Shown: positions 1 through 64,000 of the stretch, in pieces
How the letters are laid out: each line of letters opens with the position of its first letter
Numbering within the stretch: position 1 is the first letter of the stretch
Assembly: GCF_000217795.1 (NCBI RefSeq)
Contig: NC_015681.1
Location: 2,037,244 to 2,101,243, forward strand
Direction of reading: 5' to 3'
DNA length: 64,000 nucleotides
Source: Thermodesulfatator indicus DSM 15286
GTDB taxonomy: Bacteria; Desulfobacterota; Thermodesulfobacteria; Thermodesulfobacteriales; Thermodesulfatatoraceae
The notes under the pieces: model-generated
The model's database searches: none
Seen by the model: only the letters and a program-made list of their open reading frames with translations
Told to the model about the DNA's origin: nothing
Position numbers and translations under genes: made by a program

Positions 1-189
1 CTCATCCTTAAAATCTTTGAATTCACGGCTTAGGCCTTCGTGATATTTTCGTAGTTCAAGGACCGCCATTAAATTGTCTGTAGAAATTTGGCGCAATAAT
101 TCCAGCTCTTTAATGGTACGATCTACTTTTTCTTCTTGATTTTTTAGTTCCTGTTTTATCTCCTGAATTTCCATGGCTATTTCTCTCAC
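1..189 (-). CDS. Partial coiled-coil protein of unknown function
   Basis: The 5' 63 codons of a gene that continues past the left edge. It begins with GTG at 189-187, seven bases after a strong GGAGG site; an internal ATG at 174 lacks such a site. The visible protein is highly charged, with heptad-like Leu, Ile and Val spacing (for example IKELELLRQIS), so a coiled coil is likely. No family is recognised. It lies in the same orientation as the next two features and probably belongs to the mobile element. Nothing in the sequence shows its function. Confidence 0.6.
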   Translation of the reverse strand, partial: MREIAMEIQEIKQELKNQEEKVDRTIKELELLRQISTDNLMAVLELRKYHEGLSREFKDFKDE

Positions 190-320
190 GTTTTTACCTC
201 CATTCTATATCGAAAGACTTTAATAGTCCATTTCAAATCGCTCCTCATAAGCAGCCTCAAGGCCATATTTCCAGAACGGGAGTGGCCGTAAAAACGTTTC
301 CTCCCCCGACGGGGCGAGTT

Positions 321-734
321 TTAAAATTCATTGTCGGCGGATTCCGCGGTGGTTTCTTGTTCTTTGGGAGAATCCGCAAAACGTACAATTACGTAATCGG
401 CACCATTTTCCGATTTTTTACCATTAACCGCGAAGATATTTACCGGAATTCCCAGAATGTTCCCCGAAAGGAAACTTCTTTTTTTATTTTTATTCTTTTT
501 GAGCCAGAAGGCACCTATTTGTTTTTTTTCGCAATATAATACGAAGTCGGGATGTTTGTCAGATTCTTTTTCTTCCTCACGGAATAGAGCCACCGAAACT
601 CTGCCGAGCGGTCCCAGATCAAGCCGACCGCCCTTATACTTTTTCCCTTCATCCATAACCCGGTTCCATAAAGAACCGATTTTAACGAGTTTTTCTTTTT
701 TTACCTCTTTGTTGTTTTGTCCTTTCTTTGTCAT
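321..734 (-). CDS. Small DUF736-like protein of mobile elements
   Basis: A 137-residue protein. The ATG at 734 is chosen because a GGAGGGAGGA tract lies directly before it, although the frame is open further upstream. The first 30 residues are Lys-rich. The core has an IGSLW start near residue 33, a KYKGGRLDLGPLG strand pair, and KHPDFVLYCE near residue 80, which resembles DUF736-type proteins carried by conjugative elements and plasmids. Their role is not firmly known. It follows the structured RNA at 755-1036 on the same strand, so that RNA may act as its leader. Family assignment is by pattern only. Confidence 0.55.
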   Translation of the reverse strand: MTKKGQNNKEVKKEKLVKIGSLWNRVMDEGKKYKGGRLDLGPLGRVSVALFREEEKESDKHPDFVLYCEKKQIGAFWLKKNKNKKRSFLSGNILGIPVNIFAVNGKKSENGADYVIVRFADSPKEQETTAESADNEF

Positions 735-754
735 AACTCCTCCCTCCTTACGTA

Positions 755-1036
755 AATTTTTCTCCACCCGTCGCACGGTGTGGCCGGAGGGCCACTAGGC
801 CGCCGCGCTTACACCGACCGAAAACCTCTGCGCGGGTAGGGGAGAACCCGGCCCACACGCAGAGGGTCATGCGGCGGGCGGAGACCGAAGGAGGGAGAAG
901 CCCCCAACAGCGGGGGAAACCTCCTGGTCTCCCCCGCCGCGGGGGATAATACGATCCGACGGAGATTCCGTCGGGCAATATCTTATCCCGGAACAACCGG
1001 GATCAGCTCTCCACCGCCTGTGGCGGTAGAGCCTCA
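755..1036 (-). ncRNA. GC-rich multi-hairpin RNA candidate, possibly HEARO/omega-RNA-like
   Basis: This 280-base gap contains many exact complementary segments: 768-778 (CCGT/ACGG), 780-785 with 790-795, 825-832 with 858-865 (CCTCTGCG), 880-886 with 926-932 (GGAGACC), 931-945, 956-962 with 968-974, 985-991 with 997-1003, and 1013-1018 with 1022-1027. Read on the minus strand they form a chain of nested and tandem hairpins ending about 20 bases before the start of the 137-residue gene. Size, GC content and position ahead of an ORF recall HEARO RNAs, the omega RNAs of IscB/IsrB nucleases, but no such nuclease gene is visible. The structure is seen; the family is a guess. Short open frames inside it are treated as accidental. 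Confidence 0.5.
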
Positions 1037-1079
1037 AACAAAACCGAATTTTCAAAGAACCGAAAGCAAACAAAAAATT

Positions 1080-1202
1080 TTGAAATTATTTTAGCTACAT
1101 GAAACAAGAAAATAGGTGCGAAGTTTTTTCAAAACTTTGTTTTTTACTTCGTTTTTTTAAAAAATTTTGTACCATTACAGGAATGATCAGGAATGAAATT
1201 TG
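1080..1202. other. AT-rich spacer between structured RNA and relaxase-like gene
   Basis: A strongly AT-rich stretch with poly-T and poly-A runs and a weak hairpin (AAGTTTT/AAAACTT around 1122-1138). No gene is supported. It could hold the promoter of the leftward RNA and DUF736-like unit, but no convincing promoter boxes were found. Confidence 0.4.
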
Positions 1203-3212
1203 CTAGTCACCGGGCGGTGAGCTCCCCGGCGGGGCCACCCCCTTAATCCTAAGATCCGCGATTACGGGATGCGATTTTCTTTGTTTTTCCAGTTCATCGA
1301 TCGGGATTCCGAAAGCATCCGCTTTTACGGGAATATAAAATGTTCTGGTGTAGTCGTTTTTCTTGGGATTCCAGACCCAGAAAAAATTTCCGTAAAAGCT
1401 TTCGGAAACAAGTTTTTCCGCCGCCCATCCCCTGCGCCGGATTTCGTCGTAAAAACTCTGTAAACAGCTCTTTTTAATGGGTTTTTCGGTTGAGTGGTAG
1501 AAGGAGTCGTCGAGACCTATTTCACGGGCGGTTTCGCTGATGGCCAGATGTAAACTTTCAGCCTGTATGTAGACGATTCCGTCCGGCTGAGAAAAGGCTA
1601 CGAAGGAACCGTTAGGAAGCACCTGATTTACCGGAATTTTTGCGAAAACCCTCTCCAGGGGAAAACTATCGGGGATGGATCTGGTTTCCGGCTTACCGGA
1701 GATAGTTTCCGGACGCACCACAGGCGGCGAAAATTTTTCTCCGGCGAGCCTTTCGGCCTCCTCTTCCCGGGCTTCTTTATCGGCCCTGATTAAAATTTCA
1801 AGCTCCACCGGTGTCTTTTCATCTATACGTTCGTGATGCCTCTTCACGATATCCGTAAGGGCCTCCCGCCAGGGATGATCTCTGAGGAGCTTACCCAGTA
1901 AGGCGGCCGAGTGCAGGGAATGGCTTGCCGTTGAGTAATCTTCACCCGAAACGGAGGGAAGTTTTCCGAGGTCGTGGGCCAGGGCACAGAGGATCAGCCG
2001 GGGAGCCGAGGCCCTCCATCCGTCGGGCATCCTCCGCCGGGCCACCGCAAGAACCTTCTCGGCCGTGTTCACAGAATGTTCAAGAAGGGAAACCTTAGCC
2101 AAAAGATCAAAATGATTTTTAGGACGTAAAGCATCCGCCGGGTCCTTTCCGGCGACGGAGGGGAAACGGGCCCCCTCTGAAATGAGAAGCTCCGCAACTT
2201 GATCCACAGCTTCCGAAAGACCACTTCTTTCGAAGTCCTTTCGGTATTCCTCAAGAAGTCTTTTCAATCTCCCTTCGGGGTCTTTCGGAAGATGGCTTTC
2301 GTTATCGGGGGCTTCCGATTTAGTCGCCTTTTGAGGCACCTCCCGCGGTTCGGTCCTTTCGATGTTCGGTTCTCTTTTCGGTTCCGGTTCGGTTTTTGGA
2401 GTTGTTTCGGATGAGGGCGCAGGGCTTGCCGGTATCCATAGGTTCCTCAGTTCCCGAAGATCCGCGACCAGCGTGTTTCCCTCCGGTTCCAGGCGAATCT
2501 CGACTTCCCTTCCGCAGATACCCCTGGTTTTGAGGATGACAGGTTCCCTTTCCGGATCTTCCGGTGTCCCTTCGCGTTCGATGGCAGGGACTTCGGTTTT
2601 CCGTTTTGCCGATCTTGACGGAAGGAACCTTAACAGGACGAAGGGTACGAAGGGTACGATTGCGGCCGCAAGCCGGACGACGAAAGAGGCGGGATAGAGA
2701 ACCAGAGTTTTTCCCGCGGCCACGACGACCACGGGATCGAGCCGCGGGGCATACCATCCCACGGCCCCCCACCAGAGTGAAAGGAGTGCGACCAGAGCGA
2801 ATTCCGAAGGATGCCCGGTCCGACAGAGGGGAAAACGAATTTTCCATCCGGCAAGACTGATTCCCATTGGAGTAAGCGCATCCGCAAACAGGTGAAATAC
2901 AGGACCTAAGAATAATGCATGTGGTGATAAAGAGTTAAAGCCATATTCCGTCGGTAAGAGGATTTTCCACTCATTCAGGAAGAAAATCGGAATTACATTT
3001 TTGTTTTCAAGGAGAACCACCAGAAAAAGTAGAAAAAGCCATAGAATCAGATCGTGCGATATTCCACGGTGTTTGAGAATCCTTATGGGTCCTATGCGTT
3101 CAATTCTATCGGGAATAACGGCTGCTCCCGCTATACAGGCAACCTCGGGGGGTGAATACCCCAGGGCCCAGGCAAGTGTTCCGGCGAAAAGTATATGACT
3201 TTTACCCGTCAT
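1203..3212 (-). CDS. YdjM-like membrane hydrolase fused to HD-domain (MOBH/TraI_2-like) relaxase
   Basis: A 669-residue protein with three parts. Residues 1-200 match the YdjM/DUF457 inner-membrane metal-dependent hydrolase pattern: GKSHILF, PDRIE, HRGISHD and HLFADALTPMG, with several hydrophobic helices. Residues 210-320 are a Pro/Glu/Lys-rich linker. Residues 350-500 hold an HD domain with SLLEHSVNTAEK, LAHDLGKL and KRHHE, as in TraI_2-type (MOBH) relaxases. The last 120 residues resemble the TraI_2 C-terminal winged-helix region. It is transcribed away from a coupling-ATPase gene, which suits a DNA-transfer role at the membrane. A catalytic triple-His motif typical of MOBH is not clear, so it may instead be a nucleotide hydrolase. 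The ribosome site is weak. Confidence 0.6.
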   Translation of the reverse strand: MTGKSHILFAGTLAWALGYSPPEVACIAGAAVIPDRIERIGPIRILKHRGISHDLILWLFLLFLVVLLENKNVIPIFFLNEWKILLPTEYGFNSLSPHALFLGPVFHLFADALTPMGISLAGWKIRFPLCRTGHPSEFALVALLSLWWGAVGWYAPRLDPVVVVAAGKTLVLYPASFVVRLAAAIVPFVPFVLLRFLPSRSAKRKTEVPAIEREGTPEDPEREPVILKTRGICGREVEIRLEPEGNTLVADLRELRNLWIPASPAPSSETTPKTEPEPKREPNIERTEPREVPQKATKSEAPDNESHLPKDPEGRLKRLLEEYRKDFERSGLSEAVDQVAELLISEGARFPSVAGKDPADALRPKNHFDLLAKVSLLEHSVNTAEKVLAVARRRMPDGWRASAPRLILCALAHDLGKLPSVSGEDYSTASHSLHSAALLGKLLRDHPWREALTDIVKRHHERIDEKTPVELEILIRADKEAREEEAERLAGEKFSPPVVRPETISGKPETRSIPDSFPLERVFAKIPVNQVLPNGSFVAFSQPDGIVYIQAESLHLAISETAREIGLDDSFYHSTEKPIKKSCLQSFYDEIRRRGWAAEKLVSESFYGNFFWVWNPKKNDYTRTFYIPVKADAFGIPIDELEKQRKSHPVIADLRIKGVAPPGSSPPGD

Positions 3213-3258
3213 TTCGGTTGAAGAATATCCTGCACTAAATTACATACCGTCCCGTTTA

Positions 3259-3317
3259 TTTCAAAAAAGAGGGCTATAAAGATTAAATTTTTGAAATTTT
3301 GATCCCTCTATAGGAGG
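3259..3317 (+). promoter_or_regulatory. Interleaved inverted repeats in coupling-ATPase leader
   Basis: Two inverted repeats are interlaced: TTTCAAAAA 3259-3267 with TTTTTGAAA 3288-3296, and AGAGGG 3268-3273 with CCCTCT 3304-3309. CCTC at 3305-3308 can also pair with GAGG of the Shine-Dalgarno at 3314-3317. A pseudoknot-like or switching leader is possible. Function is inference. Confidence 0.35.
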
Positions 3318-3339
3318 CGAAGCATATAAAAATATCTCC

Positions 3340-4767
3340 ATGTTCAGATGGTCTAAGTCAGGAAGTCCATCTTCGGAATGGATCATTACGGATAGAGCCG
3401 TTGATTTAAGGAAACCCCGGGCCCGGGCCCGACCCGAAAAATTTGCCATACCGGATTCCAGACGCGTTCATATTCTCACCATAGGGGGATCCGGTTCCGG
3501 AAAGTCAAGACTGCTGATGGACGAAATCAGACGAGCGGTGGAAATCGGCTGGGATCTGGTGGTAATTGATCCCAAGGGGGAAATGGATCGTTCGGCACTA
3601 TTTCCCGTTATGTTTGAAGCCGCTTTAAAATCAAATAGACTTGAAGATCTCGCCTATACTGATCTGGCTGACCCCGAGGTTTCATTCAGGTTTAATCCTT
3701 TTTCTTTTCCCTTTCCCGGAGATGCCGGGCTTGATGAGGTGGCAAACCTTCTGGTGGCTATGATTGAAAAAGGAAAGGAGCCTTTTTTCAGACAACAGGC
3801 CTTTAAGGTTTGTAAGTTTGCGATTTATGCCTACGATTATCTTAAAAGACGCGAGGGGAAGGAACCCACTTTCAGTATTTCCGTTCTCCAGGAGATTACC
3901 ACCTACGAATGGATTAAAAGTCAGGTAGAAATTTTCACCCGTGAGGCGATGGTTGATCCCCGGGGAAAAATGATAGCCCTTATGGGGGGTTCCGTTGCCG
4001 AGCTCGATCCCAGAAAATTTGAGGAAACCATATCCTCACTTTCAAACCTCATGAGCCAGATATCGGTCGGTTCAATCAGGGAAATTATTGATGTTAAGGA
4101 TAATCCCGTTTTTACCCGGCCGTGGAAGGGGAAAGGCATTTTACTTTATATTTTTACTGCCTCCATGACCCTTCCCGAAACCTCCCGTATGTTTTCAAAG
4201 CTCGTGCTTACCTGGTTGCTTACAACGGCGGGAAAGATTTATCGCCGGGATGAGGGACGACTCAAAAGAAGACTGCTCGTAGTGGTTGATGAAGCGGCCA
4301 GGGCCGTTTTCCCGGAGATGATAAACCTTGTGGACAAGGCGAGGGGGGCGGGCATATATCTTCATTTTGCGGCCCAGAGTATTGCCAACTTTGATGTTGA
4401 ACTGGGGTCCGCGGCCAAAAGAAACGAGCTGCTTGCAAATTTCGGGACGCAGATATTTCTCTACTGCGGTGACGACGAGTGCACCGGAAGGTACGTAACC
4501 GAAAAAGGCGGTACGGTCGTACTTCCAGAAGTGGTGAAGGGTTCCGGCGGTCTCGGTGCCGACGGTATCGTACGGGAGAAAGAGGTTTATGTCATTCGCC
4601 CCGGTGCTATAAGCACTTTGGAGCCTCCCGATCAGGAAAGGAATCTCGGCGGACAGTTTATCGCTTTTACACCGGACAAAAAGGGTGTCCGTGTCCTCAC
4701 GGGAAGGGTTAAACATATACCGTCAGCAAATATAAGAATCAAGGGCATGAAGACGGTAAGAGTTTAG
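3340..4767 (+). CDS. TraD/VirD4-like coupling ATPase of DNA transfer
   Basis: A 475-residue ATPase. Walker A is GGSGSGKS near residue 50 and Walker B is LLVVVDEAA near residue 310. The C-terminal part (FLYCGDDECTGRYV and onward) resembles the TraG/TraD TraM-recognition region. Coupling proteins pump the relaxosome DNA into a type IV secretion channel. No N-terminal transmembrane helices are present, as in some soluble coupling proteins. The only good ribosome site, AGGAGG at 3312-3317, lies 22 bases before the ATG, which is unusually far; no better start exists. It is divergent from the relaxase-like gene, forming the transfer pair. No secretion-channel genes are in view. Confidence 0.75.
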   Translation: MFRWSKSGSPSSEWIITDRAVDLRKPRARARPEKFAIPDSRRVHILTIGGSGSGKSRLLMDEIRRAVEIGWDLVVIDPKGEMDRSALFPVMFEAALKSNRLEDLAYTDLADPEVSFRFNPFSFPFPGDAGLDEVANLLVAMIEKGKEPFFRQQAFKVCKFAIYAYDYLKRREGKEPTFSISVLQEITTYEWIKSQVEIFTREAMVDPRGKMIALMGGSVAELDPRKFEETISSLSNLMSQISVGSIREIIDVKDNPVFTRPWKGKGILLYIFTASMTLPETSRMFSKLVLTWLLTTAGKIYRRDEGRLKRRLLVVVDEAARAVFPEMINLVDKARGAGIYLHFAAQSIANFDVELGSAAKRNELLANFGTQIFLYCGDDECTGRYVTEKGGTVVLPEVVKGSGGLGADGIVREKEVYVIRPGAISTLEPPDQERNLGGQFIAFTPDKKGVRVLTGRVKHIPSANIRIKGMKTVRV

Positions 4768-4793
4768 AATTCTCGCTTGAAATTAACCGGATC

Positions 4794-5294
4794 TCAAGTC
4801 AGTCTGGGATCTATCCTTTCCACAAAGGAGATTCTATCAAAGTCTTTGTCCGATGAGAGTAAATACTTCAGGTTGAACCTTTGTATTGTGGCGAGAATCA
4901 GAGCATCATTTCCAAACAGTCCATGTGCATCCATAATGTAAGGCATTTTCTTTAGCTCCGTGTATGAAATTCCTTTAACCTCTATCCTTGCTTTATTTAC
5001 AAATTCGATGACCCTTTGAACGTCCTCTGCCACCAATTTTATTTTGCTCCTGTCCCTTTTTAGCCTTTTCAGCACTTTTGTCTCTATTCCGAACTTTGCT
5101 TTCGCCGAGATTATCATAACCTTGAAACACACTTCATCGAGAACTCTTACGGTTGTAATCAGAGTCAGCCATTTCTTCTCGGCAAAGCTAAAAATTTCTT
5201 TTGCAAGATTATTACATTGTCCGGTAAAGAAGTAAATAAAGGCGTTGGAATCAACAAAGATCTTTTTTTGATAAAGATGTTTCAGGTCAACCAT
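4794..5294 (-). CDS. PIN-domain toxin (VapC-like RNase)
   Basis: A 166-residue PIN-domain protein. The opening FVDSNAFIYF supplies the first catalytic Asp, and the C-terminal part GNDALILATIQRF followed by LLSSDKDFD supplies the later acidic residues. PIN toxins are Mg-dependent RNases that cleave tRNA, rRNA or mRNA. Its ATG lies three bases after the stop of the partner gene 5298-5657, the usual antitoxin-toxin order. The pair sits within the mobile element and probably stabilises it. All expected acidic positions appear present, so it looks intact. Sub-family is uncertain. Confidence 0.8.
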   Translation of the reverse strand: MVDLKHLYQKKIFVDSNAFIYFFTGQCNNLAKEIFSFAEKKWLTLITTVRVLDEVCFKVMIISAKAKFGIETKVLKRLKRDRSKIKLVAEDVQRVIEFVNKARIEVKGISYTELKKMPYIMDAHGLFGNDALILATIQRFNLKYLLSSDKDFDRISFVERIDPRLT

Positions 5295-5297
5295 TGA

Positions 5298-5657
5298 TTA
5301 CATGCCTTCGTAAAAAATTTCTTCCGATTCTGCTACTTTCTTGACGAAATCTCTATCCTCAGGTGGAACTTTGAGAAATCCGTAATACTCTTCTACAAGA
5401 CCGATGCTTTCTTTTTTTTTGTAAAGCTCAAAGGCTTTTTGCTGTATTTCCCTGTAGGTGGGCGTTCTTCCTTCCTCTTTCATCAAAGTGGTGATAGCCT
5501 CAATCAAAAAAGGCCGAAGGTGTTCGGGCGTTTTTACCCTTCTATGTTTTCCCTTCCTATTGATCGCAATTCGGTTTTTGTCCTTCAGGCCCAGCTCCTC
5601 TTTTATCTGAGCGATATGACAGGTTTTGAACGCGTAAGGTGAAGTGATCTTGCGCAC
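5298..5657 (-). CDS. Putative antitoxin of the PIN toxin
   Basis: A 119-residue basic protein starting at GTG 5657, chosen because GGGGG lies about seven bases upstream. The middle contains RTPTYREIQQKAFELYKKKE, which looks helical and may bind DNA; the acidic C-terminus (EESEEIFYEG type) could wrap the toxin. No known antitoxin family is recognised with certainty. The assignment rests on position: it precedes and nearly abuts the PIN gene. A short inverted AGTCT/AGACT repeat lies upstream near 5690-5710 and could be an autoregulatory operator. Confidence 0.6.
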   Translation of the reverse strand: MRKITSPYAFKTCHIAQIKEELGLKDKNRIAINRKGKHRRVKTPEHLRPFLIEAITTLMKEEGRTPTYREIQQKAFELYKKKESIGLVEEYYGFLKVPPEDRDFVKKVAESEEIFYEGM

Positions 5658-5811
5658 TTTTTATCCCCCTCTATTTTTCTTTTTAAGAATAGTCTATTTT
5701 TAAAGACTGTCAAGAAAAAGACTGTAAAATTGGTAGCAGACTCAATAGCAGGGATGACCATCTTTTGAAGGGTATATGAATATTTTTGAGATCCGACAAT
5801 GAAAAATGTTT

Positions 5812-6354
5812 TTAGTCAAAAAATGAATGACGGTGTTTACTAATTTTTCTAAGCCCTCGCCATATTCTCAATCTTGCCTCGCTGGCCTTAAGCAGAAAAG
5901 GCCACTCGCTATCACACGTGGCCAGCTCGTTTGCTAAAACTTCCGGATGCGGTTCTGTCTTCTGAAGAATTCGCTCAAACTCTGGCGTGGGCAACCAGCA
6001 GAGAAAGCCCACGATGCCGGCGTCTTTTTCAAGGCCGTTGCGTGCCCACAAAGACGGCGCGTGCGGCAAAAGTTCACCGGTTTCGTAATGCCCTAGGGCC
6101 AGGTGGCCAGCCTCGTGACCCAGGGAAAGCAGGAGTTCAAGAGGATTGGCCCCGGTATTATAGAGTATAAATTTTTTATCCCGGTAGAAGAGAAAGGTGG
6201 TAACTTTAACGGTACGGTCTTGAAGGGGGATGGCGCCGAGATTTTCTATCCAGACAAGAAGGTCATCAAAACTAAATGGCTTACAATTAAACCCTGCCCT
6301 TCGGCCCCAGACATATTCGAGTCTTTTCAAGTCTCGGTAAGTTCGGGGGAACAT
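5812..6354 (-). CDS. ImmA/IrrE-type metallopeptidase
   Basis: A 180-residue protein with the zinc-peptidase motif HEAGHLALGH near residue 80 and a downstream Glu-rich helix (LANELATCDSEWPFLL) typical of ImmA/IrrE proteins. Such enzymes cleave the element's own repressor after a signal, as in ICEBs1. A repressor gene lies two genes upstream on the same strand, separated by a NYN gene, so these probably form one leftward transcript controlling the element. No clear ribosome site precedes the ATG at 6354, so translation may be coupled to the NYN gene ending at 6372. Confidence 0.8.
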   Translation of the reverse strand: MFPRTYRDLKRLEYVWGRRAGFNCKPFSFDDLLVWIENLGAIPLQDRTVKVTTFLFYRDKKFILYNTGANPLELLLSLGHEAGHLALGHYETGELLPHAPSLWARNGLEKDAGIVGFLCWLPTPEFERILQKTEPHPEVLANELATCDSEWPFLLKASEARLRIWRGLRKISKHRHSFFD

Positions 6355-6371
6355 TTTTGAACTTTAAGCAT

Positions 6372-7142
6372 TTAATGTTTGGGATCATATAGTTTCTGAC
6401 ATATTTCGAAATAACGTCTTTCTCTTATGAAATCACTATGAAGAAACAATTCTGAGGGTATTTCATCTTTTATTTCGGTAAAAACTGGCAAAACTACTTG
6501 TATTCCTTCCAAACGTGCAGTTTTAAAGGCTGGTTGCATGTCGGTATCGTAAGAAAAAATGATGATTCTATCTACAAGACGTTTATATGCTAAATGTGCT
6601 ATATCAAGCCCCATCAGCATGTCCACCTTTTTTTGAACTAAGTCTGGTTTATAGTTGTCTTTTTCGACTTTCCAGCCTCTAAAAACTGTTTTTCCTAGTC
6701 TTAAGGCTATTAAGCTGCATTTTCCTAGCCTTTTTAAGAAATTTTCGTAAGTTTGGCGGTTTCTTTTTATTCTCAGATTAATCTCGTTTTCCTTGCTCTT
6801 TTTTTCTTCAGGAGAAAGTCTGATATGGGATGGCAACCTCAACTCTTGTTCAAAAGGTTTGGAAGCATAAATGAAGATTCGGTATGGTATTTCGTTTGGT
6901 TCTAGAAAATTCAGTAAAAAAACCGGCAATCTTTCTGTGTAAGCATTGTAAGAGAAACGTTCTGAAGGATTGGGGGACTTGAGTTTTGGATTGGCAAAAA
7001 CTTTATATCTAATATTTTCCCAATCAACTACGATGGCTACCTTAAAATAGCACCCTGAGGGGTGGACTCTGTTTCCACCGCTCAGGGTGCTTTCGGGTTG
7101 CACTGCAGTTTCGGTATGTACTCTATCTTCTTTCCTTTCCAT
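6372..7142 (-). CDS. NYN/PIN-like nuclease domain protein (DUF88/LabA-like)
   Basis: A 256-residue protein, taking ATG 7142 directly after the repressor stop. The NYN fold signature is IVVDWENIR near residue 38, with a later acidic segment IIIFSYDTDMQPAF near residue 205. NYN domains are PIN-like Mg-dependent ribonucleases. The first 30 residues are a poorly conserved extension whose DNA contains a long hairpin (7049-7091). It lies between a repressor and an ImmA-like protease, where ICEBs1-type modules have no such gene, so a defence or regulatory RNase role is possible. Confidence 0.7.
   Translation of the reverse strand: MERKEDRVHTETAVQPESTLSGGNRVHPSGCYFKVAIVVDWENIRYKVFANPKLKSPNPSERFSYNAYTERLPVFLLNFLEPNEIPYRIFIYASKPFEQELRLPSHIRLSPEEKKSKENEINLRIKRNRQTYENFLKRLGKCSLIALRLGKTVFRGWKVEKDNYKPDLVQKKVDMLMGLDIAHLAYKRLVDRIIIFSYDTDMQPAFKTARLEGIQVVLPVFTEIKDEIPSELFLHSDFIRERRYFEICQKLYDPKH
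7049..7091. repeat. Long inverted repeat inside the NYN gene
   Basis: Outer arms 7049-7059 and 7081-7091 (AGCACCCTGAG and its complement) and inner arms 7061-7066 and 7074-7079 (GGTGGA and complement) pair perfectly around a seven-base loop, with one G/G mismatch. No T-run follows on either strand, so it is not a classical terminator. Role unknown. Confidence 0.6.
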
Positions 7143-7143
7143 A

Positions 7144-7692
7144 TTACTTATCGCTTCCTTTGTCAAGAGACTTTAAGTCTTCCTCGGGCACAGTGATCAT
7201 CTCTTCTTCGCTCTCGACCCTGATACCTCTTTTACGAAGCTCTTCATCAAGGCGCTTAGTCACTTTTTTCCAATAAGAAAGGGCCTCTTTGTAGGCTTCA
7301 ATCACTTCTTCTTCTGTTTCGAGTTTTGGAATACGGTCGCGGAAGAGGGGGTCTCCCATGGCTCCGAGGGCCACCTGGATGCCCGCGTGCTGAGCCGCAA
7401 GCTGCCACACGGAATAGTAGCGCTCCCGGGCCGGCTGGCACATAATATTGTCAAACCCGGGAAAAGGTTCCGGTTCAGGAGCTTTAAGAAGGTCTGAAAT
7501 TTCTACATTTAAAATTTTTGCAATTTCTTCTAACAGTTCTGGCCGAGGAAAAAGTTCACCTTTTTCCCAGCGATGAACAGTATTCCAGTGGACCTTTAAA
7601 CGGTTTGCCAGATCCTGTTTGGTCAAATTGGCTTTTTTCCGATAAATAGCCAAATTCTTTCCAAAAATCATTTTCATCTTATGAGCTTCCAT
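7144..7692 (-). CDS. XRE-family repressor (ImmR/CI-like)
   Basis: A protein of about 182 residues with an N-terminal HTH_3 domain (LTKQDLANRLKVHWNTVHRW, residues 22-41), then a helical C-terminal region rich in Glu. It probably represses the divergent gene at 7781 and the element's transfer and excision genes. ATG 7692 is used here; an alternative ATG at 7677 has GGAAG eight bases upstream and may be the true start. Two symmetric GTTATA/TATAAC sites lie in the 85-base gap with the divergent gene and are candidate operators. The metallopeptidase two genes downstream may inactivate it. Confidence 0.8.
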   Translation of the reverse strand: MEAHKMKMIFGKNLAIYRKKANLTKQDLANRLKVHWNTVHRWEKGELFPRPELLEEIAKILNVEISDLLKAPEPEPFPGFDNIMCQPARERYYSVWQLAAQHAGIQVALGAMGDPLFRDRIPKLETEEEVIEAYKEALSYWKKVTKRLDEELRKRGIRVESEEEMITVPEEDLKSLDKGSDK

Positions 7693-7701
7693 CAAAAGTC
7701 A

Positions 7702-7780
7702 TATAACTATTTTTGTTATACATCCTCAATATTACGATTAAAGATTGACAACATTTACGAGTTCCGTTATATAACGAAAC
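7702..7780 (+). promoter_or_regulatory. Divergent operator region with sigma70-type promoter for the Cro-like gene
   Basis: TTGACA at 7745-7750 and TATATA at 7768-7773 are separated by exactly 17 bases. The palindrome CGTTATATAACG (7765-7776) covers the -10 box. A second site, TATAAC 7702-7707 with GTTATA 7715-7720, lies near the repressor start. A start point about seven bases after the -10 falls at the ATG (7781), so the mRNA is probably leaderless. Confidence 0.65.
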
Positions 7781-8113
7781 ATGATGGACAGCCTTTATGA
7801 AATAGCTCAAAAAACTAATATACCTCATCCTTCTATTTATAGATCTCTAGCCAAAGGTTTTTCGGTAAAAAGAGCCCTCCTTTTGGAAAAAGAAACAGGT
7901 ATCCATAAAATTTCTTGGCTTTTCCCGGAAGAGTTTTTTAATCCCTATTGTCCCTACCGTTACCAATCTTCCTGGCCCCCCGATCTCTCCCATCTACAGG
8001 GCGAGAGCCGGGAGTGGGCGGAGGCCATAATTCGGGCCTTTCCAGAGAGGCCGCCTGAGAGGAAAGAGTTTCGGAAATGGCTTAAAGAACAAAGAAAAAA
8101 GGGGAAGCGTTAA
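7781..8113 (+). CDS. Small Cro-like DNA-binding protein
   Basis: A 110-residue protein divergent from the repressor. Residues 5-30 (LYEIAQKTNIPHPSIYRSLA) look like a degenerate helix-turn-helix, followed by a Pro-rich middle (FFNPYCPYRYQSSWPP) and a basic tail. It has no Shine-Dalgarno; its ATG lies only seven bases after the -10 box, which suggests leaderless translation. Its stop overlaps the next start (TAATG at 8111-8115). It is probably the first gene of the element's rightward operon and may act as the Cro or activator counterpart of the repressor. Family assignment is tentative. Confidence 0.6.
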   Translation: MMDSLYEIAQKTNIPHPSIYRSLAKGFSVKRALLLEKETGIHKISWLFPEEFFNPYCPYRYQSSWPPDLSHLQGESREWAEAIIRAFPERPPERKEFRKWLKEQRKKGKR

Positions 8114-8559
8114 TGATAGAGTATCCGGTTTTTTATAGAAAACTCAGTGATCTCACCTGGGATGAGCCCGAAAGGGACGGGGTTTACCTCCTGATAAAGG
8201 AGAGCATTAAAAAACACGGTCAGATTTTTATGCCCCTTTTGATAGATCCGGGTAACCGGGTGTGGGACGGGAGGAAGAGGGCGGAAGCGCTGGAGGAGCT
8301 TATAGCCGGTGGAGAAGGAGTTTCAAAATCGGTTCCCGTTATAGTCATGGAGGACCCCGCGGATCTGGCCAGAGAGCTAAATGTTATCAGACGTCCGCCT
8401 GCGATAGAGGATCTTCTGTCTTTTACTACGACCGAAGTTGAGAAAAGGGTACCCGGGCGGGAAGAGTTAATTTCGGAACTTCTCAGGGCCCGGGGAATAG
8501 GCCCGAGGATTTTCCGTGAACTGATAAAAGAGACAAAAATTGTGGTTAACAAAAGATGA
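8113..8559 (+). CDS. ParB-like (ParB/sulfiredoxin fold) protein
   Basis: A 148-residue protein. The N-terminal 90 residues follow the ParB-nuclease domain pattern: a loop of SIKKHGQIFMPLLID, then VWDGRKRAEALEEL (the GxxR-like ParB box) and IVMEDPADLARELN. The C-terminal part is Glu/Arg-rich and helical and could bind DNA. Such small ParB-like proteins occur on phages and mobile elements, where they act in partition or regulation. It overlaps its neighbours on both sides, so it is translated within one operon. No ParA partner is visible. Confidence 0.7.
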   Translation: MIEYPVFYRKLSDLTWDEPERDGVYLLIKESIKKHGQIFMPLLIDPGNRVWDGRKRAEALEELIAGGEGVSKSVPVIVMEDPADLARELNVIRRPPAIEDLLSFTTTEVEKRVPGREELISELLRARGIGPRIFRELIKETKIVVNKR

Positions 8560-9002
8560 AGTTAAACAAAAGAATTCTTGAAACACGGGTTACCCGTGAA
8601 CGGGGGATCCTGAAAGTCAGGGACTCGGGAGGTGAGCTGGTTTTCACCTGGCGAGGAGTGGATCCCCTGGGACGGCTACAGGAAGCTCGGGAATTTAAAA
8701 TTCCGGCGGAGTTTCTGGATCACCTGGAAACAATTCTTTCAACACCTACCTGTCTGGACGCGTCGGGGCGGGCGAGTTTAAACGAGCCTGAGCTTTCTTT
8801 TGTGGTGGCGGTTAAATGGGAAGATAACCGCCGGGTATTTGAGTTAAGGCCCAGGGAGGAAAAGGCGAAGCCGTATTTTCGGGTGAGGTTGTCGGTTTGT
8901 GAGGCTCTTCGTATTGCAGCCCTTGCCAGGCGATGTGCCGACTGGGCCCATTATTTTGTGCGTTTTGTGATGTTTACCAGAGAACAGGAGGGAAGGACAT
9001 GA
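8556..9002 (+). CDS. Unknown element-encoded protein
   Basis: A 148-residue protein of no recognised family. It begins inside the end of the ParB-like gene (four-base overlap) and ends in an ATGA overlap with the next gene, so it is a genuine operon member. The sequence is basic, with alternating strand-like segments (GELVFTWRGVD, LSFVVAVKWEDN) and a C-terminal helix (CEALRIAALARRCADWAHYF). Nothing points to a catalytic site. Confidence 0.6.
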   Translation: MKLNKRILETRVTRERGILKVRDSGGELVFTWRGVDPLGRLQEAREFKIPAEFLDHLETILSTPTCLDASGRASLNEPELSFVVAVKWEDNRRVFELRPREEKAKPYFRVRLSVCEALRIAALARRCADWAHYFVRFVMFTREQEGRT

Positions 9003-9331
9003 GCATAGAGAACGCAATTGCTCAAACCATTTCTCTGGGAGAGGCAAGGGTTAACCTGGCCGAAAAGGTGGCGCTGGTGAACGAAATAGCTCTGGCCCTT
9101 GAGTTATCAATGAGTCATCTGGCCCGGGCGTGCATCCTGATAAAGGAGGAGATAGAGCCTGTTTACGGCAGAGAGGTGGCTGACAGGATATACGAGATCT
9201 GCGGGCTTGATGATGGAAGGAAACTTGCTGAATACATAGGCCGATTCGGTAGCCTGTCCCCGCAGAAAAGACGGGAAGTGATTAGATCCATGGCCCGGGC
9301 GACAATTAAGGAACTCGGACTCGGGAGGTAG
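8999..9331 (+). CDS. Unknown helical element protein
   Basis: A 110-residue protein with ATG at 8999, overlapping the previous stop as ATGA and preceded by GGAGGGAAGG. The sequence is almost wholly helical (LALELSMSHLARACILIKEE, then SPQKRREVIRSMARATIKEL). No known domain is recognised. Small helical proteins in this position of element operons are often DNA-binding or single-strand annealing accessory factors, but no evidence here supports a specific role. Confidence 0.6.
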   Translation: MSIENAIAQTISLGEARVNLAEKVALVNEIALALELSMSHLARACILIKEEIEPVYGREVADRIYEICGLDDGRKLAEYIGRFGSLSPQKRREVIRSMARATIKELGLGR

Positions 9332-9333
9332 CC

Positions 9334-9684
9334 ATGGGTAAAGAGTTTACCTTCAGGGTAATAAGGCGGATGGTGGAGGCGGGACTTCCGGTTAGCAGGG
9401 CATGTAATTTTTTCGGCGTCTCGACCGGTGCGGTTTATTACAGGGGAACGCCGAAAAGGAAGCTCAAGAAGAAGAAAAAAAGAAAGATAAACTTTGATCT
9501 TCTGGAGGAAGCGGAGAGGCTGATCTACGAGGGGTACCCTGCTGATGTTGTTGCTTATCTCTCGGGAATACCTTTATCGGTATTACTTGATTATTTAGCA
9601 GAGGAAGAAGCAGGGCAATCCGGTGCAAGCGGATTGCCTCTGCCATCAAATAAAAAAATCAGGAGGTACCATTATGCAAAATAA
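9334..9684 (+). CDS. Small HTH protein resembling the IS3 OrfB leader
   Basis: A 116-residue protein. Residues 10-36 (RMVEAGLPVSRACNFFGVST) form a helix-turn-helix similar to the N-terminal HTH of IS3 OrfB transposases, followed by a run of Lys (KLKKKKKRK) and a second helical unit (LIYEGYPADVVAYLSGIPLS) that also looks like an HTH. No DDE catalytic domain is attached. GGGAGG precedes the ATG. It overlaps the next gene by 11 bases. It is likely a DNA-binding accessory protein of the element. Confidence 0.6.
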   Translation: MGKEFTFRVIRRMVEAGLPVSRACNFFGVSTGAVYYRGTPKRKLKKKKKRKINFDLLEEAERLIYEGYPADVVAYLSGIPLSVLLDYLAEEEAGQSGASGLPLPSNKKIRRYHYAK

Positions 9685-10624
9685 AAGTGGCAAAAAAGGA
9701 TCCCGTCGGACCCGCAGGCTGGGGATGCCCTGGATCAGGCGATATACCCATTATCCCAAAGATCCCGCAATACTTGAGCTTATTAAAGAATGTGGTCACG
9801 CGGCCTATACCTGGCTTGATTTCATCGTGCTTCATCTGGCCGCGCTGTGGGAGGCCGAGGGTGAGCAGGGTCTTGAATATCCCGTTGAATACTGGCTTGA
9901 GCAGGTATGCTTGCTCAAGCCTGGTGATATAAATGATTTCAGAAAATTTCTTACGAAAGCTCACTCTCTTGGCCTCCTGATAGTTGAACACAACGGTGAC
10001 AACATAAAAATTGCGTCACCTGACCTTATAGCCCTTGCTGATGAGTATACACGAAAGAAGCAGAGGAAGCAACAAAAAAGTGAGAAAAAAGAGAGTACGA
10101 AAGCGCGTTTAGAGCGTCTGGAAAAGCAGATAGAAAAACTGACGGAAACGGTGACGGTGCTGCTGGAAATCATACAGAAGGGTATCCCTGTCCCCGAGGT
10201 CAGGGAAAAAACGGATAAGGAAGGTCCACCGGGAGAAAATAGGGCACGAGGCCCATCGGAAGAGGAGAAGAGAAGGATTCTGAGTGAATTCGAAGAAAGA
10301 TTCAAATTAAAGACAGACGATTGGCGAAAAGCTGTAATATTACTTGCTTTTCCGCCTAAAGAAAATATAGGCCCCGGTTACCTGGCACGGATGAATGACC
10401 TGAGTCAGGTTGTAAGAGCCCTTGAAATCTGGCGTGAAAAACACAGAAGCCGTGTTGATATTGAAAGGATAGAGAAAATTGAAGAAGCCAGGGTTTTTGC
10501 ACGTATGGTGAAAGAAAACATGTTTGATATTGAGCAGGTTCCGGGTGAACTGAAGGATTTTGTCAGACAAATTCTGGATAAAGGCGGGAATGGACATGTG
10601 TCCGGACATAATGTCCGGACATAA
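9674..10624 (+). CDS. Replisome-organiser-like protein (Lin1244/DUF4373-like N-terminus)
   Basis: A 316-residue protein. AGGAGG at 9661-9666 places the start at ATG 9674 inside the end of the preceding gene. The N-terminal 110 residues (WIRRYTHYPKDPAILELIKE, then AAYTWLDFIVLHLAALWEAE) recall the Lin1244/DUF4373 winged-helix domain of phage and plasmid replication proteins. A coiled coil follows (residues 135-175), then a charged linker and a helical C-terminus. It probably loads or organises replication proteins at the element's origin. Two tandem palindromes lie at its 3' end. Family call is by pattern and moderate. Confidence 0.55.
   Translation: MQNKSGKKGSRRTRRLGMPWIRRYTHYPKDPAILELIKECGHAAYTWLDFIVLHLAALWEAEGEQGLEYPVEYWLEQVCLLKPGDINDFRKFLTKAHSLGLLIVEHNGDNIKIASPDLIALADEYTRKKQRKQQKSEKKESTKARLERLEKQIEKLTETVTVLLEIIQKGIPVPEVREKTDKEGPPGENRARGPSEEEKRRILSEFEERFKLKTDDWRKAVILLAFPPKENIGPGYLARMNDLSQVVRALEIWREKHRSRVDIERIEKIEEARVFARMVKENMFDIEQVPGELKDFVRQILDKGGNGHVSGHNVRT
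10599..10624. repeat. Tandem palindromic 13-mers before xis-int
   Basis: Two head-to-tail copies of TGTCCGGACATAA (10599-10611 and 10612-10624). Each contains the perfect palindrome TGTCCGGACA. Just upstream, GGACA at 10592-10596 adds another half-site facing TGTCC. Candidate binding sites for the excisionase, integrase arm domain or a replication protein. Confidence 0.6.
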
Positions 10625-10657
10625 GAGTAATCCGGTCAGATATTCGGGGGACGGGTT

Positions 10658-10939
10658 ATGAAGGAACAACAGATTATTGAACTTCTTCAGGAGTTAAGGG
10701 AGGAGATAGCAAGGCTCCAGACCTGGCCGCGCTGGCTGCCCATAAGAGATGCGGTGCGTTACTCGGGGCTTTCGGAGAAGAAGCTGAGGGAGCTGGCCCG
10801 GGAAGGGGAGATATATGCAACGAAACCGGGCGGAGGGAAACTGATTTTCGATAGGGAGTCTATAGACGATTACTTTTTACGGGAAAAGGCAAGAATTAAG
10901 GCTCATCTGGAACTTTTCAAGAGGTCCGGTATATGCTAG
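10658..10939 (+). CDS. Excisionase-like MerR/HTH_17 protein
   Basis: A 93-residue protein with a short N-terminal coiled coil and an excisionase-type winged helix: WLPIRDAVRYSGLSEKKLRE, then GEIYATKPGGGKLIFDRESI and DDYFL. This helix-wing-recognition layout is the HTH_17 pattern of Xis-like proteins, which bend DNA at attachment sites and steer integrase towards excision. It overlaps the integrase gene by seven bases, the common xis-int arrangement. Length is usual for the family. Confidence 0.8.
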   Translation: MKEQQIIELLQELREEIARLQTWPRWLPIRDAVRYSGLSEKKLRELAREGEIYATKPGGGKLIFDRESIDDYFLREKARIKAHLELFKRSGIC

Positions 10940-11976
10940 TAAAAATCAGGATGAAGCTTTTCAGGCGGAAGAACGGCTACTGGTACATCCGTTTTGAGCG
11001 GGGTAAGGAGAAGAGTCTCCGGACAAAAGACAAGCGCCTTGCGGAGAGGCTCTTCAAAGAGATTCAGAAGGAGGCATTAAAGGGTCGGCTCATTCTTATT
11101 GAAAAGCAGGAAAAAATCTCGCTTAAAACTTTTATAGAAGAATATCTAACCTTGAGTGAAAGCGTCAAAGCATACTCTACTCTTAAGAGGGAAAGAAGTA
11201 TTTTTAAAAACTTTGCAGACTTTTTTGGCGACTGCCCTATCAGGGCAATTACACCTAAAAAACTTGAAGAATATAGGGCTTTCCTCATCAAGAAGGGCAG
11301 GAAACCGGCCGGTATAAATTTAGACTTCAGACATCTCAAGGCAGCTTTTAACAAGGCTCAAGAGTGGGGATATATCAAAAGTAACCCTTTCGGGAAAATA
11401 AAACCACTAAGAGATCGCCAGGGTCCTCCCCGTTTTATTTCTGAAGAGGAAATGCAGCAAATTTTGATCTTTTTGAAAGAGAAGGATAGGGAGTTTCACG
11501 ACTTTGTTGTTCTTGCTCTGGAAACCGGATGTCGTTTAAACGAATTGCTCAGGTTAACAGCTAAAGATGTTTTACCGGATTTATCCTGTATAAGAGTAGT
11601 TGGAAAAGGCAATCGCGAGAGGTTAGTTCCCTTAACAGAAAATGCAAAAGAAATATTACGGCCGAGGCTGATCAAGCAGGGTCGTCTTTTTGATCGCTGG
11701 ACAGATAACTGGGTCTCGCATAAATGGAGAGGGTATATGACAGAGCTCGGCCTTGATTATCGTTTTCACGACATTCGCCACACAACAGCTACCTGGCTGG
11801 CCAAAAAAGTGCCAATTCAAATTATCCAGGAATTGCTTGGCCACTCAAATATCAGCGTTACGAAAATCTACGCTCATGTGCAGAAGGACGCCATCAAAGA
11901 GGCCCTTGAAGAGGTATTCGGACACAAAAAATCAGGAAAAACTCAAGCACCTTCCTTTCTAAGACTTGTAAAATAA
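10933..11976 (+). CDS. int: Tyrosine integrase
   Basis: A 347-residue integrase with the three expected parts: an arm-binding N-terminus (FRRKNGYWYIRF), a SAM-like core-binding domain (residues 55-150) and a catalytic domain. Active-site residues are visible: Arg in ETGCRLNELLRL, Lys in VVGKGNRERLVPL, His and Arg in FHDIRHTTATW, His in LLGHSN, and the Tyr nucleophile in VTKIYAHV. Its stop lies 13 bases before a tRNA-Leu 3' fragment, the chromosomal attachment site. An alternative start at MKLFRRKNG is possible. It catalyses insertion and excision of the element. Confidence 0.92.
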   Translation: MLVKIRMKLFRRKNGYWYIRFERGKEKSLRTKDKRLAERLFKEIQKEALKGRLILIEKQEKISLKTFIEEYLTLSESVKAYSTLKRERSIFKNFADFFGDCPIRAITPKKLEEYRAFLIKKGRKPAGINLDFRHLKAAFNKAQEWGYIKSNPFGKIKPLRDRQGPPRFISEEEMQQILIFLKEKDREFHDFVVLALETGCRLNELLRLTAKDVLPDLSCIRVVGKGNRERLVPLTENAKEILRPRLIKQGRLFDRWTDNWVSHKWRGYMTELGLDYRFHDIRHTTATWLAKKVPIQIIQELLGHSNISVTKIYAHVQKDAIKEALEEVFGHKKSGKTQAPSFLRLVK

Positions 11977-11989
11977 GGAAACGATATAG

Positions 11990-12045
11990 CTTAAAATCCC
12001 CTGGGGTAATACCCCGTGCCGGTTCGACTCCGGCCCCGGGCACCA
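11990..12045 (+). other. Attachment site: 3' half of a tRNA-Leu(UAA) gene
   Basis: The sequence runs from the anticodon loop (CTTAAAA, anticodon TAA) through a class II variable arm (GGGG/CCCC around TAATA), a perfect T-arm (GCCGG TTCGACT CCGGC) and the acceptor strand CCCGGGC to ACCA. The bases to the left do not pair as the 5' anticodon stem, so this is a truncated duplicate. It marks the right junction of the element; an intact tRNA-Leu is expected at the left junction outside the window. Confidence 0.85.
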
Positions 12046-12049
12046 AGTT

Positions 12050-13513
12050 TTAAAACCGCCAGGTGGGTTTTCTGGCGCCACGCCAATAACTACGACTAAA
12101 AAGAATAGCCACGGTATAGAGTTCAAGTCGGCCGGCCAGCATGCAAAAAGTGAGCACCAGTTTTGAAAAATCAGGCATCCAGCCAAAGTTTTGGGTAGGG
12201 CCAACTTTGGCCAAGCCAGGACCAATGTTATTCAAAGTGGCGGCTACCGCTGAAGTAGCGGTTATAAGGTCAATCCCCTGGGCACATACCAGTAAGCTTG
12301 CCACTACAAAAAATAAACCGTAAAGGGCCATGAACCCCAGGATAGCCTGAATAATACTTTCGGCTATTTTCTTGTCCTCGTAGCGAATGATCTCCACGGC
12401 CTTGGGGTGTATGAGCTTGCGGAATTGAAAGCGAATAAACTTAAACAAAATGAGAAATCTTATTTGCTTAACACCACCACCGGTTGAGCCGGCCATACCA
12501 CCGAAAAACATGAGAATCAGAAGTAAATACCTACAGGCCGGATGCCACAAGTCAAAATCCGCGGTGCCGTAACCAGTGGTGGTCATCACTGACCAGACCT
12601 GAAAAAGGGAATAACGAAAATTAAGGGAAGGATCGCTATAAGTGCCGTAGATGTAGTTGAAAAACATGCAGATAAAGACCGCTGCCATGCCGATTAAAAG
12701 ATAAAATCTAAATTCTTCGCTTTTGAAATAAGCGCCGAGGTCTCCTTTCAAAAAACGATAATGGAGACTAAAGTTCATACCGGCCACAAACATAAAAAAG
12801 GTTATAACATAATCTAGGTAAGCACTATCAAAGGCGGCCACGCTGGCTGTTCTCGTAGAAAAGCCACCGGTGGCCATGGTGGTAAAGGCGTGACAGAGGG
12901 CCTCATAGAGATCCAGGCCCCCAGCCAGAAGCAATAGCACTTCAAAGACGGTAAAAAAGGAATAAACTCCCCAGAGAATTCTTGCGGTATCCTGGATACG
13001 AGGGGCGAGTTTGTCTTTAGTAAGCCCTGGCATTTCGGCCTGGTAAAGCTGCATTCCGCCTATGCCAAGCAAAGGTAGGATAGCCAGAGATAGGACGATT
13101 ATTCCCATGCCCCCAAGCCACTGAGAAAGGGCTCGCCAAAAGTGAAGTCCGCGCGGCAATTCTTCCAGTGATTCAAAGACCGTAGAACCAGTAGTAGTAA
13201 AACCAGATATAGATTCAAATAGGGCGTCTATTAAACCCAGATGACCAGAAAAGACAAAGGGAAGCGCTCCAAAGACCCCTGCCGCTAACCAGGAAAAGAC
13301 TACCACGGCAAAGCCTTCTCGGTAGCCAATTTCTCTTTCTGGCTTTACGAGAAGAACAAGTAGAACACCAGTTACAAGGGTTATGGCCTCGGCGTAAATA
13401 AAGGGCCAGACAGGCTCGTGGTAAATCAAGCTTATGAGCCCAGGGAAAAAGAAAGTTACGGAAAAAAAGATTAAAAACCAACCCAAAATATAGAGAAAAG
13501 CACCTGTTCTCAT
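12050..13513 (-). CDS. trkH: Potassium uptake channel subunit TrkH
   Basis: A 487-residue multi-spanning membrane protein with the four selectivity-filter repeats of the Trk/Ktr family: SGFTTTGST, MATGGFSTR, TTTGYGT and LNNIGPGL. It is the K+-conducting subunit of the Trk system in the inner membrane. Its ATG overlaps the trkA stop (ATGA at 13510-13513), so it is translationally coupled to the gating subunit. It is the first chromosomal gene beyond the integrated element; its stop lies five bases from the attachment site, so the element inserted without damaging it. Confidence 0.95.
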   Translation of the reverse strand: MRTGAFLYILGWFLIFFSVTFFFPGLISLIYHEPVWPFIYAEAITLVTGVLLVLLVKPEREIGYREGFAVVVFSWLAAGVFGALPFVFSGHLGLIDALFESISGFTTTGSTVFESLEELPRGLHFWRALSQWLGGMGIIVLSLAILPLLGIGGMQLYQAEMPGLTKDKLAPRIQDTARILWGVYSFFTVFEVLLLLAGGLDLYEALCHAFTTMATGGFSTRTASVAAFDSAYLDYVITFFMFVAGMNFSLHYRFLKGDLGAYFKSEEFRFYLLIGMAAVFICMFFNYIYGTYSDPSLNFRYSLFQVWSVMTTTGYGTADFDLWHPACRYLLLILMFFGGMAGSTGGGVKQIRFLILFKFIRFQFRKLIHPKAVEIIRYEDKKIAESIIQAILGFMALYGLFFVVASLLVCAQGIDLITATSAVAATLNNIGPGLAKVGPTQNFGWMPDFSKLVLTFCMLAGRLELYTVAILFSRSYWRGARKPTWRF

Positions 13514-14865
13514 GTGGAAAAGAGTTGTTCCAGTTTAGGGAGGGCCTCTCTCTTGGCAAAAATTACCAGGTCATCTCCGGGCTGAAGGATAGTTTCGCCC
13601 TTGGGGATTATGACTTCGCCGGCCCGGTAAATAGCCCCTACGATGGCTCCTTTGGGAAAGTCTATTTCCAGTAGCCGTCTGCCTTTACTGAAAAATTCAG
13701 TTTCCGGAATGACCATTTCTACCACTTCGGCATCACTTACCAGAAAAGTAGCCACAGAGAGTATTTGCCCGCGTCTTACAAAACGCAAAATCTGGTTGGC
13801 GGCAAGGAGCCTGGGGCTTAAAGCCACGTCAATACCAAGCCCACCAAGGAGGGGAATAAAGTCCGGGCGGTCAATGCGTACAATGCACTTTTTCGCCCCG
13901 TGGTGTTTGGCCAGAAGTGCCCCTAAAATGTTTACCGTATCAACGTCAGTAACGGTGATAACGAGATCAGCCTGATCTATGCCTTCTTTTTTGAGTTCCT
14001 GAGCATCTAAGCCGTCAAGGTTTAGGATAATCGTATCTTCTAATTCTTCGGCTAGTTCTTCACAGCGCTCTTCGTCTTTCTCTACGAGATAGACTTCTAT
14101 TTTTCGGGCCTCAAGACGCTGAGCCACCCATAGGCCTACCTGCCCACCACCGACGATAAATACCTTCTTGGGTTTTTCAGTCTTAAAACCTAAGAGGGTT
14201 TCAATGGCGGGAATGTCTTTTTTCTTGGCAATGACAAATATTTTGTCACCAACCTTAATAACGTCGGACCCTCTGGGAATGATGGTTTCGTTGTTTCTAA
14301 TAATGGCCACGATGACAAAGTCATACAGGGCTCTAAGCTCGCGCAGATCCGCAAGAGAAATGCCGGCAAGCGGGCTTTCTTCTTTTACTACATAGCCCAT
14401 GAGTATTACTTTGCCCCGGGCAAACTCCGCCCAGTCTGTAGCTTCGGTTATTTCGGAGAGCTTTACGATTTCGTCAGCGAGAACTCTAGCTGGGTTAATG
14501 ATAAGGTCAATGCCAAGTTTTTGTTCATTTAAGGGCGAGTCAGGCGATAGGTAGTCTTCACTTCTCACCCTGGCTACTTTTCGGGGGACTCCATATTCTC
14601 TGGCCAGGAGACAGGCTATAAGGTTGATTTCATCAGAACTGGTAACCGCTACGAAAAGGTCAGTCTCCTTAATACCCGCTTCTTCAAGGACTTTGGCCGA
14701 AGCCCCTGAGCCCTGAACAGCCATAACGTTTAAAAGACGCTCAATGCGCTTAATCTTATCTTCGTCTTTGTCTATAACTACGATATGATGGCCTTCTAAA
14801 GATAGGCGGTCAGCCAGGTAATAGCCTACCTCTCCGGCACCGATTACAATTACTCTCAAACTCAT
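13510..14865 (-). CDS. trkA: Trk potassium uptake regulator TrkA
   Basis: A 451-residue cytoplasmic protein with two RCK_N-RCK_C repeats. The first Rossmann motif is GAGEVGYYLADRL near residue 8 and the second is VGGGQVGLWVAQRL near residue 238, each followed by an acidic residue that binds the NAD ribose. Two RCK_C domains cover about 140-220 and 370-450. It gates TrkH in response to NAD(H) or ATP. It is upstream of trkH in a two-gene operon. Full length for the family. Confidence 0.95.
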   Translation of the reverse strand: MSLRVIVIGAGEVGYYLADRLSLEGHHIVVIDKDEDKIKRIERLLNVMAVQGSGASAKVLEEAGIKETDLFVAVTSSDEINLIACLLAREYGVPRKVARVRSEDYLSPDSPLNEQKLGIDLIINPARVLADEIVKLSEITEATDWAEFARGKVILMGYVVKEESPLAGISLADLRELRALYDFVIVAIIRNNETIIPRGSDVIKVGDKIFVIAKKKDIPAIETLLGFKTEKPKKVFIVGGGQVGLWVAQRLEARKIEVYLVEKDEERCEELAEELEDTIILNLDGLDAQELKKEGIDQADLVITVTDVDTVNILGALLAKHHGAKKCIVRIDRPDFIPLLGGLGIDVALSPRLLAANQILRFVRRGQILSVATFLVSDAEVVEMVIPETEFFSKGRRLLEIDFPKGAIVGAIYRAGEVIIPKGETILQPGDDLVIFAKREALPKLEQLFST

Positions 14866-14907
14866 AGTCAGGCCAAGTTTATAATGGCTTCTAAAAAGAA
14901 CAAGGCT

Positions 14908-16209
14908 TTATTTTTCAAGCCTAATTTTTACCGAGTTGGCGTGGGCCGAAAGGCCTTCAGTTTCAGCAAGTTTAATCACTGCCTGGCCCTCTTCGCACAA
15001 TGCCTCGTGAGAGTAGCCAACAACGCTTAGTTTTTTCTGGAAAACATGTACCCCTAGGGCTTGAGCGTAACGGGCACAACCCATGGTAGGGAGCACGTGG
15101 TTGGCTCCGGCAATGTAGTCTCCCACGGCCTCTGGCGTAAAATGCCCAAGAAATATAGCCCCGGCGTGCTTTATTTTGCCAAGGAGGCTCCATGGGTCTT
15201 TTACGCAAAGCTCAAGGTGCTCAGGAGCAATCAGGTTAGCCAGGTGGGTTGCCTGGATCAGGTCTTCTACTAACAAAATGGCTCCGTAGTCTTCAAGGGC
15301 TTTTTCAGCAATATCCTTTCGGGGAAGTTTTTTTAGCTGTTTTTTGACTTCTTTGACTGTTTCTTTGGCGATTTTTTCCGAAGTGGTAAGCATAACCGCG
15401 GTGGCCAGGGAGTCGTGTTCTGCCTGAGAAAGAAGGTCAGCGGCAAGCCAGGCCGGGTTAGCGCTTTCATCGGAAATAACGAGTATTTCACTTGGCCCGG
15501 CAATCATGTCAATGCCCACTTCGCCAGCCAAAATCTTTTTAGCAAGTGTTACGTAAATGTTTCCTGGTCCGCAAATAACGTCCACTTTAGGTATGGTCTC
15601 CGTGCCAAAGGCAAGCGCCGCTATGGCCCAGGCACTCCCGATTTTAAAGACGCGGTCAACCCCTGATTCTTTTGCGGCCACCAAAAGGGCCGGATGTAGA
15701 CGCCCCTCTTTGTTGGGTGGCGAAACCATAATGAGTTCTTCCACCCCGGCCACTTTAGCTGGCACCGCACCCATTATCACGGTGGAAATTAGCGGGGTCT
15801 CACCGCCTGTACCACCTGGCACGTAAAGGCCAGCCCTCTCCACCGGACGCACTAACTGGCCTACCACCGCTCCAGAGGGTCGAGTGTCTATCCAGGAGCG
15901 CTCTTTTTGTTTTTCGTGAAAATCCCTTACATTGGCAATGGCAAGCTTTATGGCTTTCAAAAGCTCGGCGTCTATTTGGTCATAAGCCCTTTCAACCTCT
16001 TCAAGCCCGACTTCTAAGTCCTCTCGCGAAAAAGACGGGCAATCAAACTTGCGGGTAAATTCCACTAAAGCGCCGTCGCCTTTATCTTTTACTTCTTTTA
16101 TGATTTCCCGCACACTTTCTTCGTATTTTTCCGGAAAGGCCTGAAAGCGGTTTACCAGTTTATGGATAAAAGCCCTTCCGTCTTCTTTATTTGCGTTTAA
16201 AAGGCGCAT
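14908..16209 (-). CDS. hisD: Histidinol dehydrogenase
   Basis: A 433-residue enzyme that oxidises L-histidinol to histidine with two NAD, the last step of histidine synthesis. Visible family motifs are YVPGGTGG..PLISTVIMGAVPA, the nucleotide and zinc regions GPGNIYVTLAK and IDMIAGPSEILVI, QAEHDSLA, and APEHLELCV. Zn ligands Gln and His lie in LLSQAEHD. It follows the yjbQ-like gene by one base and the fumarase-beta gene beyond it on the same transcript, with no other his genes in view. Full length. Confidence 0.95.
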   Translation of the reverse strand: MRLLNANKEDGRAFIHKLVNRFQAFPEKYEESVREIIKEVKDKGDGALVEFTRKFDCPSFSREDLEVGLEEVERAYDQIDAELLKAIKLAIANVRDFHEKQKERSWIDTRPSGAVVGQLVRPVERAGLYVPGGTGGETPLISTVIMGAVPAKVAGVEELIMVSPPNKEGRLHPALLVAAKESGVDRVFKIGSAWAIAALAFGTETIPKVDVICGPGNIYVTLAKKILAGEVGIDMIAGPSEILVISDESANPAWLAADLLSQAEHDSLATAVMLTTSEKIAKETVKEVKKQLKKLPRKDIAEKALEDYGAILLVEDLIQATHLANLIAPEHLELCVKDPWSLLGKIKHAGAIFLGHFTPEAVGDYIAGANHVLPTMGCARYAQALGVHVFQKKLSVVGYSHEALCEEGQAVIKLAETEGLSAHANSVKIRLEK

Positions 16210-16210
16210 A

Positions 16211-16630
16211 TTACCTCCCCATTATTTGAAAAATTAGGCGGCGATTACGGGGCCTGTTGTCAAAATCAAGGAGAACGATTTGCTGCCAGGTGCCAAGGAG
16301 AAGACGCGCTTCGGCTACCGGCACCGTAAGACTTGGTTTCATAATGGCCGCCCTTACGTGGGAAAATCCGTTTCCGTCTCCCCAGGCCTTATCGTGCTCG
16401 TAAGGGATGTCTTGCGGGGCGATTTTTTCAAGGGCCCGGCAAAGGTCGCTTAAAACACCGGGCTCGTATTCAATGGTGGTCACTCCGGCGGTTGAGCCTG
16501 GCACATGCACCAGAAGCTGACCCTCGGTTAACCCTGCCTCTTCAACGAATTTTTGGGCCAAGGGCGTTAAGTCGTGTATATCGCAAAATCCTTGAGTTTT
16601 AATGTTGATTTCGTAAGTTTTAATTATCAT
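16211..16630 (-). CDS. YjbQ/UPF0047 family protein
   Basis: A 139-residue protein of the YjbQ family. Typical elements are the opening beta strand, GQLLVHVPGSTAGVTTIEYEP, the HDKAWGDGNGFSHVRAAIMK metal-binding segment with His and Asp, and LLGTWQQIVLLDFDNRPRNR near the end. Family members have been linked to thiamin phosphate synthase activity in E. coli, but the true role is unsettled. It overlaps the fumarase-beta gene upstream (ATGA) and abuts hisD downstream, so all three are one operon. Confidence 0.9.
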   Translation of the reverse strand: MIIKTYEINIKTQGFCDIHDLTPLAQKFVEEAGLTEGQLLVHVPGSTAGVTTIEYEPGVLSDLCRALEKIAPQDIPYEHDKAWGDGNGFSHVRAAIMKPSLTVPVAEARLLLGTWQQIVLLDFDNRPRNRRLIFQIMGR

Positions 16631-17199
16631 GACCTTTCTCCCGCAAGGATTTTAGCCCATTCTTCCTGACTTTCTTCATAAAAATCACGGCCGTGGAGAT
16701 CATTTATGACTACGGCGGGGAAATTTTCTACCCTGAGTTCCAGAAGGGCCTCAGGCCCAAGTTCTTCAAAGGCAAGGGGGCGCACTTCTTTTATGCATTT
16801 TGAAAGATAAGCTCCGGCTCCGCCAAAGGTTGCCAGGTAGATGGCTTTGTGTTTAAGTAACGCTTCTCTCACTTCTCGGGAGCGTTTGCCTTTGCCAATG
16901 GTGGCACAAACTCCCTGAGCGAGCAGGGCAGGGGTGTAAGCATCCATGCGGTACGAAGTGGTGGGCCCGGCAGAGCCAATAGGCTTTCCTGGTGGAGCAG
17001 GGGTTGGCCCAACGTAGTATATACATTGACCGGCGAGAGCCACCGGAAGAGGCTTCCCTTTTTCAAGGAGCTCTAATAACTTACGGTGGGTTTGGTCTCT
17101 AGCGGCAAGGAGTGTGCCGTTAATGGTGACAAAATCTCCGGCGTGAAGTTCTTCTAAGACCCTTTTATCTTTTAGAGGAAAGCTTATCTTCTTTTCCAT
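16627..17199 (-). CDS. Class I fumarase / tartrate dehydratase beta subunit
   Basis: A protein of about 190 residues matching the C-terminal (beta) domain of class I Fe-S fumarases and L-tartrate dehydratases: GDFVTINGTLLAARDQTHRK near residue 20, GPTPAPPGKPIGSAGPTTSYRMD near residue 68, and VINDLHGRDFYE near the end. The Fe-S alpha subunit is not in the window and must be elsewhere. ATG 17199 is chosen; it lies seven bases after TATAAT, so the message could be leaderless, and there is no Shine-Dalgarno. ATG 17208 is an alternative. First gene of the yjbQ-hisD operon. Confidence 0.88.
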   Translation of the reverse strand: MEKKISFPLKDKRVLEELHAGDFVTINGTLLAARDQTHRKLLELLEKGKPLPVALAGQCIYYVGPTPAPPGKPIGSAGPTTSYRMDAYTPALLAQGVCATIGKGKRSREVREALLKHKAIYLATFGGAGAYLSKCIKEVRPLAFEELGPEALLELRVENFPAVVINDLHGRDFYEESQEEWAKILAGERS

Positions 17200-17251
17200 G
17201 GTTCGCATTATAGCGAGCTTGAAAAATAAAGAAAACATAAAGGAGTAAAAA

Positions 17252-18577
17252 ATGAGTAGGAAACCGTTTCGCATAGCCATTGTAGGCCGGCCAAACGTGG
17301 GAAAATCTACGTTATTCAACACCCTTTCTAAAACAAGGAAGGCCCTGGTGGAAAGGTCCCCTGGCGTTACCAGAGATAGAGTTTACGCCCAGGCCGAGAT
17401 TGCTGATCGCAAAGTAACCTTAATTGACACCGGTGGTTTGCTTCCAGGAGATGAAGACCAATTTGCCAGAGAAATTTTTGCCCAGGCGAAAAAGGCCTTA
17501 AAAGAGGCGGATCTTATTCTTTTTGTGGTAGATGGCCAGGCTGGAATTACCCCGGTTGACGAAGAGCTAGCCTCTTTTCTTCATAAACTAGAAAAACCAG
17601 TCATCGTGCTGGTGAACAAGCTTGATGGCCCTCGCCTTGACCAGGTCCTTTCTGACTTTTACGCCCTGGGTTTTGACGAAGTAGTGGGTATTTCGGCCAA
17701 GCATAAGCGCAACCTGGATGAACTGGAAGAAGTTATGGCCAAATATTTACCAGAGGAAACCGAGGAAGAAGACCTGGAAGAAGAAATCGTCAAGCTAGCC
17801 GTGCTTGGCCGGCCCAATGTGGGTAAGAGCTCTCTGGTGAATCGCCTGCTCGGGGAAGAGCGTATGATTGTCTCTGATGTGCCTGGCACCACGCGCGATA
17901 GTGTTGATACTCTTCTTGAGTTGCCTGACGGCCGCAAGTATTTGCTCATTGACACCGCTGGTATTAGGAGGCGCCCACGTATCAAAGAGCGGGTAGAAAA
18001 ATTCAGTGTGGATAAGGCCCTTGAAGCCTTAAGGCGAGCTGACATAGCCCTTATGGTGTTAACCGCTGAGGAAGGTATAACCGATCAAGACCAGAAGATT
18101 CTTTCGCAGATAGACAAGAACCACAAAGGCTGCCTTATCGTGGTGAACAAGTGGGATCTCCTTGACGGCAAAAGGGAAGAGGCCAACGTGCTTATGCAGC
18201 AGATACGCTATGGCGCAAGGTTTGTGCCCTGGGCGCCGATTCTTACGGTTTCGGCAAAGACCGGCCGCCGAGTAAAAGAAATTCTCCCCATAGTTGACGA
18301 GATCTATAAGCAATATTCCACCCGCGTGCCTACCTGGACGGTGAATAAAGCCTTAGAAGAAATAACCCAGGATCACTCTATTTACGCGAGCACAGGAAAA
18401 CGTATTAAGTTTTACTACGGAACCCAGGTGGAAACCCGCCCGCCTACTTTTGTAGTTTTTACCAATTATCCTGACGAGATCCCAAAAAGCTTTGAACGCT
18501 ATCTAAAAAACCGCCTGCGGGAAAAACTTGGCTTTGACAAGAGCCCGGTTAAGGTAATTTTTCGTGAAAAACGATAG
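17252..18577 (+). CDS. der: Ribosome assembly GTPase Der (EngA)
   Basis: A 441-residue protein with two tandem GTPase domains and a C-terminal KH-like domain. G1 motifs are GRPNVGKSTL near residue 12 and GRPNVGKSSL near residue 185; G3 is DTGG and DTAG; G4 is NKLD and NKWD. Der is needed for 50S subunit maturation. The acidic linker (EETEEEDLEEE) between the G domains is typical. AAAGGAG precedes the ATG. It is divergent from the fumarase-beta operon with a 50-base gap. Full length. Confidence 0.97.
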   Translation: MSRKPFRIAIVGRPNVGKSTLFNTLSKTRKALVERSPGVTRDRVYAQAEIADRKVTLIDTGGLLPGDEDQFAREIFAQAKKALKEADLILFVVDGQAGITPVDEELASFLHKLEKPVIVLVNKLDGPRLDQVLSDFYALGFDEVVGISAKHKRNLDELEEVMAKYLPEETEEEDLEEEIVKLAVLGRPNVGKSSLVNRLLGEERMIVSDVPGTTRDSVDTLLELPDGRKYLLIDTAGIRRRPRIKERVEKFSVDKALEALRRADIALMVLTAEEGITDQDQKILSQIDKNHKGCLIVVNKWDLLDGKREEANVLMQQIRYGARFVPWAPILTVSAKTGRRVKEILPIVDEIYKQYSTRVPTWTVNKALEEITQDHSIYASTGKRIKFYYGTQVETRPPTFVVFTNYPDEIPKSFERYLKNRLREKLGFDKSPVKVIFREKR

Positions 18578-18642
18578 TTTTTTTAAACAATGGCTTTAAT
18601 TCGGTAATGTATCAATGGGATCACTAAACAGACAACAATTGA

Positions 18643-18709
18643 GTCATTGCGAGCGAAGCGAAGCAATCCCTGAGACTGCTTCGGCCTCTAACGAGGCCTC
18701 GCAGTGACA
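18643..18709. repeat. Dispersed hairpin repeat in der-purA gap
   Basis: The 320-base der-purA gap has no gene. It contains a hairpin unit whose ends, GTCATTGCGAG (18643-18653) and CTCGCAGTGAC (18699-18709), pair with one wobble. The left arm continues CGAAGCGAAGCAATC, a type of interspersed repeat seen in many unrelated bacterial genomes. A smaller inverted repeat CCCC/GGGG lies near 18785-18825. No other copy is seen in this window. Confidence 0.6.
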
Positions 18710-18885
18710 GCGAAGGTTACTTTGCTTTAGCAATTATGTCAGCGGCAATATTTTGTCGTGTAAAAAACGCTCGGATTAATATTTTCCCCTTGAAAAAAAC
18801 AAAAGGCACGGGGAAATCCCTTAGTTTTTTAAATTTGACTTTTTGTCAGGTCTTAAGTATTTTCCACCGCTGGAATGTATAATAG

Positions 18886-20193
<1,308 letters not shown>

Positions 20194-20195
20194 GT

Positions 20196-21590
20196 ATGAA
20201 AGAACGAGTCCTTATAGCCAATAGGGGGGAAATAGCCCTGCGCATAATGGAGGCCTGTGAGGCCCTGGGCATAGATTATGTTGCGGTCTATGCACCTGGA
20301 GACGAACAAAGCCTTCACGTGAAGCTTCCTAAAGCTAAAGGGAAGCCCTGTTTTCGTATTTCCAGTTATCGAGATGCCAATGACATTTTGGCCGTGGCTG
20401 ATGAGGCCAAGTGTACGGCCATTCATCCGGGATACGGCTTTTTTTCTGAAGATTTCCGTTTTGCCCGCCGGGTAGTGAAGCGCAATAACCCCCTTATTTT
20501 TATTGGCCCGCGTTGGGAGGTAATTCGCGATCTTGGTCATAAGCTCATGGCCAAGCAGGTGGCCAATGAAATAGGCGTTCCGGTAATCCCGGGGACTATT
20601 AATCCCGTCTATAACGAAATAGAAGCTGAGGCCAAGGCTGAAGAGCTTTTCCTCTGGCAGGAAGAGCAGGGTTTTGAGCCGCGTATCTTGATTAAGGCCG
20701 CCGCCGGTGGTGGCGGTATGGGCATTGAAGAGGTTGATAACCTTGATATGGTGCGTCCGGTTTTTCGGCGTATCCGTGCCTACGCCAAGAGGCTTTTTGG
20801 AGACGATGGCGTCCTTATTGAGGTCTTTATCAGGGATTTTCATCATATTGAGCTTCAGGTGCTTGGTAATCAATTTGGTGAGCTAGTCCACTTTGGTACC
20901 AGAAATTGCACTATTCAGGTGCACCGTCAGAAGCGTATAGAAGTAGCTCCTGGCTTTGATCCAGCCTACACTGACTACCCCTTTGACGCGGAAAAGGTGC
21001 TTGAAAGCATTGTTAATCATTCCCTTAAGCTTGCAGCGCATGTGGGTTATGATAGCGTTGGCACCTGGGAGTGGCTGGTTACCCGCGATGGTAAGCACTA
21101 CTTTATGGAAGTAAATACCCGCATCCAGGTAGAAAACGAAATTTCAGCCCGTATAAGCCGCATAAAAGGCAAAGAGCCTAATCTTTTAATGGAGCAAATC
21201 CGAGCGGCCTTTGGTGAAAAGCTTGGTTATAAACAAAAGGACATCTCTTTTGAAGGCACAAGCATTGAATTTCGCTTGATTGCCGAAGACGTGAAGCGGG
21301 GTTTTAAGCCCCTTTCTGGCACTATTACCAGGTTTGAATATCCTGAGCGTGAGTGGCTGCGAGTGCGCACCCACGTGCCCCAAGATGAGCCTTATCGTAT
21401 TCCAACGGAGTTTGACCCGAATCTGGCATTGGGTATCATCTGGGGAAAGGATACTCCTCAAGCCATGGAGCGCGGCTTTGATTTTCTTAATTCTTTAATT
21501 ATTGAAGGAGAGACTGCCCAGGGAGAGCCCTTGGCCACTAACGTGCCGTATCTAAAAGAAAAATTACCACAGATTTTGAAGTTTCTATGA
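20196..21590 (+). CDS. accC: Biotin carboxylase
   Basis: A 464-residue ATP-grasp enzyme that carboxylates biotin using bicarbonate and ATP. The N-terminal domain starts VLIANRGEIALRIM and includes AIHPGYGFFSED; the ATP-binding glycine loop is KAAAGGGGMGIEEV near residue 168; catalytic residues lie in HIELQVLGNQFGELVHFGTR, VEVAPGF and YFMEVNTRIQVENE. Length and domain order match AccC. It is followed by the fused carboxyltransferase with a four-base overlap, so the two form acetyl-CoA carboxylase or a related acyl-CoA carboxylase. The carrier may be the next-but-one gene, though its biotin site is unusual. Confidence 0.92.
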   Translation: MKERVLIANRGEIALRIMEACEALGIDYVAVYAPGDEQSLHVKLPKAKGKPCFRISSYRDANDILAVADEAKCTAIHPGYGFFSEDFRFARRVVKRNNPLIFIGPRWEVIRDLGHKLMAKQVANEIGVPVIPGTINPVYNEIEAEAKAEELFLWQEEQGFEPRILIKAAAGGGGMGIEEVDNLDMVRPVFRRIRAYAKRLFGDDGVLIEVFIRDFHHIELQVLGNQFGELVHFGTRNCTIQVHRQKRIEVAPGFDPAYTDYPFDAEKVLESIVNHSLKLAAHVGYDSVGTWEWLVTRDGKHYFMEVNTRIQVENEISARISRIKGKEPNLLMEQIRAAFGEKLGYKQKDISFEGTSIEFRLIAEDVKRGFKPLSGTITRFEYPEREWLRVRTHVPQDEPYRIPTEFDPNLALGIIWGKDTPQAMERGFDFLNSLIIEGETAQGEPLATNVPYLKEKLPQILKFL

Positions 21591-23827
21591 GAGAATTACA
21601 TCGTTATTTAAACGACCTAATAAATCGCGTAACTTACCTCCAGGACATAAAAGGTGAGGACTGGGAAGGCCTTCCGGCTATACTTTCTGAGCTCAATAGT
21701 CTCAAAGAGAACTTTTATCAAATAGCGGAAAAAAAGTGTCAGGCAAGGCTTGAGGCTATTGACAATCGTTTGACTCTTCTTGAAGAACAGGCAGACAAGA
21801 CCCTTACTCCGTATGAAACTGTTAAAATTGTCAGGAACCCCCAGCGCTTTACCCTGCTGGATATACTGGAAAACGTTTACGACTCTTTCACTGAGCTTGG
21901 TGGTGAAGGTGAGATTAACGTTGATCCGGCGGTAATTTGTGCCCGGGCCATGATTTCTCGCCGCGTGGGAGACAAGATTTACATGCATCAGGTAATTGTC
22001 ATCGGGCACGAAAAGGGCCACGGAGAAGAATTCCGCAATGGCGGAAGTGCCAAACCCTGGGGAAACGAAAAGGCCCTTCGTTATATGCGTGTGGCTGAGA
22101 CCGAAGGCATTCCTATTCACTTCTATGTGTTCACGCCAGGGGCCTTTCCTATTGAAGACTATCCTGGAGCGGCCCAGCAGATAGCGAGAAATCTTTATTT
22201 TATGAGCAAACTTAAGGTTCCTACGGTGGCCTTTATTTCTGAAGGCGGTTCTGGAGGGGCTGAGGCCATAGCCCTTGCTGATGTGCGCCTTATGGCGGCT
22301 TATGGATATTACTCAGTGATAAGCCCTGAGGGCGCGGCGGCCATTGAAGGCAAACTCAAAGAAGGCCAGAGACCGCCGCGAGACCTGGTAGAATTCTGTG
22401 CCCGCCAGCTAAAGATTACAGCCAAGGACAACCTGCGCCTGGGCACTATTGACCGCATTGTTCCTGAACCACCCCTTGGGGCCAGGCGGAATGACTATCA
22501 GTTTTTTAAGCGCCTGCGTTACGAGATGATAAGGGCCACTGATGAGGCGGTTTTGCGTACAAAAAGCCTCAAGGCTTTTCGCAGCTATGCCCTTAAGCGC
22601 AAAAGCGAAGAGGAAAATCCACCTGATGAGTTTGATGTCTATGTACGCTGGGAACTTTCAGACGTAGAAGTAGAAAAGCTCCTTGACCTGCGTTCTAAAA
22701 AATATCGCGAGATAAGTAGGCATGTCCTGGGGCTTAAGAAATCACCCTTAAAAAGCTATATGCAAAAAAGCCAGGATCTCGGGCTTCGCGTTTATCACGA
22801 TCTTCGTTACGGCTTTCTGAAACAAAGTCAGAAGATGATTCAGCGGGTAATGGAAGATATCTCTGGTGAAGGCTTTGCCTTTTTAAAACAGCTAACAGAG
22901 CCCTTAAAGAGCGCCTATGATCTTCTTGGCACTAAAGGCCGTCGTGGTCGGGCCAAGCCGGTGGTAGAAGAGCAGGTTATTGAAGACGTCTCAGAGTTAT
23001 ACGTGAGCCCTCTAGCCCTTGAAGACCGCACGGTTACCTGTCCGAATGCCGAAAAATTTGGTTGCCCGGATATCTGGGTACCTGACCTTTACGGTGAATT
23101 CTGTGGTGTATGCCCCACCTGTGGCTATCACTTTCCCCTTGAGTATCAATGGTACTTGAGTAACGTCTTTGACGCCAATAGCATCAAAGAATTTAACGCC
23201 GATATTGCTTCTCCTAATCCACTTGGCTTTGAAGGCTTTGATAAAAAGTTGGCCCAAGCTCGTAAGAAAACCGGCCGCAATTCAGCTATGATAACCTTTC
23301 AGGCTAAAATAGGTGGCATTTCACTCATAGTGGCCATGCTTATTGCTGATTTCCGTCAGGGCACGGTAGGGGTAGCCGAAGGAGAAAAGTTTATCCAGGC
23401 CTGTGATCGGGCTCGCATAACCAAGCGGCCGTTTCTGGCCTTTATTCACACTACCGGTGGTATCAGGATTCACGAGGGAACCCTTGGGGTTATTCAGATG
23501 CCACGCTGTACCTTGGCGGTGCGTGAATACATAGACGAAGGTGGCCTATATCTCGTGGTCTATGATAATAATTCTTACGCAGGGCCGGTGGCGAGCTTTC
23601 TTGGTTGCTCGCCTTATCAATTTGCCATAAAGTCCACTAGGCTTGGTTTTGCCGGCCCACGAGTAATCAGAGAAACTACGGGTGAAGATATTCCTCCAGA
23701 TTACCACAGTGCGGAAAATGCTTTGCGCCGTGGCCATATCCAGGGGATCTGGGATAGACGAGAAATACGCAAAAAACTTTACGAGGCCCTCCTTACCATG
23801 GGAGGTAAAAATCTCTATTATCGTTAG
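21587..23827 (+). CDS. Fused acetyl-CoA carboxylase carboxyltransferase (alpha then beta)
   Basis: A 746-residue single-chain carboxyltransferase. Residues 1-320 resemble AccA (HRYMRVAE-type segment, FISEGGSGGAEAIALAD, SPEGAAAI). Residues 320-480 are a Lys/Arg-rich helical linker. Residues 480-746 resemble AccD, with a four-plus Cys zinc ribbon around 480-515 (TCPNAEKFGC then CGVCPTCG) and the crotonase-like core PFLAFIHTTGGIRIHEG. The order alpha-beta is the reverse of the beta-alpha order seen when such subunits are adjacent genes. It moves the carboxyl group from biotin to acetyl-CoA. Overlaps accC by four bases. Confidence 0.85.
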   Translation: MRELHRYLNDLINRVTYLQDIKGEDWEGLPAILSELNSLKENFYQIAEKKCQARLEAIDNRLTLLEEQADKTLTPYETVKIVRNPQRFTLLDILENVYDSFTELGGEGEINVDPAVICARAMISRRVGDKIYMHQVIVIGHEKGHGEEFRNGGSAKPWGNEKALRYMRVAETEGIPIHFYVFTPGAFPIEDYPGAAQQIARNLYFMSKLKVPTVAFISEGGSGGAEAIALADVRLMAAYGYYSVISPEGAAAIEGKLKEGQRPPRDLVEFCARQLKITAKDNLRLGTIDRIVPEPPLGARRNDYQFFKRLRYEMIRATDEAVLRTKSLKAFRSYALKRKSEEENPPDEFDVYVRWELSDVEVEKLLDLRSKKYREISRHVLGLKKSPLKSYMQKSQDLGLRVYHDLRYGFLKQSQKMIQRVMEDISGEGFAFLKQLTEPLKSAYDLLGTKGRRGRAKPVVEEQVIEDVSELYVSPLALEDRTVTCPNAEKFGCPDIWVPDLYGEFCGVCPTCGYHFPLEYQWYLSNVFDANSIKEFNADIASPNPLGFEGFDKKLAQARKKTGRNSAMITFQAKIGGISLIVAMLIADFRQGTVGVAEGEKFIQACDRARITKRPFLAFIHTTGGIRIHEGTLGVIQMPRCTLAVREYIDEGGLYLVVYDNNSYAGPVASFLGCSPYQFAIKSTRLGFAGPRVIRETTGEDIPPDYHSAENALRRGHIQGIWDRREIRKKLYEALLTMGGKNLYYR

Positions 23828-23832
23828 GGCTT

Positions 23833-24489
23833 ATGGCACTTGATAATCGTAAAATAGACGAACTTTTAAGGTCTTTTAAGGCTAATCCTTACCGAGTTTT
23901 TGTGGTAGGGGCTCCGCACACTGGCTATATTCGTGAATTTCTGGTCAAAGAGGGAGACGAAGTCAAAGGCTCTTCTGGTAAATGGCTTGAAAAGCCGGGG
24001 ACTCCGCTTTTTGTGCTTGAACGCGAAAGAAACCCCAAGACCATTAGAGCCAAGGTTAGTGGGGTGGTCTCTAAAATAAATCAGGATCTTCAGGGGAAAT
24101 TCGTTGAGGCCTTTGAGCCTGTTTTGGAAATAAAGCATCCTTTAAGCCAGAAAGAAATTATCGCTGAGATTTTGCGTGAAGCCTTACACATTGTAAAGGC
24201 CCCTGAAAAAGCCCGCTATTTTATCAGCCCGGAACTTGCCCAAAGGATTGAAAAAGAGGGCGAAGGTCGGGTGGTGGTAAAACCCGGTGACGAGCTTGCC
24301 ATTATGTATTTCATGAAAAGAGAGACTCCTATTCTCCACGAAGGGCCGCCCATGGTGGTTTTTCGGGTGTTTTTTAGCCGCGGCCAGATGGTAGAGCAGG
24401 GAGAGCCGCTCTTCGGCCTATGTACTGAAAAAGAAAGGCCTTACTTGGAAAAACTTATAGCCCGTGTGAAGGAAGAGTGGAAGAGTTAA
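23833..24489 (+). CDS. Biotinyl/lipoyl-fold protein with atypical attachment site
   Basis: A 218-residue protein downstream of accC and the carboxyltransferase. Residues 20-100 have a biotinyl-domain pattern (GAPHTGYIREFLVKEGDEV, then AKVSGVVSKI and VLEIKHPL), but at the hairpin where MKM is expected it has ERERNPKTI with no matching Lys. A second possible half-domain near residues 150-195 holds FMKRETPI, the only MK-type candidate, followed by GQMVEQGEPLFGL. It may be the carrier subunit (BCCP) in an unusual form or a non-biotinylated scaffold. Position in the operon supports a carboxylase role. Confidence 0.6.
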   Translation: MALDNRKIDELLRSFKANPYRVFVVGAPHTGYIREFLVKEGDEVKGSSGKWLEKPGTPLFVLERERNPKTIRAKVSGVVSKINQDLQGKFVEAFEPVLEIKHPLSQKEIIAEILREALHIVKAPEKARYFISPELAQRIEKEGEGRVVVKPGDELAIMYFMKRETPILHEGPPMVVFRVFFSRGQMVEQGEPLFGLCTEKERPYLEKLIARVKEEWKS

Positions 24490-24496
24490 ATTAAAG

Positions 24497-25369
24497 TTAG
24501 ATAAAAGTCATATCTACCCAATACTTTGTTTTTTTACTTTTTCGTTTTCTTTTGATCCCGAGAAATCTCTTTAACTTTAAGGCCGCACTTTCTACAAAAC
24601 CTTTGCTCCCTATTGCTAGACCTTCTGTAAAAGAACTGACTCTTTGCCGGAAGATTTTGCCTGTCCCTCTTTCCGCTGTCCCTCTTTCCGGCTCGTCAAG
24701 CCCACCTTTGCCGTAAACAAATTTCCGATAAAGCCTGAAGCGCTCTTTTTCTGATTTGTTAGCATAGGACGGAAGGCCGATATCAAGCGTCAAAAAAGTT
24801 TTGCCTGTCCCTTTTTTTGCTCTGTATCCCAGCGAGCACCAGCGATAGTCTTCTGGCTTTTCTACAATTCCTGCCCGCACCGGGTTTAACTCTATGTAAG
24901 CCAGACAATTAAGTAGAGTCTCGCCTGTCTCAATGATGACGGACTTGAACCTGTCAGCCCAGAAATAGCCCTTGCGGTCAACGCGCTTGTTATACCAGCG
25001 TGAAAAGCGCTGTTTGATGTCCTGGACGTATCGAGAAAGATTTCCAAGCCTTTTCCGCCATTTTTTGAGCACCTCTTCGTAGAAGAAAATTTTGCGTTTC
25101 TCGCCGTAGTAGAGGCGAATGCGGCGTTTTACTTCTTCGTCAGAGAACTGGTCTTCAGGGAGCATGCGGCAGAGGAGATGGAAATGGTTACCCATAATGG
25201 CGAAGCCATAAACTTCGACGAAATAGACCTGCGAGAGCCAACTAATAAGATGGAGTAAGTGTTCTTTTTCTTCATCGCCGAGGACATCGTGGCCGGGCAA
25301 GGCCGTGCGGGAGATTACATGATAAGCGGCTCGTGGATCATTCATGAAAAAACGTGGGATGCGTGGCAT
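24497..25369 (-). CDS. REP-associated tyrosine transposase (RAYT, Y1_Tnp)
   Basis: A 290-residue Y1 transposase of the HUH superfamily. Visible are the opening RAAYHVISRTALPGHDV, the metal-binding GNHFHLL near residue 63, the Tyr-containing helix RLGNLSRYVQDIKQRFSRWY near residue 115, and YIELNPVRAGIVEKPEDYRW near residue 165. The C-terminal part ending VESAALKLKRFLGIKRKRK is typical. Such genes move REP-like palindromes. The coding sequence itself contains the 12-mer GGGACAGGCAAA twice (24656, 24800) and its leader holds two more. GGAGG precedes the ATG. No flanking inverted ends were found, so this is a domesticated single-copy gene. Confidence 0.88.
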   Translation of the reverse strand: MPRIPRFFMNDPRAAYHVISRTALPGHDVLGDEEKEHLLHLISWLSQVYFVEVYGFAIMGNHFHLLCRMLPEDQFSDEEVKRRIRLYYGEKRKIFFYEEVLKKWRKRLGNLSRYVQDIKQRFSRWYNKRVDRKGYFWADRFKSVIIETGETLLNCLAYIELNPVRAGIVEKPEDYRWCSLGYRAKKGTGKTFLTLDIGLPSYANKSEKERFRLYRKFVYGKGGLDEPERGTAERGTGKIFRQRVSSFTEGLAIGSKGFVESAALKLKRFLGIKRKRKSKKTKYWVDMTFI

Positions 25370-25391
25370 AAGAGACCTCCTAAATTTTTTC

Positions 25392-25450
25392 TTTGCCTGT
25401 CCCTCTTATCGGAACGTATTTGGGAGAGCTAAAAAAATTTTGCCTGTCCC
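25392..25450 (-). repeat. Two copies of the 12-mer GGGACAGGCAAA in RAYT leader
   Basis: The minus strand carries GGGACAGGCAAA at 25439-25450 and 25392-25403, 47 bases apart, in the 300-base gap upstream of the RAYT gene. Flanking A/T runs could pair around them. Eight further exact copies lie in genes at 24656, 24800, 28685, 30610, 32172, 32845, 36703 and 61250 (the last on the plus strand). The rest of the gap shows no gene. Confidence 0.7.
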
Positions 25451-25668
25451 TTCATTGTTAACTAACTGTTACAAACTGTTACAAGATTTTCATATTATTA
25501 GGTATAGCTATGATTCCTCGTGGAAGTTGGAATTATTTTTGCTAAATTTGGCCGTATAAGTGGACTTTTTGATTTATCCCTTTATACTAATAACGGTTAA
25601 AGTAGTGACTTTTACCACCTTTGTGGCGCCTTTTCTTTTAAAGTTTTATCTAGAAAAGGTAGGTGCTT

Positions 25669-26112
25669 ATGTCAATTAAGCCTAGAGTTCCAAAAGTTTG
25701 GCTTTATTTCGTTTCAGGAGTAGTTTGGTTGGCTGTAGGCTCTATTTTGATAGTGCGCTCTTTTTTCTTTGTTCACCAAGCTCATAACATTCTTTACTGG
25801 GTTCTATGGGTGGCAACCTTCATAGCCTCTTGTTTTTTGGGAAGGCGTTTTATGGGTAAAATTGCTTTAAAAAACATAAAGAGACTTGACAATAAAGATC
25901 ATTCTCATCTTTGCTTCTTTGCCTTTCAACCCTGGCGCAGTTATCTTTTAGTAGCCATGATGATGTCTATGGGAATTTTTTTGCGTAAACACCCCTTACC
26001 TTCGCCAGAAATGATTGTTTTATATGCCTTCATGGGAGGGGCGCTTATAAATGCCAGCTGGTTGTATTTTGAAGCAGGGTTCGCTCGAAAAAGGACAGGT
26101 AATACTATTTGA
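25669..26112 (+). CDS. Small integral membrane protein of unknown function
   Basis: A 147-residue protein with about four membrane helices: residues 10-30, 38-58, 82-100 and 108-128. The ATG at 25669 is chosen because AGGTAGG lies just upstream; a GTG two codons earlier is also possible. The last residues are basic and polar (GFARKRTGNTI). It converges with tonB (eight-base gap), so it is not part of that operon. No family is recognised. Confidence 0.65.
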   Translation: MSIKPRVPKVWLYFVSGVVWLAVGSILIVRSFFFVHQAHNILYWVLWVATFIASCFLGRRFMGKIALKNIKRLDNKDHSHLCFFAFQPWRSYLLVAMMMSMGIFLRKHPLPSPEMIVLYAFMGGALINASWLYFEAGFARKRTGNTI

Positions 26113-26120
26113 CCATATTT

Positions 26121-26804
26121 TCAGTCTAGTTGATATTTAATAGTTACTTTTAGTCTAAGGGGAGGATTCAACCCCCTAGGAGGTGGAGGGAAGGGGGCGG
26201 CCCGTTTAATAGTTTTCACCGCCGCCTGGTTTAAGATTTCGTATTGAGAAGGCTTTTCAATTGTGATTTCGCTAACCCGACCCTGAGCGTCAACCACGAA
26301 AGAAACGCCTATTCTCCCGGTATAACCTGCCATTCTAGCGCTTAGCGGATAATATTTATTAGCGGCAATAAGGCGTCTCACTTTGGCAAAGTATTCTTTA
26401 AATTGCTTTTTAGCTCTTTTAGGTTTAAGTGAAGTAGCTTCTGGCAAAACCGGCACTTCAGGGCTTGAAATTTTAGGTAAATCTTGTCTTTCAGGAATAT
26501 TTATTTCCTGCCAGATAGGGTTTACCTGGGCTATTTTGATTGGCTTTTCTGCAGAGATGTCTATTTTTTCAGGGGTTATTTTGAGAGGATTTACTTCGGA
26601 AGGCTCGGTTAACTGGGGCAAATTGGGTGCAGGAGGTGGGGGAGATTCTTCCTCCTCAGCTACAAGTTCAATGGGAATTTCAGTGGCTGGAGTGATAGTA
26701 TTTTCTAACTTTAACCTGGTGGCTAGCCAAAATAAAAGGCCGTGAATGACCAAAGAAACTAGTAAAAACATAGCCAGATTAGATTCGCGCACATTAAATG
26801 CCAT
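26121..26804 (-). CDS. tonB: TonB-family energy transducer
   Basis: A 227-residue periplasm-spanning protein. One N-terminal membrane helix (LAMFLLVSLVIHGLLFWLA) is followed by a Pro-rich periplasmic linker (ESPPPPAPNLPQ) and a C-terminal TonB domain: YPLSARMAGYTGRIGVSFVV, then EILNQAAVKTIKRAAPFPPP. It passes proton-motive energy from ExbBD to outer-membrane receptors such as the BtuB homologue at 39561. It is the last gene of the exbB-exbD-tonB set, one base after exbD, at the downstream end of the corrinoid locus. Confidence 0.92.
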   Translation of the reverse strand: MAFNVRESNLAMFLLVSLVIHGLLFWLATRLKLENTITPATEIPIELVAEEEESPPPPAPNLPQLTEPSEVNPLKITPEKIDISAEKPIKIAQVNPIWQEINIPERQDLPKISSPEVPVLPEATSLKPKRAKKQFKEYFAKVRRLIAANKYYPLSARMAGYTGRIGVSFVVDAQGRVSEITIEKPSQYEILNQAAVKTIKRAAPFPPPPRGLNPPLRLKVTIKYQLD

Positions 26805-26805
26805 A

Positions 26806-27210
26806 TCAACGACTTTTAGTCTTTAAAAGGATTTGTTTAAGACCGGCCTTGCGAGCGGCATCCATGGCGTCTATTAAAAGTTGGGCTCTTGTGTCTTTAT
26901 CAGCTTCAACGTAAACTTTTTTAACTCCTCCTGAAACGGCCAATTTTTTAAGTTCTTCTTTGAGACGGGGCAAATCCATCTGTTTCCCGTTTAAAAAGAA
27001 GGCGCCGTCTTTAGTGATGCCGATAGTTACGGTTTCTTCCTGTTGAGCAGCAATGGCTGTTTCGCTTTTCGGTAAATTTACTTTCAATATTTTTTGTTTT
27101 ACCAGCTGGCTCGTAAGTAAAAAGTAAATCAAAAGTAAAAAAACAATGTCTATTATAGGGGTCATGGGTATTTCTAAGTTTTCGTCCTGGCGGCGTCTTT
27201 TTTTACGCAT
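26806..27210 (-). CDS. exbD: ExbD/TolR-family proton channel subunit
   Basis: A 134-residue protein with a basic cytoplasmic start (RKKRRRQDENLEIPMTPIID), a single membrane helix (IVFLLLIYFLLTSQLV) that carries the conserved Asp of MTPIIDIVF, and a periplasmic domain ending LKQILLKTK. It forms the motor with ExbB that energises TonB. The ATG overlaps the end of exbB by eight bases. Full length for the family. Confidence 0.93.
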   Translation of the reverse strand: MRKKRRRQDENLEIPMTPIIDIVFLLLIYFLLTSQLVKQKILKVNLPKSETAIAAQQEETVTIGITKDGAFFLNGKQMDLPRLKEELKKLAVSGGVKKVYVEADKDTRAQLLIDAMDAARKAGLKQILLKTKSR

Positions 27211-27799
27211 ATTCCCCTCTATAAGCCTTCTTTAGAAGTACTAAGGCCAGCTGGTAAAGGTTTTCTTCGTATCTGTTAACCCAGGATGACAAAAAACGAT
27301 GAGCCACAATCAAGGGGATGGCTACAGAAAGCCCTACAGCTGTGGTTAACATGGCTTCCCAGATGCCACCGGCAAGCATAGAGGCATCTACCTGACTACC
27401 TACCTCTTCTACCACTCGGAAGGCCTTAATAAGCCCGAGAACCGTACCAAGAAGCCCTAAAAGGGGTGCAATATTAGCCAGAGTGGCCAGAAGAGATAAA
27501 TAACGAGAGGCTCGGTTTACTTCTCCACTTATACAGTGGTCAATAATAGACTCGAGAAATTCCCTATCCCCACAGCAAACCGGAAGGATTTCCTGGGCCA
27601 TCTCGCCTACCGGCCCTGAGTACGAAGCCAGATCTTCTAGACTTTGTTTTTCAAGGTCTTTCGGGCTTGGGAGTACTTGTTTTAGCTTGCGGAAATAATA
27701 GAGGCGCTCACAAACGATGGCAAGCCCCAGCACCGAACAAAAAATAATAGGCCAGATAACAATTCCACCTTTAGCTAATAGAGCAAGTAAACTTTCCAT
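27203..27799 (-). CDS. exbB: ExbB/TolQ-family proton channel subunit
   Basis: A 198-residue inner-membrane protein with three helices: residues 10-32 (GGIVIWPIIFCSVLGLAIVC), 105-130 (LATLANIAPLLGLLGTVLGL) and 150-175 (EAMLTTAVGLSVAIPLIVAH). The family signature APLLGLLGTVLGLIKAF is clear. It forms the proton-conducting part of the TonB motor. It lies 27 bases after the ChlI-like gene on the same strand, linking chelatase, motor and uptake genes. Confidence 0.93.
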   Translation of the reverse strand: MESLLALLAKGGIVIWPIIFCSVLGLAIVCERLYYFRKLKQVLPSPKDLEKQSLEDLASYSGPVGEMAQEILPVCCGDREFLESIIDHCISGEVNRASRYLSLLATLANIAPLLGLLGTVLGLIKAFRVVEEVGSQVDASMLAGGIWEAMLTTAVGLSVAIPLIVAHRFLSSWVNRYEENLYQLALVLLKKAYRGEYA

Positions 27800-27826
27800 T
27801 TCTCAGTCCCTCAAGTATTTTTGGGT

Positions 27827-28810
27827 TTAAAAGGCTATTTCTTCAAATGGTCTTCGCCGTAGCCGATGAGGTAGGGCCAGGGCCTCGGCCACTTTTAGGT
27901 CTTCATCGGTGATTGCTTTTCTTCCGCAAAAGGCGGCGTGGGCCCGGGCGGTTTTTACTACGGTTAAGTCTCCACGATGGCCGTCCACGCCAATGGTGAT
28001 AAGTTTTTTGGCTACCTGGTAAAGAACTTCTTCTGAGATTTCTACTTCATTAAGAAGATTTTGGGCTTCAACTATACGCTCTGCTAGCTTTTTATTTTCC
28101 TCGGCAAACTTGCGGCTAAAGCCTTCAGGGTCTTTCTCAAAAGCCATGCGTCTTTCTATTACGAGCACCCTTTCTTTAGGGTCTTTTATGCCCTCTACCT
28201 GGACGCAGAGGCCAAAGCGGTCAAGGAGTTGGGGCCTAAGTTCCCCTTCTTCCGGGTTCATGGTCCCCACCAGCACGAACCTCGCCGGGTGAGAAAAGCT
28301 TATTCCTTCCCGTTCCACGAAGTTTACACCCATGGCGGCGGCGTCAAGCAAAAGGTCAACCAGGTGGTCTTCAAGGAGATTTATTTCGTCCACGTAAAGG
28401 ATACCCCGATGAGCGGCCGCAAGAATCCCTGGCTCAAAGTGCTTTTCACCGGTTTTAAGGGCGCGTTCTATGTCAAGAGTGCCTACCAGGCGATCTTCAG
28501 TGGCTGAAAGAGGCAGGTCAACCACCCGGACTTTTCGTTTTACCCGGGGAAGAGGGCCTTCTTCAAGGCTTTTCTGGCACTCCGGGCAAAGTTCAGCAGG
28601 GCTCTCCGGGTCGCAGGAATAGGGACAGCCCTCTACCACTTCTATTTCTGGCAAGATGTCAGCGAGCGAGCGCACGATGGTTGATTTGCCTGTCCCTTTT
28701 TCTCCCCTGATAAGCACTCCGCCGATGGACGGGTCTATAACATTGAGAATGAGGGCAAGCTTCATCTCGTCCTGCCCCACAATGGCTGAGAAAGGGTAAA
28801 TTTTTCTCAT
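27827..28810 (-). CDS. ChlI/BchI-like AAA+ chelatase subunit
   Basis: A 327-residue AAA+ ATPase of the magnesium-chelatase I-subunit family. Walker A is [10 protein letters not shown] near residue 40, coded through the 12-mer GGGACAGGCAAA; Walker B is [11 protein letters not shown] near residue 135; sensor 1 lies in [12 protein letters not shown], and a four-Cys cluster sits at 81-98 ([10 protein letters not shown] then CPEC). ChlI hexamers drive metal insertion by an H/CobN subunit. No CobN or ChlH is in the window. It overlaps chlD (ATGA). In this setting a cobalt-related chelatase is more likely than chlorophyll synthesis. Confidence 0.85.
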
Positions 28811-30750
28811 TTCGTATTCTCCTTTGGTAAAATTTCCCGGGCAATGGCGGCCAGGCGGTCGGCCTTAAGGGCTTCTGGTGTGAAGTAACGGGCGTTAAGC
28901 ATACTCGCCAACTCCTTGGCCATTTCAAGCTTTATCTGGCCGGTTTCCGTATCAATAACCACGAAAGACACCTGTGGAAAGTGATGAGTCAGAGTGGTGG
29001 CCAGGCGTTTTATCTCTTCCTGTGGGCTTTCTTCTCCCAAGGCCACATTTCCTCTGCCGTCGGTTATAAGAAACACGCTTATGGGTTTGTCAGGTTCTCT
29101 AGAGGTCTTCTGGTGAAGTAACCTGTTTAACAGGGACAGGGCCGCTGAAAGCGGGGTTGAGCCTCCAACGGGTAAGTCGCGCAGGAATTTCCCGGCCAGC
29201 TCAACCGAGCTTGTGGGCGGAAGCACAAGCCTTGCCTCTTTGCCCCTGAAGGTTATCATGGCCACCTGGTCACGTTTCTGGTAAGCATTTAAAAGAAGGC
29301 TCATGATGGCGCCTTTGGTCTCCCGCATGCGGGCTTCGGCGGCCATGGAGCCTGAAGCATCCACGCAAAAGATAAGAAGATGCCCAGTTTTGGCCCGTCT
29401 TAATTTTTCCCTCAAGTCCTGGGGCTTGACGATAAAACCCCGGCCAGGGCCAGCGCCGCGCAGGCGCTGGTAAGGAGCGGCGGCCTTTAAGGTAGCGGAA
29501 ACCGCTACATCCCTTACTTTACCTTTTGGAGGAATGGCTCTTATGAAACGCCCACGGCTCCCTTTAGAAGAAGAGCGTCGGCCGCTTTTCCCGCGAAACT
29601 GATAGCGCATTTTTATTTCTAACGAGCGCACTTTAAAGATATCGCCTATTTCGTAAACCTGGTCTTTGCCTTCGCTTGGTTCAATTTCTTCGGGTGTTTT
29701 TGGTTGTGATTTATTCTGCGAGTCGTGAGAAGGCTCTTCTTTTTCTTCCTGGCCTTTCAAGGTTTCTGGGTCGGGTTTTTGCGTTTTCGATTTTTCTTGG
29801 CTCGGTTTGGGCGGCTCTTTGGGTTCTTGTTTTTCTTCGGGCTTCTCTTTTGGTTTATGAGAGGCCCTAGGTGGTTTTTTTCTTCGCCGATGGCGGAGGA
29901 CCATTTCCGCTACGGCCTCAAGGTCTTCAAGGGTTGCCTCTTCTCTTTCGTGATAGGCGGCGTGGGCTTTCGTAGCCGAAGCCAGAACCAAGTCTGCCCG
30001 GTGCCCTTGAACTAAGGCTTCTCTCGTAAGTTCAGCTATCAAAACCTTTAAACGAGAAGGAAGATGTACTTCAGGGTATAAACTCCGAGCCTTTATGAGG
30101 CGGCTTTTAAGTTCTTTTTCGGCTCTTTCAAACTGAGAGCAAAAACCAATAGGATCTTTCTCAAAGAGGAGCCTTCTTTTGACTATTTCCGTGCGAAGGT
30201 GAGGTTCTTTTTCCGCCGAGACCTCTACCGCTAGGCCAAAGCGATCAAGAAATTGAGGAGAAAGGCTTCCTTCTTCCGGGTTCATGGAACCAATCAGAAT
30301 GAACTCAGTCGGCATTTCGTAAGAGAAGCCTTCTCTTTCAATTACCAGATAGCCGCTTTCAGCGGCGTCAAGCAGGAAAGAGGTGAGGTGCTCAGGAAGG
30401 AGGTTGACTTCATCAATATAGAGCACTCCCTGGTGTGCCCTGGCCAGCAAACCGGGCGTGAAGACGGGCTTGCCTTTGTATAAAGTTTTTTCAAGGTCAA
30501 TGTGGCCTATTAGGGCGTCTTCAGTGGTATTTAAGGGAAGATTAACAAATGGAGCCGGTCTCTCGTTAACAGGAGGAAGAAGCGCGGCCAGCGCCCTTGC
30601 CATAGTTGATTTGCCTGTCCCTTTTTCACCGGTTAGAAGAACGCCGCGCACATCTCTGGTGATGGCGCAAAGCATAAGGGCCAACTTGGCCTCTTCCTGG
30701 CCTACAATGGCCGAAAACGGGTAGTTTATTTTGCCAGTGTTACTTTCCAT
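28807..30750 (-). CDS. ChlD/BchD-like chelatase subunit (AAA+ plus von Willebrand A)
   Basis: A protein of about 647 residues. The N-terminal AAA+ domain retains an intact Walker A ([14 protein letters not shown]) and Walker B ([11 protein letters not shown]), unlike many degenerate D subunits. Residues 295-370 are a long Lys/Glu/Pro-rich linker. The C-terminal vWA domain begins [14 protein letters not shown] (MIDAS DxSxS) near residue 460. It partners ChlI in metal chelatases. ATG 30750 is used; a GTG at 30765 is an alternative, and neither has a clear ribosome site, so translation may be coupled to the upstream gene that overlaps it. Confidence 0.85.
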
Positions 30751-31573
30751 TTTTTTTGCTTTCACAAATATTGATTACGGCCTCAAGGTTTATAGGGTTT
30801 ATGTCTTTCCAAGCCTTTTCCGTGTAAGAATACTCTTTCTTAAAGAGGCCGTCTTTATCTTGGTCAACAAAGGCAAGCCGGGGCTTTTCTTCTTCGTCAA
30901 AGCAGAAGACTTTTACTTTTTTGCCCTCACGGCTTATGAGGAGAAACTTTTGGCCCTTTTGGTTAAATCTTTCTTCAAGCTCAAAGTGGCCGTCAAGGTC
31001 TTTGTCTATCAATCGACTGGTAAGTTGTTTTCCGTCATAGACTAACTTTTCTTTTACGGCCTTATTTTTGGGGGATTTAATAAGGACTTCGCGGATCTTT
31101 CCTTTAAAAACTTCTTCTATTTCAAAGAAGCCATCGTAGTCGTCGTCACGGAGAATTTTTTTTATTTTTCCGTTCGTGTCAAAGAAGGAAATAAGGTCTT
31201 TTTTACCGTCAAAATTGCGGTCTTCTTCTGCCTCGGTGAGACGGCCTTTATTGTAAATTTGCCACTTGTCAGGCCGGCGGTCTTCATTGCGGTCAAAAAT
31301 AAGTTCTTTTACCTGGCCTTGCGGGTCTAAAACCGCTATTTTCTCCGGCACATTATTTTTGTTTTTGTCAAGCAAAACTTTGTAAGGCAGGCCTTTTTTA
31401 AAGACTATTTTTTTCTCAAAGTGGCCGTCGTGGTTTTTGTCTTCAAGAGAAAGAATAGGGCTTCCTTTTTGGTTGTAAAAAACGATCTTGGCCGTGTCTT
31501 TAGGGATTTCAAAGGCCAGGGCCTGGGTAACGCTAGCTGTTAAACCGATAAAAGCCAAATAAAAGAGCTTCAT
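30740..31573 (-). CDS. Secreted protein with seven DxDxDG-like repeats
   Basis: A 277-residue protein with an N-terminal signal (FYLAFIGLTASVTQALA). The mature part repeats a calcium-loop-like motif about every 25-35 residues: DKNHDGHFE, DKNKNNVPE, DRNEDRRPD, DRNFDGKKD, DDDYDGFFE, DKDLDGHFE and DQDKDGLFK, each followed by a strand. The pattern resembles EF-hand or dockerin loops without the helices. It overlaps the preceding beta-propeller gene (ATGA) and the chelatase gene after it. A metal-sensing or metal-buffering role near a metal-tetrapyrrole locus is inference. Confidence 0.7.
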   Translation of the reverse strand: MKLFYLAFIGLTASVTQALAFEIPKDTAKIVFYNQKGSPILSLEDKNHDGHFEKKIVFKKGLPYKVLLDKNKNNVPEKIAVLDPQGQVKELIFDRNEDRRPDKWQIYNKGRLTEAEEDRNFDGKKDLISFFDTNGKIKKILRDDDYDGFFEIEEVFKGKIREVLIKSPKNKAVKEKLVYDGKQLTSRLIDKDLDGHFELEERFNQKGQKFLLISREGKKVKVFCFDEEEKPRLAFVDQDKDGLFKKEYSYTEKAWKDINPINLEAVINICESKKNGK

Positions 31574-33099
31574 TTTTGACCTCCGACGAACTTATTCTGG
31601 TAAGAATCGGCCCGCACAGCCAACTTTTTAGACTCTGACACCTTTTGTAACACCAACAGGCGATGTTGGCCAAAGAGCCGGCCGTACTGGTCTGCCCAGG
31701 GGCTTTCCACGATAGCCACGAGGTTTCCGTCTGGCGAAACCGCCAGGTGAAAAAATACATTTCCTGATGTAGGGAAATAGCCTGAAAGTTTTTTATACCC
31801 GCCGCCAGGGCTTTTCAGGTCAAAGGTGAGTACACCGAACTGGCGCACTCGGGTGTCTTCTCGTCGAAAGGCGGCTACGGCCACCGCCAGGGTTTTAGCT
31901 GTCCGGTCAACAGCTACTCCCTGGAGTTTGAAAGGCGAAGCAAAGCGCCAGAGTATTTTTCCCTTTTCAGGGTCAATGGCAAAGACGGTGCGGGCGGCCG
32001 GATGCGGGCCAGCAGGTTTATCCACCTCAAGGGGCAGGCCAAAGGGCAGGGTGCTTTCGCCGGAGATGATATAAAACACGCCATTTTTGTCAAAAATACC
32101 GTAGCTCAAAGTGGCTGAGACAGGAAGCTTGCCAATCAGGATAGGCGTGGCCAGCGAAAGGCAGGTTTTAATTTGCCTGTCCCTCAAATCAAAGATAAAA
32201 AGCCTTCCATCGCTAACGCCAAGGGCACCGTAGCGCCCATCAGGAGAAACCGCCACCGATTCCCAGGCCGAGACCCTTTTAAAGTAGGGCTTAAGAGGCG
32301 TAAGCTGATAAACCATGAGTTCCTGGCCCTTGAGTCCGTCAAGCAAAATAAAACTCTGGGGTGGGGGGGCTAATTTTAAGTCGTCTCCTTCAGAGGGCAT
32401 AAGGCTAACCAGAGCCACTTTTTGGCCTTGTTCGTCAGTATCGGCGTAAATCAAAGAGAGGGGGGCCGGGCCTTCTTTGGGATAAGCCCAGCGCACCTGG
32501 CCGTAAGGGCTTAAGCGGTAAATCCGTGAGAGCCTTCGCCATTTCTGTTTTTTGGCGTCAGGCCAGGAATGAATAGCAAGCACGATCAGATCTTCACAGG
32601 GGAGCACGATCAGCCGATAAATGCCCGGCAAACGGTAAATGCCGTAAATGTCTCCTGGTGGAGGAGGCTCACCTCGCTCAAGTTCTCTGGCTGTCCTGAA
32701 ACACCAGAGTTTTTCTCCGCTAGCAGTTTTTACCGCACAAACTTCACCTTCAGGAGACTGGGTGCCGTAGTAAAGCACTTGACTATCTGGAGAAAAGGCT
32801 ACCCGTTTAACCATGCCTTCAGGAATGCGTTTTTGCCAGATGAGTTTGCCTGTCCCCGCCTCAAATAGAAAAAGATGTCCTTTAAAAGTGCCAAGGGCGA
32901 GGTATTTCCCGTCGGGAGAAAACGCAGGGTGCGCTCCGGGCGTATGGCCAGAAAGGGCGTAAAAGCTAACGTCTTCAAGATCTTTTTCCCAGGCTAACTT
33001 AAGACCAAAGGCCTTGAGCCTTTCGGCTTGGGAAATATTTGTTCCAACGCTAAAGATAATTGCGCACCAGAGCGTAAAGAGGCCTAAGGTTTTCCTCAT
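31570..33099 (-). CDS. Secreted PQQ/WD40-like beta-propeller protein
   Basis: A 509-residue protein with a signal peptide (LGLFTLWCAIIFSVGTNISQA). Repeated blades contain FSPDGKYLALG, SPDGRYGALGVSDGRLFIFD and SPDGNLVAIVE, the usual WD40/PQQ-like propeller motifs, plus GKLIWQK and GKILWRF of the quinoprotein type. No catalytic function is apparent; such propellers often bind ligands or proteins in the periplasm. The ATG lies inside the end of the EcfT gene (50-base overlap) behind AGGAG. Two copies of GGGACAGGCAAA fall in this gene, one out of the GTGK frame. Confidence 0.7.
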   Translation of the reverse strand: MRKTLGLFTLWCAIIFSVGTNISQAERLKAFGLKLAWEKDLEDVSFYALSGHTPGAHPAFSPDGKYLALGTFKGHLFLFEAGTGKLIWQKRIPEGMVKRVAFSPDSQVLYYGTQSPEGEVCAVKTASGEKLWCFRTARELERGEPPPPGDIYGIYRLPGIYRLIVLPCEDLIVLAIHSWPDAKKQKWRRLSRIYRLSPYGQVRWAYPKEGPAPLSLIYADTDEQGQKVALVSLMPSEGDDLKLAPPPQSFILLDGLKGQELMVYQLTPLKPYFKRVSAWESVAVSPDGRYGALGVSDGRLFIFDLRDRQIKTCLSLATPILIGKLPVSATLSYGIFDKNGVFYIISGESTLPFGLPLEVDKPAGPHPAARTVFAIDPEKGKILWRFASPFKLQGVAVDRTAKTLAVAVAAFRREDTRVRQFGVLTFDLKSPGGGYKKLSGYFPTSGNVFFHLAVSPDGNLVAIVESPWADQYGRLFGQHRLLVLQKVSESKKLAVRADSYQNKFVGGQK

Positions 33100-33880
33100 A
33101 AAATACTCCTTGCAGATAAGCCCAAAAAAGAATTTTAGCTAGTAATAGAGCAAATAGTAACACGAATATGATAATCGTAGCTAGCTTTTCCGCCCAGGGC
33201 CAGGGGGGCATAAAGCGATACCTGGCGGAAAAAAGAGGGTCAAAACCCCTGGTGAGTAGAGTATCAGCAACTGAACGCGAGTCTCTTACCGCGCGGGTAA
33301 GAAGCGGGTAAATCACCGCAAGTTCAGTGCGAACGGTGTAAATAAGCCCGCGTTTAAAAGGCCGGTAGCCACGAAGGCGAAGGCTTTGGCGCACCAGGTG
33401 AAGATCCTGGGCTACTTTAGGTAAAAATCGCACCGCCGCCGCGGCCAGAAGGCTCAAGCCGCGTGGAAAGGGTAGGGCGGAGACCGTGCGAAAGAGCATT
33501 TTTGTAGAAGTAGAGTTTACGAGATAAGCTCCGGCCGAAAGCCCGGCCACCATACGCAAAGACTGCACCAGCCCGTAGTGAAATCCTTCCCTAATAAAAC
33601 AGAGCCCGGAGAAGGTATCACTTGGCGGAAGGAGGCAGAAAAGAATAGTGCGCGGAAAACCCTGGTAAAAAAGGCCCTGGCTAAGCATAATGCCCCAGAC
33701 GGTAGTGGCCACGATAACTAGGTAGCCTTTAAGCCAGGCTTTGCTCGGCCGCGAGGCAAGAAAAACGAAAGTGGCCAGGCCCGCGAGTGCCGCTAAAGCC
33801 AGCGGATGGTCAAGAAGCACCGCCAGCCCTGAAATTACGAAAACCAGGCTAAACTTGGTGTAGGGGTGAAGCGCCCTCAA
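33050..33880 (-). CDS. ECF transporter T component (EcfT/CbiQ)
   Basis: A 276-residue membrane protein with about six helices. The C-terminal cytoplasmic region holds the two coupling-helix motifs of EcfT, SLRLRGYRP and TLLTRGFDP, whose Ala/Arg/Gly-type sequences dock into the ATPases. It links the ATPase motor to the substrate-binding S component. Its ATG overlaps the ATPase stop (ATGA at 33877-33880). Substrate is inferred to be a corrinoid or cobalt from the locus, not from the sequence itself. Confidence 0.9.
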   Translation of the reverse strand: MRALHPYTKFSLVFVISGLAVLLDHPLALAALAGLATFVFLASRPSKAWLKGYLVIVATTVWGIMLSQGLFYQGFPRTILFCLLPPSDTFSGLCFIREGFHYGLVQSLRMVAGLSAGAYLVNSTSTKMLFRTVSALPFPRGLSLLAAAAVRFLPKVAQDLHLVRQSLRLRGYRPFKRGLIYTVRTELAVIYPLLTRAVRDSRSVADTLLTRGFDPLFSARYRFMPPWPWAEKLATIIIFVLLFALLLAKILFWAYLQGVFYEENLRPLYALVRNYL

Positions 33881-35238
33881 GGCCTTTCCTCCTTTATTTT
33901 CCCTTCTTTAAAACGAAGAATTCGCGAGGCAAGAGTTCTGGCTAAATCCTCGTCGTGAGTGGAAAAGATAACGAGTTCCGCCTGTAGGTCTTCTAGGAGC
34001 CGGCTGGCGTTTTCAAAATCCTGGGCGGTAGTAGGCTCATCAAGTAAAAGAATTTTCGGTTCCCCGGTTAAAAGGCTCCCTAGCGCCACTCGTAAGCGCT
34101 GGCCCCTTGAGAGGGAAAATGGCACCCGATCAAGCAGGGCAGAAATGTTTAACCTTCTGGCTGTTTCGTCAAGGCGCTTTTCCGTAATTTTCCATGAAAG
34201 CCCTAGATTTTGTGGGGCAAAGGCAAGCTCGGCCCGCACCCGTTCTTTTATGAGCATGAGATCAGGATCCTGAAGGAGAAGGGAAACCAAAAGACGCTCT
34301 CGCTCTGGCTTTCCGCGGTAAATTATTTTTCCTTTTACGGGCTTAAGGAGCCCGGCCAGAAGATGTAAAAAGGTGCTCTTGCCAGAGCCATTTGGCCCAA
34401 GAAGGGCCACTCTCTCGCCCTCGTAAAAGGTAAAGTTTAATCCGCTAAAAATAAGTGGTCTTTGGGGATAACCGAAATAGAGTTCTTTTACTTCAAGAAG
34501 GGGGCTTCCGATTTTTTGGGGTTTAAAAGTTTTAAGTTTTCTTTCAGGTGGTTTAAAATCTTTGGTTTTTCCGAGAAACTTGACTTTTCCCTTTTCCAGA
34601 AAACACAGCCGATTAACAGCCGGTAGAGCAAAGTTTAGCCGGTGTTCGGCAAGGATCACCGTAATCCCCCTGGCGACTATTTTCTGCAAAAGGGCCATAA
34701 TACTTTGCGCCGCTTTAGGGTCAAGCTGGGCCAGAGGTTCATCAAGGAGAAGGAGTTTAGGCTCTGGCGCAAGGGCGGCGGCGATGGCCACGCGCTGACG
34801 CTCGCCCCCTGAAAGGGTTGAAAGTTCTCTATCTTCAAAACCGAAGAGGCCAACACTTTCAAGGGCTTTAGCTACTTTTTCTTTAATTTTTTCTGGAGAA
34901 AACTCTAGGTTTTCAAGGCCAAAGGCCACTTCGGAAAAGACTTTGTCCGCAATAAGTTGCTCAGCCGGACTTTGAAATACAACGCTTACTTCAGGATAAA
35001 GGGCCTCTGGAGGCACCGGCCACCTGTGCCCAAGGACTTCTACCTGGCCTGAAAATTCACCGCCGGCTTCACCTGGTATAAGCCCGCAGAGCACGGAAAT
35101 GAGCGTGCTTTTGCCCGAGCCCGTCTCGCCGGCCAGGAGAAACAGCTCACCCTTTTTAACCTCAAAGGTCACGCCTGAAAGGGCCGGCCTTTCGGCCCCG
35201 GGGTAGCGGTAGCTAAGGTCTTTAACGCGAACTATCAT
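33877..35238 (-). CDS. Fused double ATPase of an ECF transporter (EcfA-EcfA')
   Basis: A 453-residue protein joining two ABC ATPase domains, where EcfA1 and EcfA2 are usually separate. Domain 1 has Walker A GETGSGKST near residue 38, Q-loop VFQSPAEQL, signature LSGGERQR and LLLLDEPLAQLD. Domain 2 (from residue 245) has GPNGSGKST, signature LSRGQRLRV (changed from LSGGQ) and LLLDEPTT. Together with EcfT and the S-component-like protein it powers vitamin or metal import. It is the first gene after a gap holding a broken toxin module. Confidence 0.9.
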   Translation of the reverse strand: MIVRVKDLSYRYPGAERPALSGVTFEVKKGELFLLAGETGSGKSTLISVLCGLIPGEAGGEFSGQVEVLGHRWPVPPEALYPEVSVVFQSPAEQLIADKVFSEVAFGLENLEFSPEKIKEKVAKALESVGLFGFEDRELSTLSGGERQRVAIAAALAPEPKLLLLDEPLAQLDPKAAQSIMALLQKIVARGITVILAEHRLNFALPAVNRLCFLEKGKVKFLGKTKDFKPPERKLKTFKPQKIGSPLLEVKELYFGYPQRPLIFSGLNFTFYEGERVALLGPNGSGKSTFLHLLAGLLKPVKGKIIYRGKPERERLLVSLLLQDPDLMLIKERVRAELAFAPQNLGLSWKITEKRLDETARRLNISALLDRVPFSLSRGQRLRVALGSLLTGEPKILLLDEPTTAQDFENASRLLEDLQAELVIFSTHDEDLARTLASRILRFKEGKIKEERP

Positions 35239-35440
35239 CTCGGCACCAGTTTTCTATCCTGAAGTTTTTTATGCGTTTGAACTCCTTCTTAAATTTAAAT
35301 ATGTTATCTTTTAATTCGCCTATCATCTGTCAGACAGTTTCCTTACAGGGTAGATCCTGGTAAAATTAAATTCTAACTGTTTTCCAAAGTTATATACTTC
35401 TTTTATTATTTTTATACTTTTTGACGGCTGGGGAGGTGCG

Positions 35441-35641
35441 ATGATAACCGCGGAAGACGTCAAATCAATAATTAAAAAGTTACCCGAAAAGGAATTTGTT
35501 AAGTTAAGAAATTGGATTTTAGAAAGAGACTGGGAAAAGTGGGATAAAGAAATTGAGGAAGATTCTAAAAAGGGCCTCCTGGATTTTTTGATAAAAGAGG
35601 CTCTCGAAGAAAAGCAGAAAGGAAAATTAAAAGACCTATAG
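35441..35641 (+). CDS. Antitoxin of a RelE-type module
   Basis: A 66-residue acidic and basic helical protein (ITAEDVKSIIKKLPEKEFVK then KKGLLDFLIKEALEEK), preceded by GGGAGG. Its layout matches small antitoxins found before ParE/RelE-fold toxins. The stop TAG shares one base with the GTG of the toxin reading frame. It lies antisense to the corrinoid locus between the EcfA gene and the lipoprotein gene. Because the toxin is broken it may now be a solitary antitoxin. Confidence 0.7.
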   Translation: MITAEDVKSIIKKLPEKEFVKLRNWILERDWEKWDKEIEEDSKKGLLDFLIKEALEEKQKGKLKDL

Positions 35642-35895
35642 TGCACAAAACTACCTCTAGATTTTGGAAACATTTTGAAGCCCTTCCTGATCATGTAAAA
35701 CAAAAAGCAAAAGCTTAGTTTGATTTGCTCAAACAAAATCCTCATCATCCTTCACTCCATTTTAAGAAAGTTGGAAATTTTTGGTCTGTAAGGATAACTG
35801 ATTTTTACAGAGCTTTAGCCATAAAAGACGGAAATGAATACATTTGGGTTTGGATTGGAACTCACGACGATTACGAAAAACTCTTAAAAAGATAA
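35641..35895 (+). pseudogene. RelE-type toxin broken by an in-frame TAG
   Basis: From GTG 35641 the frame encodes a typical RelE/ParE-fold toxin of about 84 codons: FWKHFEALPDHVKQKAKA, a stop, then FDLLKQNPHHPSLHFKKVG, FWSVRITDFYRALAIKDG and WVWIGTHDDYEKLLKR. The TAG at 35716-35718 falls where family members have Tyr. No other change is seen, so a single recent mutation explains the loss. Identity is by pattern. Confidence 0.8.
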
Positions 35896-35937
35896 TTCTC
35901 TTAATCATTATTCTCTCCCGTTTAGAAACTAAAATTT

Positions 35938-37665
35938 TCATCTTTCCATCTCTCGCAGGAGTTTACCTATTTTGAGGCCTATTAAGGCCCCGATTAAAGT
36001 GTATAAAAAGCCTTTTACCACCACGCTTAGCAGGATGTACCATCCGGGAAAATAGAGACGGTAAAAAGTCATGTGGAGCACCAGAGAAGAAAAGGTCTGA
36101 ACGGCGTCAGCCAGAGCCAGGGCCAGCACCAGGCGGAAGCCTATCGGGTTCCGATAAACGAGGAGCAATAAGAGCGAGGCCTCCATAAAAAAGATGTTTG
36201 CCCCCACGAAAAAAGGGTCGGTGGCTCGCATGCCGCCGTAAAGCAAAAGCCCCATCAGGTAGTTGATGAGATACGAAAGAGTTACGAACCCGGGCTTTGG
36301 CATCAGCACAAAAATGGCGGTAAACACCGCGTAGTGGGTAATTTCGGTAATAAGCCCGCCTACCAGCACATTAAAGGGGCCAAGCAGGGCGTAAAAAAGG
36401 TTTGAGATGAGCCCTCCAAGGAAGTCAAGGCCAAAGGCTACGGCCCCACTCAAAGCGATGAGGCAGAGCTCGCGCACCCGAAAACGCCTTAACACCTGCC
36501 GGTGAGCCACGAGAAAACCGGCGCTTACGGTAAACCCGCAAAAGAGTATCACGAAAAGGCTTGTCGCAAGCCAGGGCTTCCCCTGGGTTACGCCTATCAG
36601 GCGCTCTTTTACCAGTACCGGCTCTTTTTCGCCAAGGGGATAAACCTCAATCCTTGCCAGGTATTCACCGGGCGGGATTTCGGCAAATACCGGGAGCACA
36701 ACTTTGCCTGTCCCCTGAGGCGGAAGATACGCTAGCGCCAGGGGCTCTTTTACGTGGCCTTCAGCGCCAAACTCGGGCGGGTAAAACCCTTTGGCCATCT
36801 CTTCGGTTTGAGGATAAAAGAAGTCCGCCTTGACCAATAGGTTTACCGGTACCGGGCTTTCATTTTTGAGCACCACCGTTTGGTAGGCAAAGGGCAAATA
36901 CCTTGAATACCCCCTTTCTTTTATGCCCAGCAGATATCCGATTCTTTCAAAAAGCGGGTTTGGGATAACCAGCACCCCTTCGCGGCGATGTCTTATAGCC
37001 AGTCCTGATTCGTCAGTAGGAAAGTGCCAGGCAAGAATTTTTATTTTGCCGTGAAGGTCAACATAGCGGCGTTTAAATTTAAGATTAAGAGGAGTATTTT
37101 CCACCCGCACGTTAAGACTTAAGGGCTTTCCTTCTGGCAGACAGAGCTTTTTACGGAGTAGTTTCCTTTCGCCTTCTTTGATAGCTATGTTTTCTTTGGC
37201 AAGGTTTACCGTCAGGTCCCGGTAGGCGGTAAACATAAGGCCGATTTCAGGGCAGGGCGTCCTGGTTGAAACCACAAAGCTCGCCTTAAGAGGCGTTTCC
37301 GGATAAATGATGAAGCGCTCACCTGGCGAACCCAGGGGAGCCAGCACCAGGAGTTCGGCCAGGGGCTTTTTCCCAGGCGTTTTAAGCCTAATCTTTGCTT
37401 CTCCTGCCTTCAAAACATAAATCTTTTTGGTCTCCCAGGGAAAGACCAGCAAGACATCTGGCCCCGGAAGCTCAGGGTAAGAAAGAACGAGCCTTCCGGC
37501 CTCATCGTAAAGAGAAAGAGGTATTGAGCCGGCCCCTTTTACCTCAAGGCCAAAGGGCGTAAAGGTAGCTTCAATTTCCGGCTTTTCCCGCGAGCAACCC
37601 GCCGCCGTTAGTAAAATAAAGCAGGCTAAAAGAATAATGTTAGTTTTTGCTAAATTACTTGCCAT
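35938..37665 (-). CDS. Lipoprotein domain fused to an ECF S-component-like membrane domain
   Basis: A 575-residue protein. The first 24 residues are a lipoprotein signal (IILLACFILLTAAGC, lipobox Cys). Residues 25-375 form a beta-rich, Ig-like extracytoplasmic part (VLVFPWETKKIYVL, EVYPLGEKEPVLV). Residues 385-575 hold about six membrane helices resembling an ECF S component (ALSGAVAFGLDFLGG, LGPFNVLVGGLI). It lies upstream of EcfA and EcfT, so it is the likely substrate binder. I know of no standard S component with this front domain, so the architecture is notable. One GGGACAGGCAAA copy is in it. Confidence 0.65.
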   Translation of the reverse strand: MASNLAKTNIILLACFILLTAAGCSREKPEIEATFTPFGLEVKGAGSIPLSLYDEAGRLVLSYPELPGPDVLLVFPWETKKIYVLKAGEAKIRLKTPGKKPLAELLVLAPLGSPGERFIIYPETPLKASFVVSTRTPCPEIGLMFTAYRDLTVNLAKENIAIKEGERKLLRKKLCLPEGKPLSLNVRVENTPLNLKFKRRYVDLHGKIKILAWHFPTDESGLAIRHRREGVLVIPNPLFERIGYLLGIKERGYSRYLPFAYQTVVLKNESPVPVNLLVKADFFYPQTEEMAKGFYPPEFGAEGHVKEPLALAYLPPQGTGKVVLPVFAEIPPGEYLARIEVYPLGEKEPVLVKERLIGVTQGKPWLATSLFVILFCGFTVSAGFLVAHRQVLRRFRVRELCLIALSGAVAFGLDFLGGLISNLFYALLGPFNVLVGGLITEITHYAVFTAIFVLMPKPGFVTLSYLINYLMGLLLYGGMRATDPFFVGANIFFMEASLLLLLVYRNPIGFRLVLALALADAVQTFSSLVLHMTFYRLYFPGWYILLSVVVKGFLYTLIGALIGLKIGKLLREMER

Positions 37666-37719
37666 ATTTCTTTGGTTTTTTTACACTCTTTATAAGAAAT
37701 TTTTGAAAAAGAGCTCGGT

Positions 37720-37899
37720 ATGAAAAATTTTTCTCTGGAAGAAGAAACTTTAAGACGTATCTTAAAGGAAGTGCTTGAAGAGTTTTTTGATCCCGAGACT
37801 TCGCTTGAGCTAAGACCGGAGATGGAAGAAAAACTCCGCCAGAGTCTTAAGGAAAAGCAAGAATGCCGGCTTTTATCTTTTGAAGAGGTTTTTAAGTGA
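37720..37899 (+). CDS. Antitoxin of a second RelE-type module
   Basis: A 59-residue acidic protein beginning KNFSLEEETLRRILKEVLEE and ending RLLSFEEVFK, of the kind found before RelE toxins. Its stop overlaps the GTG of the toxin frame at 37896-37899 (GTGA). Spacing to the upstream lipoprotein gene is divergent, about 55 bases. The ribosome site is weak (GAGCTCGG). It is antisense to the corrinoid locus. No more can be said about its family. Confidence 0.65.
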   Translation: MKNFSLEEETLRRILKEVLEEFFDPETSLELRPEMEEKLRQSLKEKQECRLLSFEEVFK

Positions 37900-38159
37900 G
37901 TTTTTACGAAGTCAGATTTACTCCCACGGCGTTTGAGTCGGTAAAAAAACTTCCTCCAGAAATAAAAAAGAGAATTCGTAAAAGGATTGAATGGCTTGCC
38001 GAAAATTTGGATCTTATAAAGCCTATTCCTCTTAAAGGAAAATTTGAGAGCTTGTAAAAATTTCGAGTAGGAGACTATCGTATAATCTATGAAATAGACC
38101 GGAAAAACTTCCTCATAATTATACACTTTGTAGGACATCGAAAAGAAATTTATCCTTGA
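37896..38159 (+). pseudogene. Second RelE-type toxin broken by an in-frame TAA
   Basis: The frame from GTG 37896 encodes a RelE/ParE-fold toxin of about 87 codons: VRFTPTAFESVKKLPPE, RKRIEWLAENLDL, PLKGKFESL, a stop, then KFRVGDYRIIYEID and HFVGHRKEIYP. The TAA at 38055-38057 replaces the Tyr usual in the LYKFRVGDYR-type motif. The remainder, including catalytic-face residues, is intact. Confidence 0.85.
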
Positions 38160-38169
38160 GCTGGCCAAT

Positions 38170-39354
38170 CTAATCCTCCTTTTCCTCTCCTTCATAGTCG
38201 TAGTAAGGCACCTGCCATTTTTCCTGAAAGCCAAAGGCTACGGCTGATAGCAAAATCTTTTCCGGCTCAATGTAGGCAGAAAGCTTTTCCTTAAACTCGG
38301 CGAATTTTTCGTCTTTTCCCGAAAGAGCCACGGCCACGAGGGCTCCCTGCTGAAGCAAGGCCTCGCGGTTATCTTCTGGAATCACACCCCAGGCGTGCTG
38401 GTCAAGAAGATGCACGAAGGCGAGCACCGCGGAAAGAAACCCCGTATCTGAAAGTACCGCGTAGCGGTTGCGGTGAAGCCAGGTATGGTAAGGCTCAGGC
38501 AAAATGGCCTTTATCTTTTCAAAGAAGGCCTCTTCGCCAAGGCCGAAGCGTTCAAGAAGCTTTGGGGCGTAGCGTATGCTCTCCGGGGTGCGTTTGTTCT
38601 GGCGAGCCAGGGCCTCGCGCACGGCGGCCTTAACCGCTTTGGCCAGGAGCTCTCCAAGCTTTACGTGTTTTCCTGCCCCGCGCAGAGGAAGAATCCCGTT
38701 TTTTAGAGCGGCGATGGCTATCTGGTCAGTGCCAGTGCCGGTGGCAAGCCCTTTGGAATAGCGTGAGGGTACGTTTAGTTCCTGTAGCACCGCGGTCTTG
38801 GCCTCAGTGGCCATTATCACCGCCCGCACCAGCGCACAGGGAGCAAGCTCCTGGTTAATAAAGAGCAAGATGTTTATGGTTCCCCGGTCAGTTAAGGGGA
38901 AAAACTTGCCGTTCCATTCAAATACCTGGGAAGGGTCTCCGGCGCGGCCGGCGTTGGTCTCAACCCCGGCGGTGGCCACGCAAAAAACTATGATCTTTTC
39001 GTTAGTTTCAGGTACGTCAAAGCTTTCTTTGCTGAAACCTGCCAGGTTCATGTTGGCGGCGGTGCCTAGAAGAACTGTTTTTTCCGGCGGAAGGCCGTGG
39101 TATTCACACACCAGCCAGTGGTAGCCCTGGGGGTCTTTTACGGCCAAGCACTTTCCGTGTTTTTCGCCCGGGCAGGGCCTTGGCTCACAGGCCTGGTGGT
39201 TGGCCACGAATTCTATGTCTTCCCGGATACCGCCGTTTACCCGGCAGGTGGAGATAACCGTGTGGGGTTTTTCAAAGGCGCCGTAGATGATTTTTTCTCC
39301 GCGAAAAATGGAAAGTCCCGCATAGGGAGTAAAAAGTTTAACCGCGTGAGGCAT
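38170..39354 (-). CDS. cbiZ: Adenosylcobinamide amidohydrolase (CbiZ)
   Basis: A 394-residue protein. The middle and C-terminal parts carry the CbiZ pattern: PHTVISTCRVNGG, VATAGVETNAGRAGD, GTINILLFINQELAPCALVRA, MATEAKTAVLQEL and ATGTGTDQIAIAA. The enzyme removes the nucleotide loop of pseudocobalamin or cobinamide so that salvaged corrinoids can be rebuilt. An N-terminal stretch rich in Cys and His (EPRPCPGEKHGKC) may be an added metal site. It lies downstream of btuB, beyond a terminator, and upstream of the S-component-like gene. A C-terminal extension of about 150 residues is longer than usual CbiZ. Confidence 0.8.
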   Translation of the reverse strand: MPHAVKLFTPYAGLSIFRGEKIIYGAFEKPHTVISTCRVNGGIREDIEFVANHQACEPRPCPGEKHGKCLAVKDPQGYHWLVCEYHGLPPEKTVLLGTAANMNLAGFSKESFDVPETNEKIIVFCVATAGVETNAGRAGDPSQVFEWNGKFFPLTDRGTINILLFINQELAPCALVRAVIMATEAKTAVLQELNVPSRYSKGLATGTGTDQIAIAALKNGILPLRGAGKHVKLGELLAKAVKAAVREALARQNKRTPESIRYAPKLLERFGLGEEAFFEKIKAILPEPYHTWLHRNRYAVLSDTGFLSAVLAFVHLLDQHAWGVIPEDNREALLQQGALVAVALSGKDEKFAEFKEKLSAYIEPEKILLSAVAFGFQEKWQVPYYDYEGEEKED

Positions 39355-39507
39355 TCATCCCCTCCGTATTTCTTGCCAATTCTTGACGCATAAGGCAGTC
39401 AAGAAAGGCAGCCTTTTTGGAAGAAAGAGTCCGTGATGGACAGAAGCTAAGCTTAAGTTTTTTGTCTCCGTTCTGTAGCAGTAAAGTAAATTAGTATAAA
39501 AATTTAA

Positions 39508-39534
39508 GACAAGGGCGAAAAGTTCGCCCTTGTC
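39508..39534 (-). terminator. Rho-independent terminator after btuB
   Basis: GACAAGGGCGAA at 39508-39519 pairs perfectly with 39523-39534 around a three-base loop. Read leftward it is followed by TTAAATTTTTATAC. It lies 27 bases past the btuB stop, so cbiZ and the genes beyond may need a separate promoter or read-through. Confidence 0.8.
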
Positions 39535-39560
39535 TATTAGAGATTTATTGGGTGTGAATT

Positions 39561-41393
39561 TTACCACCTGTATTCTAAGCCTACGTAAACACTCCTTCCC
39601 GGGGTCTTGTAGTCGTAAATTTCCTGGTAGTCTTTGTTAAAAAGGTTATCAATGCGCCCTGTTAGCGTAAGATTTTTGCGCACATTCACACGAGCGTTAA
39701 GATAGGCTACGAAGTAATCACCTAATTCGTTATTGGCACTGTCTTTATATTTGCCTACATATAGACCTCTAAAAGAAATACTCCCTTTGTTATCGGGGCA
39801 ATATACGGTGGCTACAAAGCTGGCTTTCTGGCGGGGTTTGCCGGGAATATTTTTGTCTTGGTCATCTTTAGCGGAAAGGGTCTGGTAGGAGCCCTTTAAA
39901 CTTAGCCAGGAAATAGGTTTAATTGTAGCGCTAAATTCAACGCCGTAGGTTTTAGTGTGGCCTGAATCATTGTAATATCTCCAGTCTGTCATATCAAAAT
40001 AAAGCCTGTCCTTAAATTTGTTGTAAAAATAAGTTACATCAAAGCTTGCTTTTCTGTCCCACGCGTAAAAAGTAACCCCGGCGTCGTAACCCCAGGATTT
40101 TTCAGGCTTTAAATCTTGATTTCCGGAGGTGGGGTCATAAAGCTGGTAAAGTCCGGGGGTGCGAAACCCTGTGCCGTAACTGGCATGAATTTTCACCGCT
40201 TCAATCGGAAAGACTGCGCCTGCTACGCGGTAAGTTACCTTGCTTCCTGCGGTTTCATGCTTGGTATAGCGAAGGCCAAGGTTAGCCACCCACTTATCTC
40301 CGGCAAAGGCTAACTGGGCAAAAGGGGCCCACTCGTGGGCACTTTTATCTAAATCTCCAAACGGAGAAGTAATGTCTGCCCATTCTTTTTGCCAGTCAAG
40401 CCCGGCTATCACCTTGGCTATTTCGTTTACCTGATAATTGCCCTGCCAGGAAAGACGCAAAAGACGTCCTTTATACTTACCTCTTGCGCCTTCATTGATT
40501 TTTCTCTTGCTAGTGGTGTAAGCCAGATCAAAGTTTTGTTTAAATTTTTCGGTGGTCTTCCAGGTAATGTAAGATTTTATAAAACCTAATTGATCGTTTT
40601 GTTTTTTATCCAGTCCCGACCATGTATCATCAAGTTCGTGAGAAGCAGCGGACACCAGAAGCGAAGCCCCGCCTTTTACTTTCTCTGAGAAGGCGTGGTT
40701 AACACTTAAATTCAGGTTCCCGTTGTGGTAGGCATCACGGTCAGGCTCGCTAACGGTTTTGCTTATACCCTTGCTATCTTTTTTGCTAAAGCTAAAGGCA
40801 AGGTCTGTCTTTTCCGTTAGGCGGTAAAGGGATAGCCCTTCCCTAAAAGTGGTGTAAGAGCCGTACTCACCGTAAACTTCGCCGCCGGACCGGCGGGCCT
40901 TTTTAGTGATGATGTTTATGGCTCCCGCCATGGCATTTGAGCCGTAAAGCACGCTCTGTGGCCCGCGGACGATTTCTATGCGGTCAATCTGGTCCACACT
41001 CAAATGCGGAAGCATCCAGGAAAAGTCACCCTTACCCAAACCTGAAGGATCATAAACAGGCACTCCGTCAATTAAAACTACGGTCTGCCCGTTGTCTGCT
41101 CCGCGCACGGATATAGAAGCCGTGCCACCAAAGCCGTTTTGAAGAATTTGGACCCCTAAAGCCTCTCTCAGAGCGTCGGCAAGGCTTTCAATTCCTTGCT
41201 CTTTGAGTTCTTCGGCCGTAATAACGGTAACGCTGCTGGCTATCTTTTCAACCGGTTCAGGAGTCCTCGTAGCAGTTACTATCACTTCACCTAGCTCAGC
41301 GGCTTCCTCGGCATGCGCACCCGAAAAAGCCAGAAACACACCACACACGGCAAACCAGAGCACCAGACAAAAAGACCACAGACGACTTTTCAT
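39561..41393 (-). CDS. btuB: BtuB-like TonB-dependent corrinoid receptor
   Basis: A 610-residue outer-membrane receptor. A signal peptide (LVLWFAVCGVFLAFSGAHA) is followed by a TonB-box-like segment (GEVIVTATRTPE), a plug domain (residues 50-160, with QSVLYGSNAMAGAINIITK) and a beta barrel ending in Tyr-Arg-Trp, the usual aromatic C-terminus. A cobalamin riboswitch precedes the gene, which makes cobalamin or another corrinoid the expected substrate. Calcium or substrate ligands cannot be assigned from sequence alone. Length matches E. coli BtuB (about 600 residues). Confidence 0.9.
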   Translation of the reverse strand: MKSRLWSFCLVLWFAVCGVFLAFSGAHAEEAAELGEVIVTATRTPEPVEKIASSVTVITAEELKEQGIESLADALREALGVQILQNGFGGTASISVRGADNGQTVVLIDGVPVYDPSGLGKGDFSWMLPHLSVDQIDRIEIVRGPQSVLYGSNAMAGAINIITKKARRSGGEVYGEYGSYTTFREGLSLYRLTEKTDLAFSFSKKDSKGISKTVSEPDRDAYHNGNLNLSVNHAFSEKVKGGASLLVSAASHELDDTWSGLDKKQNDQLGFIKSYITWKTTEKFKQNFDLAYTTSKRKINEGARGKYKGRLLRLSWQGNYQVNEIAKVIAGLDWQKEWADITSPFGDLDKSAHEWAPFAQLAFAGDKWVANLGLRYTKHETAGSKVTYRVAGAVFPIEAVKIHASYGTGFRTPGLYQLYDPTSGNQDLKPEKSWGYDAGVTFYAWDRKASFDVTYFYNKFKDRLYFDMTDWRYYNDSGHTKTYGVEFSATIKPISWLSLKGSYQTLSAKDDQDKNIPGKPRQKASFVATVYCPDNKGSISFRGLYVGKYKDSANNELGDYFVAYLNARVNVRKNLTLTGRIDNLFNKDYQEIYDYKTPGRSVYVGLEYRW

Positions 41394-41399
41394 AACGCT

Positions 41400-41511
41400 C
41401 CCTCCTTCAATTAATTTTTGTTTTTGAAGAAGGGAGCTTCGGGGAAGGTTTCCGAAAGGGTAGGGTACAGCAAGCCCTTTTCGGAAACGGAGCAGGAAGC
41501 CCCGAAGCTCC
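41400..41511 (-). promoter_or_regulatory. Riboswitch expression platform with anti-Shine-Dalgarno stem
   Basis: 41424-41434 pairs over 11 bases (one G-U) with 41400-41410, which contains the GGAGG used by btuB, hiding the ribosome site. Upstream, 41433-41444 pairs with 41500-41511 (12 bases) and 41448-41460 pairs with 41475-41488, giving one long hairpin. The first arm of the large hairpin overlaps the anti-SD arm by two bases, so the two folds compete slightly. Control of translation initiation is the likely output. Confidence 0.65.
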
Positions 41512-41526
41512 GCTTCCTTAAAAGGC

Positions 41527-41720
41527 TTCGGGCCGGTCTCCCGGCTTCCGGATCATCCTACTCACCGCGCCTTCCCAGGGCCTTCGGCCTTTTGGCCTTA
41601 AGCCCCAGTGGCCTGTCGCCCTAGTGGGTCTAGCGGCTTTCGTCCCCGGTTACGGTTGCGGGCCAGCGCCGGACTTTCACCGGACTTCCCGTTTACCCCG
41701 TATCTGGGCACCCGAAGCCA
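41527..41720 (-). promoter_or_regulatory. Cobalamin riboswitch
   Basis: Read on the minus strand, the leader holds the core GAAGTCCGGTGAAAGTCC, then CGCAACCGTAA, and the B12 box AAGCCGGGAGACCGGCC at about 41531-41547. These are the conserved parts of the adenosylcobalamin aptamer. It is about 130 bases from the btuB start and should lower btuB expression when coenzyme B12 is plentiful. Confidence 0.95.
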
Positions 41721-41818
41721 TCAAAGTAAATTATGATTTAAAATATTTTTCCTGTTCACGTCAACTAAAATTGTATTATCTTTTATTCTGGATTTTCCAA
41801 AGTTTTTTTCTACCTCCT

Positions 41819-41856
41819 CCTTTTAAAGGCGGGGCGGATACCCCGCCTTTAAAAGG
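41819..41856. repeat. Perfect 16-base palindrome with short loop
   Basis: CCTTTTAAAGGCGGGG at 41819-41834 is the exact complement of 41841-41856, loop CGGATA. It lies between the hypD stop and the riboswitch. Read rightward it is followed by TTTT; read leftward there is no T-run, so it may be a weak terminator for hypD or a REP-like unit. The 41394-41953 gap otherwise holds only the riboswitch leader. Confidence 0.7.
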
Positions 41857-41953
41857 TTTTCCTAAATCCTACTTGACCATTGAAGGTGAAAAGTGAAGGT
41901 AAAAAGCGCGGTTGTAAGGTTAAGCGGGAATCTTAGTTAAAAAATGGCCTGGA

Positions 41954-43009
41954 TTAATCACCATAAGCGTACCAGGCGGCGCAGGTGCCCTCACTTGAGA
42001 CCATACAAGGGCCCTTAGGAGTCTCAGGGGTGCAGACTTTGGCAAAGAGCTTACATTCAGGCGGGGTAGCCCTTCCACAAATTATCTCGCCACAGAGGCA
42101 GCCTGGTGCTTCTTTGGCAGGTGGTAGCTCAACGGGAAGATTCTTATGGGCGTCAAAGGCGGCGTATTTTTCTTTCAAGCGTAAACCACTTTGGGGAATA
42201 AGGCCAAGCCCACGCCAGGCAACATCACAGGGTTCAAAGACCTGTCTGATAAGATTTTTGCCCATAGGATTACCTTCCCAGGTAACGGCCTCACGATAAG
42301 CAATTTCTACTTCAGCCCGACCTTCGGCAATTTGTTTGGCCAGAAGATATATGCCGCGCATAATCTGTTGGGCTTCAAAGCCGGCTACCACCGCGGGAAG
42401 CCCGAATTCTTTAGCTACAAATTCAAAATAGCTAGCTCCAGTTATGGTGGAAACATGACCTGGAAGTATCAGGCCATCTAGAGCAAGCTCGCCTGAACCT
42501 AAAAGTGCTCTCATGGCCTCAGGCATGGTGCGATGACTTACGGCCACCAAAAAGTTAGTTAGCTTTTCTTTGTAGGCCTCTAGCACGGCAATGGCCACAG
42601 CTGGAGCGGTGGTCTCAAAACCTACCGCCGCTAAGACTACCTTGTGAGAAGGGTTCTCTTTGGCCAATTTTACCGCGTCAAGCGGAGAGTAAATAATTTT
42701 TACATTCGCACCGCGGGCCCTGGCTTCTTTTAAAGAGCCACTGCTTCCTGGAACGCGAATCATGTCTCCAAAAGTGGCTAGAATTACGTCATCTCGCCTA
42801 GCTACAGCGATGAGATAATCTATCTCTTCCTGAGGGGTTACACACACCGGGCAGCCTGGACCAGAAATAAGGGTTAGTTTTTCAGAGAAAAGACTTTTTA
42901 GGCCATAACGGAATATGTTTACTGTGTGTGTACCACACACTTCCATGAGACGAACAGGCCTAGGCAAAAGCTCTTCAATACGGCTGGCTATTTCTCTTAA
43001 AGAAGTCAT
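41954..43009 (-). CDS. hypD: Hydrogenase maturation factor HypD
   Basis: A 351-residue Fe-S protein that works with HypC to assemble the Fe(CN)2CO group of [NiFe] hydrogenases. Motifs are MEVCGTHTVNIFRYG near residue 22, SGPGCPVCVTP near 50, GFETTAPAVA near 132, and a Cys-rich C-terminus (PGCLCGEIICGRATPPECKL) that binds the 4Fe-4S cluster. No other hyp genes are near, so it is a solitary maturation gene in this window. It follows the DUF72 gene by nine bases and shares its transcript. Full length. Confidence 0.95.
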   Translation of the reverse strand: MTSLREIASRIEELLPRPVRLMEVCGTHTVNIFRYGLKSLFSEKLTLISGPGCPVCVTPQEEIDYLIAVARRDDVILATFGDMIRVPGSSGSLKEARARGANVKIIYSPLDAVKLAKENPSHKVVLAAVGFETTAPAVAIAVLEAYKEKLTNFLVAVSHRTMPEAMRALLGSGELALDGLILPGHVSTITGASYFEFVAKEFGLPAVVAGFEAQQIMRGIYLLAKQIAEGRAEVEIAYREAVTWEGNPMGKNLIRQVFEPCDVAWRGLGLIPQSGLRLKEKYAAFDAHKNLPVELPPAKEAPGCLCGEIICGRATPPECKLFAKVCTPETPKGPCMVSSEGTCAAWYAYGD

Positions 43010-43018
43010 ACCACAAGT

Positions 43019-43813
43019 TTAATCTAAAGGTCTTGTTTTTAAAATAGCCAAAGCCTCCTCTGGAAGCTTTTTAGCTGGTTGGCCTAAAAGTTCTTTAAGT
43101 CTTAATGCATTGGGTACGGCCCAGCCCAAAGAATCATTATCAAAATAAATATAACCAGGTTTGCCCCAGGCCTTAAGTTTTTCAGCCCAACTAACTAATT
43201 CTCCTTCGGTATAACACGAGCGGTATAGCACACGCGAGCCATGAAGCCGTAGATAAACGAAGTCAGCTGTAAGAACTTCCACCAGAGACGGATAGCGCCC
43301 AGCAGTATCAGAAAAACAAAGGGCTATGTTATACCGTGAGAGGAGTTCGTAAAATTCTTCCTGTTGGAAAGAGGCATGTCTGACTTCTATTGTTGTTTGA
43401 TACGACAAATCAAGGTGTTTTAAGAAGTTCTTTATGAGTTCACGGTCATATTGCAAACTCGGGGGAAACTGGAAAAGAATAGGCCCAATTTTCTCTTTTA
43501 AGGGCTTTATAGCCTCATAAAATCGTTTGAGAGGATCTTCTACATTTCGCAAACGCCTTACATGGGTTATATAACGATTAGCCTTAATGGCAAATATGAA
43601 TCCCTGAGGAGTTTCCTCATACCAGCGTCTAAAGGTTCTTTCTTTAGGCGTGCCGTAAAAGGTAGCGTTAACCTCAACCGTATCAAAGTATTCGGTGTAA
43701 AAAGAAAGCCATTTTCTTTTAGCTAGTTTTTCAGGATAAAAAACTCCGCGCCAGTGAGGATAGTTCCAGCCAGAGGTGCCAATTTTTATATTAAGAATTA
43801 AGTTAGATGTCAT
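43019..43813 (-). CDS. DUF72 family protein (YecE-like TIM barrel)
   Basis: A 264-residue protein with DUF72 signatures: IGTSGWNYPHWRGVFYPE near residue 12, YTEYFDTVEVNATFYG near 40, FAIKANRYITH near 74, and ILFQFPPSL near 112, then FVYLRLHGS near 190. The fold is a TIM barrel; the role is not established, though some relatives have been linked to nucleic acid or Fe-S metabolism. The ATG complement uses the CATG palindrome at 43811-43814, which also gives the ATG of the divergent gene, so neither gene has a normal upstream leader. Upstream of hypD in the same direction. Confidence 0.88.
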   Translation of the reverse strand: MTSNLILNIKIGTSGWNYPHWRGVFYPEKLAKRKWLSFYTEYFDTVEVNATFYGTPKERTFRRWYEETPQGFIFAIKANRYITHVRRLRNVEDPLKRFYEAIKPLKEKIGPILFQFPPSLQYDRELIKNFLKHLDLSYQTTIEVRHASFQQEEFYELLSRYNIALCFSDTAGRYPSLVEVLTADFVYLRLHGSRVLYRSCYTEGELVSWAEKLKAWGKPGYIYFDNDSLGWAVPNALRLKELLGQPAKKLPEEALAILKTRPLD

Positions 43814-44504
43814 GGATTACAAACAAAGTATTATCAATTTTTGTCTGACGCGCCAAAAAGAAAACGGTGGTTTTGCCGCTACTCCTTATCTTCCTGCTAC
43901 CCTTGAAGACACTTATTTTTCTTTAGCAACATTAAGAAAACTTGAAGTTTGTTTTTCTAAATTGTCTAAAACTATAATTTTTCTGGAAAAATATATAGAA
44001 ATACCTTTATCTCCTCGTCTAAGTTTTTTTCTAAAAAGGTGTTTAACGTGGCTTGGGAAAAATTATGATCCTAAAAATATTATAGTTTCACAAAATCCTG
44101 ATTTAGAAGAAATTTATTATCTAAAATTCTTGGGGAAAAGAGATATTGAAATTCAACTTGCTTTATCAAGCCCCACAGTTAAAGAGCTTTATTTTTTGGC
44201 TGAGCTAGCTCCAGAAAAAGCAAGAGATTTTATCGATTATGTTAAAAAAGCCCAGAACCCTGACGGCGGTTTTGGATTTTTTCCTGGCACAACTTCTTTT
44301 TTAGAGAACACTTATTATGCTTTTTTCTTTTTGAAAAAATTTGACGAAAACCCTATTTATTTAAAAGAGCTTAAACATTTTTTGTTTTCTTGTTTTAGAC
44401 AGGGCGGTTTTGCCAGGGCTCCCCAGGGAGTACCTTTTTTAGAAAGCACTTATTTTGGGACAAGTCTTTTGGTTGATGGTAATATTGGAACTATTGCTAA
44501 TTGA
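43812..44504 (+). CDS. Prenyltransferase-type alpha/alpha-toroid repeat protein
   Basis: A protein of about 230 residues with toroid repeats like those of prenyltransferases and terpene cyclases: GGFAATPYLPATLEDTYFSL near residue 16, then DGGFGFFPGTTSFLENTYYA and QGGFARAPQGVPFLESTYFG near the C-terminus. About three QW-like repeats are present, fewer than in full enzymes, and no catalytic DDxxD motif is seen, so it may be a binding protein. ATG 43812 is used; a GTG at 43776 is an alternative. It is AT-rich compared with neighbours. Confidence 0.6.
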   Translation: MDYKQSIINFCLTRQKENGGFAATPYLPATLEDTYFSLATLRKLEVCFSKLSKTIIFLEKYIEIPLSPRLSFFLKRCLTWLGKNYDPKNIIVSQNPDLEEIYYLKFLGKRDIEIQLALSSPTVKELYFLAELAPEKARDFIDYVKKAQNPDGGFGFFPGTTSFLENTYYAFFFLKKFDENPIYLKELKHFLFSCFRQGGFARAPQGVPFLESTYFGTSLLVDGNIGTIAN

Positions 44505-44561
44505 CACTTTTTAGAAAACGTATTATATAGCGCGCTGCAAAATAAAAAAGGAGGGATAGTC

Positions 44562-44846
44562 TTGCCTCAGCATAGATCAGCAGCTAAAGCATTACGTCAA
44601 AGTCTTAAGCGCCGGATGCGCAACAAAGCAATTAGAAGCAGGGTAAAAACTGAAGTGAAAAAGTTTTTAATGGCTTTACAAACGGGAACCATTGAAGAAG
44701 CAGAAAAAGCATTCATTAAAGCCCAGAGCATGATTCAGCGAGCGGTATCAAAAGGGGTTTTACATCATCATACCGCTGCGAGGAAAATTTCTCGTTTAGC
44801 AGCAAAACTCAACGCTAAAAAGGCTACCGCAGGCAACGAAGCTTAG
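44562..44846 (+). CDS. rpsT: 30S ribosomal protein S20
   Basis: A 94-residue basic protein with the S20 pattern: PQHRSAAKALRQSLKRRMRN, VKKFLMALQTG, and GVLHHHTAARKISRLAAKLN. It binds 16S rRNA early in 30S assembly. The start is TTG at 44562, with AAAGGAGGG eight bases upstream; S20 genes in other bacteria also use rare start codons. It is a single-gene unit before tRNA-Ala. A slightly longer C-terminus than E. coli S20 is ordinary. Confidence 0.97.
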   Translation: MPQHRSAAKALRQSLKRRMRNKAIRSRVKTEVKKFLMALQTGTIEEAEKAFIKAQSMIQRAVSKGVLHHHTAARKISRLAAKLNAKKATAGNEA

Positions 44847-44885
44847 TTGACATTTTACCCCAGTCTTTTAATTTTTTCTTTGGTT

Positions 44886-44961
44886 GGGGATGTAGCTCAG
44901 TTGGGAGAGCGCCACGTTCGCAACGTGGAGGTCGGGGGTTCGAATCCCCCCATCTCCACCA
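44886..44961 (+). tRNA. tRNA-Ala (anticodon CGC)
   Basis: A full cloverleaf: acceptor GGGGATG pairs with CATCTCC (one wobble), D-arm GCTC/GAGC, anticodon stem CCACG/CGTGG with loop TTCGCAA (anticodon CGC, reading GCG), T-stem GGGGG/CCCCC with TTCGAAT, and an encoded CCA tail. Confidence 0.95.
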
Positions 44962-45098
44962 AAATTTTATAGTTGTAGTCTATAAAACATATAAAGCCAC
45001 CTATTACTAACTTCTCTCCTATACCAAATAGACCTCCAAAGTAATTGACAGAGAAGGTTATTTTTATAATAGTTGCTGGAAAAACCTCAAATCTAATT

Positions 45099-46394
45099 AT
45101 GTCCTTACGTAGATGTATTCTTCTATTGCTAGATGGTCTGGCGGATCGGGCCCATTCCGTACTGGATAATAAAACGCCTCTTCAGGCGGCTGATACGCCA
45201 AATCTCGATTATCTGGCTAAAAAAGGGCTTTGTGGGCTTATGCATGCGGCTCGTCCTGGAGTTCCCCTTCCAAGCGAAATCGCTCATTTTGCTATCTTTG
45301 GCTACGGAAAAGAATTTCCCGGGCGAGGTCCATTAGAGGCCTTGGGAGCGGGTATAGATCTTACGCCTGGGGAGGTAGCAGTCCTTGCTCGTCTGGTAAG
45401 TGTAGAAGTTAAAAATGGTGGGTTATATATTCTTGAAGATAAATTCAATATCACAGATGAGGAAAAAGAAGCTATATTTTCGGCCATTCCTAGAGTTTCA
45501 ACAGAAGAAATAGAAATAAGCTTTAAACCCATCTCTGGTGTCAGAGGAGTCTTGTTACTAAAAGGAAAGGTTTCGTCTCATTTTTCTGATATTGATCCTT
45601 TAAAGAAAAATGCCCCTGTTTTTGAGATAGAACCCCTTTGTTCAGAAACCAATACTTTGAAAACTGTCAGAGCCTTAAAAGATTATCTTATTCAGGTATG
45701 GCGTACCCTTGAAAAACATCCTGTGAATGAAAAACGGCGCCAAAAGGGGCTTCCTCCTTTAAATTTTTTAATCACCCACCGGGCCGGGATGATGGGTAAG
45801 GTTGAACCCTTTCCTGAACGCTGGGGACTTTCTGCCGCTACTATTTCTTCGGGAGTTATTTATTGGGGAATAGGAAAATATCTCGGATTTCACGTAGAAA
45901 AAGCTAAAGAAATAGGAAATGTTGCTGAAGAGTTTTCCTGGCGCCTAAAGCGTCTGCGAGAACTTTCAGATGGGTTTTCTTTTATTCACGTGCATCATAA
46001 AGGCCCTGACGAGGCCGCCCACCGAAAAGATCCTGTTTTGAAAAAGCAGGTCATTGAAGCGTTAGACGCGGTTATCGGTGAAAATTTAGACTGGCTTACT
46101 TCTCCAGAAAACCTTCTTGTGGTCACCTCAGACCACGCTACGCCATCAAGTGGCCCGCTGGTGCATGGTGGTGAGCCTGTACCCATTCTCATTTACGGAG
46201 CTGGCCTCTGGCAAGATAAGGTAAACGAATTTTCAGAAATAGCCTGTGCTGAAGGGGCTTTAGGCCGAATTGAGGCCAAAGATTTTATGTATCTGATACT
46301 CAATTTTCTGGAAACAGCTGTTTTAGGCGGCCTTTGTTATGGTAAAGTTCCCAGGCCATACTTTCCTAAGAAAACAAAAATTTTTAAGGTGTAG
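45099..46394 (+). CDS. apgM: 2,3-bisphosphoglycerate-independent phosphoglycerate mutase, archaeal type
   Basis: A 431-residue enzyme interconverting 3- and 2-phosphoglycerate. Motifs are LLLLDGLADR near residue 10 (metal-binding Asp), PSEIAHFAIFGYG near residue 60 (catalytic Ser region), FIHVHHKGPDEAAH near 310, VVTSDHATPSSGPLVHGGEP near 365. The ATG at 45099 is used; the frame remains open to 45045, but TTG there overlaps a TTGACA box. The sequence is of the ApgM type common in archaea and thermophiles, not GpmI. nadM follows three bases later. Confidence 0.92.
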   Translation: MSLRRCILLLLDGLADRAHSVLDNKTPLQAADTPNLDYLAKKGLCGLMHAARPGVPLPSEIAHFAIFGYGKEFPGRGPLEALGAGIDLTPGEVAVLARLVSVEVKNGGLYILEDKFNITDEEKEAIFSAIPRVSTEEIEISFKPISGVRGVLLLKGKVSSHFSDIDPLKKNAPVFEIEPLCSETNTLKTVRALKDYLIQVWRTLEKHPVNEKRRQKGLPPLNFLITHRAGMMGKVEPFPERWGLSAATISSGVIYWGIGKYLGFHVEKAKEIGNVAEEFSWRLKRLRELSDGFSFIHVHHKGPDEAAHRKDPVLKKQVIEALDAVIGENLDWLTSPENLLVVTSDHATPSSGPLVHGGEPVPILIYGAGLWQDKVNEFSEIACAEGALGRIEAKDFMYLILNFLETAVLGGLCYGKVPRPYFPKKTKIFKV

Positions 46395-46396
46395 CT

Positions 46397-46957
46397 ATGA
46401 AACCGAGATTTGGTGTAGTTCACGGAAGATTTCAGATTTTCCACTTGGATCATTTAAAATACGTAAAAGCGGCCGCTGAGAGATGTGAACATTTAGTCGT
46501 AGGCATAACCAACCCTGACCCTGAAAGAACTAAGTTTGACCCGGCCGACCCTAAAAGGAGTTCCAAAGAAGCCAACCCTTTTACCTATTTTGAAAGGTAT
46601 CTGATGATAAGGGCAAGCCTGTTAGAAGAGAGGTTTAATCCAAAAAAATTCTCTATAGTCCTTTTCCCCATAAACTTTCCAGAGCTTTGGGAATATTATG
46701 TTCCTCTTAACGCTGTATTTTATTTGACCATTTATGATGACTGGGGTCGCAAAAAACTTACACTTTTCAGACAAAAAGGCCTCAAAGTAGAAGTGCTCTG
46801 GGAAAAACCCATTGAAGAAAAGGGCATAACGGCTACAGAAGTTAGAAACCTCATAAAAGCAAGGGATGAGGCCTGGAAAAACCTTGTACCTAAAGGAACA
46901 GTTAAAGTGATAGAAGAATTAGGGTTAGCAGAAAGACTTAAGGAGGAAGCATGTTAG
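46397..46957 (+). CDS. nadM: Nicotinamide-nucleotide adenylyltransferase, archaeal NadM type
   Basis: A 186-residue nucleotidyltransferase. It begins GVVHGRFQIFHLDHLKYVK (HxGH-like HLDH of the nucleotidyl transferase fold), and ends with ITATEVRNLIKARDEAW, a variant of the ISSTxxR motif. It joins NMN and ATP to form NAD. Its stop overlaps the thiM start by seven bases. Placement with apgM and thi genes has no clear pathway logic but indicates one transcript. A pantetheine-phosphate or FAD-synthase-like role is less likely. Confidence 0.8.
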   Translation: MKPRFGVVHGRFQIFHLDHLKYVKAAAERCEHLVVGITNPDPERTKFDPADPKRSSKEANPFTYFERYLMIRASLLEERFNPKKFSIVLFPINFPELWEYYVPLNAVFYLTIYDDWGRKKLTLFRQKGLKVEVLWEKPIEEKGITATEVRNLIKARDEAWKNLVPKGTVKVIEELGLAERLKEEAC

Positions 46958-47754
46958 AAAACATACCTAAAACATTAGAAAATTTAAGAAAAAAAAGGCC
47001 GCTTGTGCAAAACATTACCAATTTGGTGGTAATGAACGTTACGGCTAACGCGTTACTGGCTATAGGGGCTTCTCCGGTTATGGCCCACGCCGAAGAAGAA
47101 CTTGAAGACATGCTAAAGATTGCTGATGCCCTGGTTATTAACATCGGCACCCTTGATCGTTCATGGATAGCAAGCATGGAAAAGGCGGTGAAAATTGCCA
47201 CAGAATTTGGAAAACCTATAGTTTTAGACCCTGTGGGTGCCGGAGCCACTAAGCTTAGAACGCAAGTAGCCTTAAAACTCCTTGAGGCTGGAAAGATATC
47301 TGTTTTGCGCGGTAATTTAGGTGAAATAGCCGCTCTTTTAGGTGAAGAAGGGAAGACCCGTGGTGTAGATACTTCAGAATACAAAGAAGAAACAGCTCAG
47401 GTGATAGCCATTAAGGCTACCAAACGCTTTAATCTGGTGGTGGCGGTCACCGGGGCTACTGACTATGTAAGTGATGGTAAAGAGCTTTACGCCATTAAAA
47501 ACGGAGTATCTCTTCTCGGAAAGGTAACCGGCACAGGTTGTATGGCCACTTCTCTAATCGGTGCTTTTTGTGCGGTAACCGAGCCTTTAACCGCCACGGT
47601 TAGTGCCCTTACCGTTTTTGGAGTAGCCGCAGAAAAGGCCTATGAAGAGGCCCTATATCCCGGGAGTTTTCACGTGCGTCTTTATGATTGGCTATATCGC
47701 CTAAATCCAGATTTACTCAAAGAAAAGATGGAGGTTAAGGCCCTTGTCTTTTAA
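46951..47754 (+). CDS. thiM: Hydroxyethylthiazole kinase
   Basis: A 267-residue kinase that phosphorylates 4-methyl-5-(2-hydroxyethyl)thiazole for thiamin salvage. Motifs are PLVQNITNLVVMNVTANALL near residue 15, SPVMAHAEEELEDM near 40, PIVLDPVGAGATKLR near 88, LRGNLGEIAALLGE near 118, and the catalytic TGTGCMATSLIGAF near residue 190. AAGGAGG precedes the ATG inside nadM. It overlaps thiE by 11 bases. No TPP riboswitch was seen ahead of the operon. Full length. Confidence 0.95.
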   Translation: MLENIPKTLENLRKKRPLVQNITNLVVMNVTANALLAIGASPVMAHAEEELEDMLKIADALVINIGTLDRSWIASMEKAVKIATEFGKPIVLDPVGAGATKLRTQVALKLLEAGKISVLRGNLGEIAALLGEEGKTRGVDTSEYKEETAQVIAIKATKRFNLVVAVTGATDYVSDGKELYAIKNGVSLLGKVTGTGCMATSLIGAFCAVTEPLTATVSALTVFGVAAEKAYEEALYPGSFHVRLYDWLYRLNPDLLKEKMEVKALVF

Positions 47755-48367
47755 AGAAAAGCTAAGACTTTATGTGTTAACAGATAGAAAACTTGCGCCA
47801 GAGATAGAGTCAGTAAAAGCGGCCCTTGAGGGGGGAGCTACGGCCATTCAGTTGCGCCTAAAAAATGTTTCTACCAGAGAGATATTAGAAGTTGCCAAAA
47901 AGTTAAGAGAGCTTACCCGTGATTACGGGGCCTTATTCTTTGTTAATGACCACCTGGATGTAGCCTTGGCGGTAAACGCTGATGGCGTTCAGCTGGGGCC
48001 AGATGACCTACCTGTAAGCCTTGCCAAGAAGATAGCCCCACATTTGATTGTCGGGGCTTCGGTCTATAGCTTGGAAGAGGCCCTTAAAGCGGAACAAGAA
48101 GGAGCAGATTATCTGGGAGCAGGAGCAGTTTTTCCTACGGAGACTAAAAGTGAGGCTCAGGTCTTGGGTCTTGACGGTCTAAAAAAGATAGTAGCTTCGG
48201 TAAAAATTCCGGTGGTAGCCATTGGGGGAATAAATCACGAAAATGTTTTGGAAGTTTTAAAAACAGGGGTCTGCGGCATAGCATTAGTGTCAGCCATTAT
48301 GGGAGCTACTGATATAACGATGGCTACTAAGAAAATGAAAGACTTGTTAAATGAGCATTCTATTTAA
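47744..48367 (+). CDS. thiE: Thiamin-phosphate synthase
   Basis: A 207-residue TIM-barrel enzyme that joins the pyrimidine pyrophosphate and thiazole phosphate into thiamin phosphate. Motifs are LYVLTDRKLAP near residue 8, GATAIQLRLKN near 31, FFVNDHLDVALAVNADGVQLG near 65, GASVYSLEEALKAEQEGADY near 105, and VVAIGGINHENVLEVLKTG near 165. Start is a GTG-class or internal codon with the thiM overlap. It converges with the ModE-like gene (eight-base overlap). Full length. Confidence 0.95.
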   Translation: MSFKEKLRLYVLTDRKLAPEIESVKAALEGGATAIQLRLKNVSTREILEVAKKLRELTRDYGALFFVNDHLDVALAVNADGVQLGPDDLPVSLAKKIAPHLIVGASVYSLEEALKAEQEGADYLGAGAVFPTETKSEAQVLGLDGLKKIVASVKIPVVAIGGINHENVLEVLKTGVCGIALVSAIMGATDITMATKKMKDLLNEHSI

Positions 48368-48719
48368 ACAATTTTGTTAAATTTTTTTGGAAGATTTGGC
48401 TCTTTTTTTCTAAAAATAAATCAAAGTCTTCTTCTAGATTTTCGAACAGCTTTAAAATAGCAATTCCGGTTTCTGTAAGGGTAGCTCCTCCTCCGCCTTT
48501 GCCTCCAGTAGATGTGTTTATTAAAGGTTTAGGGGCATTTTGGTTCAGGGATTCTACATGGCGCCAGGCCCTACGGTAAGACATACCAAGGGCTTTGGCG
48601 GCTGCTCTTATAGAACCCAGTTCATGTATCTTTCGTAAAAGGGCTACTCTGCCAGGCCCCAAAAAAGGTTTACCTTCTTCAGTGGAAACCCATATTTGGC
48701 CTTTAACAAAATATTTCAT
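48360..48719 (-). CDS. ModE N-terminal-type transcriptional regulator
   Basis: A protein of about 119 residues with only the ModE N-terminal winged-helix: GPGRVALLRKIHELGSIRAA, AKALGMSYRRAWRHVESLNQ, and the Gly-rich TSTGGKGGGGATLTETG that forms the wing. The molybdate-binding TOBE domains of full ModE are absent. Such short proteins respond through another factor or act alone. ATG 48719 is used; an upstream TTG at 48731 is possible. It converges with thiE and faces a 185-base gap with the Pat-like gene, where an operator may lie. Confidence 0.85.
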   Translation of the reverse strand: MKYFVKGQIWVSTEEGKPFLGPGRVALLRKIHELGSIRAAAKALGMSYRRAWRHVESLNQNAPKPLINTSTGGKGGGGATLTETGIAILKLFENLEEDFDLFLEKKSQIFQKNLTKLFK

Positions 48720-48906
48720 AAGAATGTCCAAAACTGATTTTTTATAATTTTTGTAACTTTTTCTGCTAGAATTTTTTGATTTATGTTAAACTTTAGCCCT
48801 GATTTAGCCAAATAAAAAAGATAAATAACTCGATATAAAAAAGTTTAAGATTTACTTCCGGCCAAAATTTTGCATAAAGGAAATAAAAACTCAAAGAGGT
48901 TGATTT

Positions 48907-51372
48907 ATGTCTATTTATAATCTCGACCATGTATTTAAACCCAAGTCTATAGCGGTGGTAGATGTCATCCCAGGAGATGCTTCTCCAAGCGAACTTTTAT
49001 TACGTAACCTTGTTTGGCGGGGATTTCGAGGAGATGTTTTTTTAGTGAACAAAGCTCAGGAAGAAATTTGTGGCCTCGTTCCTTATCCTTCTTTAACTGC
49101 TGTTCCTTCGCCAGTTGATTTGGCCATTATTGCCGGCCCAGTAGAAAACTTATGGGACAATCTAAATGATTGCGTCAAAAAGAAGGTAAAGGGAGTTATT
49201 ATCCTTGCCAGAGATTTTGTAGCTCAAATGAAAAATCCCGAAGTGGCCTTGTCCCAGCTCTACGGTTACGTTGTTAAACACAATATTCGTATTTTGGGGC
49301 CTAACACCCTTGGTTTCTTGCGGCCACACTTAAAACTTTACGCTTCAGTGGTGCCTAATAAATTTGAACCGGGCAATTTAGCTTTTATAAGTGATAGTTC
49401 TACTCTGGCTTCAGCTATCTTAGATTGGGCAGAGAAAAAAAGAGTAGGCTTTAGCTTTTTCACTTCTTTGGGAGATAAAGTCGATATCGACTTATCAGAC
49501 ATGATAGACTACCTCGGTATTGATTTCCATACCAGGGCCCTCATTGTCTTTATAAGAGATGTAAAATCTGGCCGAAAATTTATTAGGGCGGCCAGAGCCT
49601 TTAGCCGAGCCAAACCTATAATGGTGGTTAAAAGCGGCCGTTTTGTCTCTTTTGACGGGGAACGTTACACTGACATGGCTCAAATTATTAAGAGGGATTG
49701 GGTCTATTCCGCAGCCTTCCGTCGAGCAGGTGTAGTTGAAGTAGATGAATTGCTAGAGTTATTCCATGTAGCTGAAAGTCTTGCCAAACAACCTCGTCCT
49801 AAGGGTAAAAGGTTAGCTATTGTTACCAATGCCGGAGGGGCAGCAGGAATTGCTGTTGATGCCCTTCGAGCCAACAACGGTGATTTGGCCGAATTAAGCC
49901 CCAAAACTAAAGAAGCTTTGAAGGAAATCCTTCCTGAAGAACGCCTCAAAAACCCGGTGGATCTTCTATCTTATGCCCCCCCTTCGGCTTATCACAAAGC
50001 TATTCTCGCCTGTTTAAGGGACCCTCAGGTTGACGGCGTTATAGTACTTCATACTCCAGAGTTTGGCATTAACGTAGAGGAGTTGGCCTGGGCAATTATT
50101 AAGGCCCATCAGCAAGTTCGTTATAAGCCGGTTTTGGCCTCATTCATGGGTGAAGAAAGGGTGGAAGCTGGCCGTCAGCTCCTGAGTGAACATAATATAC
50201 CTAACTTTATTACTCCTGTAGAAACGGTCAAAAGCTTTCTTTATATGTATCGTTATGACCATCTACTAAAGCTACTTTTTGAAACTCCTGGATCTTTGCT
50301 CGAAAATTTCTTCCCCGACCAGAAAAAAGTACGCAAGATTATTGAAAAAGCAGCCCTAGAAGACCGCTTCATCCTTAACCAGGAAGAATCTTTCGCAATC
50401 TTAGAGACATACGGTATTAAAGTTTCTAAAGAATTGCCCGAATCCGAGGCTGAAGTTTATCCTTTGTCCGTTGGTATGTTTAAAGACTCCCATTTTGGTT
50501 CCATAATATCCTTTGGTTTCGGTGGGCCGGCTCTCAAAGCTGAAAAAGACATCGCCCTGGGACTTCCACCTCTTAATCAAACGCTTGCCTTGCGCGTATT
50601 GGAACGGACTAAAATTTATAAATTTTTGACTGAAGAAAAAAAATATTCACCTGTCCCCCTTGAAAAACTTTTAGTTCTTTTTTCTCTTCTAATAGTTGAT
50701 TTTCCGGAAATAAAAGAAATTGAATTAAATCCAGTTTGGTTTGGTAAAAACGGCTATGTCGTCTCAGGAGCCAAGATTTATCTTGAAGACTTTGCCTTTT
50801 TACCACGTAAAGAAACTCGGACTTATCATTGCCCGGCCCACTTGGCTATTTGTCCATATCCTAATCAATTTGTCTTTAACGTTTGCTTGAAAGATGGCTC
50901 AGAAGTAAATATTAGACCCATCAAGCCTGAGGATGAACCCCTTCTTGCCGAGATGTTTTCTTCTTTAAGTGGAGAGACTTTGAGGCTTCGCTTTATGCAG
51001 CCACGGAACCAGATCACACATGAAGAGCTGGCTAGAATGTGTCACGTAGACTACGACCGAGAACTCAACCTAGTGGCAGAAGTTAAAGAAGATGGCAAGC
51101 TACGTATTATTGGAATGATAAATCTTTTACGTTTACCTGATGAAGAAAGTGCGGAAATGGCTCTTCTTGTAGCTGACAATTGTCAAGGCAAAGGCTTAGG
51201 TTGGCTCCTCTGCAATACTATGCTTCAAGTAGCCAAACAATTAGGTATCAAGAAAGTATATATGGAAATTCTTACTGAAAATGTTAGAATGCAAAAATTA
51301 GCTGAAAAATTGGGCTTTAGAATTCAAAGTCGCGAAGAAGATGTCATAAGGGTGGTAAAAGAAATTGCTTAA
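48907..51372 (+). CDS. Pat-like fusion: acyl-CoA synthetase domains plus GNAT acetyltransferase
   Basis: An 821-residue protein. Residues 1-300 form CoA-binding and CoA-ligase domains (SIAVVDVIPGDASPSELLLR, VTNAGGAAGIAVDAL). Residues 480-640 are an ATP-grasp remnant, missing about 70 residues around the usual Lys and HKSDVGGV segment, so ATP-dependent synthesis is probably lost. Residues 655-821 are a GNAT domain (RPIKPEDEPLLAEMFSSLS, ADNCQGKGLGWLLCNTMLQV). It resembles protein lysine acetyltransferase Pat. It overlaps the deacetylase gene by eight bases, making an acetylation pair. Confidence 0.85.
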   Translation: MSIYNLDHVFKPKSIAVVDVIPGDASPSELLLRNLVWRGFRGDVFLVNKAQEEICGLVPYPSLTAVPSPVDLAIIAGPVENLWDNLNDCVKKKVKGVIILARDFVAQMKNPEVALSQLYGYVVKHNIRILGPNTLGFLRPHLKLYASVVPNKFEPGNLAFISDSSTLASAILDWAEKKRVGFSFFTSLGDKVDIDLSDMIDYLGIDFHTRALIVFIRDVKSGRKFIRAARAFSRAKPIMVVKSGRFVSFDGERYTDMAQIIKRDWVYSAAFRRAGVVEVDELLELFHVAESLAKQPRPKGKRLAIVTNAGGAAGIAVDALRANNGDLAELSPKTKEALKEILPEERLKNPVDLLSYAPPSAYHKAILACLRDPQVDGVIVLHTPEFGINVEELAWAIIKAHQQVRYKPVLASFMGEERVEAGRQLLSEHNIPNFITPVETVKSFLYMYRYDHLLKLLFETPGSLLENFFPDQKKVRKIIEKAALEDRFILNQEESFAILETYGIKVSKELPESEAEVYPLSVGMFKDSHFGSIISFGFGGPALKAEKDIALGLPPLNQTLALRVLERTKIYKFLTEEKKYSPVPLEKLLVLFSLLIVDFPEIKEIELNPVWFGKNGYVVSGAKIYLEDFAFLPRKETRTYHCPAHLAICPYPNQFVFNVCLKDGSEVNIRPIKPEDEPLLAEMFSSLSGETLRLRFMQPRNQITHEELARMCHVDYDRELNLVAEVKEDGKLRIIGMINLLRLPDEESAEMALLVADNCQGKGLGWLLCNTMLQVAKQLGIKKVYMEILTENVRMQKLAEKLGFRIQSREEDVIRVVKEIA

Positions 51373-52333
51373 AAGACTCCCTGTTGTTTATTCGCCAGAA
51401 TTTAAATATCACCGCACCAGTCCCCAACATCCTGAAAATCCTAAACGGCTTGAAGTTATTATACAGAGGCTAAAAGAAGGTATCCTTGGCCAAATCGTAG
51501 AGTTTTTTGAGCCCGATCCTGCTCCGCTTGAGTGGGTTAAAGAAGTCCATGACATTAATTATCTCCTCAGATTTGAAGAGGCTTGTTTGCGAGGCCGTTC
51601 TTTTATTTGCGGTAAGGAAAACGAAATTTGTTATGATACTTACGAAATCGCCTTTTTAGCCGCTGGGGCGGTGATAGACGCGGTAGAATTGGTAGAAAAA
51701 GGTGAGAAATTTATTTTTTGCCCGGTAAGGCCTCCGGGGCACCACGCTGAAAGCTATACGGCCCTCGGTTTTTGTTTTCTCAACAACATAGCTATAGCGG
51801 CTCGTTATTGGCAGAAAAAGTACGGCCGCCGCATCATGATTATAGATTGGGATGCACATCACGGAAACGGGATACAAAATATTTTTTACGAAGATGATCA
51901 AGTATTTTATATAAGTATTCACGAAAACCCTCGTTTTAGTTTCCCAGGTACAGGGCTGGCTGAAGAAAGGGGAAGAGGCCGAGGGGAAGGCTACACTTTG
52001 AATATTCCTCTACCTTTAGATAGTGGTGATGTTCAATTTGTAGATGCGTTTATAGAACAGATAGAACCAGTAGTAAAAGAATTCAAGCCAGACGGGTTGA
52101 TTATAGCGGCTGGTTTTGATGCCCATCAAGACGACGATATGGCCTATCTTAATGTTACCACCGCTGGGTTTGCTGAAGTTAGCGAGATTGTCCGCTCTTG
52201 GAGGGAGGAGTTTGATTTTCCGGTGATTTCAGTCCTTGAAGGTGGCTATAATCTAGAAATACTTCCCACCTGTGTGGCCGTACACTTAAAAGCTATGCTT
52301 GACATTGAAGCCGAAGACCCTGAAGACTTTTAG
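51365..52333 (+). CDS. AcuC-like histone-deacetylase-family lysine deacetylase
   Basis: A 322-residue zinc hydrolase of the class II HDAC/AcuC family. Catalytic signatures are RPPGHHAE near residue 122, DWDAHHGNGIQ near 162 (two zinc ligands and His), FDAHQDDDMA near 250 (third ligand) and LEGGYNLE near 300. It removes acetyl groups from protein lysines or acetylpolyamines. The start is TTG inside the Pat-like stop (overlap 51365-51372), behind AGGGTGG. Adjacency to Pat suggests paired control of the same targets. Confidence 0.9.
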   Translation: MLKRLPVVYSPEFKYHRTSPQHPENPKRLEVIIQRLKEGILGQIVEFFEPDPAPLEWVKEVHDINYLLRFEEACLRGRSFICGKENEICYDTYEIAFLAAGAVIDAVELVEKGEKFIFCPVRPPGHHAESYTALGFCFLNNIAIAARYWQKKYGRRIMIIDWDAHHGNGIQNIFYEDDQVFYISIHENPRFSFPGTGLAEERGRGRGEGYTLNIPLPLDSGDVQFVDAFIEQIEPVVKEFKPDGLIIAAGFDAHQDDDMAYLNVTTAGFAEVSEIVRSWREEFDFPVISVLEGGYNLEILPTCVAVHLKAMLDIEAEDPEDF

Positions 52334-52878
52334 CGGCTAAAGTAACCTGTTAAATTGGCTTGGGCTAGCACGTGTTTTTTTATAGTTTGGCTAAACATTT
52401 CAAGGCTGGCATCTTCTGGTAAGTCTATTCGGGCTACATCAAGGGCAAAAATGGTAAACACATAGGGATGTTCTCCTGTACCTGGGGGAGGTTGAGGCCC
52501 ACCATAACCAATAAAGCCAAAAGAGTTTTTAAGTTCTTTAGAGCCTTTAGGCATTTTATGCCGGGAAGCCCCTTCTGGTAAAAAATTGACGTTTTTCGGA
52601 ATATTTATGACCATCCAATGAACCCAATGATTGGCTATAGGGTGAAGGTCAACGCAAAGCAAAGCAAAAGATTTGGTTTGAGAAGGTGCTCCTTCCCACT
52701 TAAGAGGCGGAGAAATATTTTGGCCACCAGCAGCAGGCATTACGTATTTCAGGGGAATACGCCCTTTATCTGTGAAGGAAGAAGTTAGAGTCATATTGCC
52801 TTTTCCTTTAGACGCCCAAATCATAGCGCCTATAAGGAAAAAGCTAATAGGAATTAGAAAAAATTTTATCCACTTCAT
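52330..52878 (-). CDS. PEBP/YbhB family protein with N-terminal membrane anchor
   Basis: A protein of about 182 residues. A single N-terminal membrane helix (WIKFFLIPISFFLIGAMIW) is followed by the PEBP fold: PLKYVMPAAGGQNISPPLKW, ALLCVDLHPIANHWVHWMV, FGFIGYGGPQPPPGTGEHPYV and FTIFALDV. The CxxxDPDxP ligand loop is changed to CVDLHP. Function is unknown; bacterial YbhB proteins bind small anions. ATG 52878 is used, behind AGAAGAG. Convergent with the deacetylase gene by four bases. Confidence 0.85.
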   Translation of the reverse strand: MKWIKFFLIPISFFLIGAMIWASKGKGNMTLTSSFTDKGRIPLKYVMPAAGGQNISPPLKWEGAPSQTKSFALLCVDLHPIANHWVHWMVINIPKNVNFLPEGASRHKMPKGSKELKNSFGFIGYGGPQPPPGTGEHPYVFTIFALDVARIDLPEDASLEMFSQTIKKHVLAQANLTGYFSR

Positions 52879-53055
52879 CTCTTCTATTAACCAAAGCGTT
52901 TTTACCCGACAAAGTATCTGGCTAGGCGACGTAGTAGCCGCGGCGATCTCAAGTGCTCGGAACAATATTGTTTAGCTTAGCTCACCATGGCTGTGTAATT
53001 TGTCACCTCATTGGTATTTTAAAGTGTTTTTTAGACTTCAGACAAGATTAAAATC

Positions 53056-54414
53056 TTATTTTAAGATTCCAACTGATATTTCAGGGAAAAAAATAATCGA
53101 AGCCAAAGCTATTATTTGAATCAATATGAAAGGTACCACACCTTTATAGATATCTGCGGTAGTTACCTCAGGTGGGCTAACACCTTTTAGATAAAACAGA
53201 GAAAAACCAAGAGGAGGGGTGAGAAAGGATGTTTGCAGATTCATAGAAATAATAATACCAAACCATACTAAAGCTATTCTTGATGGTTCTGAAAAGTCAG
53301 AAAAAATAGGAGATAATAGCCTTTCGGCTACAGGGGCTACTAAAGGTACAACTATAAAGACTATTTCAAAAAAATCCAAGAAGAATCCTAATATAAAAAC
53401 AACTAGATTCACCGTTAAAAGAAATCCGTATTCTTTGCCAGGAAGATGAGTAAGAAGATCTTCGATAACAAAATCTCCATAAAGCCCTCTAAAAACTAAA
53501 GTAAAAAAAGTAGCGCCTACCAAGATAAATAAAACCATAGAGGAAAGTTTTACTGTACTTGTAAGACATTCTTCAAGGGTCTTTCTTGTTAATCGACCCG
53601 AAAACCAGGCAAGTACCATAGCTCCTACTGCCCCAAAGGCTCCAGCTTCGGTTGGAGTGGCCCAGCCTGCAAAAATACTACCCAATACTACAGCTATTAA
53701 AAACAAAGGAGGGAAAACCACTTTTAACACTTTTTTAATAAAAGCAACTGTAGATACATTTTTTTCCTTAGGAATAGCTGGAGCTATTTCAGGCTTAAAT
53801 AAAGAAACCAAAAAGACATAAAGAACATAAAACCCCGAAAGAATTAAACCTGGAATTATAGCGGCAAGAAACATATCGCCTACAGAAACTCCTAATTGGT
53901 CAGCTAAAACAATTAAAACAATAGAAGGAGGTATTATCTGTCCTAAGGTACCTGAAGCGGCTATTACACCGCAGGCTAACTTTTTAGAATATCCATGTCT
54001 TAACATTGCAGGCAGAGAAATAAGGCCCATGGTAATAACAGTAGCGCCAACAATCCCTGTAGCGGCAGCCAAAAGTGTTCCTACAACAACAACACTTATA
54101 GCGAGTCCTCCTCTTAAAGAACCAAAAGCCTGCCCCATGGTTTCTAGAAGATCTTCAGCAAGTCCCGAACGTTCTAATATGCTTCCCATGAAAATGAAAA
54201 AAGGTATGGCCAACAGGATATAATTTTCAGCAATTCCCATTAATCTTTCGGGGAGGGCATACAAAAGATCAAAACTAAATAAACCAAATTTTATACCTAA
54301 TAATGAAAATAAAAGAGCTGTTCCAGAAAGGGCAAAAGCTACAGGAATACCTAATAAAAGGAAAACAATTAAAGTAACAAACATTAAAGGAACCAAGATA
54401 GTTTCAGGAGACAT
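53056..54414 (-). CDS. dctM: TRAP transporter large membrane subunit DctM
   Basis: A protein of about 452 residues with 11-12 membrane helices and the DctM pattern: NYILLAIPFFIFMGSILERS, LPAMLRHGYSKKLACGVIAA, LGQIIPPSIVLIVLADQLGV, TPTEAGAFGAVGAM. It is the transport subunit of a sodium-driven TRAP system. ATG 54414 is chosen because GGGGAAG precedes it; the overlap with dctQ is 11 bases. With the divergent Tat-exported binding protein and lactate-dehydrogenase genes, lactate or another 2-hydroxy acid is the likely substrate. Confidence 0.93.
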   Translation of the reverse strand: MSPETILVPLMFVTLIVFLLLGIPVAFALSGTALLFSLLGIKFGLFSFDLLYALPERLMGIAENYILLAIPFFIFMGSILERSGLAEDLLETMGQAFGSLRGGLAISVVVVGTLLAAATGIVGATVITMGLISLPAMLRHGYSKKLACGVIAASGTLGQIIPPSIVLIVLADQLGVSVGDMFLAAIIPGLILSGFYVLYVFLVSLFKPEIAPAIPKEKNVSTVAFIKKVLKVVFPPLFLIAVVLGSIFAGWATPTEAGAFGAVGAMVLAWFSGRLTRKTLEECLTSTVKLSSMVLFILVGATFFTLVFRGLYGDFVIEDLLTHLPGKEYGFLLTVNLVVFILGFFLDFFEIVFIVVPLVAPVAERLLSPIFSDFSEPSRIALVWFGIIISMNLQTSFLTPPLGFSLFYLKGVSPPEVTTADIYKGVVPFILIQIIALASIIFFPEISVGILK

Positions 54415-54922
54415 CTTCCCCCCGCAAGGAATACCAGGATTTAATGGTTTCACTAATACTTTGAAGAACTAACAAAAAGAGCCCCAAAAGAACGGCTATT
54501 TTTAACGGATATCTAGGCAGACCATTAGGATCAGGAGAGCTTTCTTTAATTACCCAAGATTTTAAAACCATAGGATAAGTCAAATAGCATAATAAGAGAG
54601 AAACAGGAATAAAAAAGAATATTCCAGCCAAAAAATCTATTCTTTTTTGAGTTTTTTTAGAAAAACGATTATAAAAAATATCTATTTTTACATGTTCTTT
54701 ATGTAGTAGTGCATAAGAAAAACCATAAGCAAAAATCAAAGCAAAAAGATACCATTGCATTTCAAAGTACATATTAGAAGTTAAATTAACACCAAAATAT
54801 TGAGAAAGTTTTCTCAAGATAGCATTTGTAAAACCTAATAAAATCATTATAAGACAAATATAGTTTAATATGTAACCAGTAGCAGAAGTTATTTTGTCTA
54901 TAAAGTTTGCTATCTTTTTCAT
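54404..54922 (-). CDS. dctQ: TRAP transporter small membrane subunit DctQ
   Basis: A 172-residue protein with four membrane helices: IDKITSATGYILNYICLIMI, ALIFAYGFSYALLH, FFFIPVSLLLCYLTYPMVLK and LLGLFLLVLQSISE. The charged loop KEHVKIDIFYNRFSKKTQKR is typical of DctQ. It associates with DctM. Nine bases follow the Fe-S dehydrogenase subunit stop, so transporter and dehydrogenase share a transcript. Full length. Confidence 0.9.
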   Translation of the reverse strand: MKKIANFIDKITSATGYILNYICLIMILLGFTNAILRKLSQYFGVNLTSNMYFEMQWYLFALIFAYGFSYALLHKEHVKIDIFYNRFSKKTQKRIDFLAGIFFFIPVSLLLCYLTYPMVLKSWVIKESSPDPNGLPRYPLKIAVLLGLFLLVLQSISETIKSWYSLRGEDVS

Positions 54923-54931
54923 TTTTTTATC

Positions 54932-56161
54932 TTAGCTCCCGTAAGCTTCTAAAACAATTTCTGCTAAATGTTTAACTTTATAAGTTTTATTAAACTTAAT
55001 GGTTCCTTCTGATAGCTGTAATATACATGCAGGACACGTAGTTACTACTATATTAGCCCCAGAATTTTCAATAGAGGAAACTTTCTTTTCTAAGATCTTA
55101 AAGGAAACATCAGGATAAAATAAATAGTAACTTCCTCCATTTCCACAACAGAAATCAGCGTTTTCCATCTCTATAAAACTTATTCCCCTAATTTGATTCA
55201 AGATTTTTCTAGGTTCTTGATAGATTTTAAGGCCCTTTTTGAGATGACAAGGATCATGATAAGTAACTTTATAAGAAAGTTTTTTTGAAAATTCTTTCAA
55301 ATTTTGATTACTACTAAGAAACTGTGAAAACTCTATGATTTTTTTGCTCCATTTTTCAGCTAGCTTTAATTTTTCTGAATCATCTTTAAATAAAAATAAG
55401 TACTCATTTTTTAAAGTATTAGTGCATGAGGCACAGGCAGTAACAATATGTTTAGGATTGTATTTTTCAAAAAGTTCTAAATTTTTCATGGCTAATTCTT
55501 TAGCAGTTTTAAGTTCACCGTGAACCATCATAGGAGTTCCACAACAGATATGTTCTTCTGGTAAAACAATATCAATTCCATTTATTTCGAATATCTTAAG
55601 AACAGCTTCCCCTATAGACGGATAGAAAAAGTTTAAAGAACAACCTGTAAAAAACAGATAATCTTGAGAATGTTTTTTTATAAAATTAGAAGCCATACTT
55701 CTTAAATCTTTAGAAGGAAACTTAGGCATAAAGGCGTCTTTTTTAAGTTTGCTTGTTAAGACTTGTTCTTTTTCGTCAAAAAATAAAGGAGTAAACTTAT
55801 TAAGAAGCTTTAAACCTGTTTTTAATAAACCTGGATTTTTAAGGCCAAAAAACATGCCTTTTTTAATAAGAGGAAAACTCTTTCTTTCTGAAATTAAGTG
55901 TCTTATAGCAATAGCTGTTTTTCCAAAGCCAACATTAGACGGGCAAACTTCTACACAAGAAAGACATATTAGACAGTTATAGATAATATCTAATGTTTTA
56001 TTGTCAATTTCGTCTTTTTCTAGAAAAAGATTAGAAAGAAATATTTTCCCTCTAGCTACAGCGCTCTCTTTTAATTCAGCATAAAAAACAGGACACACGG
56101 CCATACAATTTCCACATTTGATACATCTAAGAAGTTTTTGTTTGATCTCTTCGGGTAACAT
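54932..56161 (-). CDS. GlcF/LldE-like Fe-S subunit of a D-lactate or glycolate dehydrogenase
   Basis: A 409-residue protein with two 4Fe-4S ferredoxin motifs in the N-terminus, CIKCGNCMAVCP and CLICLSCVEVCP, and two CCG domains: EHICCGTPMMVHGE near residue 205 and HDPCHLKKG with FCCGNGG near 330-355. It passes electrons from the FAD subunit to the quinone or another carrier. ATG 56161 follows the FAD-subunit stop by no gap. Lactate-linked placement suggests D-lactate; glycolate is possible. Confidence 0.9.
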   Translation of the reverse strand: MLPEEIKQKLLRCIKCGNCMAVCPVFYAELKESAVARGKIFLSNLFLEKDEIDNKTLDIIYNCLICLSCVEVCPSNVGFGKTAIAIRHLISERKSFPLIKKGMFFGLKNPGLLKTGLKLLNKFTPLFFDEKEQVLTSKLKKDAFMPKFPSKDLRSMASNFIKKHSQDYLFFTGCSLNFFYPSIGEAVLKIFEINGIDIVLPEEHICCGTPMMVHGELKTAKELAMKNLELFEKYNPKHIVTACASCTNTLKNEYLFLFKDDSEKLKLAEKWSKKIIEFSQFLSSNQNLKEFSKKLSYKVTYHDPCHLKKGLKIYQEPRKILNQIRGISFIEMENADFCCGNGGSYYLFYPDVSFKILEKKVSSIENSGANIVVTTCPACILQLSEGTIKFNKTYKVKHLAEIVLEAYGS

Positions 56162-57541
56162 TTATACTATTTTTTCTGGATTTATTATGTTTTTAGAATC
56201 AAAAGAATTTTTTATCATGCGCATTACTTTTATTCCTTGATGGCCGAGTTCTTTAAGAATGTATTTCTTTTTAGCTATACCTATTCCGTGTTCTCCAGTA
56301 ATTGTTCCTTTTAAAGAGAGAGCTTTTTCTACAATTTCGTGAAGAACTTTGTCTAATTCTTCCAAATCTTTTTCTTCTTGTGGGTCTATTAAAATCATGG
56401 GATGAACATTTCCATCTCCGGCATGACCTACCGTGGCGATGGGAAGATTATATTTTTTAGAAATTTCTTGGATACCAACTAACATCTTTACAATTTTTGT
56501 TCTAGGAACAGCTACATCTTCAATAAAAACAGCTGGTTTTAGCCTAGCTAAGGCAGGAAAGGCTGCTCTTCTAGCCTGCCATAACTTTTCTCTTTCTTTT
56601 TCGTCTTTAGCTATAGAATAGTCTCCATTAAATTTTTTAATAATTTCCTGGATAATTTGAGCCTCTTCTTCTATCTGATCTTTTCCCATTCCATCAAGTT
56701 CTATTAATAAAAGTGCTTCTTTTTCGGTTGGTAAATTGATTTTTAGATAGTTTTCAACTGCTTTAATAGTGAAGTTATCCATAATTTCTAAAGTGGCAGG
56801 AATTATACGAGCCCGTATAATATTGGCTATTACTTCTCCTGCGTTTTTTAATGAATCAAAGGTAGCCAAAAAAGTTTTTTTGTATTTGGGAGCAGGTATC
56901 AGTTTTAAAAGTATTTGGGTAAAGAGACCTATAGTTCCTTCTGAGCCTACAAAAAATCCAGAAAAATTGTACCCCGTAACGTTTTTAACACATTTGCCGC
57001 CAAAACGGAAAATTTCGGCATTAGGTAAAACTAGCTCCATACCCATTACATAATCTTTAGTAACGCCGTATTTAAGCCCCCTTAATCCCCCAGCATTTTC
57101 TGCCACCGTGCCCCCAATGGTGGCCACGGCTACAGAGCCTGGGTCCGGAGGATACATGAGACCAAACTTAGATGCTTCCTTATCCAGGTGAGCCACAACT
57201 ACTCCTGGTTCTACCAGGGCGGTCATGTTATCGGGATCGATTTCAAGAATTTGATTCATCTGCTGAAAAGAAACAACTAATCCCTTTTTTTTGGGAACGG
57301 GGCCTCCACTAACAGAGGTGCCAGCCCCTCGGGGATATAAAGGGATATCGTATTCCAGAGCAAATTTGACCAGTTCACGTACTTCTTCAGTGCTTTTAGG
57401 AAAAGCTACCCCAATAGGTGTTTCCCCAGTAAGCCCAGGGGTGGCATCGTAGGAATAGACAATGGTTTCTTTTTCTTCGGTAAGAAGACGATCTTTTAAT
57501 AGCCTTTTACAATCTTCTAAGAACAGCTTTTCTTTATTCAT
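56162..57541 (-). CDS. GlcD-like FAD subunit of a D-lactate or glycolate dehydrogenase
   Basis: A 459-residue flavoprotein. The FAD-binding PCMH domain has PLYPRGAGTSVSGG, VEPGVVVAHLDKEASKFGL and GGTVAENAGGLRGLKYG; the C-terminal FAD-oxidase domain has GHAGDGNVHPMI and ITGEHGIGIAKKKY. It oxidises a 2-hydroxy acid, most likely D-lactate, and hands electrons to the Fe-S subunit encoded immediately downstream. It heads the operon glcD-glcF-dctQ-dctM. Full length. The 180-base gap to the divergent binding-protein gene must hold both promoters. Confidence 0.93.
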   Translation of the reverse strand: MNKEKLFLEDCKRLLKDRLLTEEKETIVYSYDATPGLTGETPIGVAFPKSTEEVRELVKFALEYDIPLYPRGAGTSVSGGPVPKKKGLVVSFQQMNQILEIDPDNMTALVEPGVVVAHLDKEASKFGLMYPPDPGSVAVATIGGTVAENAGGLRGLKYGVTKDYVMGMELVLPNAEIFRFGGKCVKNVTGYNFSGFFVGSEGTIGLFTQILLKLIPAPKYKKTFLATFDSLKNAGEVIANIIRARIIPATLEIMDNFTIKAVENYLKINLPTEKEALLLIELDGMGKDQIEEEAQIIQEIIKKFNGDYSIAKDEKEREKLWQARRAAFPALARLKPAVFIEDVAVPRTKIVKMLVGIQEISKKYNLPIATVGHAGDGNVHPMILIDPQEEKDLEELDKVLHEIVEKALSLKGTITGEHGIGIAKKKYILKELGHQGIKVMRMIKNSFDSKNIINPEKIV

Positions 57542-57721
57542 AGACCAACCTTTTTAAAAATGTTTCAAGACTAAAGCAAGGGCTTTTAGACTAAATTTTT
57601 TTGATAGATCTAGCCCTTTAACTTCTAATTAATTTGTGAGATTAAAGATTGATAAAATTGATTTAATTTTTTACTCTACAAAAGCTTAAATGTAAAAATT
57701 ACTATAAAAAGGGAGGTTGCG

Positions 57722-58810
57722 ATGGAAAGAAGGGATTTTTTAAAGATGGCTGGAATAGCCTTAGCGGGTACAGCAGCAGGCAGCCTAATCAAACCGATTA
57801 ATGTTCATGCCAAAAAGCGTATAAGATGGCGTATGGCCTCCAGTTTCCCTAAAGCCGTAGATGTTATTTATGGAGGAGGCAAAACAATTTGTGATCTCGT
57901 CCGAGAAATGACTGACGGAATGTTTGACATTCGTATTTACGCTGCCGGGGAATTAGTTCCTGGTTTAAAAGTATTTGATGCTGTTCAGGAAGGCGCTATC
58001 CAGGCAGGACATACAACCCTTTATTATTACATTGGAAAACACCCTGCTTTTGCTTTTGGAACGGCGGTTCCTTTTGGTTTAATTTATAGACAACAAGAGG
58101 CTTGGCTGCATCAAGGAAATGGTAACAAACTTATTAATTCTTTGGCCAGTGATTTTAATTTGATAACCTTTCCCGCCGGTAATACAGGAGCCCAAATGGG
58201 AGGCTGGTATAGAAAGCCCATCAGATCTTTAAAAGACCTTAAAGGACTTAGAATGAGGATTCCCGGACTAGGCGGAAAAGTTATGGCTAGATTGGGCGTT
58301 AGTGTACAAGTACTCGCTGGAGGAGATATATACCCTGCTCTTGAAAGAGGGGCTTTAGATGCTACTGAATGGGTTGGCCCTTACGATGACGAAAAATTGG
58401 GTTTCTACAAAGTGGCCAAATACTACTATTATCCAGGTTGGTGGGAGCCTGCGCCTTCTATTCATTTGGTGGTAAATAAAAAGGCCTGGGAGAACCTTCC
58501 CAAAGAATATCAAGAAGTTCTTAGGGCCGCGGCCAGAATTGCTAACGTCAAAATGATGGCTCAATATGATGTTAAGAATCCTCCGGCCTTAAAGAGGCTT
58601 CTTGAAAAGGGTGTAAAGCTTGAAAGGTTCCCTGACGATGTAATTAAAGCGGCTAAAAAAGAGGCTTTTGATCTGTATGAAGAAATTGCCTCTAAGGATG
58701 CTACTTATAGAAAAATATTTGAAGATTGGAAGAAATTTAAAAAGGAAACTAGCTCCTGGTTAGGTCTTAATGAATTCGCTATGGAAACTATTACGTTTAA
58801 AGGAGTTTAA
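57722..58810 (+). CDS. dctP: Tat-exported TRAP substrate-binding protein (lactate/2-keto acid type)
   Basis: A 362-residue periplasmic binding protein with a twin-arginine signal, MERRDFLKMAGIALAGTAAG, then a TRAP DctP fold: WRMASSFPKAVDVIYGGGK, GHTTLYYYIGKHPAFAFGT, GLRMRIPGLGGKVMARLGVS and EWVGPYDDEKLGFYKV. The YYYYPGWWEPAP region resembles TakP-type binders of lactate and 2-keto acids. Divergent from the matching membrane and dehydrogenase genes. GGGAGG precedes the ATG. A strong terminator follows. Ligand is inference. Confidence 0.9.
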   Translation: MERRDFLKMAGIALAGTAAGSLIKPINVHAKKRIRWRMASSFPKAVDVIYGGGKTICDLVREMTDGMFDIRIYAAGELVPGLKVFDAVQEGAIQAGHTTLYYYIGKHPAFAFGTAVPFGLIYRQQEAWLHQGNGNKLINSLASDFNLITFPAGNTGAQMGGWYRKPIRSLKDLKGLRMRIPGLGGKVMARLGVSVQVLAGGDIYPALERGALDATEWVGPYDDEKLGFYKVAKYYYYPGWWEPAPSIHLVVNKKAWENLPKEYQEVLRAAARIANVKMMAQYDVKNPPALKRLLEKGVKLERFPDDVIKAAKKEAFDLYEEIASKDATYRKIFEDWKKFKKETSSWLGLNEFAMETITFKGV

Positions 58811-58814
58811 TTAA

Positions 58815-58846
58815 GAAGAGGCGGTTAGCCGCCTCTTCTTTTTGAT
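58815..58846 (+). terminator. Rho-independent terminator after dctP
   Basis: GAAGAGGCGG at 58815-58824 pairs with 58829-58838 over ten bases around TTAG, followed by a T-rich tract. It ends the dctP transcript. Confidence 0.9.
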
Positions 58847-58852
58847 TTTTTT

Positions 58853-58969
58853 ATGTCCTGGCGCAAATTGTTAGAAAATAATATCTTTTTAAGACTTTCT
58901 TATCGTCTAATCCTTTTTGGAGCGGGAGCAGCCACAGCCTATTTCATAGTTAAAAGGAAAGAAAAATGA
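58853..58969 (+). CDS. Small single-helix membrane protein
   Basis: A 38-codon frame (SWRKLLENNIFLRLSYRLIL then FGAGAATAYFIVKRKEK) with one membrane helix, ending in an ATGA overlap with the GDT1-like gene. It lies directly after the dctP terminator and has no ribosome site, so it may be leaderless, weakly expressed or not real. The overlap with the next start is the main support. Confidence 0.4.
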   Translation: MSWRKLLENNIFLRLSYRLILFGAGAATAYFIVKRKEK

Positions 58970-59232
58970 AACTATTTTTAACAGTCTTTTTAACTATATT
59001 TCTGGCAGAAATTGGTGATAAGACACAACTTGCTACTCTTATGTTTTCTGCTCAAAATAAGAGCAAGTTTTTAATTTTTTTAGCCGCTTCCTCAGCACTA
59101 GTAGCAGCAGCCGGTTTAGGTGTGCTGGCCGGAGCCGTTATTCAGAATTACCTTCCCCTTAAATATATTCGCCTGGCAGGAGGTTTCCTTTTTATTGTAC
59201 TAGGCATTCTTATGCTTGTAGGGAAATTTTAA
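58966..59232 (+). CDS. Half-size GDT1/UPF0016 (TMEM165-like) transporter
   Basis: An 88-residue membrane protein with three helices and one copy of the family signature, LAEIGDKTQLATLMFSAQ. Full-length GDT1 proteins contain two such repeats and export or import Mn2+ or Ca2+. Half-size forms usually act as homo- or hetero-dimers, often encoded as a pair; no second half is visible here. AAGGAAAG precedes the ATG. It is followed by a glycosyltransferase gene with an 85-base gap. Confidence 0.85.
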   Translation: MKLFLTVFLTIFLAEIGDKTQLATLMFSAQNKSKFLIFLAASSALVAAAGLGVLAGAVIQNYLPLKYIRLAGGFLFIVLGILMLVGKF

Positions 59233-59317
59233 GAACAAATTAAACGATCTAAAATTTTGTAAATTTTCCGTAAAAATAGAACAATGTTTAATATTAAGAG
59301 GTTAGATAGAGATTTTT

Positions 59318-60889
59318 ATGAAATCTAAGGCAGACAGAACTTTCTCTTATACTATAAACGATAATTATACTTTTAAGAATATTTCTCTAAAAGAAAATTT
59401 TATTTTTGTAATAGCTGTTTATTTTTTATTAATGATATTGGCAAGAATTTTTATTTCAAATAGTTTAGAATTAGATGAAGCAGAACAATTTATTCTCACA
59501 CAAAAACTATCTTTAGGATATAACTGTCAGCCACCTCTTTATACTTGGATACAATGGCTATTTTTTAAAATATTTGGTTGTAACTTATTTGCATTAGCTT
59601 TTTTGAAAAATATTTTATTGTTCTTGATTTATTACTTCACTTATAAAAGTACAAAAATTATTACTAATAATAAACTTTTAGCTAGCCTTTCCGCTGCAGC
59701 TATATTTCTTTTTCCTCAGATATCTTGGGAAGCTCAAAGGGATTTGACACATTCTGTGTTGGTAATGAGCATAATTTCTTTTTTTATTTACTACTTATTG
59801 AGCTTAAAATACCAGAAAAGCCAATTTTCTTGGAAAGATTATGTATTTTTAGGTGTTATTAGTGGGCTAGGTCTTCTTTCTAAATATAATTTTATTATTT
59901 TTCTTTCTTCTATCCTTATCGCATCATTCTTAGATGATAAGCTAAAAAGATTTTTTATAGATAAGAGAATATTAATTGCTATAATTGTTGTTATTTTTAT
60001 ATGCTTACCGCATTTATGGTGGTTTTTAAATCATACAGATATTGTTATAGTGGAGACATTAAATAAAGTAAAGCCAGAGTTTAGTCTATCTGCTAGGTTT
60101 TTGGGAATTATTAACTTAATTGAAAGATCTAATTCCTTTTTAGCAATTTTTTTATTGGCTTTTGGGCTAGTCTTTTATAAATCCTTTAAAAACCAGGGAG
60201 AAAAATTATTGTTTAATTATTTTATAGTTCTTATATTTCTATTGATGCTACTGACCATATTTGTAGGAGTCGTTCATTATAAAGAACGATGGTTGATGCC
60301 TCTTTTATTTCCAATCGTAGTTTATCTTGCTTCTAAGATAGAAATAAAGTTTTTAAAAACTAAATATATTTATAGATTTTTTTCTTTTGTCGTGTTATTA
60401 ATGGTTATTATTTTTGTAGTTTATATTGTCAGAGTAATTATGCCAGATAAGTGGAAGCCAGTAAGATTTAATTATCCTTTTGAAAAAGTTGCCAAAGATA
60501 TTTCCAACACAGGGTTTAAAAAAGGTATTATCATTACACCTTCAAAATTAATTGCAGGTAATATGAAACATTGGTTTCTCGATAGTTATGTAATAAATAG
60601 TTCCCTAAGCTCTATACTTGAAACTGATGAACTAAATAACTTAGTAAAAAAATACCAACAAATACTAATAATTAGTGACAAAACTTTACTTATTGATAAA
60701 ATAAAAAACAAACTTCCCTCAAATACGACTTTTAAAAAGCTTATTATACGAGAGCCATATCTGTATTCAAGTAAAAATTATTATACTATAGAGATTGTTT
60801 TAATCGAAAAGAAATCTATTTCTAAAATCTCTAAATCAAATAACTTTGCCAACTACTGGTTCGAAATGATAAATAAAAGATTTGCCTAA
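59318..60889 (+). CDS. GT39/ArnT-like polyprenyl-phosphate glycosyltransferase
   Basis: A 523-residue membrane enzyme with about 11 helices and the GT-C signature ELDEAEQFILTQKLSLGYNC near residue 50 (catalytic Asp and Glu), then CQPPLYTWIQWLFF. It transfers a sugar from a lipid carrier outside the membrane, for cell-surface glycan or lipid A. It is much more AT-rich than its neighbours, which suggests transfer from another genome or low constraint. It stands alone between unrelated genes. Confidence 0.8.
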   Translation: MKSKADRTFSYTINDNYTFKNISLKENFIFVIAVYFLLMILARIFISNSLELDEAEQFILTQKLSLGYNCQPPLYTWIQWLFFKIFGCNLFALAFLKNILLFLIYYFTYKSTKIITNNKLLASLSAAAIFLFPQISWEAQRDLTHSVLVMSIISFFIYYLLSLKYQKSQFSWKDYVFLGVISGLGLLSKYNFIIFLSSILIASFLDDKLKRFFIDKRILIAIIVVIFICLPHLWWFLNHTDIVIVETLNKVKPEFSLSARFLGIINLIERSNSFLAIFLLAFGLVFYKSFKNQGEKLLFNYFIVLIFLLMLLTIFVGVVHYKERWLMPLLFPIVVYLASKIEIKFLKTKYIYRFFSFVVLLMVIIFVVYIVRVIMPDKWKPVRFNYPFEKVAKDISNTGFKKGIIITPSKLIAGNMKHWFLDSYVINSSLSSILETDELNNLVKKYQQILIISDKTLLIDKIKNKLPSNTTFKKLIIREPYLYSSKNYYTIEIVLIEKKSISKISKSNNFANYWFEMINKRFA

Positions 60890-60940
60890 AGTCAGTTATG
60901 TTTAGGGTGACAGGGCTTCAAATCAAGTTAAAATAAGCCT

Positions 60941-61717
60941 ATGCTCACATTGACGCTGAAACACCGTACCCAACTAAAATCCCCTAATACGGAAGAAGAG
61001 CGCGAAGAAGAGGTTATTCTTGAAAGGCCGTATCGTATCTATTTAAACGAAGAGCCGGTAGGCTCTTCCATGGTTCTTCCCACCGGACTTGAAGAATTTG
61101 GCGTGGGCTTTCTTTTCGCTCAGGGTTATTTTGACAACCCAACGGTCTTTAAAGAGGTAAGGCTTTGCCATGAAAAGGGAAGCATATTTGTTTATGCGGA
61201 TGTAGAAAAAATAGAAGGGAAAGATCTCATTGTTACCTCTGGCTGTGGAGGGACAGGCAAAATTTCTCGAGAATTTTTGGAAAAAGAATTTTCTCCCTTA
61301 GCTGAATGGCGCATGAAGCTTTCTGAAGTGCGCGAATTTATTCTTAAAGTTTTAAAAAAGTCAGACCTTGGGTTAAGGACACATTGTGTCCATGCCTGTG
61401 GTTACTGGGAAAATGGACGACTTAGTCTTTTTTATGAAGACGTTGGTCGCCATAACGCGGTGGACAAAGTAGTAGGGGCCATTTTGATGGGTAAAGCCAG
61501 CCCCAAAGGAGCTATCTATACTACCGGAAGACTTACTTCTGACATGGTTCTAAAATGTGCAAGGGTTGGAATCCCTATAGTTATGTCGCGGACGGCTACA
61601 TCGTCGCTCGGACTTGAAATCGCCAAAAAAGCAGGTATTACCCTTATTTGCTACGCGCGCCCGGAGCGTATAAATATTTTTAATGCTCCAGAGCGCATAA
61701 TAAATGACTTAGTTTAG
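60941..61717 (+). CDS. fdhD: Formate dehydrogenase accessory protein FdhD
   Basis: A 258-residue protein that moves sulfur to the molybdenum cofactor of formate dehydrogenases. Motifs are [17 protein letters not shown] near residue 50, [12 protein letters not shown] near residue 103, [17 protein letters not shown] near 165, and [20 protein letters not shown]. The CxxC seen in E. coli is reduced here to one Cys (SGCGGT), a variation found in other FdhDs. The GGTGK portion is coded by GGGACAGGCAAA. It converges with rubredoxin (nine-base overlap). Confidence 0.93.
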
Positions 61718-61870
61718 AGGTTGAAAGGCTATTTTGCTAGCACCACAAACAGGGCAAGTCCAATCTTTTGGTAAATCTTCAAAGGGAGTGCCTGGAGGGA
61801 TCTCATGGAAAACGTCACCTTTTTCAGGATCATAGATGTAACCGCAAGTTTTACATTGATAATTGGTCAT
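61709..61870 (-). CDS. Rubredoxin
   Basis: A 53-residue electron carrier: [16 protein letters not shown] near residue 4 and [11 protein letters not shown] near residue 38, giving the four Cys of the FeS4 centre. It is typical of anaerobes and serves in oxygen and radical detoxification or other electron transfer. GGAG precedes the ATG (complement 61868-61870). It converges with fdhD; the last nine bases overlap. It is of normal length. Confidence 0.95.
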
Positions 61871-61947
61871 AATTAAAATCTCCTTGTTTTGAAATTTTAT
61901 CGAATAAAAATAAATTTGAAATAATAACCAGTCAAGGAGAAATATAG

Positions 61948-64000
61948 ATGTCTGACTTCGTGCATCTTCATCTACATACTGAGTGGAGCCTCTTAGATGG
62001 TGCTATCCGCTTAAAAGATCTTTTTCCTAAAGCGCAGGAATATGGATACCAGGCAGTAGCTATAACGGATCACGGCAATTTATTTGGTCTTATTCACTTT
62101 TACGAGAAGGCCAAAGAATTTGGGATAAAGCCCATTTTAGGCTGTGAACTCTATGTAGCTCCTGGTTCACGGTTTGAACGCAAGGCCAAAAGTGCTCATG
62201 AAGCTGGCTATCACCTGGTAGTTCTCTGCCAGAACGAGACCGGCTATCGCAATCTTTTAAAACTCATTACCTTGGCCAATTTTGAAGGTTTTTACTGGAA
62301 ACCACGTGTTGACAAGGAACTTTTGCGTAAATACAGCGAAGGACTAATTGCCCTTTCAGCCTGTCTCCACGGAGAGGTGGCCTCTGCGGCTTTACGCGGC
62401 AACATGGACGAGGCCCGCAGGCTAGCTAAAGAATATGCCGCTATCTTTCCTGGCCGCTTTTATCTTGAACTGCAAGAAAATGATATGCCTGAGCAAAAGC
62501 AAGTTAACGAAGCTTTGGCAGAGCTTGCTAAAGAGCTAGGTCTTCCTCTAGTGGCTACTAATGACTGTCATTATCTCAAAGAAGAAGATGCCCGTGTTCA
62601 TGACGTACTACTTTGTATCCAAACGAATAAGCTGGTGACCGACGAAAACCGCATGCGTTTTTCAACAGACAAACTCTATTTCGCTTCCCCTGAAGAGATG
62701 AAAGAACGTTTCTCCTGGTGTCCAGAGGCTATTGAAAATACGCTTCGTATTGCTGAGGAGTGCCATCTTGAACTGGAGTTAGGTAAACATCATTTTCCGC
62801 GCTATCCCTTACCCCAAGGCAGAACATATGAAGAAGTCTTTGAAGAAAAGGCCCGTGCCGGTTTTGAAGATCGCCTGGCCAAGCTTAAAGAATGGCCGGG
62901 TCTAGCCGCTTCCGAAAAAGAATATCGAGAAAGGCTTGAACTTGAGCTAGAAATTATAAAAGAAAAAGGTTTTGCCAGCTACTTCCTAGTTGTGGCCGAT
63001 TTTATCGCCTGGGCTAAGAAAAAGGGTATCCCTGTAGGGCCAGGACGAGGCTCTGCTGCCGGGTCTTTAGTAGCTTACGCTATGGGAATCACTGAGCTTG
63101 ATCCCATTCGCTACGGCCTTCTCTTTGAACGTTTTCTCAATGCAGAGCGAGCAAGCCTTCCTGATATAGACGTTGACTTTTGCATGCGTCGTAGAGAGGA
63201 AGTTATCCGTTACGTGCGCGAAAGATATGGTGGTGAAGAGTTTGTGGCTCAAATTGCCACTTTTGGTCAGATGAAGGCCAAGGCCGTGGTAAGAGATGTA
63301 GGCCGCGCGTTAGGGATGCCTTATCCCCAGGTAGATAAAATTGCCAAACTAATCCCTGAAACCGTGGGAATTACGCTTGAGCAGGCCATAGCTGCTGAGC
63401 CACGCTTAAAAGAACTTATAGAAAAAGATCCTAAAGTGCGTGAATTAATGGCCATTGCCCAGGCCCTTGAAGGTCTTCCAAGGCATTCTTCTACGCACGC
63501 GGCAGGAGTAGTCATTGCTGATGCCCCGCTTACAAATTACTGCCCACTAATGAAAGGTGATGAAAACGAAATTGTCACCCAGTTTGACATGAAAGCTGTA
63601 GAAAAAGTAGGGCTTATCAAATTTGACTTTTTAGGTTTAAAGACCCTTACCATCATTGATCACGCATTGCGCTTGGCCAAAGAACATTACGGCGCTGAGA
63701 TAGATCTTTCTCGCTTACCTCTAGATGATGAAAAAACTTACGAGCTTTTAAGACGCGGGGAGACCGACGGAGTGTTCCAGCTAGAATCTGCAGGAATGAA
63801 AGAACTTTTGGTTCGCATGAGACCTTCTGAGTTTAATGACTTAATTGCCATTCTGGCTCTTTATCGTCCAGGGCCATTAGAGTCAGGCATGGTGGATCAA
63901 TACGTCAAGGCCAAGCACGGAGAAATAGAAGTCGAGTATCCATTGCCCCAGCTTGAACCAATATTGAAAGAAACTTATGGAGTTATCGTTTACCAAGAGC
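61948..64000 (+). CDS. dnaE: DNA polymerase III alpha subunit, 5' part
   Basis: The first 684 residues of replicative polymerase DnaE; the gene runs off the right edge. The N-terminal PHP domain starts [15 protein letters not shown] and has [19 protein letters not shown]; the palm holds [40 protein letters not shown] (catalytic Asp), and later [15 protein letters not shown] and [21 protein letters not shown] precedes the ATG. Divergent from rubredoxin. No disruption is seen. Confidence 0.97.

Follow-up and report, generated by a model that had tools for sequence, protein, structure and literature searches.

The locus described here raises two questions: whether an acetyltransferase and a deacetylase encoded by overlapping genes form a reversible acetylation system, and what role is left to the synthetase-like half of the acetyltransferase once part of it has been lost. 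Both genes lie on the + strand of the window, the 64,000-nucleotide stretch of Thermodesulfatator indicus DSM 15286 that was analysed. The first (48907..51372) encodes an 821-residue lysine acetyltransferase of the Pat type (type I), recognized from its open reading frame, Pfam domains, and matches in the PDB. The second (51365..52333), which opens with TTG, encodes a 322-residue zinc-dependent deacetylase, identified by its open reading frame, Hist_deacetyl domain, and motifs. Starts were assigned mechanically as the first start codon after a stop, and with these ends the genes share the 8 nt at 51365..51372, in agreement with the overlap given in the preliminary description. The same 8-nt overlap is found in G007 and G004, whose Pat proteins are 84% and 76% identical to the window Pat, respectively, and lack the same part of the ATP-grasp region; the genes overlap by 4 nt in G008 and by 1 nt in G010. 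These overlaps suggest that pat and the deacetylase gene are translationally coupled. A contig search returned a single locus, that of Thermodesulfatator autotrophicus, with a Pat 84% identical to that of the window. The window genome itself is one contig of 2,322,224 bases, and a search of its whole length for homologues gave no Pat-type match other than this short Pat.

Pfam places CoA_binding_2 at residues 13-138 of the window Pat (48943..49320), Succ_CoA_lig at 155-291 (49369..49779), Ligase_CoA_2 at 304-440 (49816..50226), and a GNAT domain at 668-805 (50908..51321), all on the + strand. The domain order of the N-terminal three quarters is that of an ADP-forming acetyl-CoA synthetase, with the GNAT domain added at the C-terminus. 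With an NDP-forming synthetase region and a C-terminal GNAT domain both present, the protein belongs to the type I Pat enzymes, its ATP-grasp part being incomplete. In alignment, the GNAT domain carries QGKGLG, matching the Q/RxxGxG acetyl-CoA motif, and E750 (codon 51154..51156, + strand), which aligns with the catalytic residue E809 of E. coli PatZ. Across 55 Pats this column holds Glu in 48, Gln in six, and Asp in one. In the CoA-binding half, the GAS..G motif of CoA_binding_2 and the SQSG motif are both altered. The arrangement resembles that of Salmonella Pat and E. coli PatZ, in which a dead NDP-forming acyl-CoA synthetase region likewise precedes a GNAT domain with its catalytic Glu kept; unlike these enzymes, the window Pat has no nucleotide-binding part in its ATP-grasp, its CoA motifs are changed, and its gene overlaps one for a deacetylase. 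The best solved matches, PDB 9it0 (E = 2.4e-122) and 9isq (E = 1e-121), extend over nearly the entire length. The former is a full-length Pat of 886 residues whose printed parts agree by eye with E. coli PatZ (K-12 record); among the papers listed by our literature search, none was on a PatZ structure. An AlphaFold model of the window Pat, generated from a two-row alignment, had a mean pLDDT of 38.2 and was not used.

The 322-residue protein matches Hist_deacetyl over all 298 profile positions, and the HH, DxH, D, and Y motifs are in place (H126, H127, D163, H165, D252, and Y295). Its top single-domain solved match, 5zmp, is named a lysine deacylase (195 bits), with a single HDAC6 domain (163 bits) and the HDLP entry 1c3p (144 bits) below it; tandem HDAC6 chains head the list because their two domains add up. 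HDLP is a class I enzyme, as is B. subtilis AcuC (excerpts of PMC8556138). These scores point to a zinc deacetylase of uncertain class, for which the earlier designation "AcuC-like" is loose. Judging from its profile match and motifs, the protein probably removes acetyl marks from proteins.

The pairing extends well beyond the window genome. In a 395-genome sample, at least 15 of the 119 genomes with pat have a deacetylase gene directly next to it. The deacetylase gene lies downstream in G000, G004, G007, G010, G104, G319, G390, G300, G068, G215, G372, G355, G191, and G165, and upstream in G247 (family f53); G008 adds one more pair to these 15 sample genomes. The occurrence of the pair in eight families of the phylum (f1, f2, f31, f50, f63, f67, f80, and f101) is new. 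The 14 downstream deacetylases that were fetched form, with orphans from G003, G005, and G009, a clade of 17 (SH-aLRT 98, quick tree), set apart from 30 other deacetylases; the upstream deacetylase of G247 falls outside it. The main split of this clade matches the Pat tree, and the branching of its first half differs, with G010 nested. In G018, G021, G033, G022, and G028, the pair does not lie side by side. The preliminary description had called the pair a ready-made reversible acetylation unit; the gene pairing holds and is conserved, while the enzymatic activity we infer from domains and residues.

A CBS-domain gene lies 3' of the deacetylase gene in nine of 14 pair loci. Representatives from G008 and G104 have two CBS domains each, one of them with a sub-threshold ACT match, and both match the solved AcuB GsAcuB over nearly the full length (E = 3.8e-24 and 3.4e-24, respectively), BsAcuB being weaker. 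GsAcuB is the best match of the G104 protein; for the G008 protein it ranks third, behind 5awe (putative acetoin utilization protein, 2.1e-39) and the plain CBS protein MJ1225, which stands above the Bacillus-group AcuB entries. The linkage of the CBS gene may be secondary, because the CBS gene of the G008 type has the same penicillin-binding-protein-like neighbor in genomes in which it lies away from pat. We also note a similar CBS gene 15 nt upstream of the pat of G285, one of the apparently independent short forms discussed below. A gene for an ADP-forming acetyl-CoA synthetase stands beside the pair in six of the 14 loci, which represent six families, the window's own included. It lies downstream in four (G104, G191, G355, and G165) and divergent from pat in two (G010 and G008, in which pat is split over two contigs with overlapping end sequences).

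These surroundings, new for the pair, resemble the layout of Bacillus acuABC, which consists of the acetyltransferase AcuA, the CBS/ACT adaptor AcuB, and the deacetylase AcuC, with acsA divergent, and which in B. subtilis acts on AcsA (excerpts of PMC8556138). Both systems place an acetyltransferase and a zinc deacetylase in one operon, and in some relatives the likeness extends to an AcuB-like CBS gene that follows and an acetyl-CoA-forming synthetase gene that adjoins. They differ in that the acetyltransferase here is a type I Pat, not an AcuA, and the linked synthetase of the relatives is ADP-forming, not AMP-forming. Moreover, the window operon holds the first two genes only, and Acs, ADP-forming synthetase, and AcuB-like CBS/ACT genes are all absent from its neighborhood. 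Elsewhere in the window genome, the G008 CBS protein has a homologue (63%) at G000:C1:800486-801178, and an ADP-forming synthetase is encoded near C1:376 kb. AcuB loaded with AMP binds AcuC and inhibits it, an interaction that is abolished by Ap4A (excerpts of PMC13121692); to the contrary, excerpts of PMC13039410 have Ap4A enhancing the inhibition of AcuC by AcuB. In a word search, Desulfo- names were absent from both papers, and PMC13121692 contained neither PatZ nor ADP-forming.

With moderate confidence, we read the pair as a two-gene reversible lysine-acetylation switch on acetyl-CoA-producing synthetases. With acetyl-CoA in ample supply, Pat would use its GNAT domain to acetylate lysines of these synthetases and turn them off; the deacetylase, whose translation is probably coupled to that of Pat, would take the mark away and restore the synthetase. 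This reading is supported by the domains, the conserved residues and pairing, the purifying selection described below, and the precedent of AcuA/AcuC acting on AcsA. Pat prefers PxxxxGK, and the known target of Salmonella Pat is acetyl-CoA synthetase. Two Acs matches in the window genome exceed the family cut-off, and both contain PKTRSGK; a suspected stop inside the second proved to be the normal end of the gene. The likely target would be the AMP-forming Acs, in which the motif ends at K638. In the window's order, pat matches occur in 11 of 41 genomes, compared with 41 of 41 for AMP-ligase matches (Acs model, E <= 1e-30, some below the cut-off), indicating that Acs works without Pat. The ADP-forming synthetase that neighbors the pair in some relatives is a possible target, suggested only by that gene neighborhood. 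Among the papers listed by our literature search, an ADP-forming synthetase was not reported as an acetylation target (the one match was a Haloferax mediterranei paper), and no title concerned protein acetylation in Thermodesulfatator.

The pair might instead be a global acetylation system that acts mainly on other proteins and has no special link to acetyl-CoA synthetases. We consider this fairly unlikely, given that ADP-forming synthetase genes adjoin the pair in six families and that Salmonella Pat, too, targets acetyl-CoA synthetase. A global role would be in keeping with the lack of an adjoining synthetase gene in the window genome. Several substrates are described for B. subtilis AcuC (excerpts of PMC13039410), and an acetylome-wide study exists for E. 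coli patZ (excerpts of PMC4299603), but the target of AcuA/AcuC is again acetyl-CoA synthetase (excerpts of PMC8556138).

It is quite improbable that the substrates of the deacetylase are acetylpolyamines or other small amides rather than the marks set by Pat, the two genes sharing only an operon. HDAC-fold polyamine and amide hydrolases do appear in the same match list, yet the polyamine hydrolases score below both 5zmp, a named lysine deacylase, and the HDAC6 domains. In two genomes, G003 and G005, the deacetylase is present and pat gave no match, and the window genome also encodes a sirtuin and a second deacetylase. What speaks for a common function is the recurrence of the pair in eight families and the AcuB-like CBS gene in nine of the 14 fetched loci, AcuB being a regulator of AcuC in Bacillus (excerpts of PMC13121692).

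The second question concerns the synthetase-like half. About 70 residues of the ATP-grasp region are gone from the window Pat, together with the ATP lysine and the HKS motif. Pfam recovers only profile positions 110-220 of 221 of ATP-grasp_5, a leftover C-terminal half at residues 518-625 (50458..50781, + strand), and alignments place the missing nucleotide-binding part at a junction formed by residues 505-517 (50419..50457, + strand). The alignment with 9it0 stops at 506 (window Pat) and 497 (9it0) and restarts at 517 and 582, such that 9it0 residues 498-581 (84 residues) are reduced to about 10. We also compiled a 58-row alignment of ADP-forming synthetases, E. coli PatZ, and 54 Pats of the searched genomes (the window's among them); N-terminal Pat pieces from G001 and G008, which stem from contig ends, were not part of it. 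In this alignment, the segment from "YGI" to the strand before "DxxFG" has 16 residues in the window Pat versus 85-93 in full-length Pats, and the window Pat is gapped where the ATP lysine and the HKS histidine would stand, as expected from the preliminary description of an ATP-grasp without these elements. Absent as well is the phospho-His of ADP-forming synthetases (SHTG), whose column reads D256 (codon 49672..49674, + strand). The window Pat thus differs from an active ADP-forming synthetase in all three elements. E. coli PatZ retains the segment with Lys and HKS and has a gap in the phospho-His column.

A gene-model error or frameshift was rejected as the cause, because the ~45 nt left at the junction are too few to hide the segment and the same absence is seen in relatives. 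The gene is not a pseudogene either: its frame is open and it is under purifying selection. Relative to G007, identity is 80-88% per region (83% in the ATP-grasp remnant) and dN is 0.108 overall, with dS saturated (2.4); these values indicate that purifying selection acts on the window Pat, its remnant included. The dN/dS of G004 was not used, owing to an indel.

The window Pat has company. Among the 54 Pats compared, the segment measures 85-93 residues in 29 full-length proteins and 14-32 in 25 short ones, a ratio that is no prevalence, since the sample comprised the best-ranked Pats and short-looking ones. This absence seems to reflect several independent losses with similar end points, which is new. 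The short forms are taken as losses because the segment is homologous to that of the synthetases. A 56-row tree, calculated with the trait columns removed, requires seven changes between short and full-length forms, of which starred branches force six, compared with 18.0 on average for shuffled labels, and does not favor one loss for all short Pats; its caveats are long branches (G264, EcPatZ, and G285) and an odd letter make-up in 11 rows. Neither this tree nor the junction view includes the partial G270 (526 residues), and the row "ACD_own", a wrong-frame 115-residue ORF, entered none of the trees. For the window's clade, a separate tree of 21 rows gives preference to two losses in the order without rejecting a single one (AU p = 0.118). 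We therefore count at least five independent losses and not six, because a single loss in the order is not rejected and G285 and G264 might belong together.

The end points are similar in the 24 short Pats viewed. Most have a linker between "Y-x-I/L", which follows the preceding helix, and the strand that leads into "DxxFG"; on the right side of the junction, ~10 to 15 extra residues are kept by G196 and G264. A match spans the junction in one piece in at least 23 of the 119 genomes with a match in the 395-genome sample. Among the matches listed at the same threshold, a further one is found in 13 of 18 short-Pat genomes outside the window's order. The phospho-His column holds His in 16 of the 29 full-length Pats and in four of the 23 short Pats that are not gapped at this position; because these four retain it, the order in which segment and phospho-His were lost is variable or unsettled. 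G022 and G028, of full length and yet without the ATP lysine or HKS, look like an intermediate state. Pairing and deletion are separate traits: among the 14 fetched loci in which a deacetylase gene follows pat, the Pat is of full length in 10 (G010 and nine outside the window's order), and none of the 18 stretches fetched around short Pats outside the order, several of them cut by contig ends, contains a deacetylase gene.

Inactivity of the synthetase half had previously been derived from the deletion. That argument does not hold, because the synthetase regions of Salmonella Pat and E. coli PatZ are described as non-catalytic (excerpts of PMC8556138); the phospho-His is lost in addition. A dead synthetase region is in itself already known, then, and in type I acetyltransferases it binds acetyl-CoA and is needed for activity, with a KD for acetyl-CoA of 290 nM in Salmonella Pat (excerpts of PMC8556138). 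Among the partial records of our literature search, there was no report on a truncated ATP-grasp in GNAT acetyltransferases, the match being a NAT10 paper. The N-terminal part is best read as a dead ADP-forming acetyl-CoA synthetase kept as a scaffold or oligomerization module, from which the nucleotide-binding part would have been excised for lack of selection to keep it. Perhaps it is also an acetyl-CoA sensor, a role weakened by the altered CoA motifs. Of the proposal that this half serves as a sensor only, the acyl-CoA part may still apply, even with GAS..G and SQSG changed, and nucleotide sensing is unlikely because the ATP lysine and HKS both belong to the lost segment. A region that has kept either adenine-nucleotide sensing or acyl-CoA synthesis is very improbable, for although the leftover half is under purifying selection and keeps its IELNP segment in the window Pat, this segment is changed in G018, G021, and G033, the ATP lysine, HKS, and phospho-His are all gone, and lysine and HKS are missing even from the full-length G022 and G028.

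Within the proposed acetylation switch, an adenine-nucleotide signal, if one exists, would reach the deacetylase by way of an AcuB-like CBS/ACT protein, for which the homologue at G000:C1:800486-801178 is a candidate. A bolder version, which we regard as quite doubtful, is a Pat-based counterpart of acu that controls the ADP-forming acetyl-CoA synthetase, the dead half of Pat docking that homologous enzyme and the AcuB-like protein sensing the nucleotide. The nucleotide-binding part of Pat would then be dispensable, which would account for its repeated excision at about the same place.

These results provide natural Pat variants whose regulatory region carries a deletion that apparently evolved several times, such that the role of the dead synthetase half can be tested by comparing short with full-length enzymes. 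They also extend an acu-type layout of acetyltransferase, deacetylase, CBS adaptor, and synthetase to another phylum, and flag the ADP-forming synthetase as a possible target of lysine acetylation worth testing.

The pat gene, which encodes the Pat-type lysine acetyltransferase, is divergently oriented in the window with a gene on the reverse strand (48360-48731) for a ModE-like DNA-binding protein of 123 residues, whose model score falls slightly below the cut-off. By locus gene content, a similar ModE-like gene likewise adjoins pat in the relative G007 (L081), and none is seen beside pat in the relative G004 (L080). Downstream of the pair, domain matches at 53056-58810 identify TRAP transporter genes, a GlcD-like FAD oxidase gene and the gene for a CCG iron-sulfur protein; together they probably form a cluster for 2-hydroxyacid uptake and oxidation. 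In both G004 and G007, too, there are TRAP genes in the vicinity of pat.

In one clade (L137-L144), the short Pats, which lack the nucleotide-binding segment of the ATP-grasp, adjoin a gene that on visual inspection resembles that of an NtrC-type response regulator, and several also neighbour a sensor kinase-like gene; this neighbourhood is conserved throughout the clade. In G264 the short Pat is preceded by two genes (L146, 40-1850) that, on visual inspection, resemble those for CoA-transferase subunits.

In eight genomes, all from the family in which pat and the deacetylase gene are non-adjacent, a sirtuin match lies downstream of that of the AMP-forming acetyl-CoA synthetase, by approximately 130 nt in G018, G021, and G033 and by about 0.9 kb in G023, G029, G031, G032, and G040.

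The pat-type deacetylase is retained in G003 (L090, 5080-6048) and G005 (L091, 2374-3339), though neither genome yields a pat match. Because the G001 pat gene, which is interrupted by a contig end, adjoins the same neighbour genes as those of the G003 locus, G003 appears to represent a natural loss of pat.
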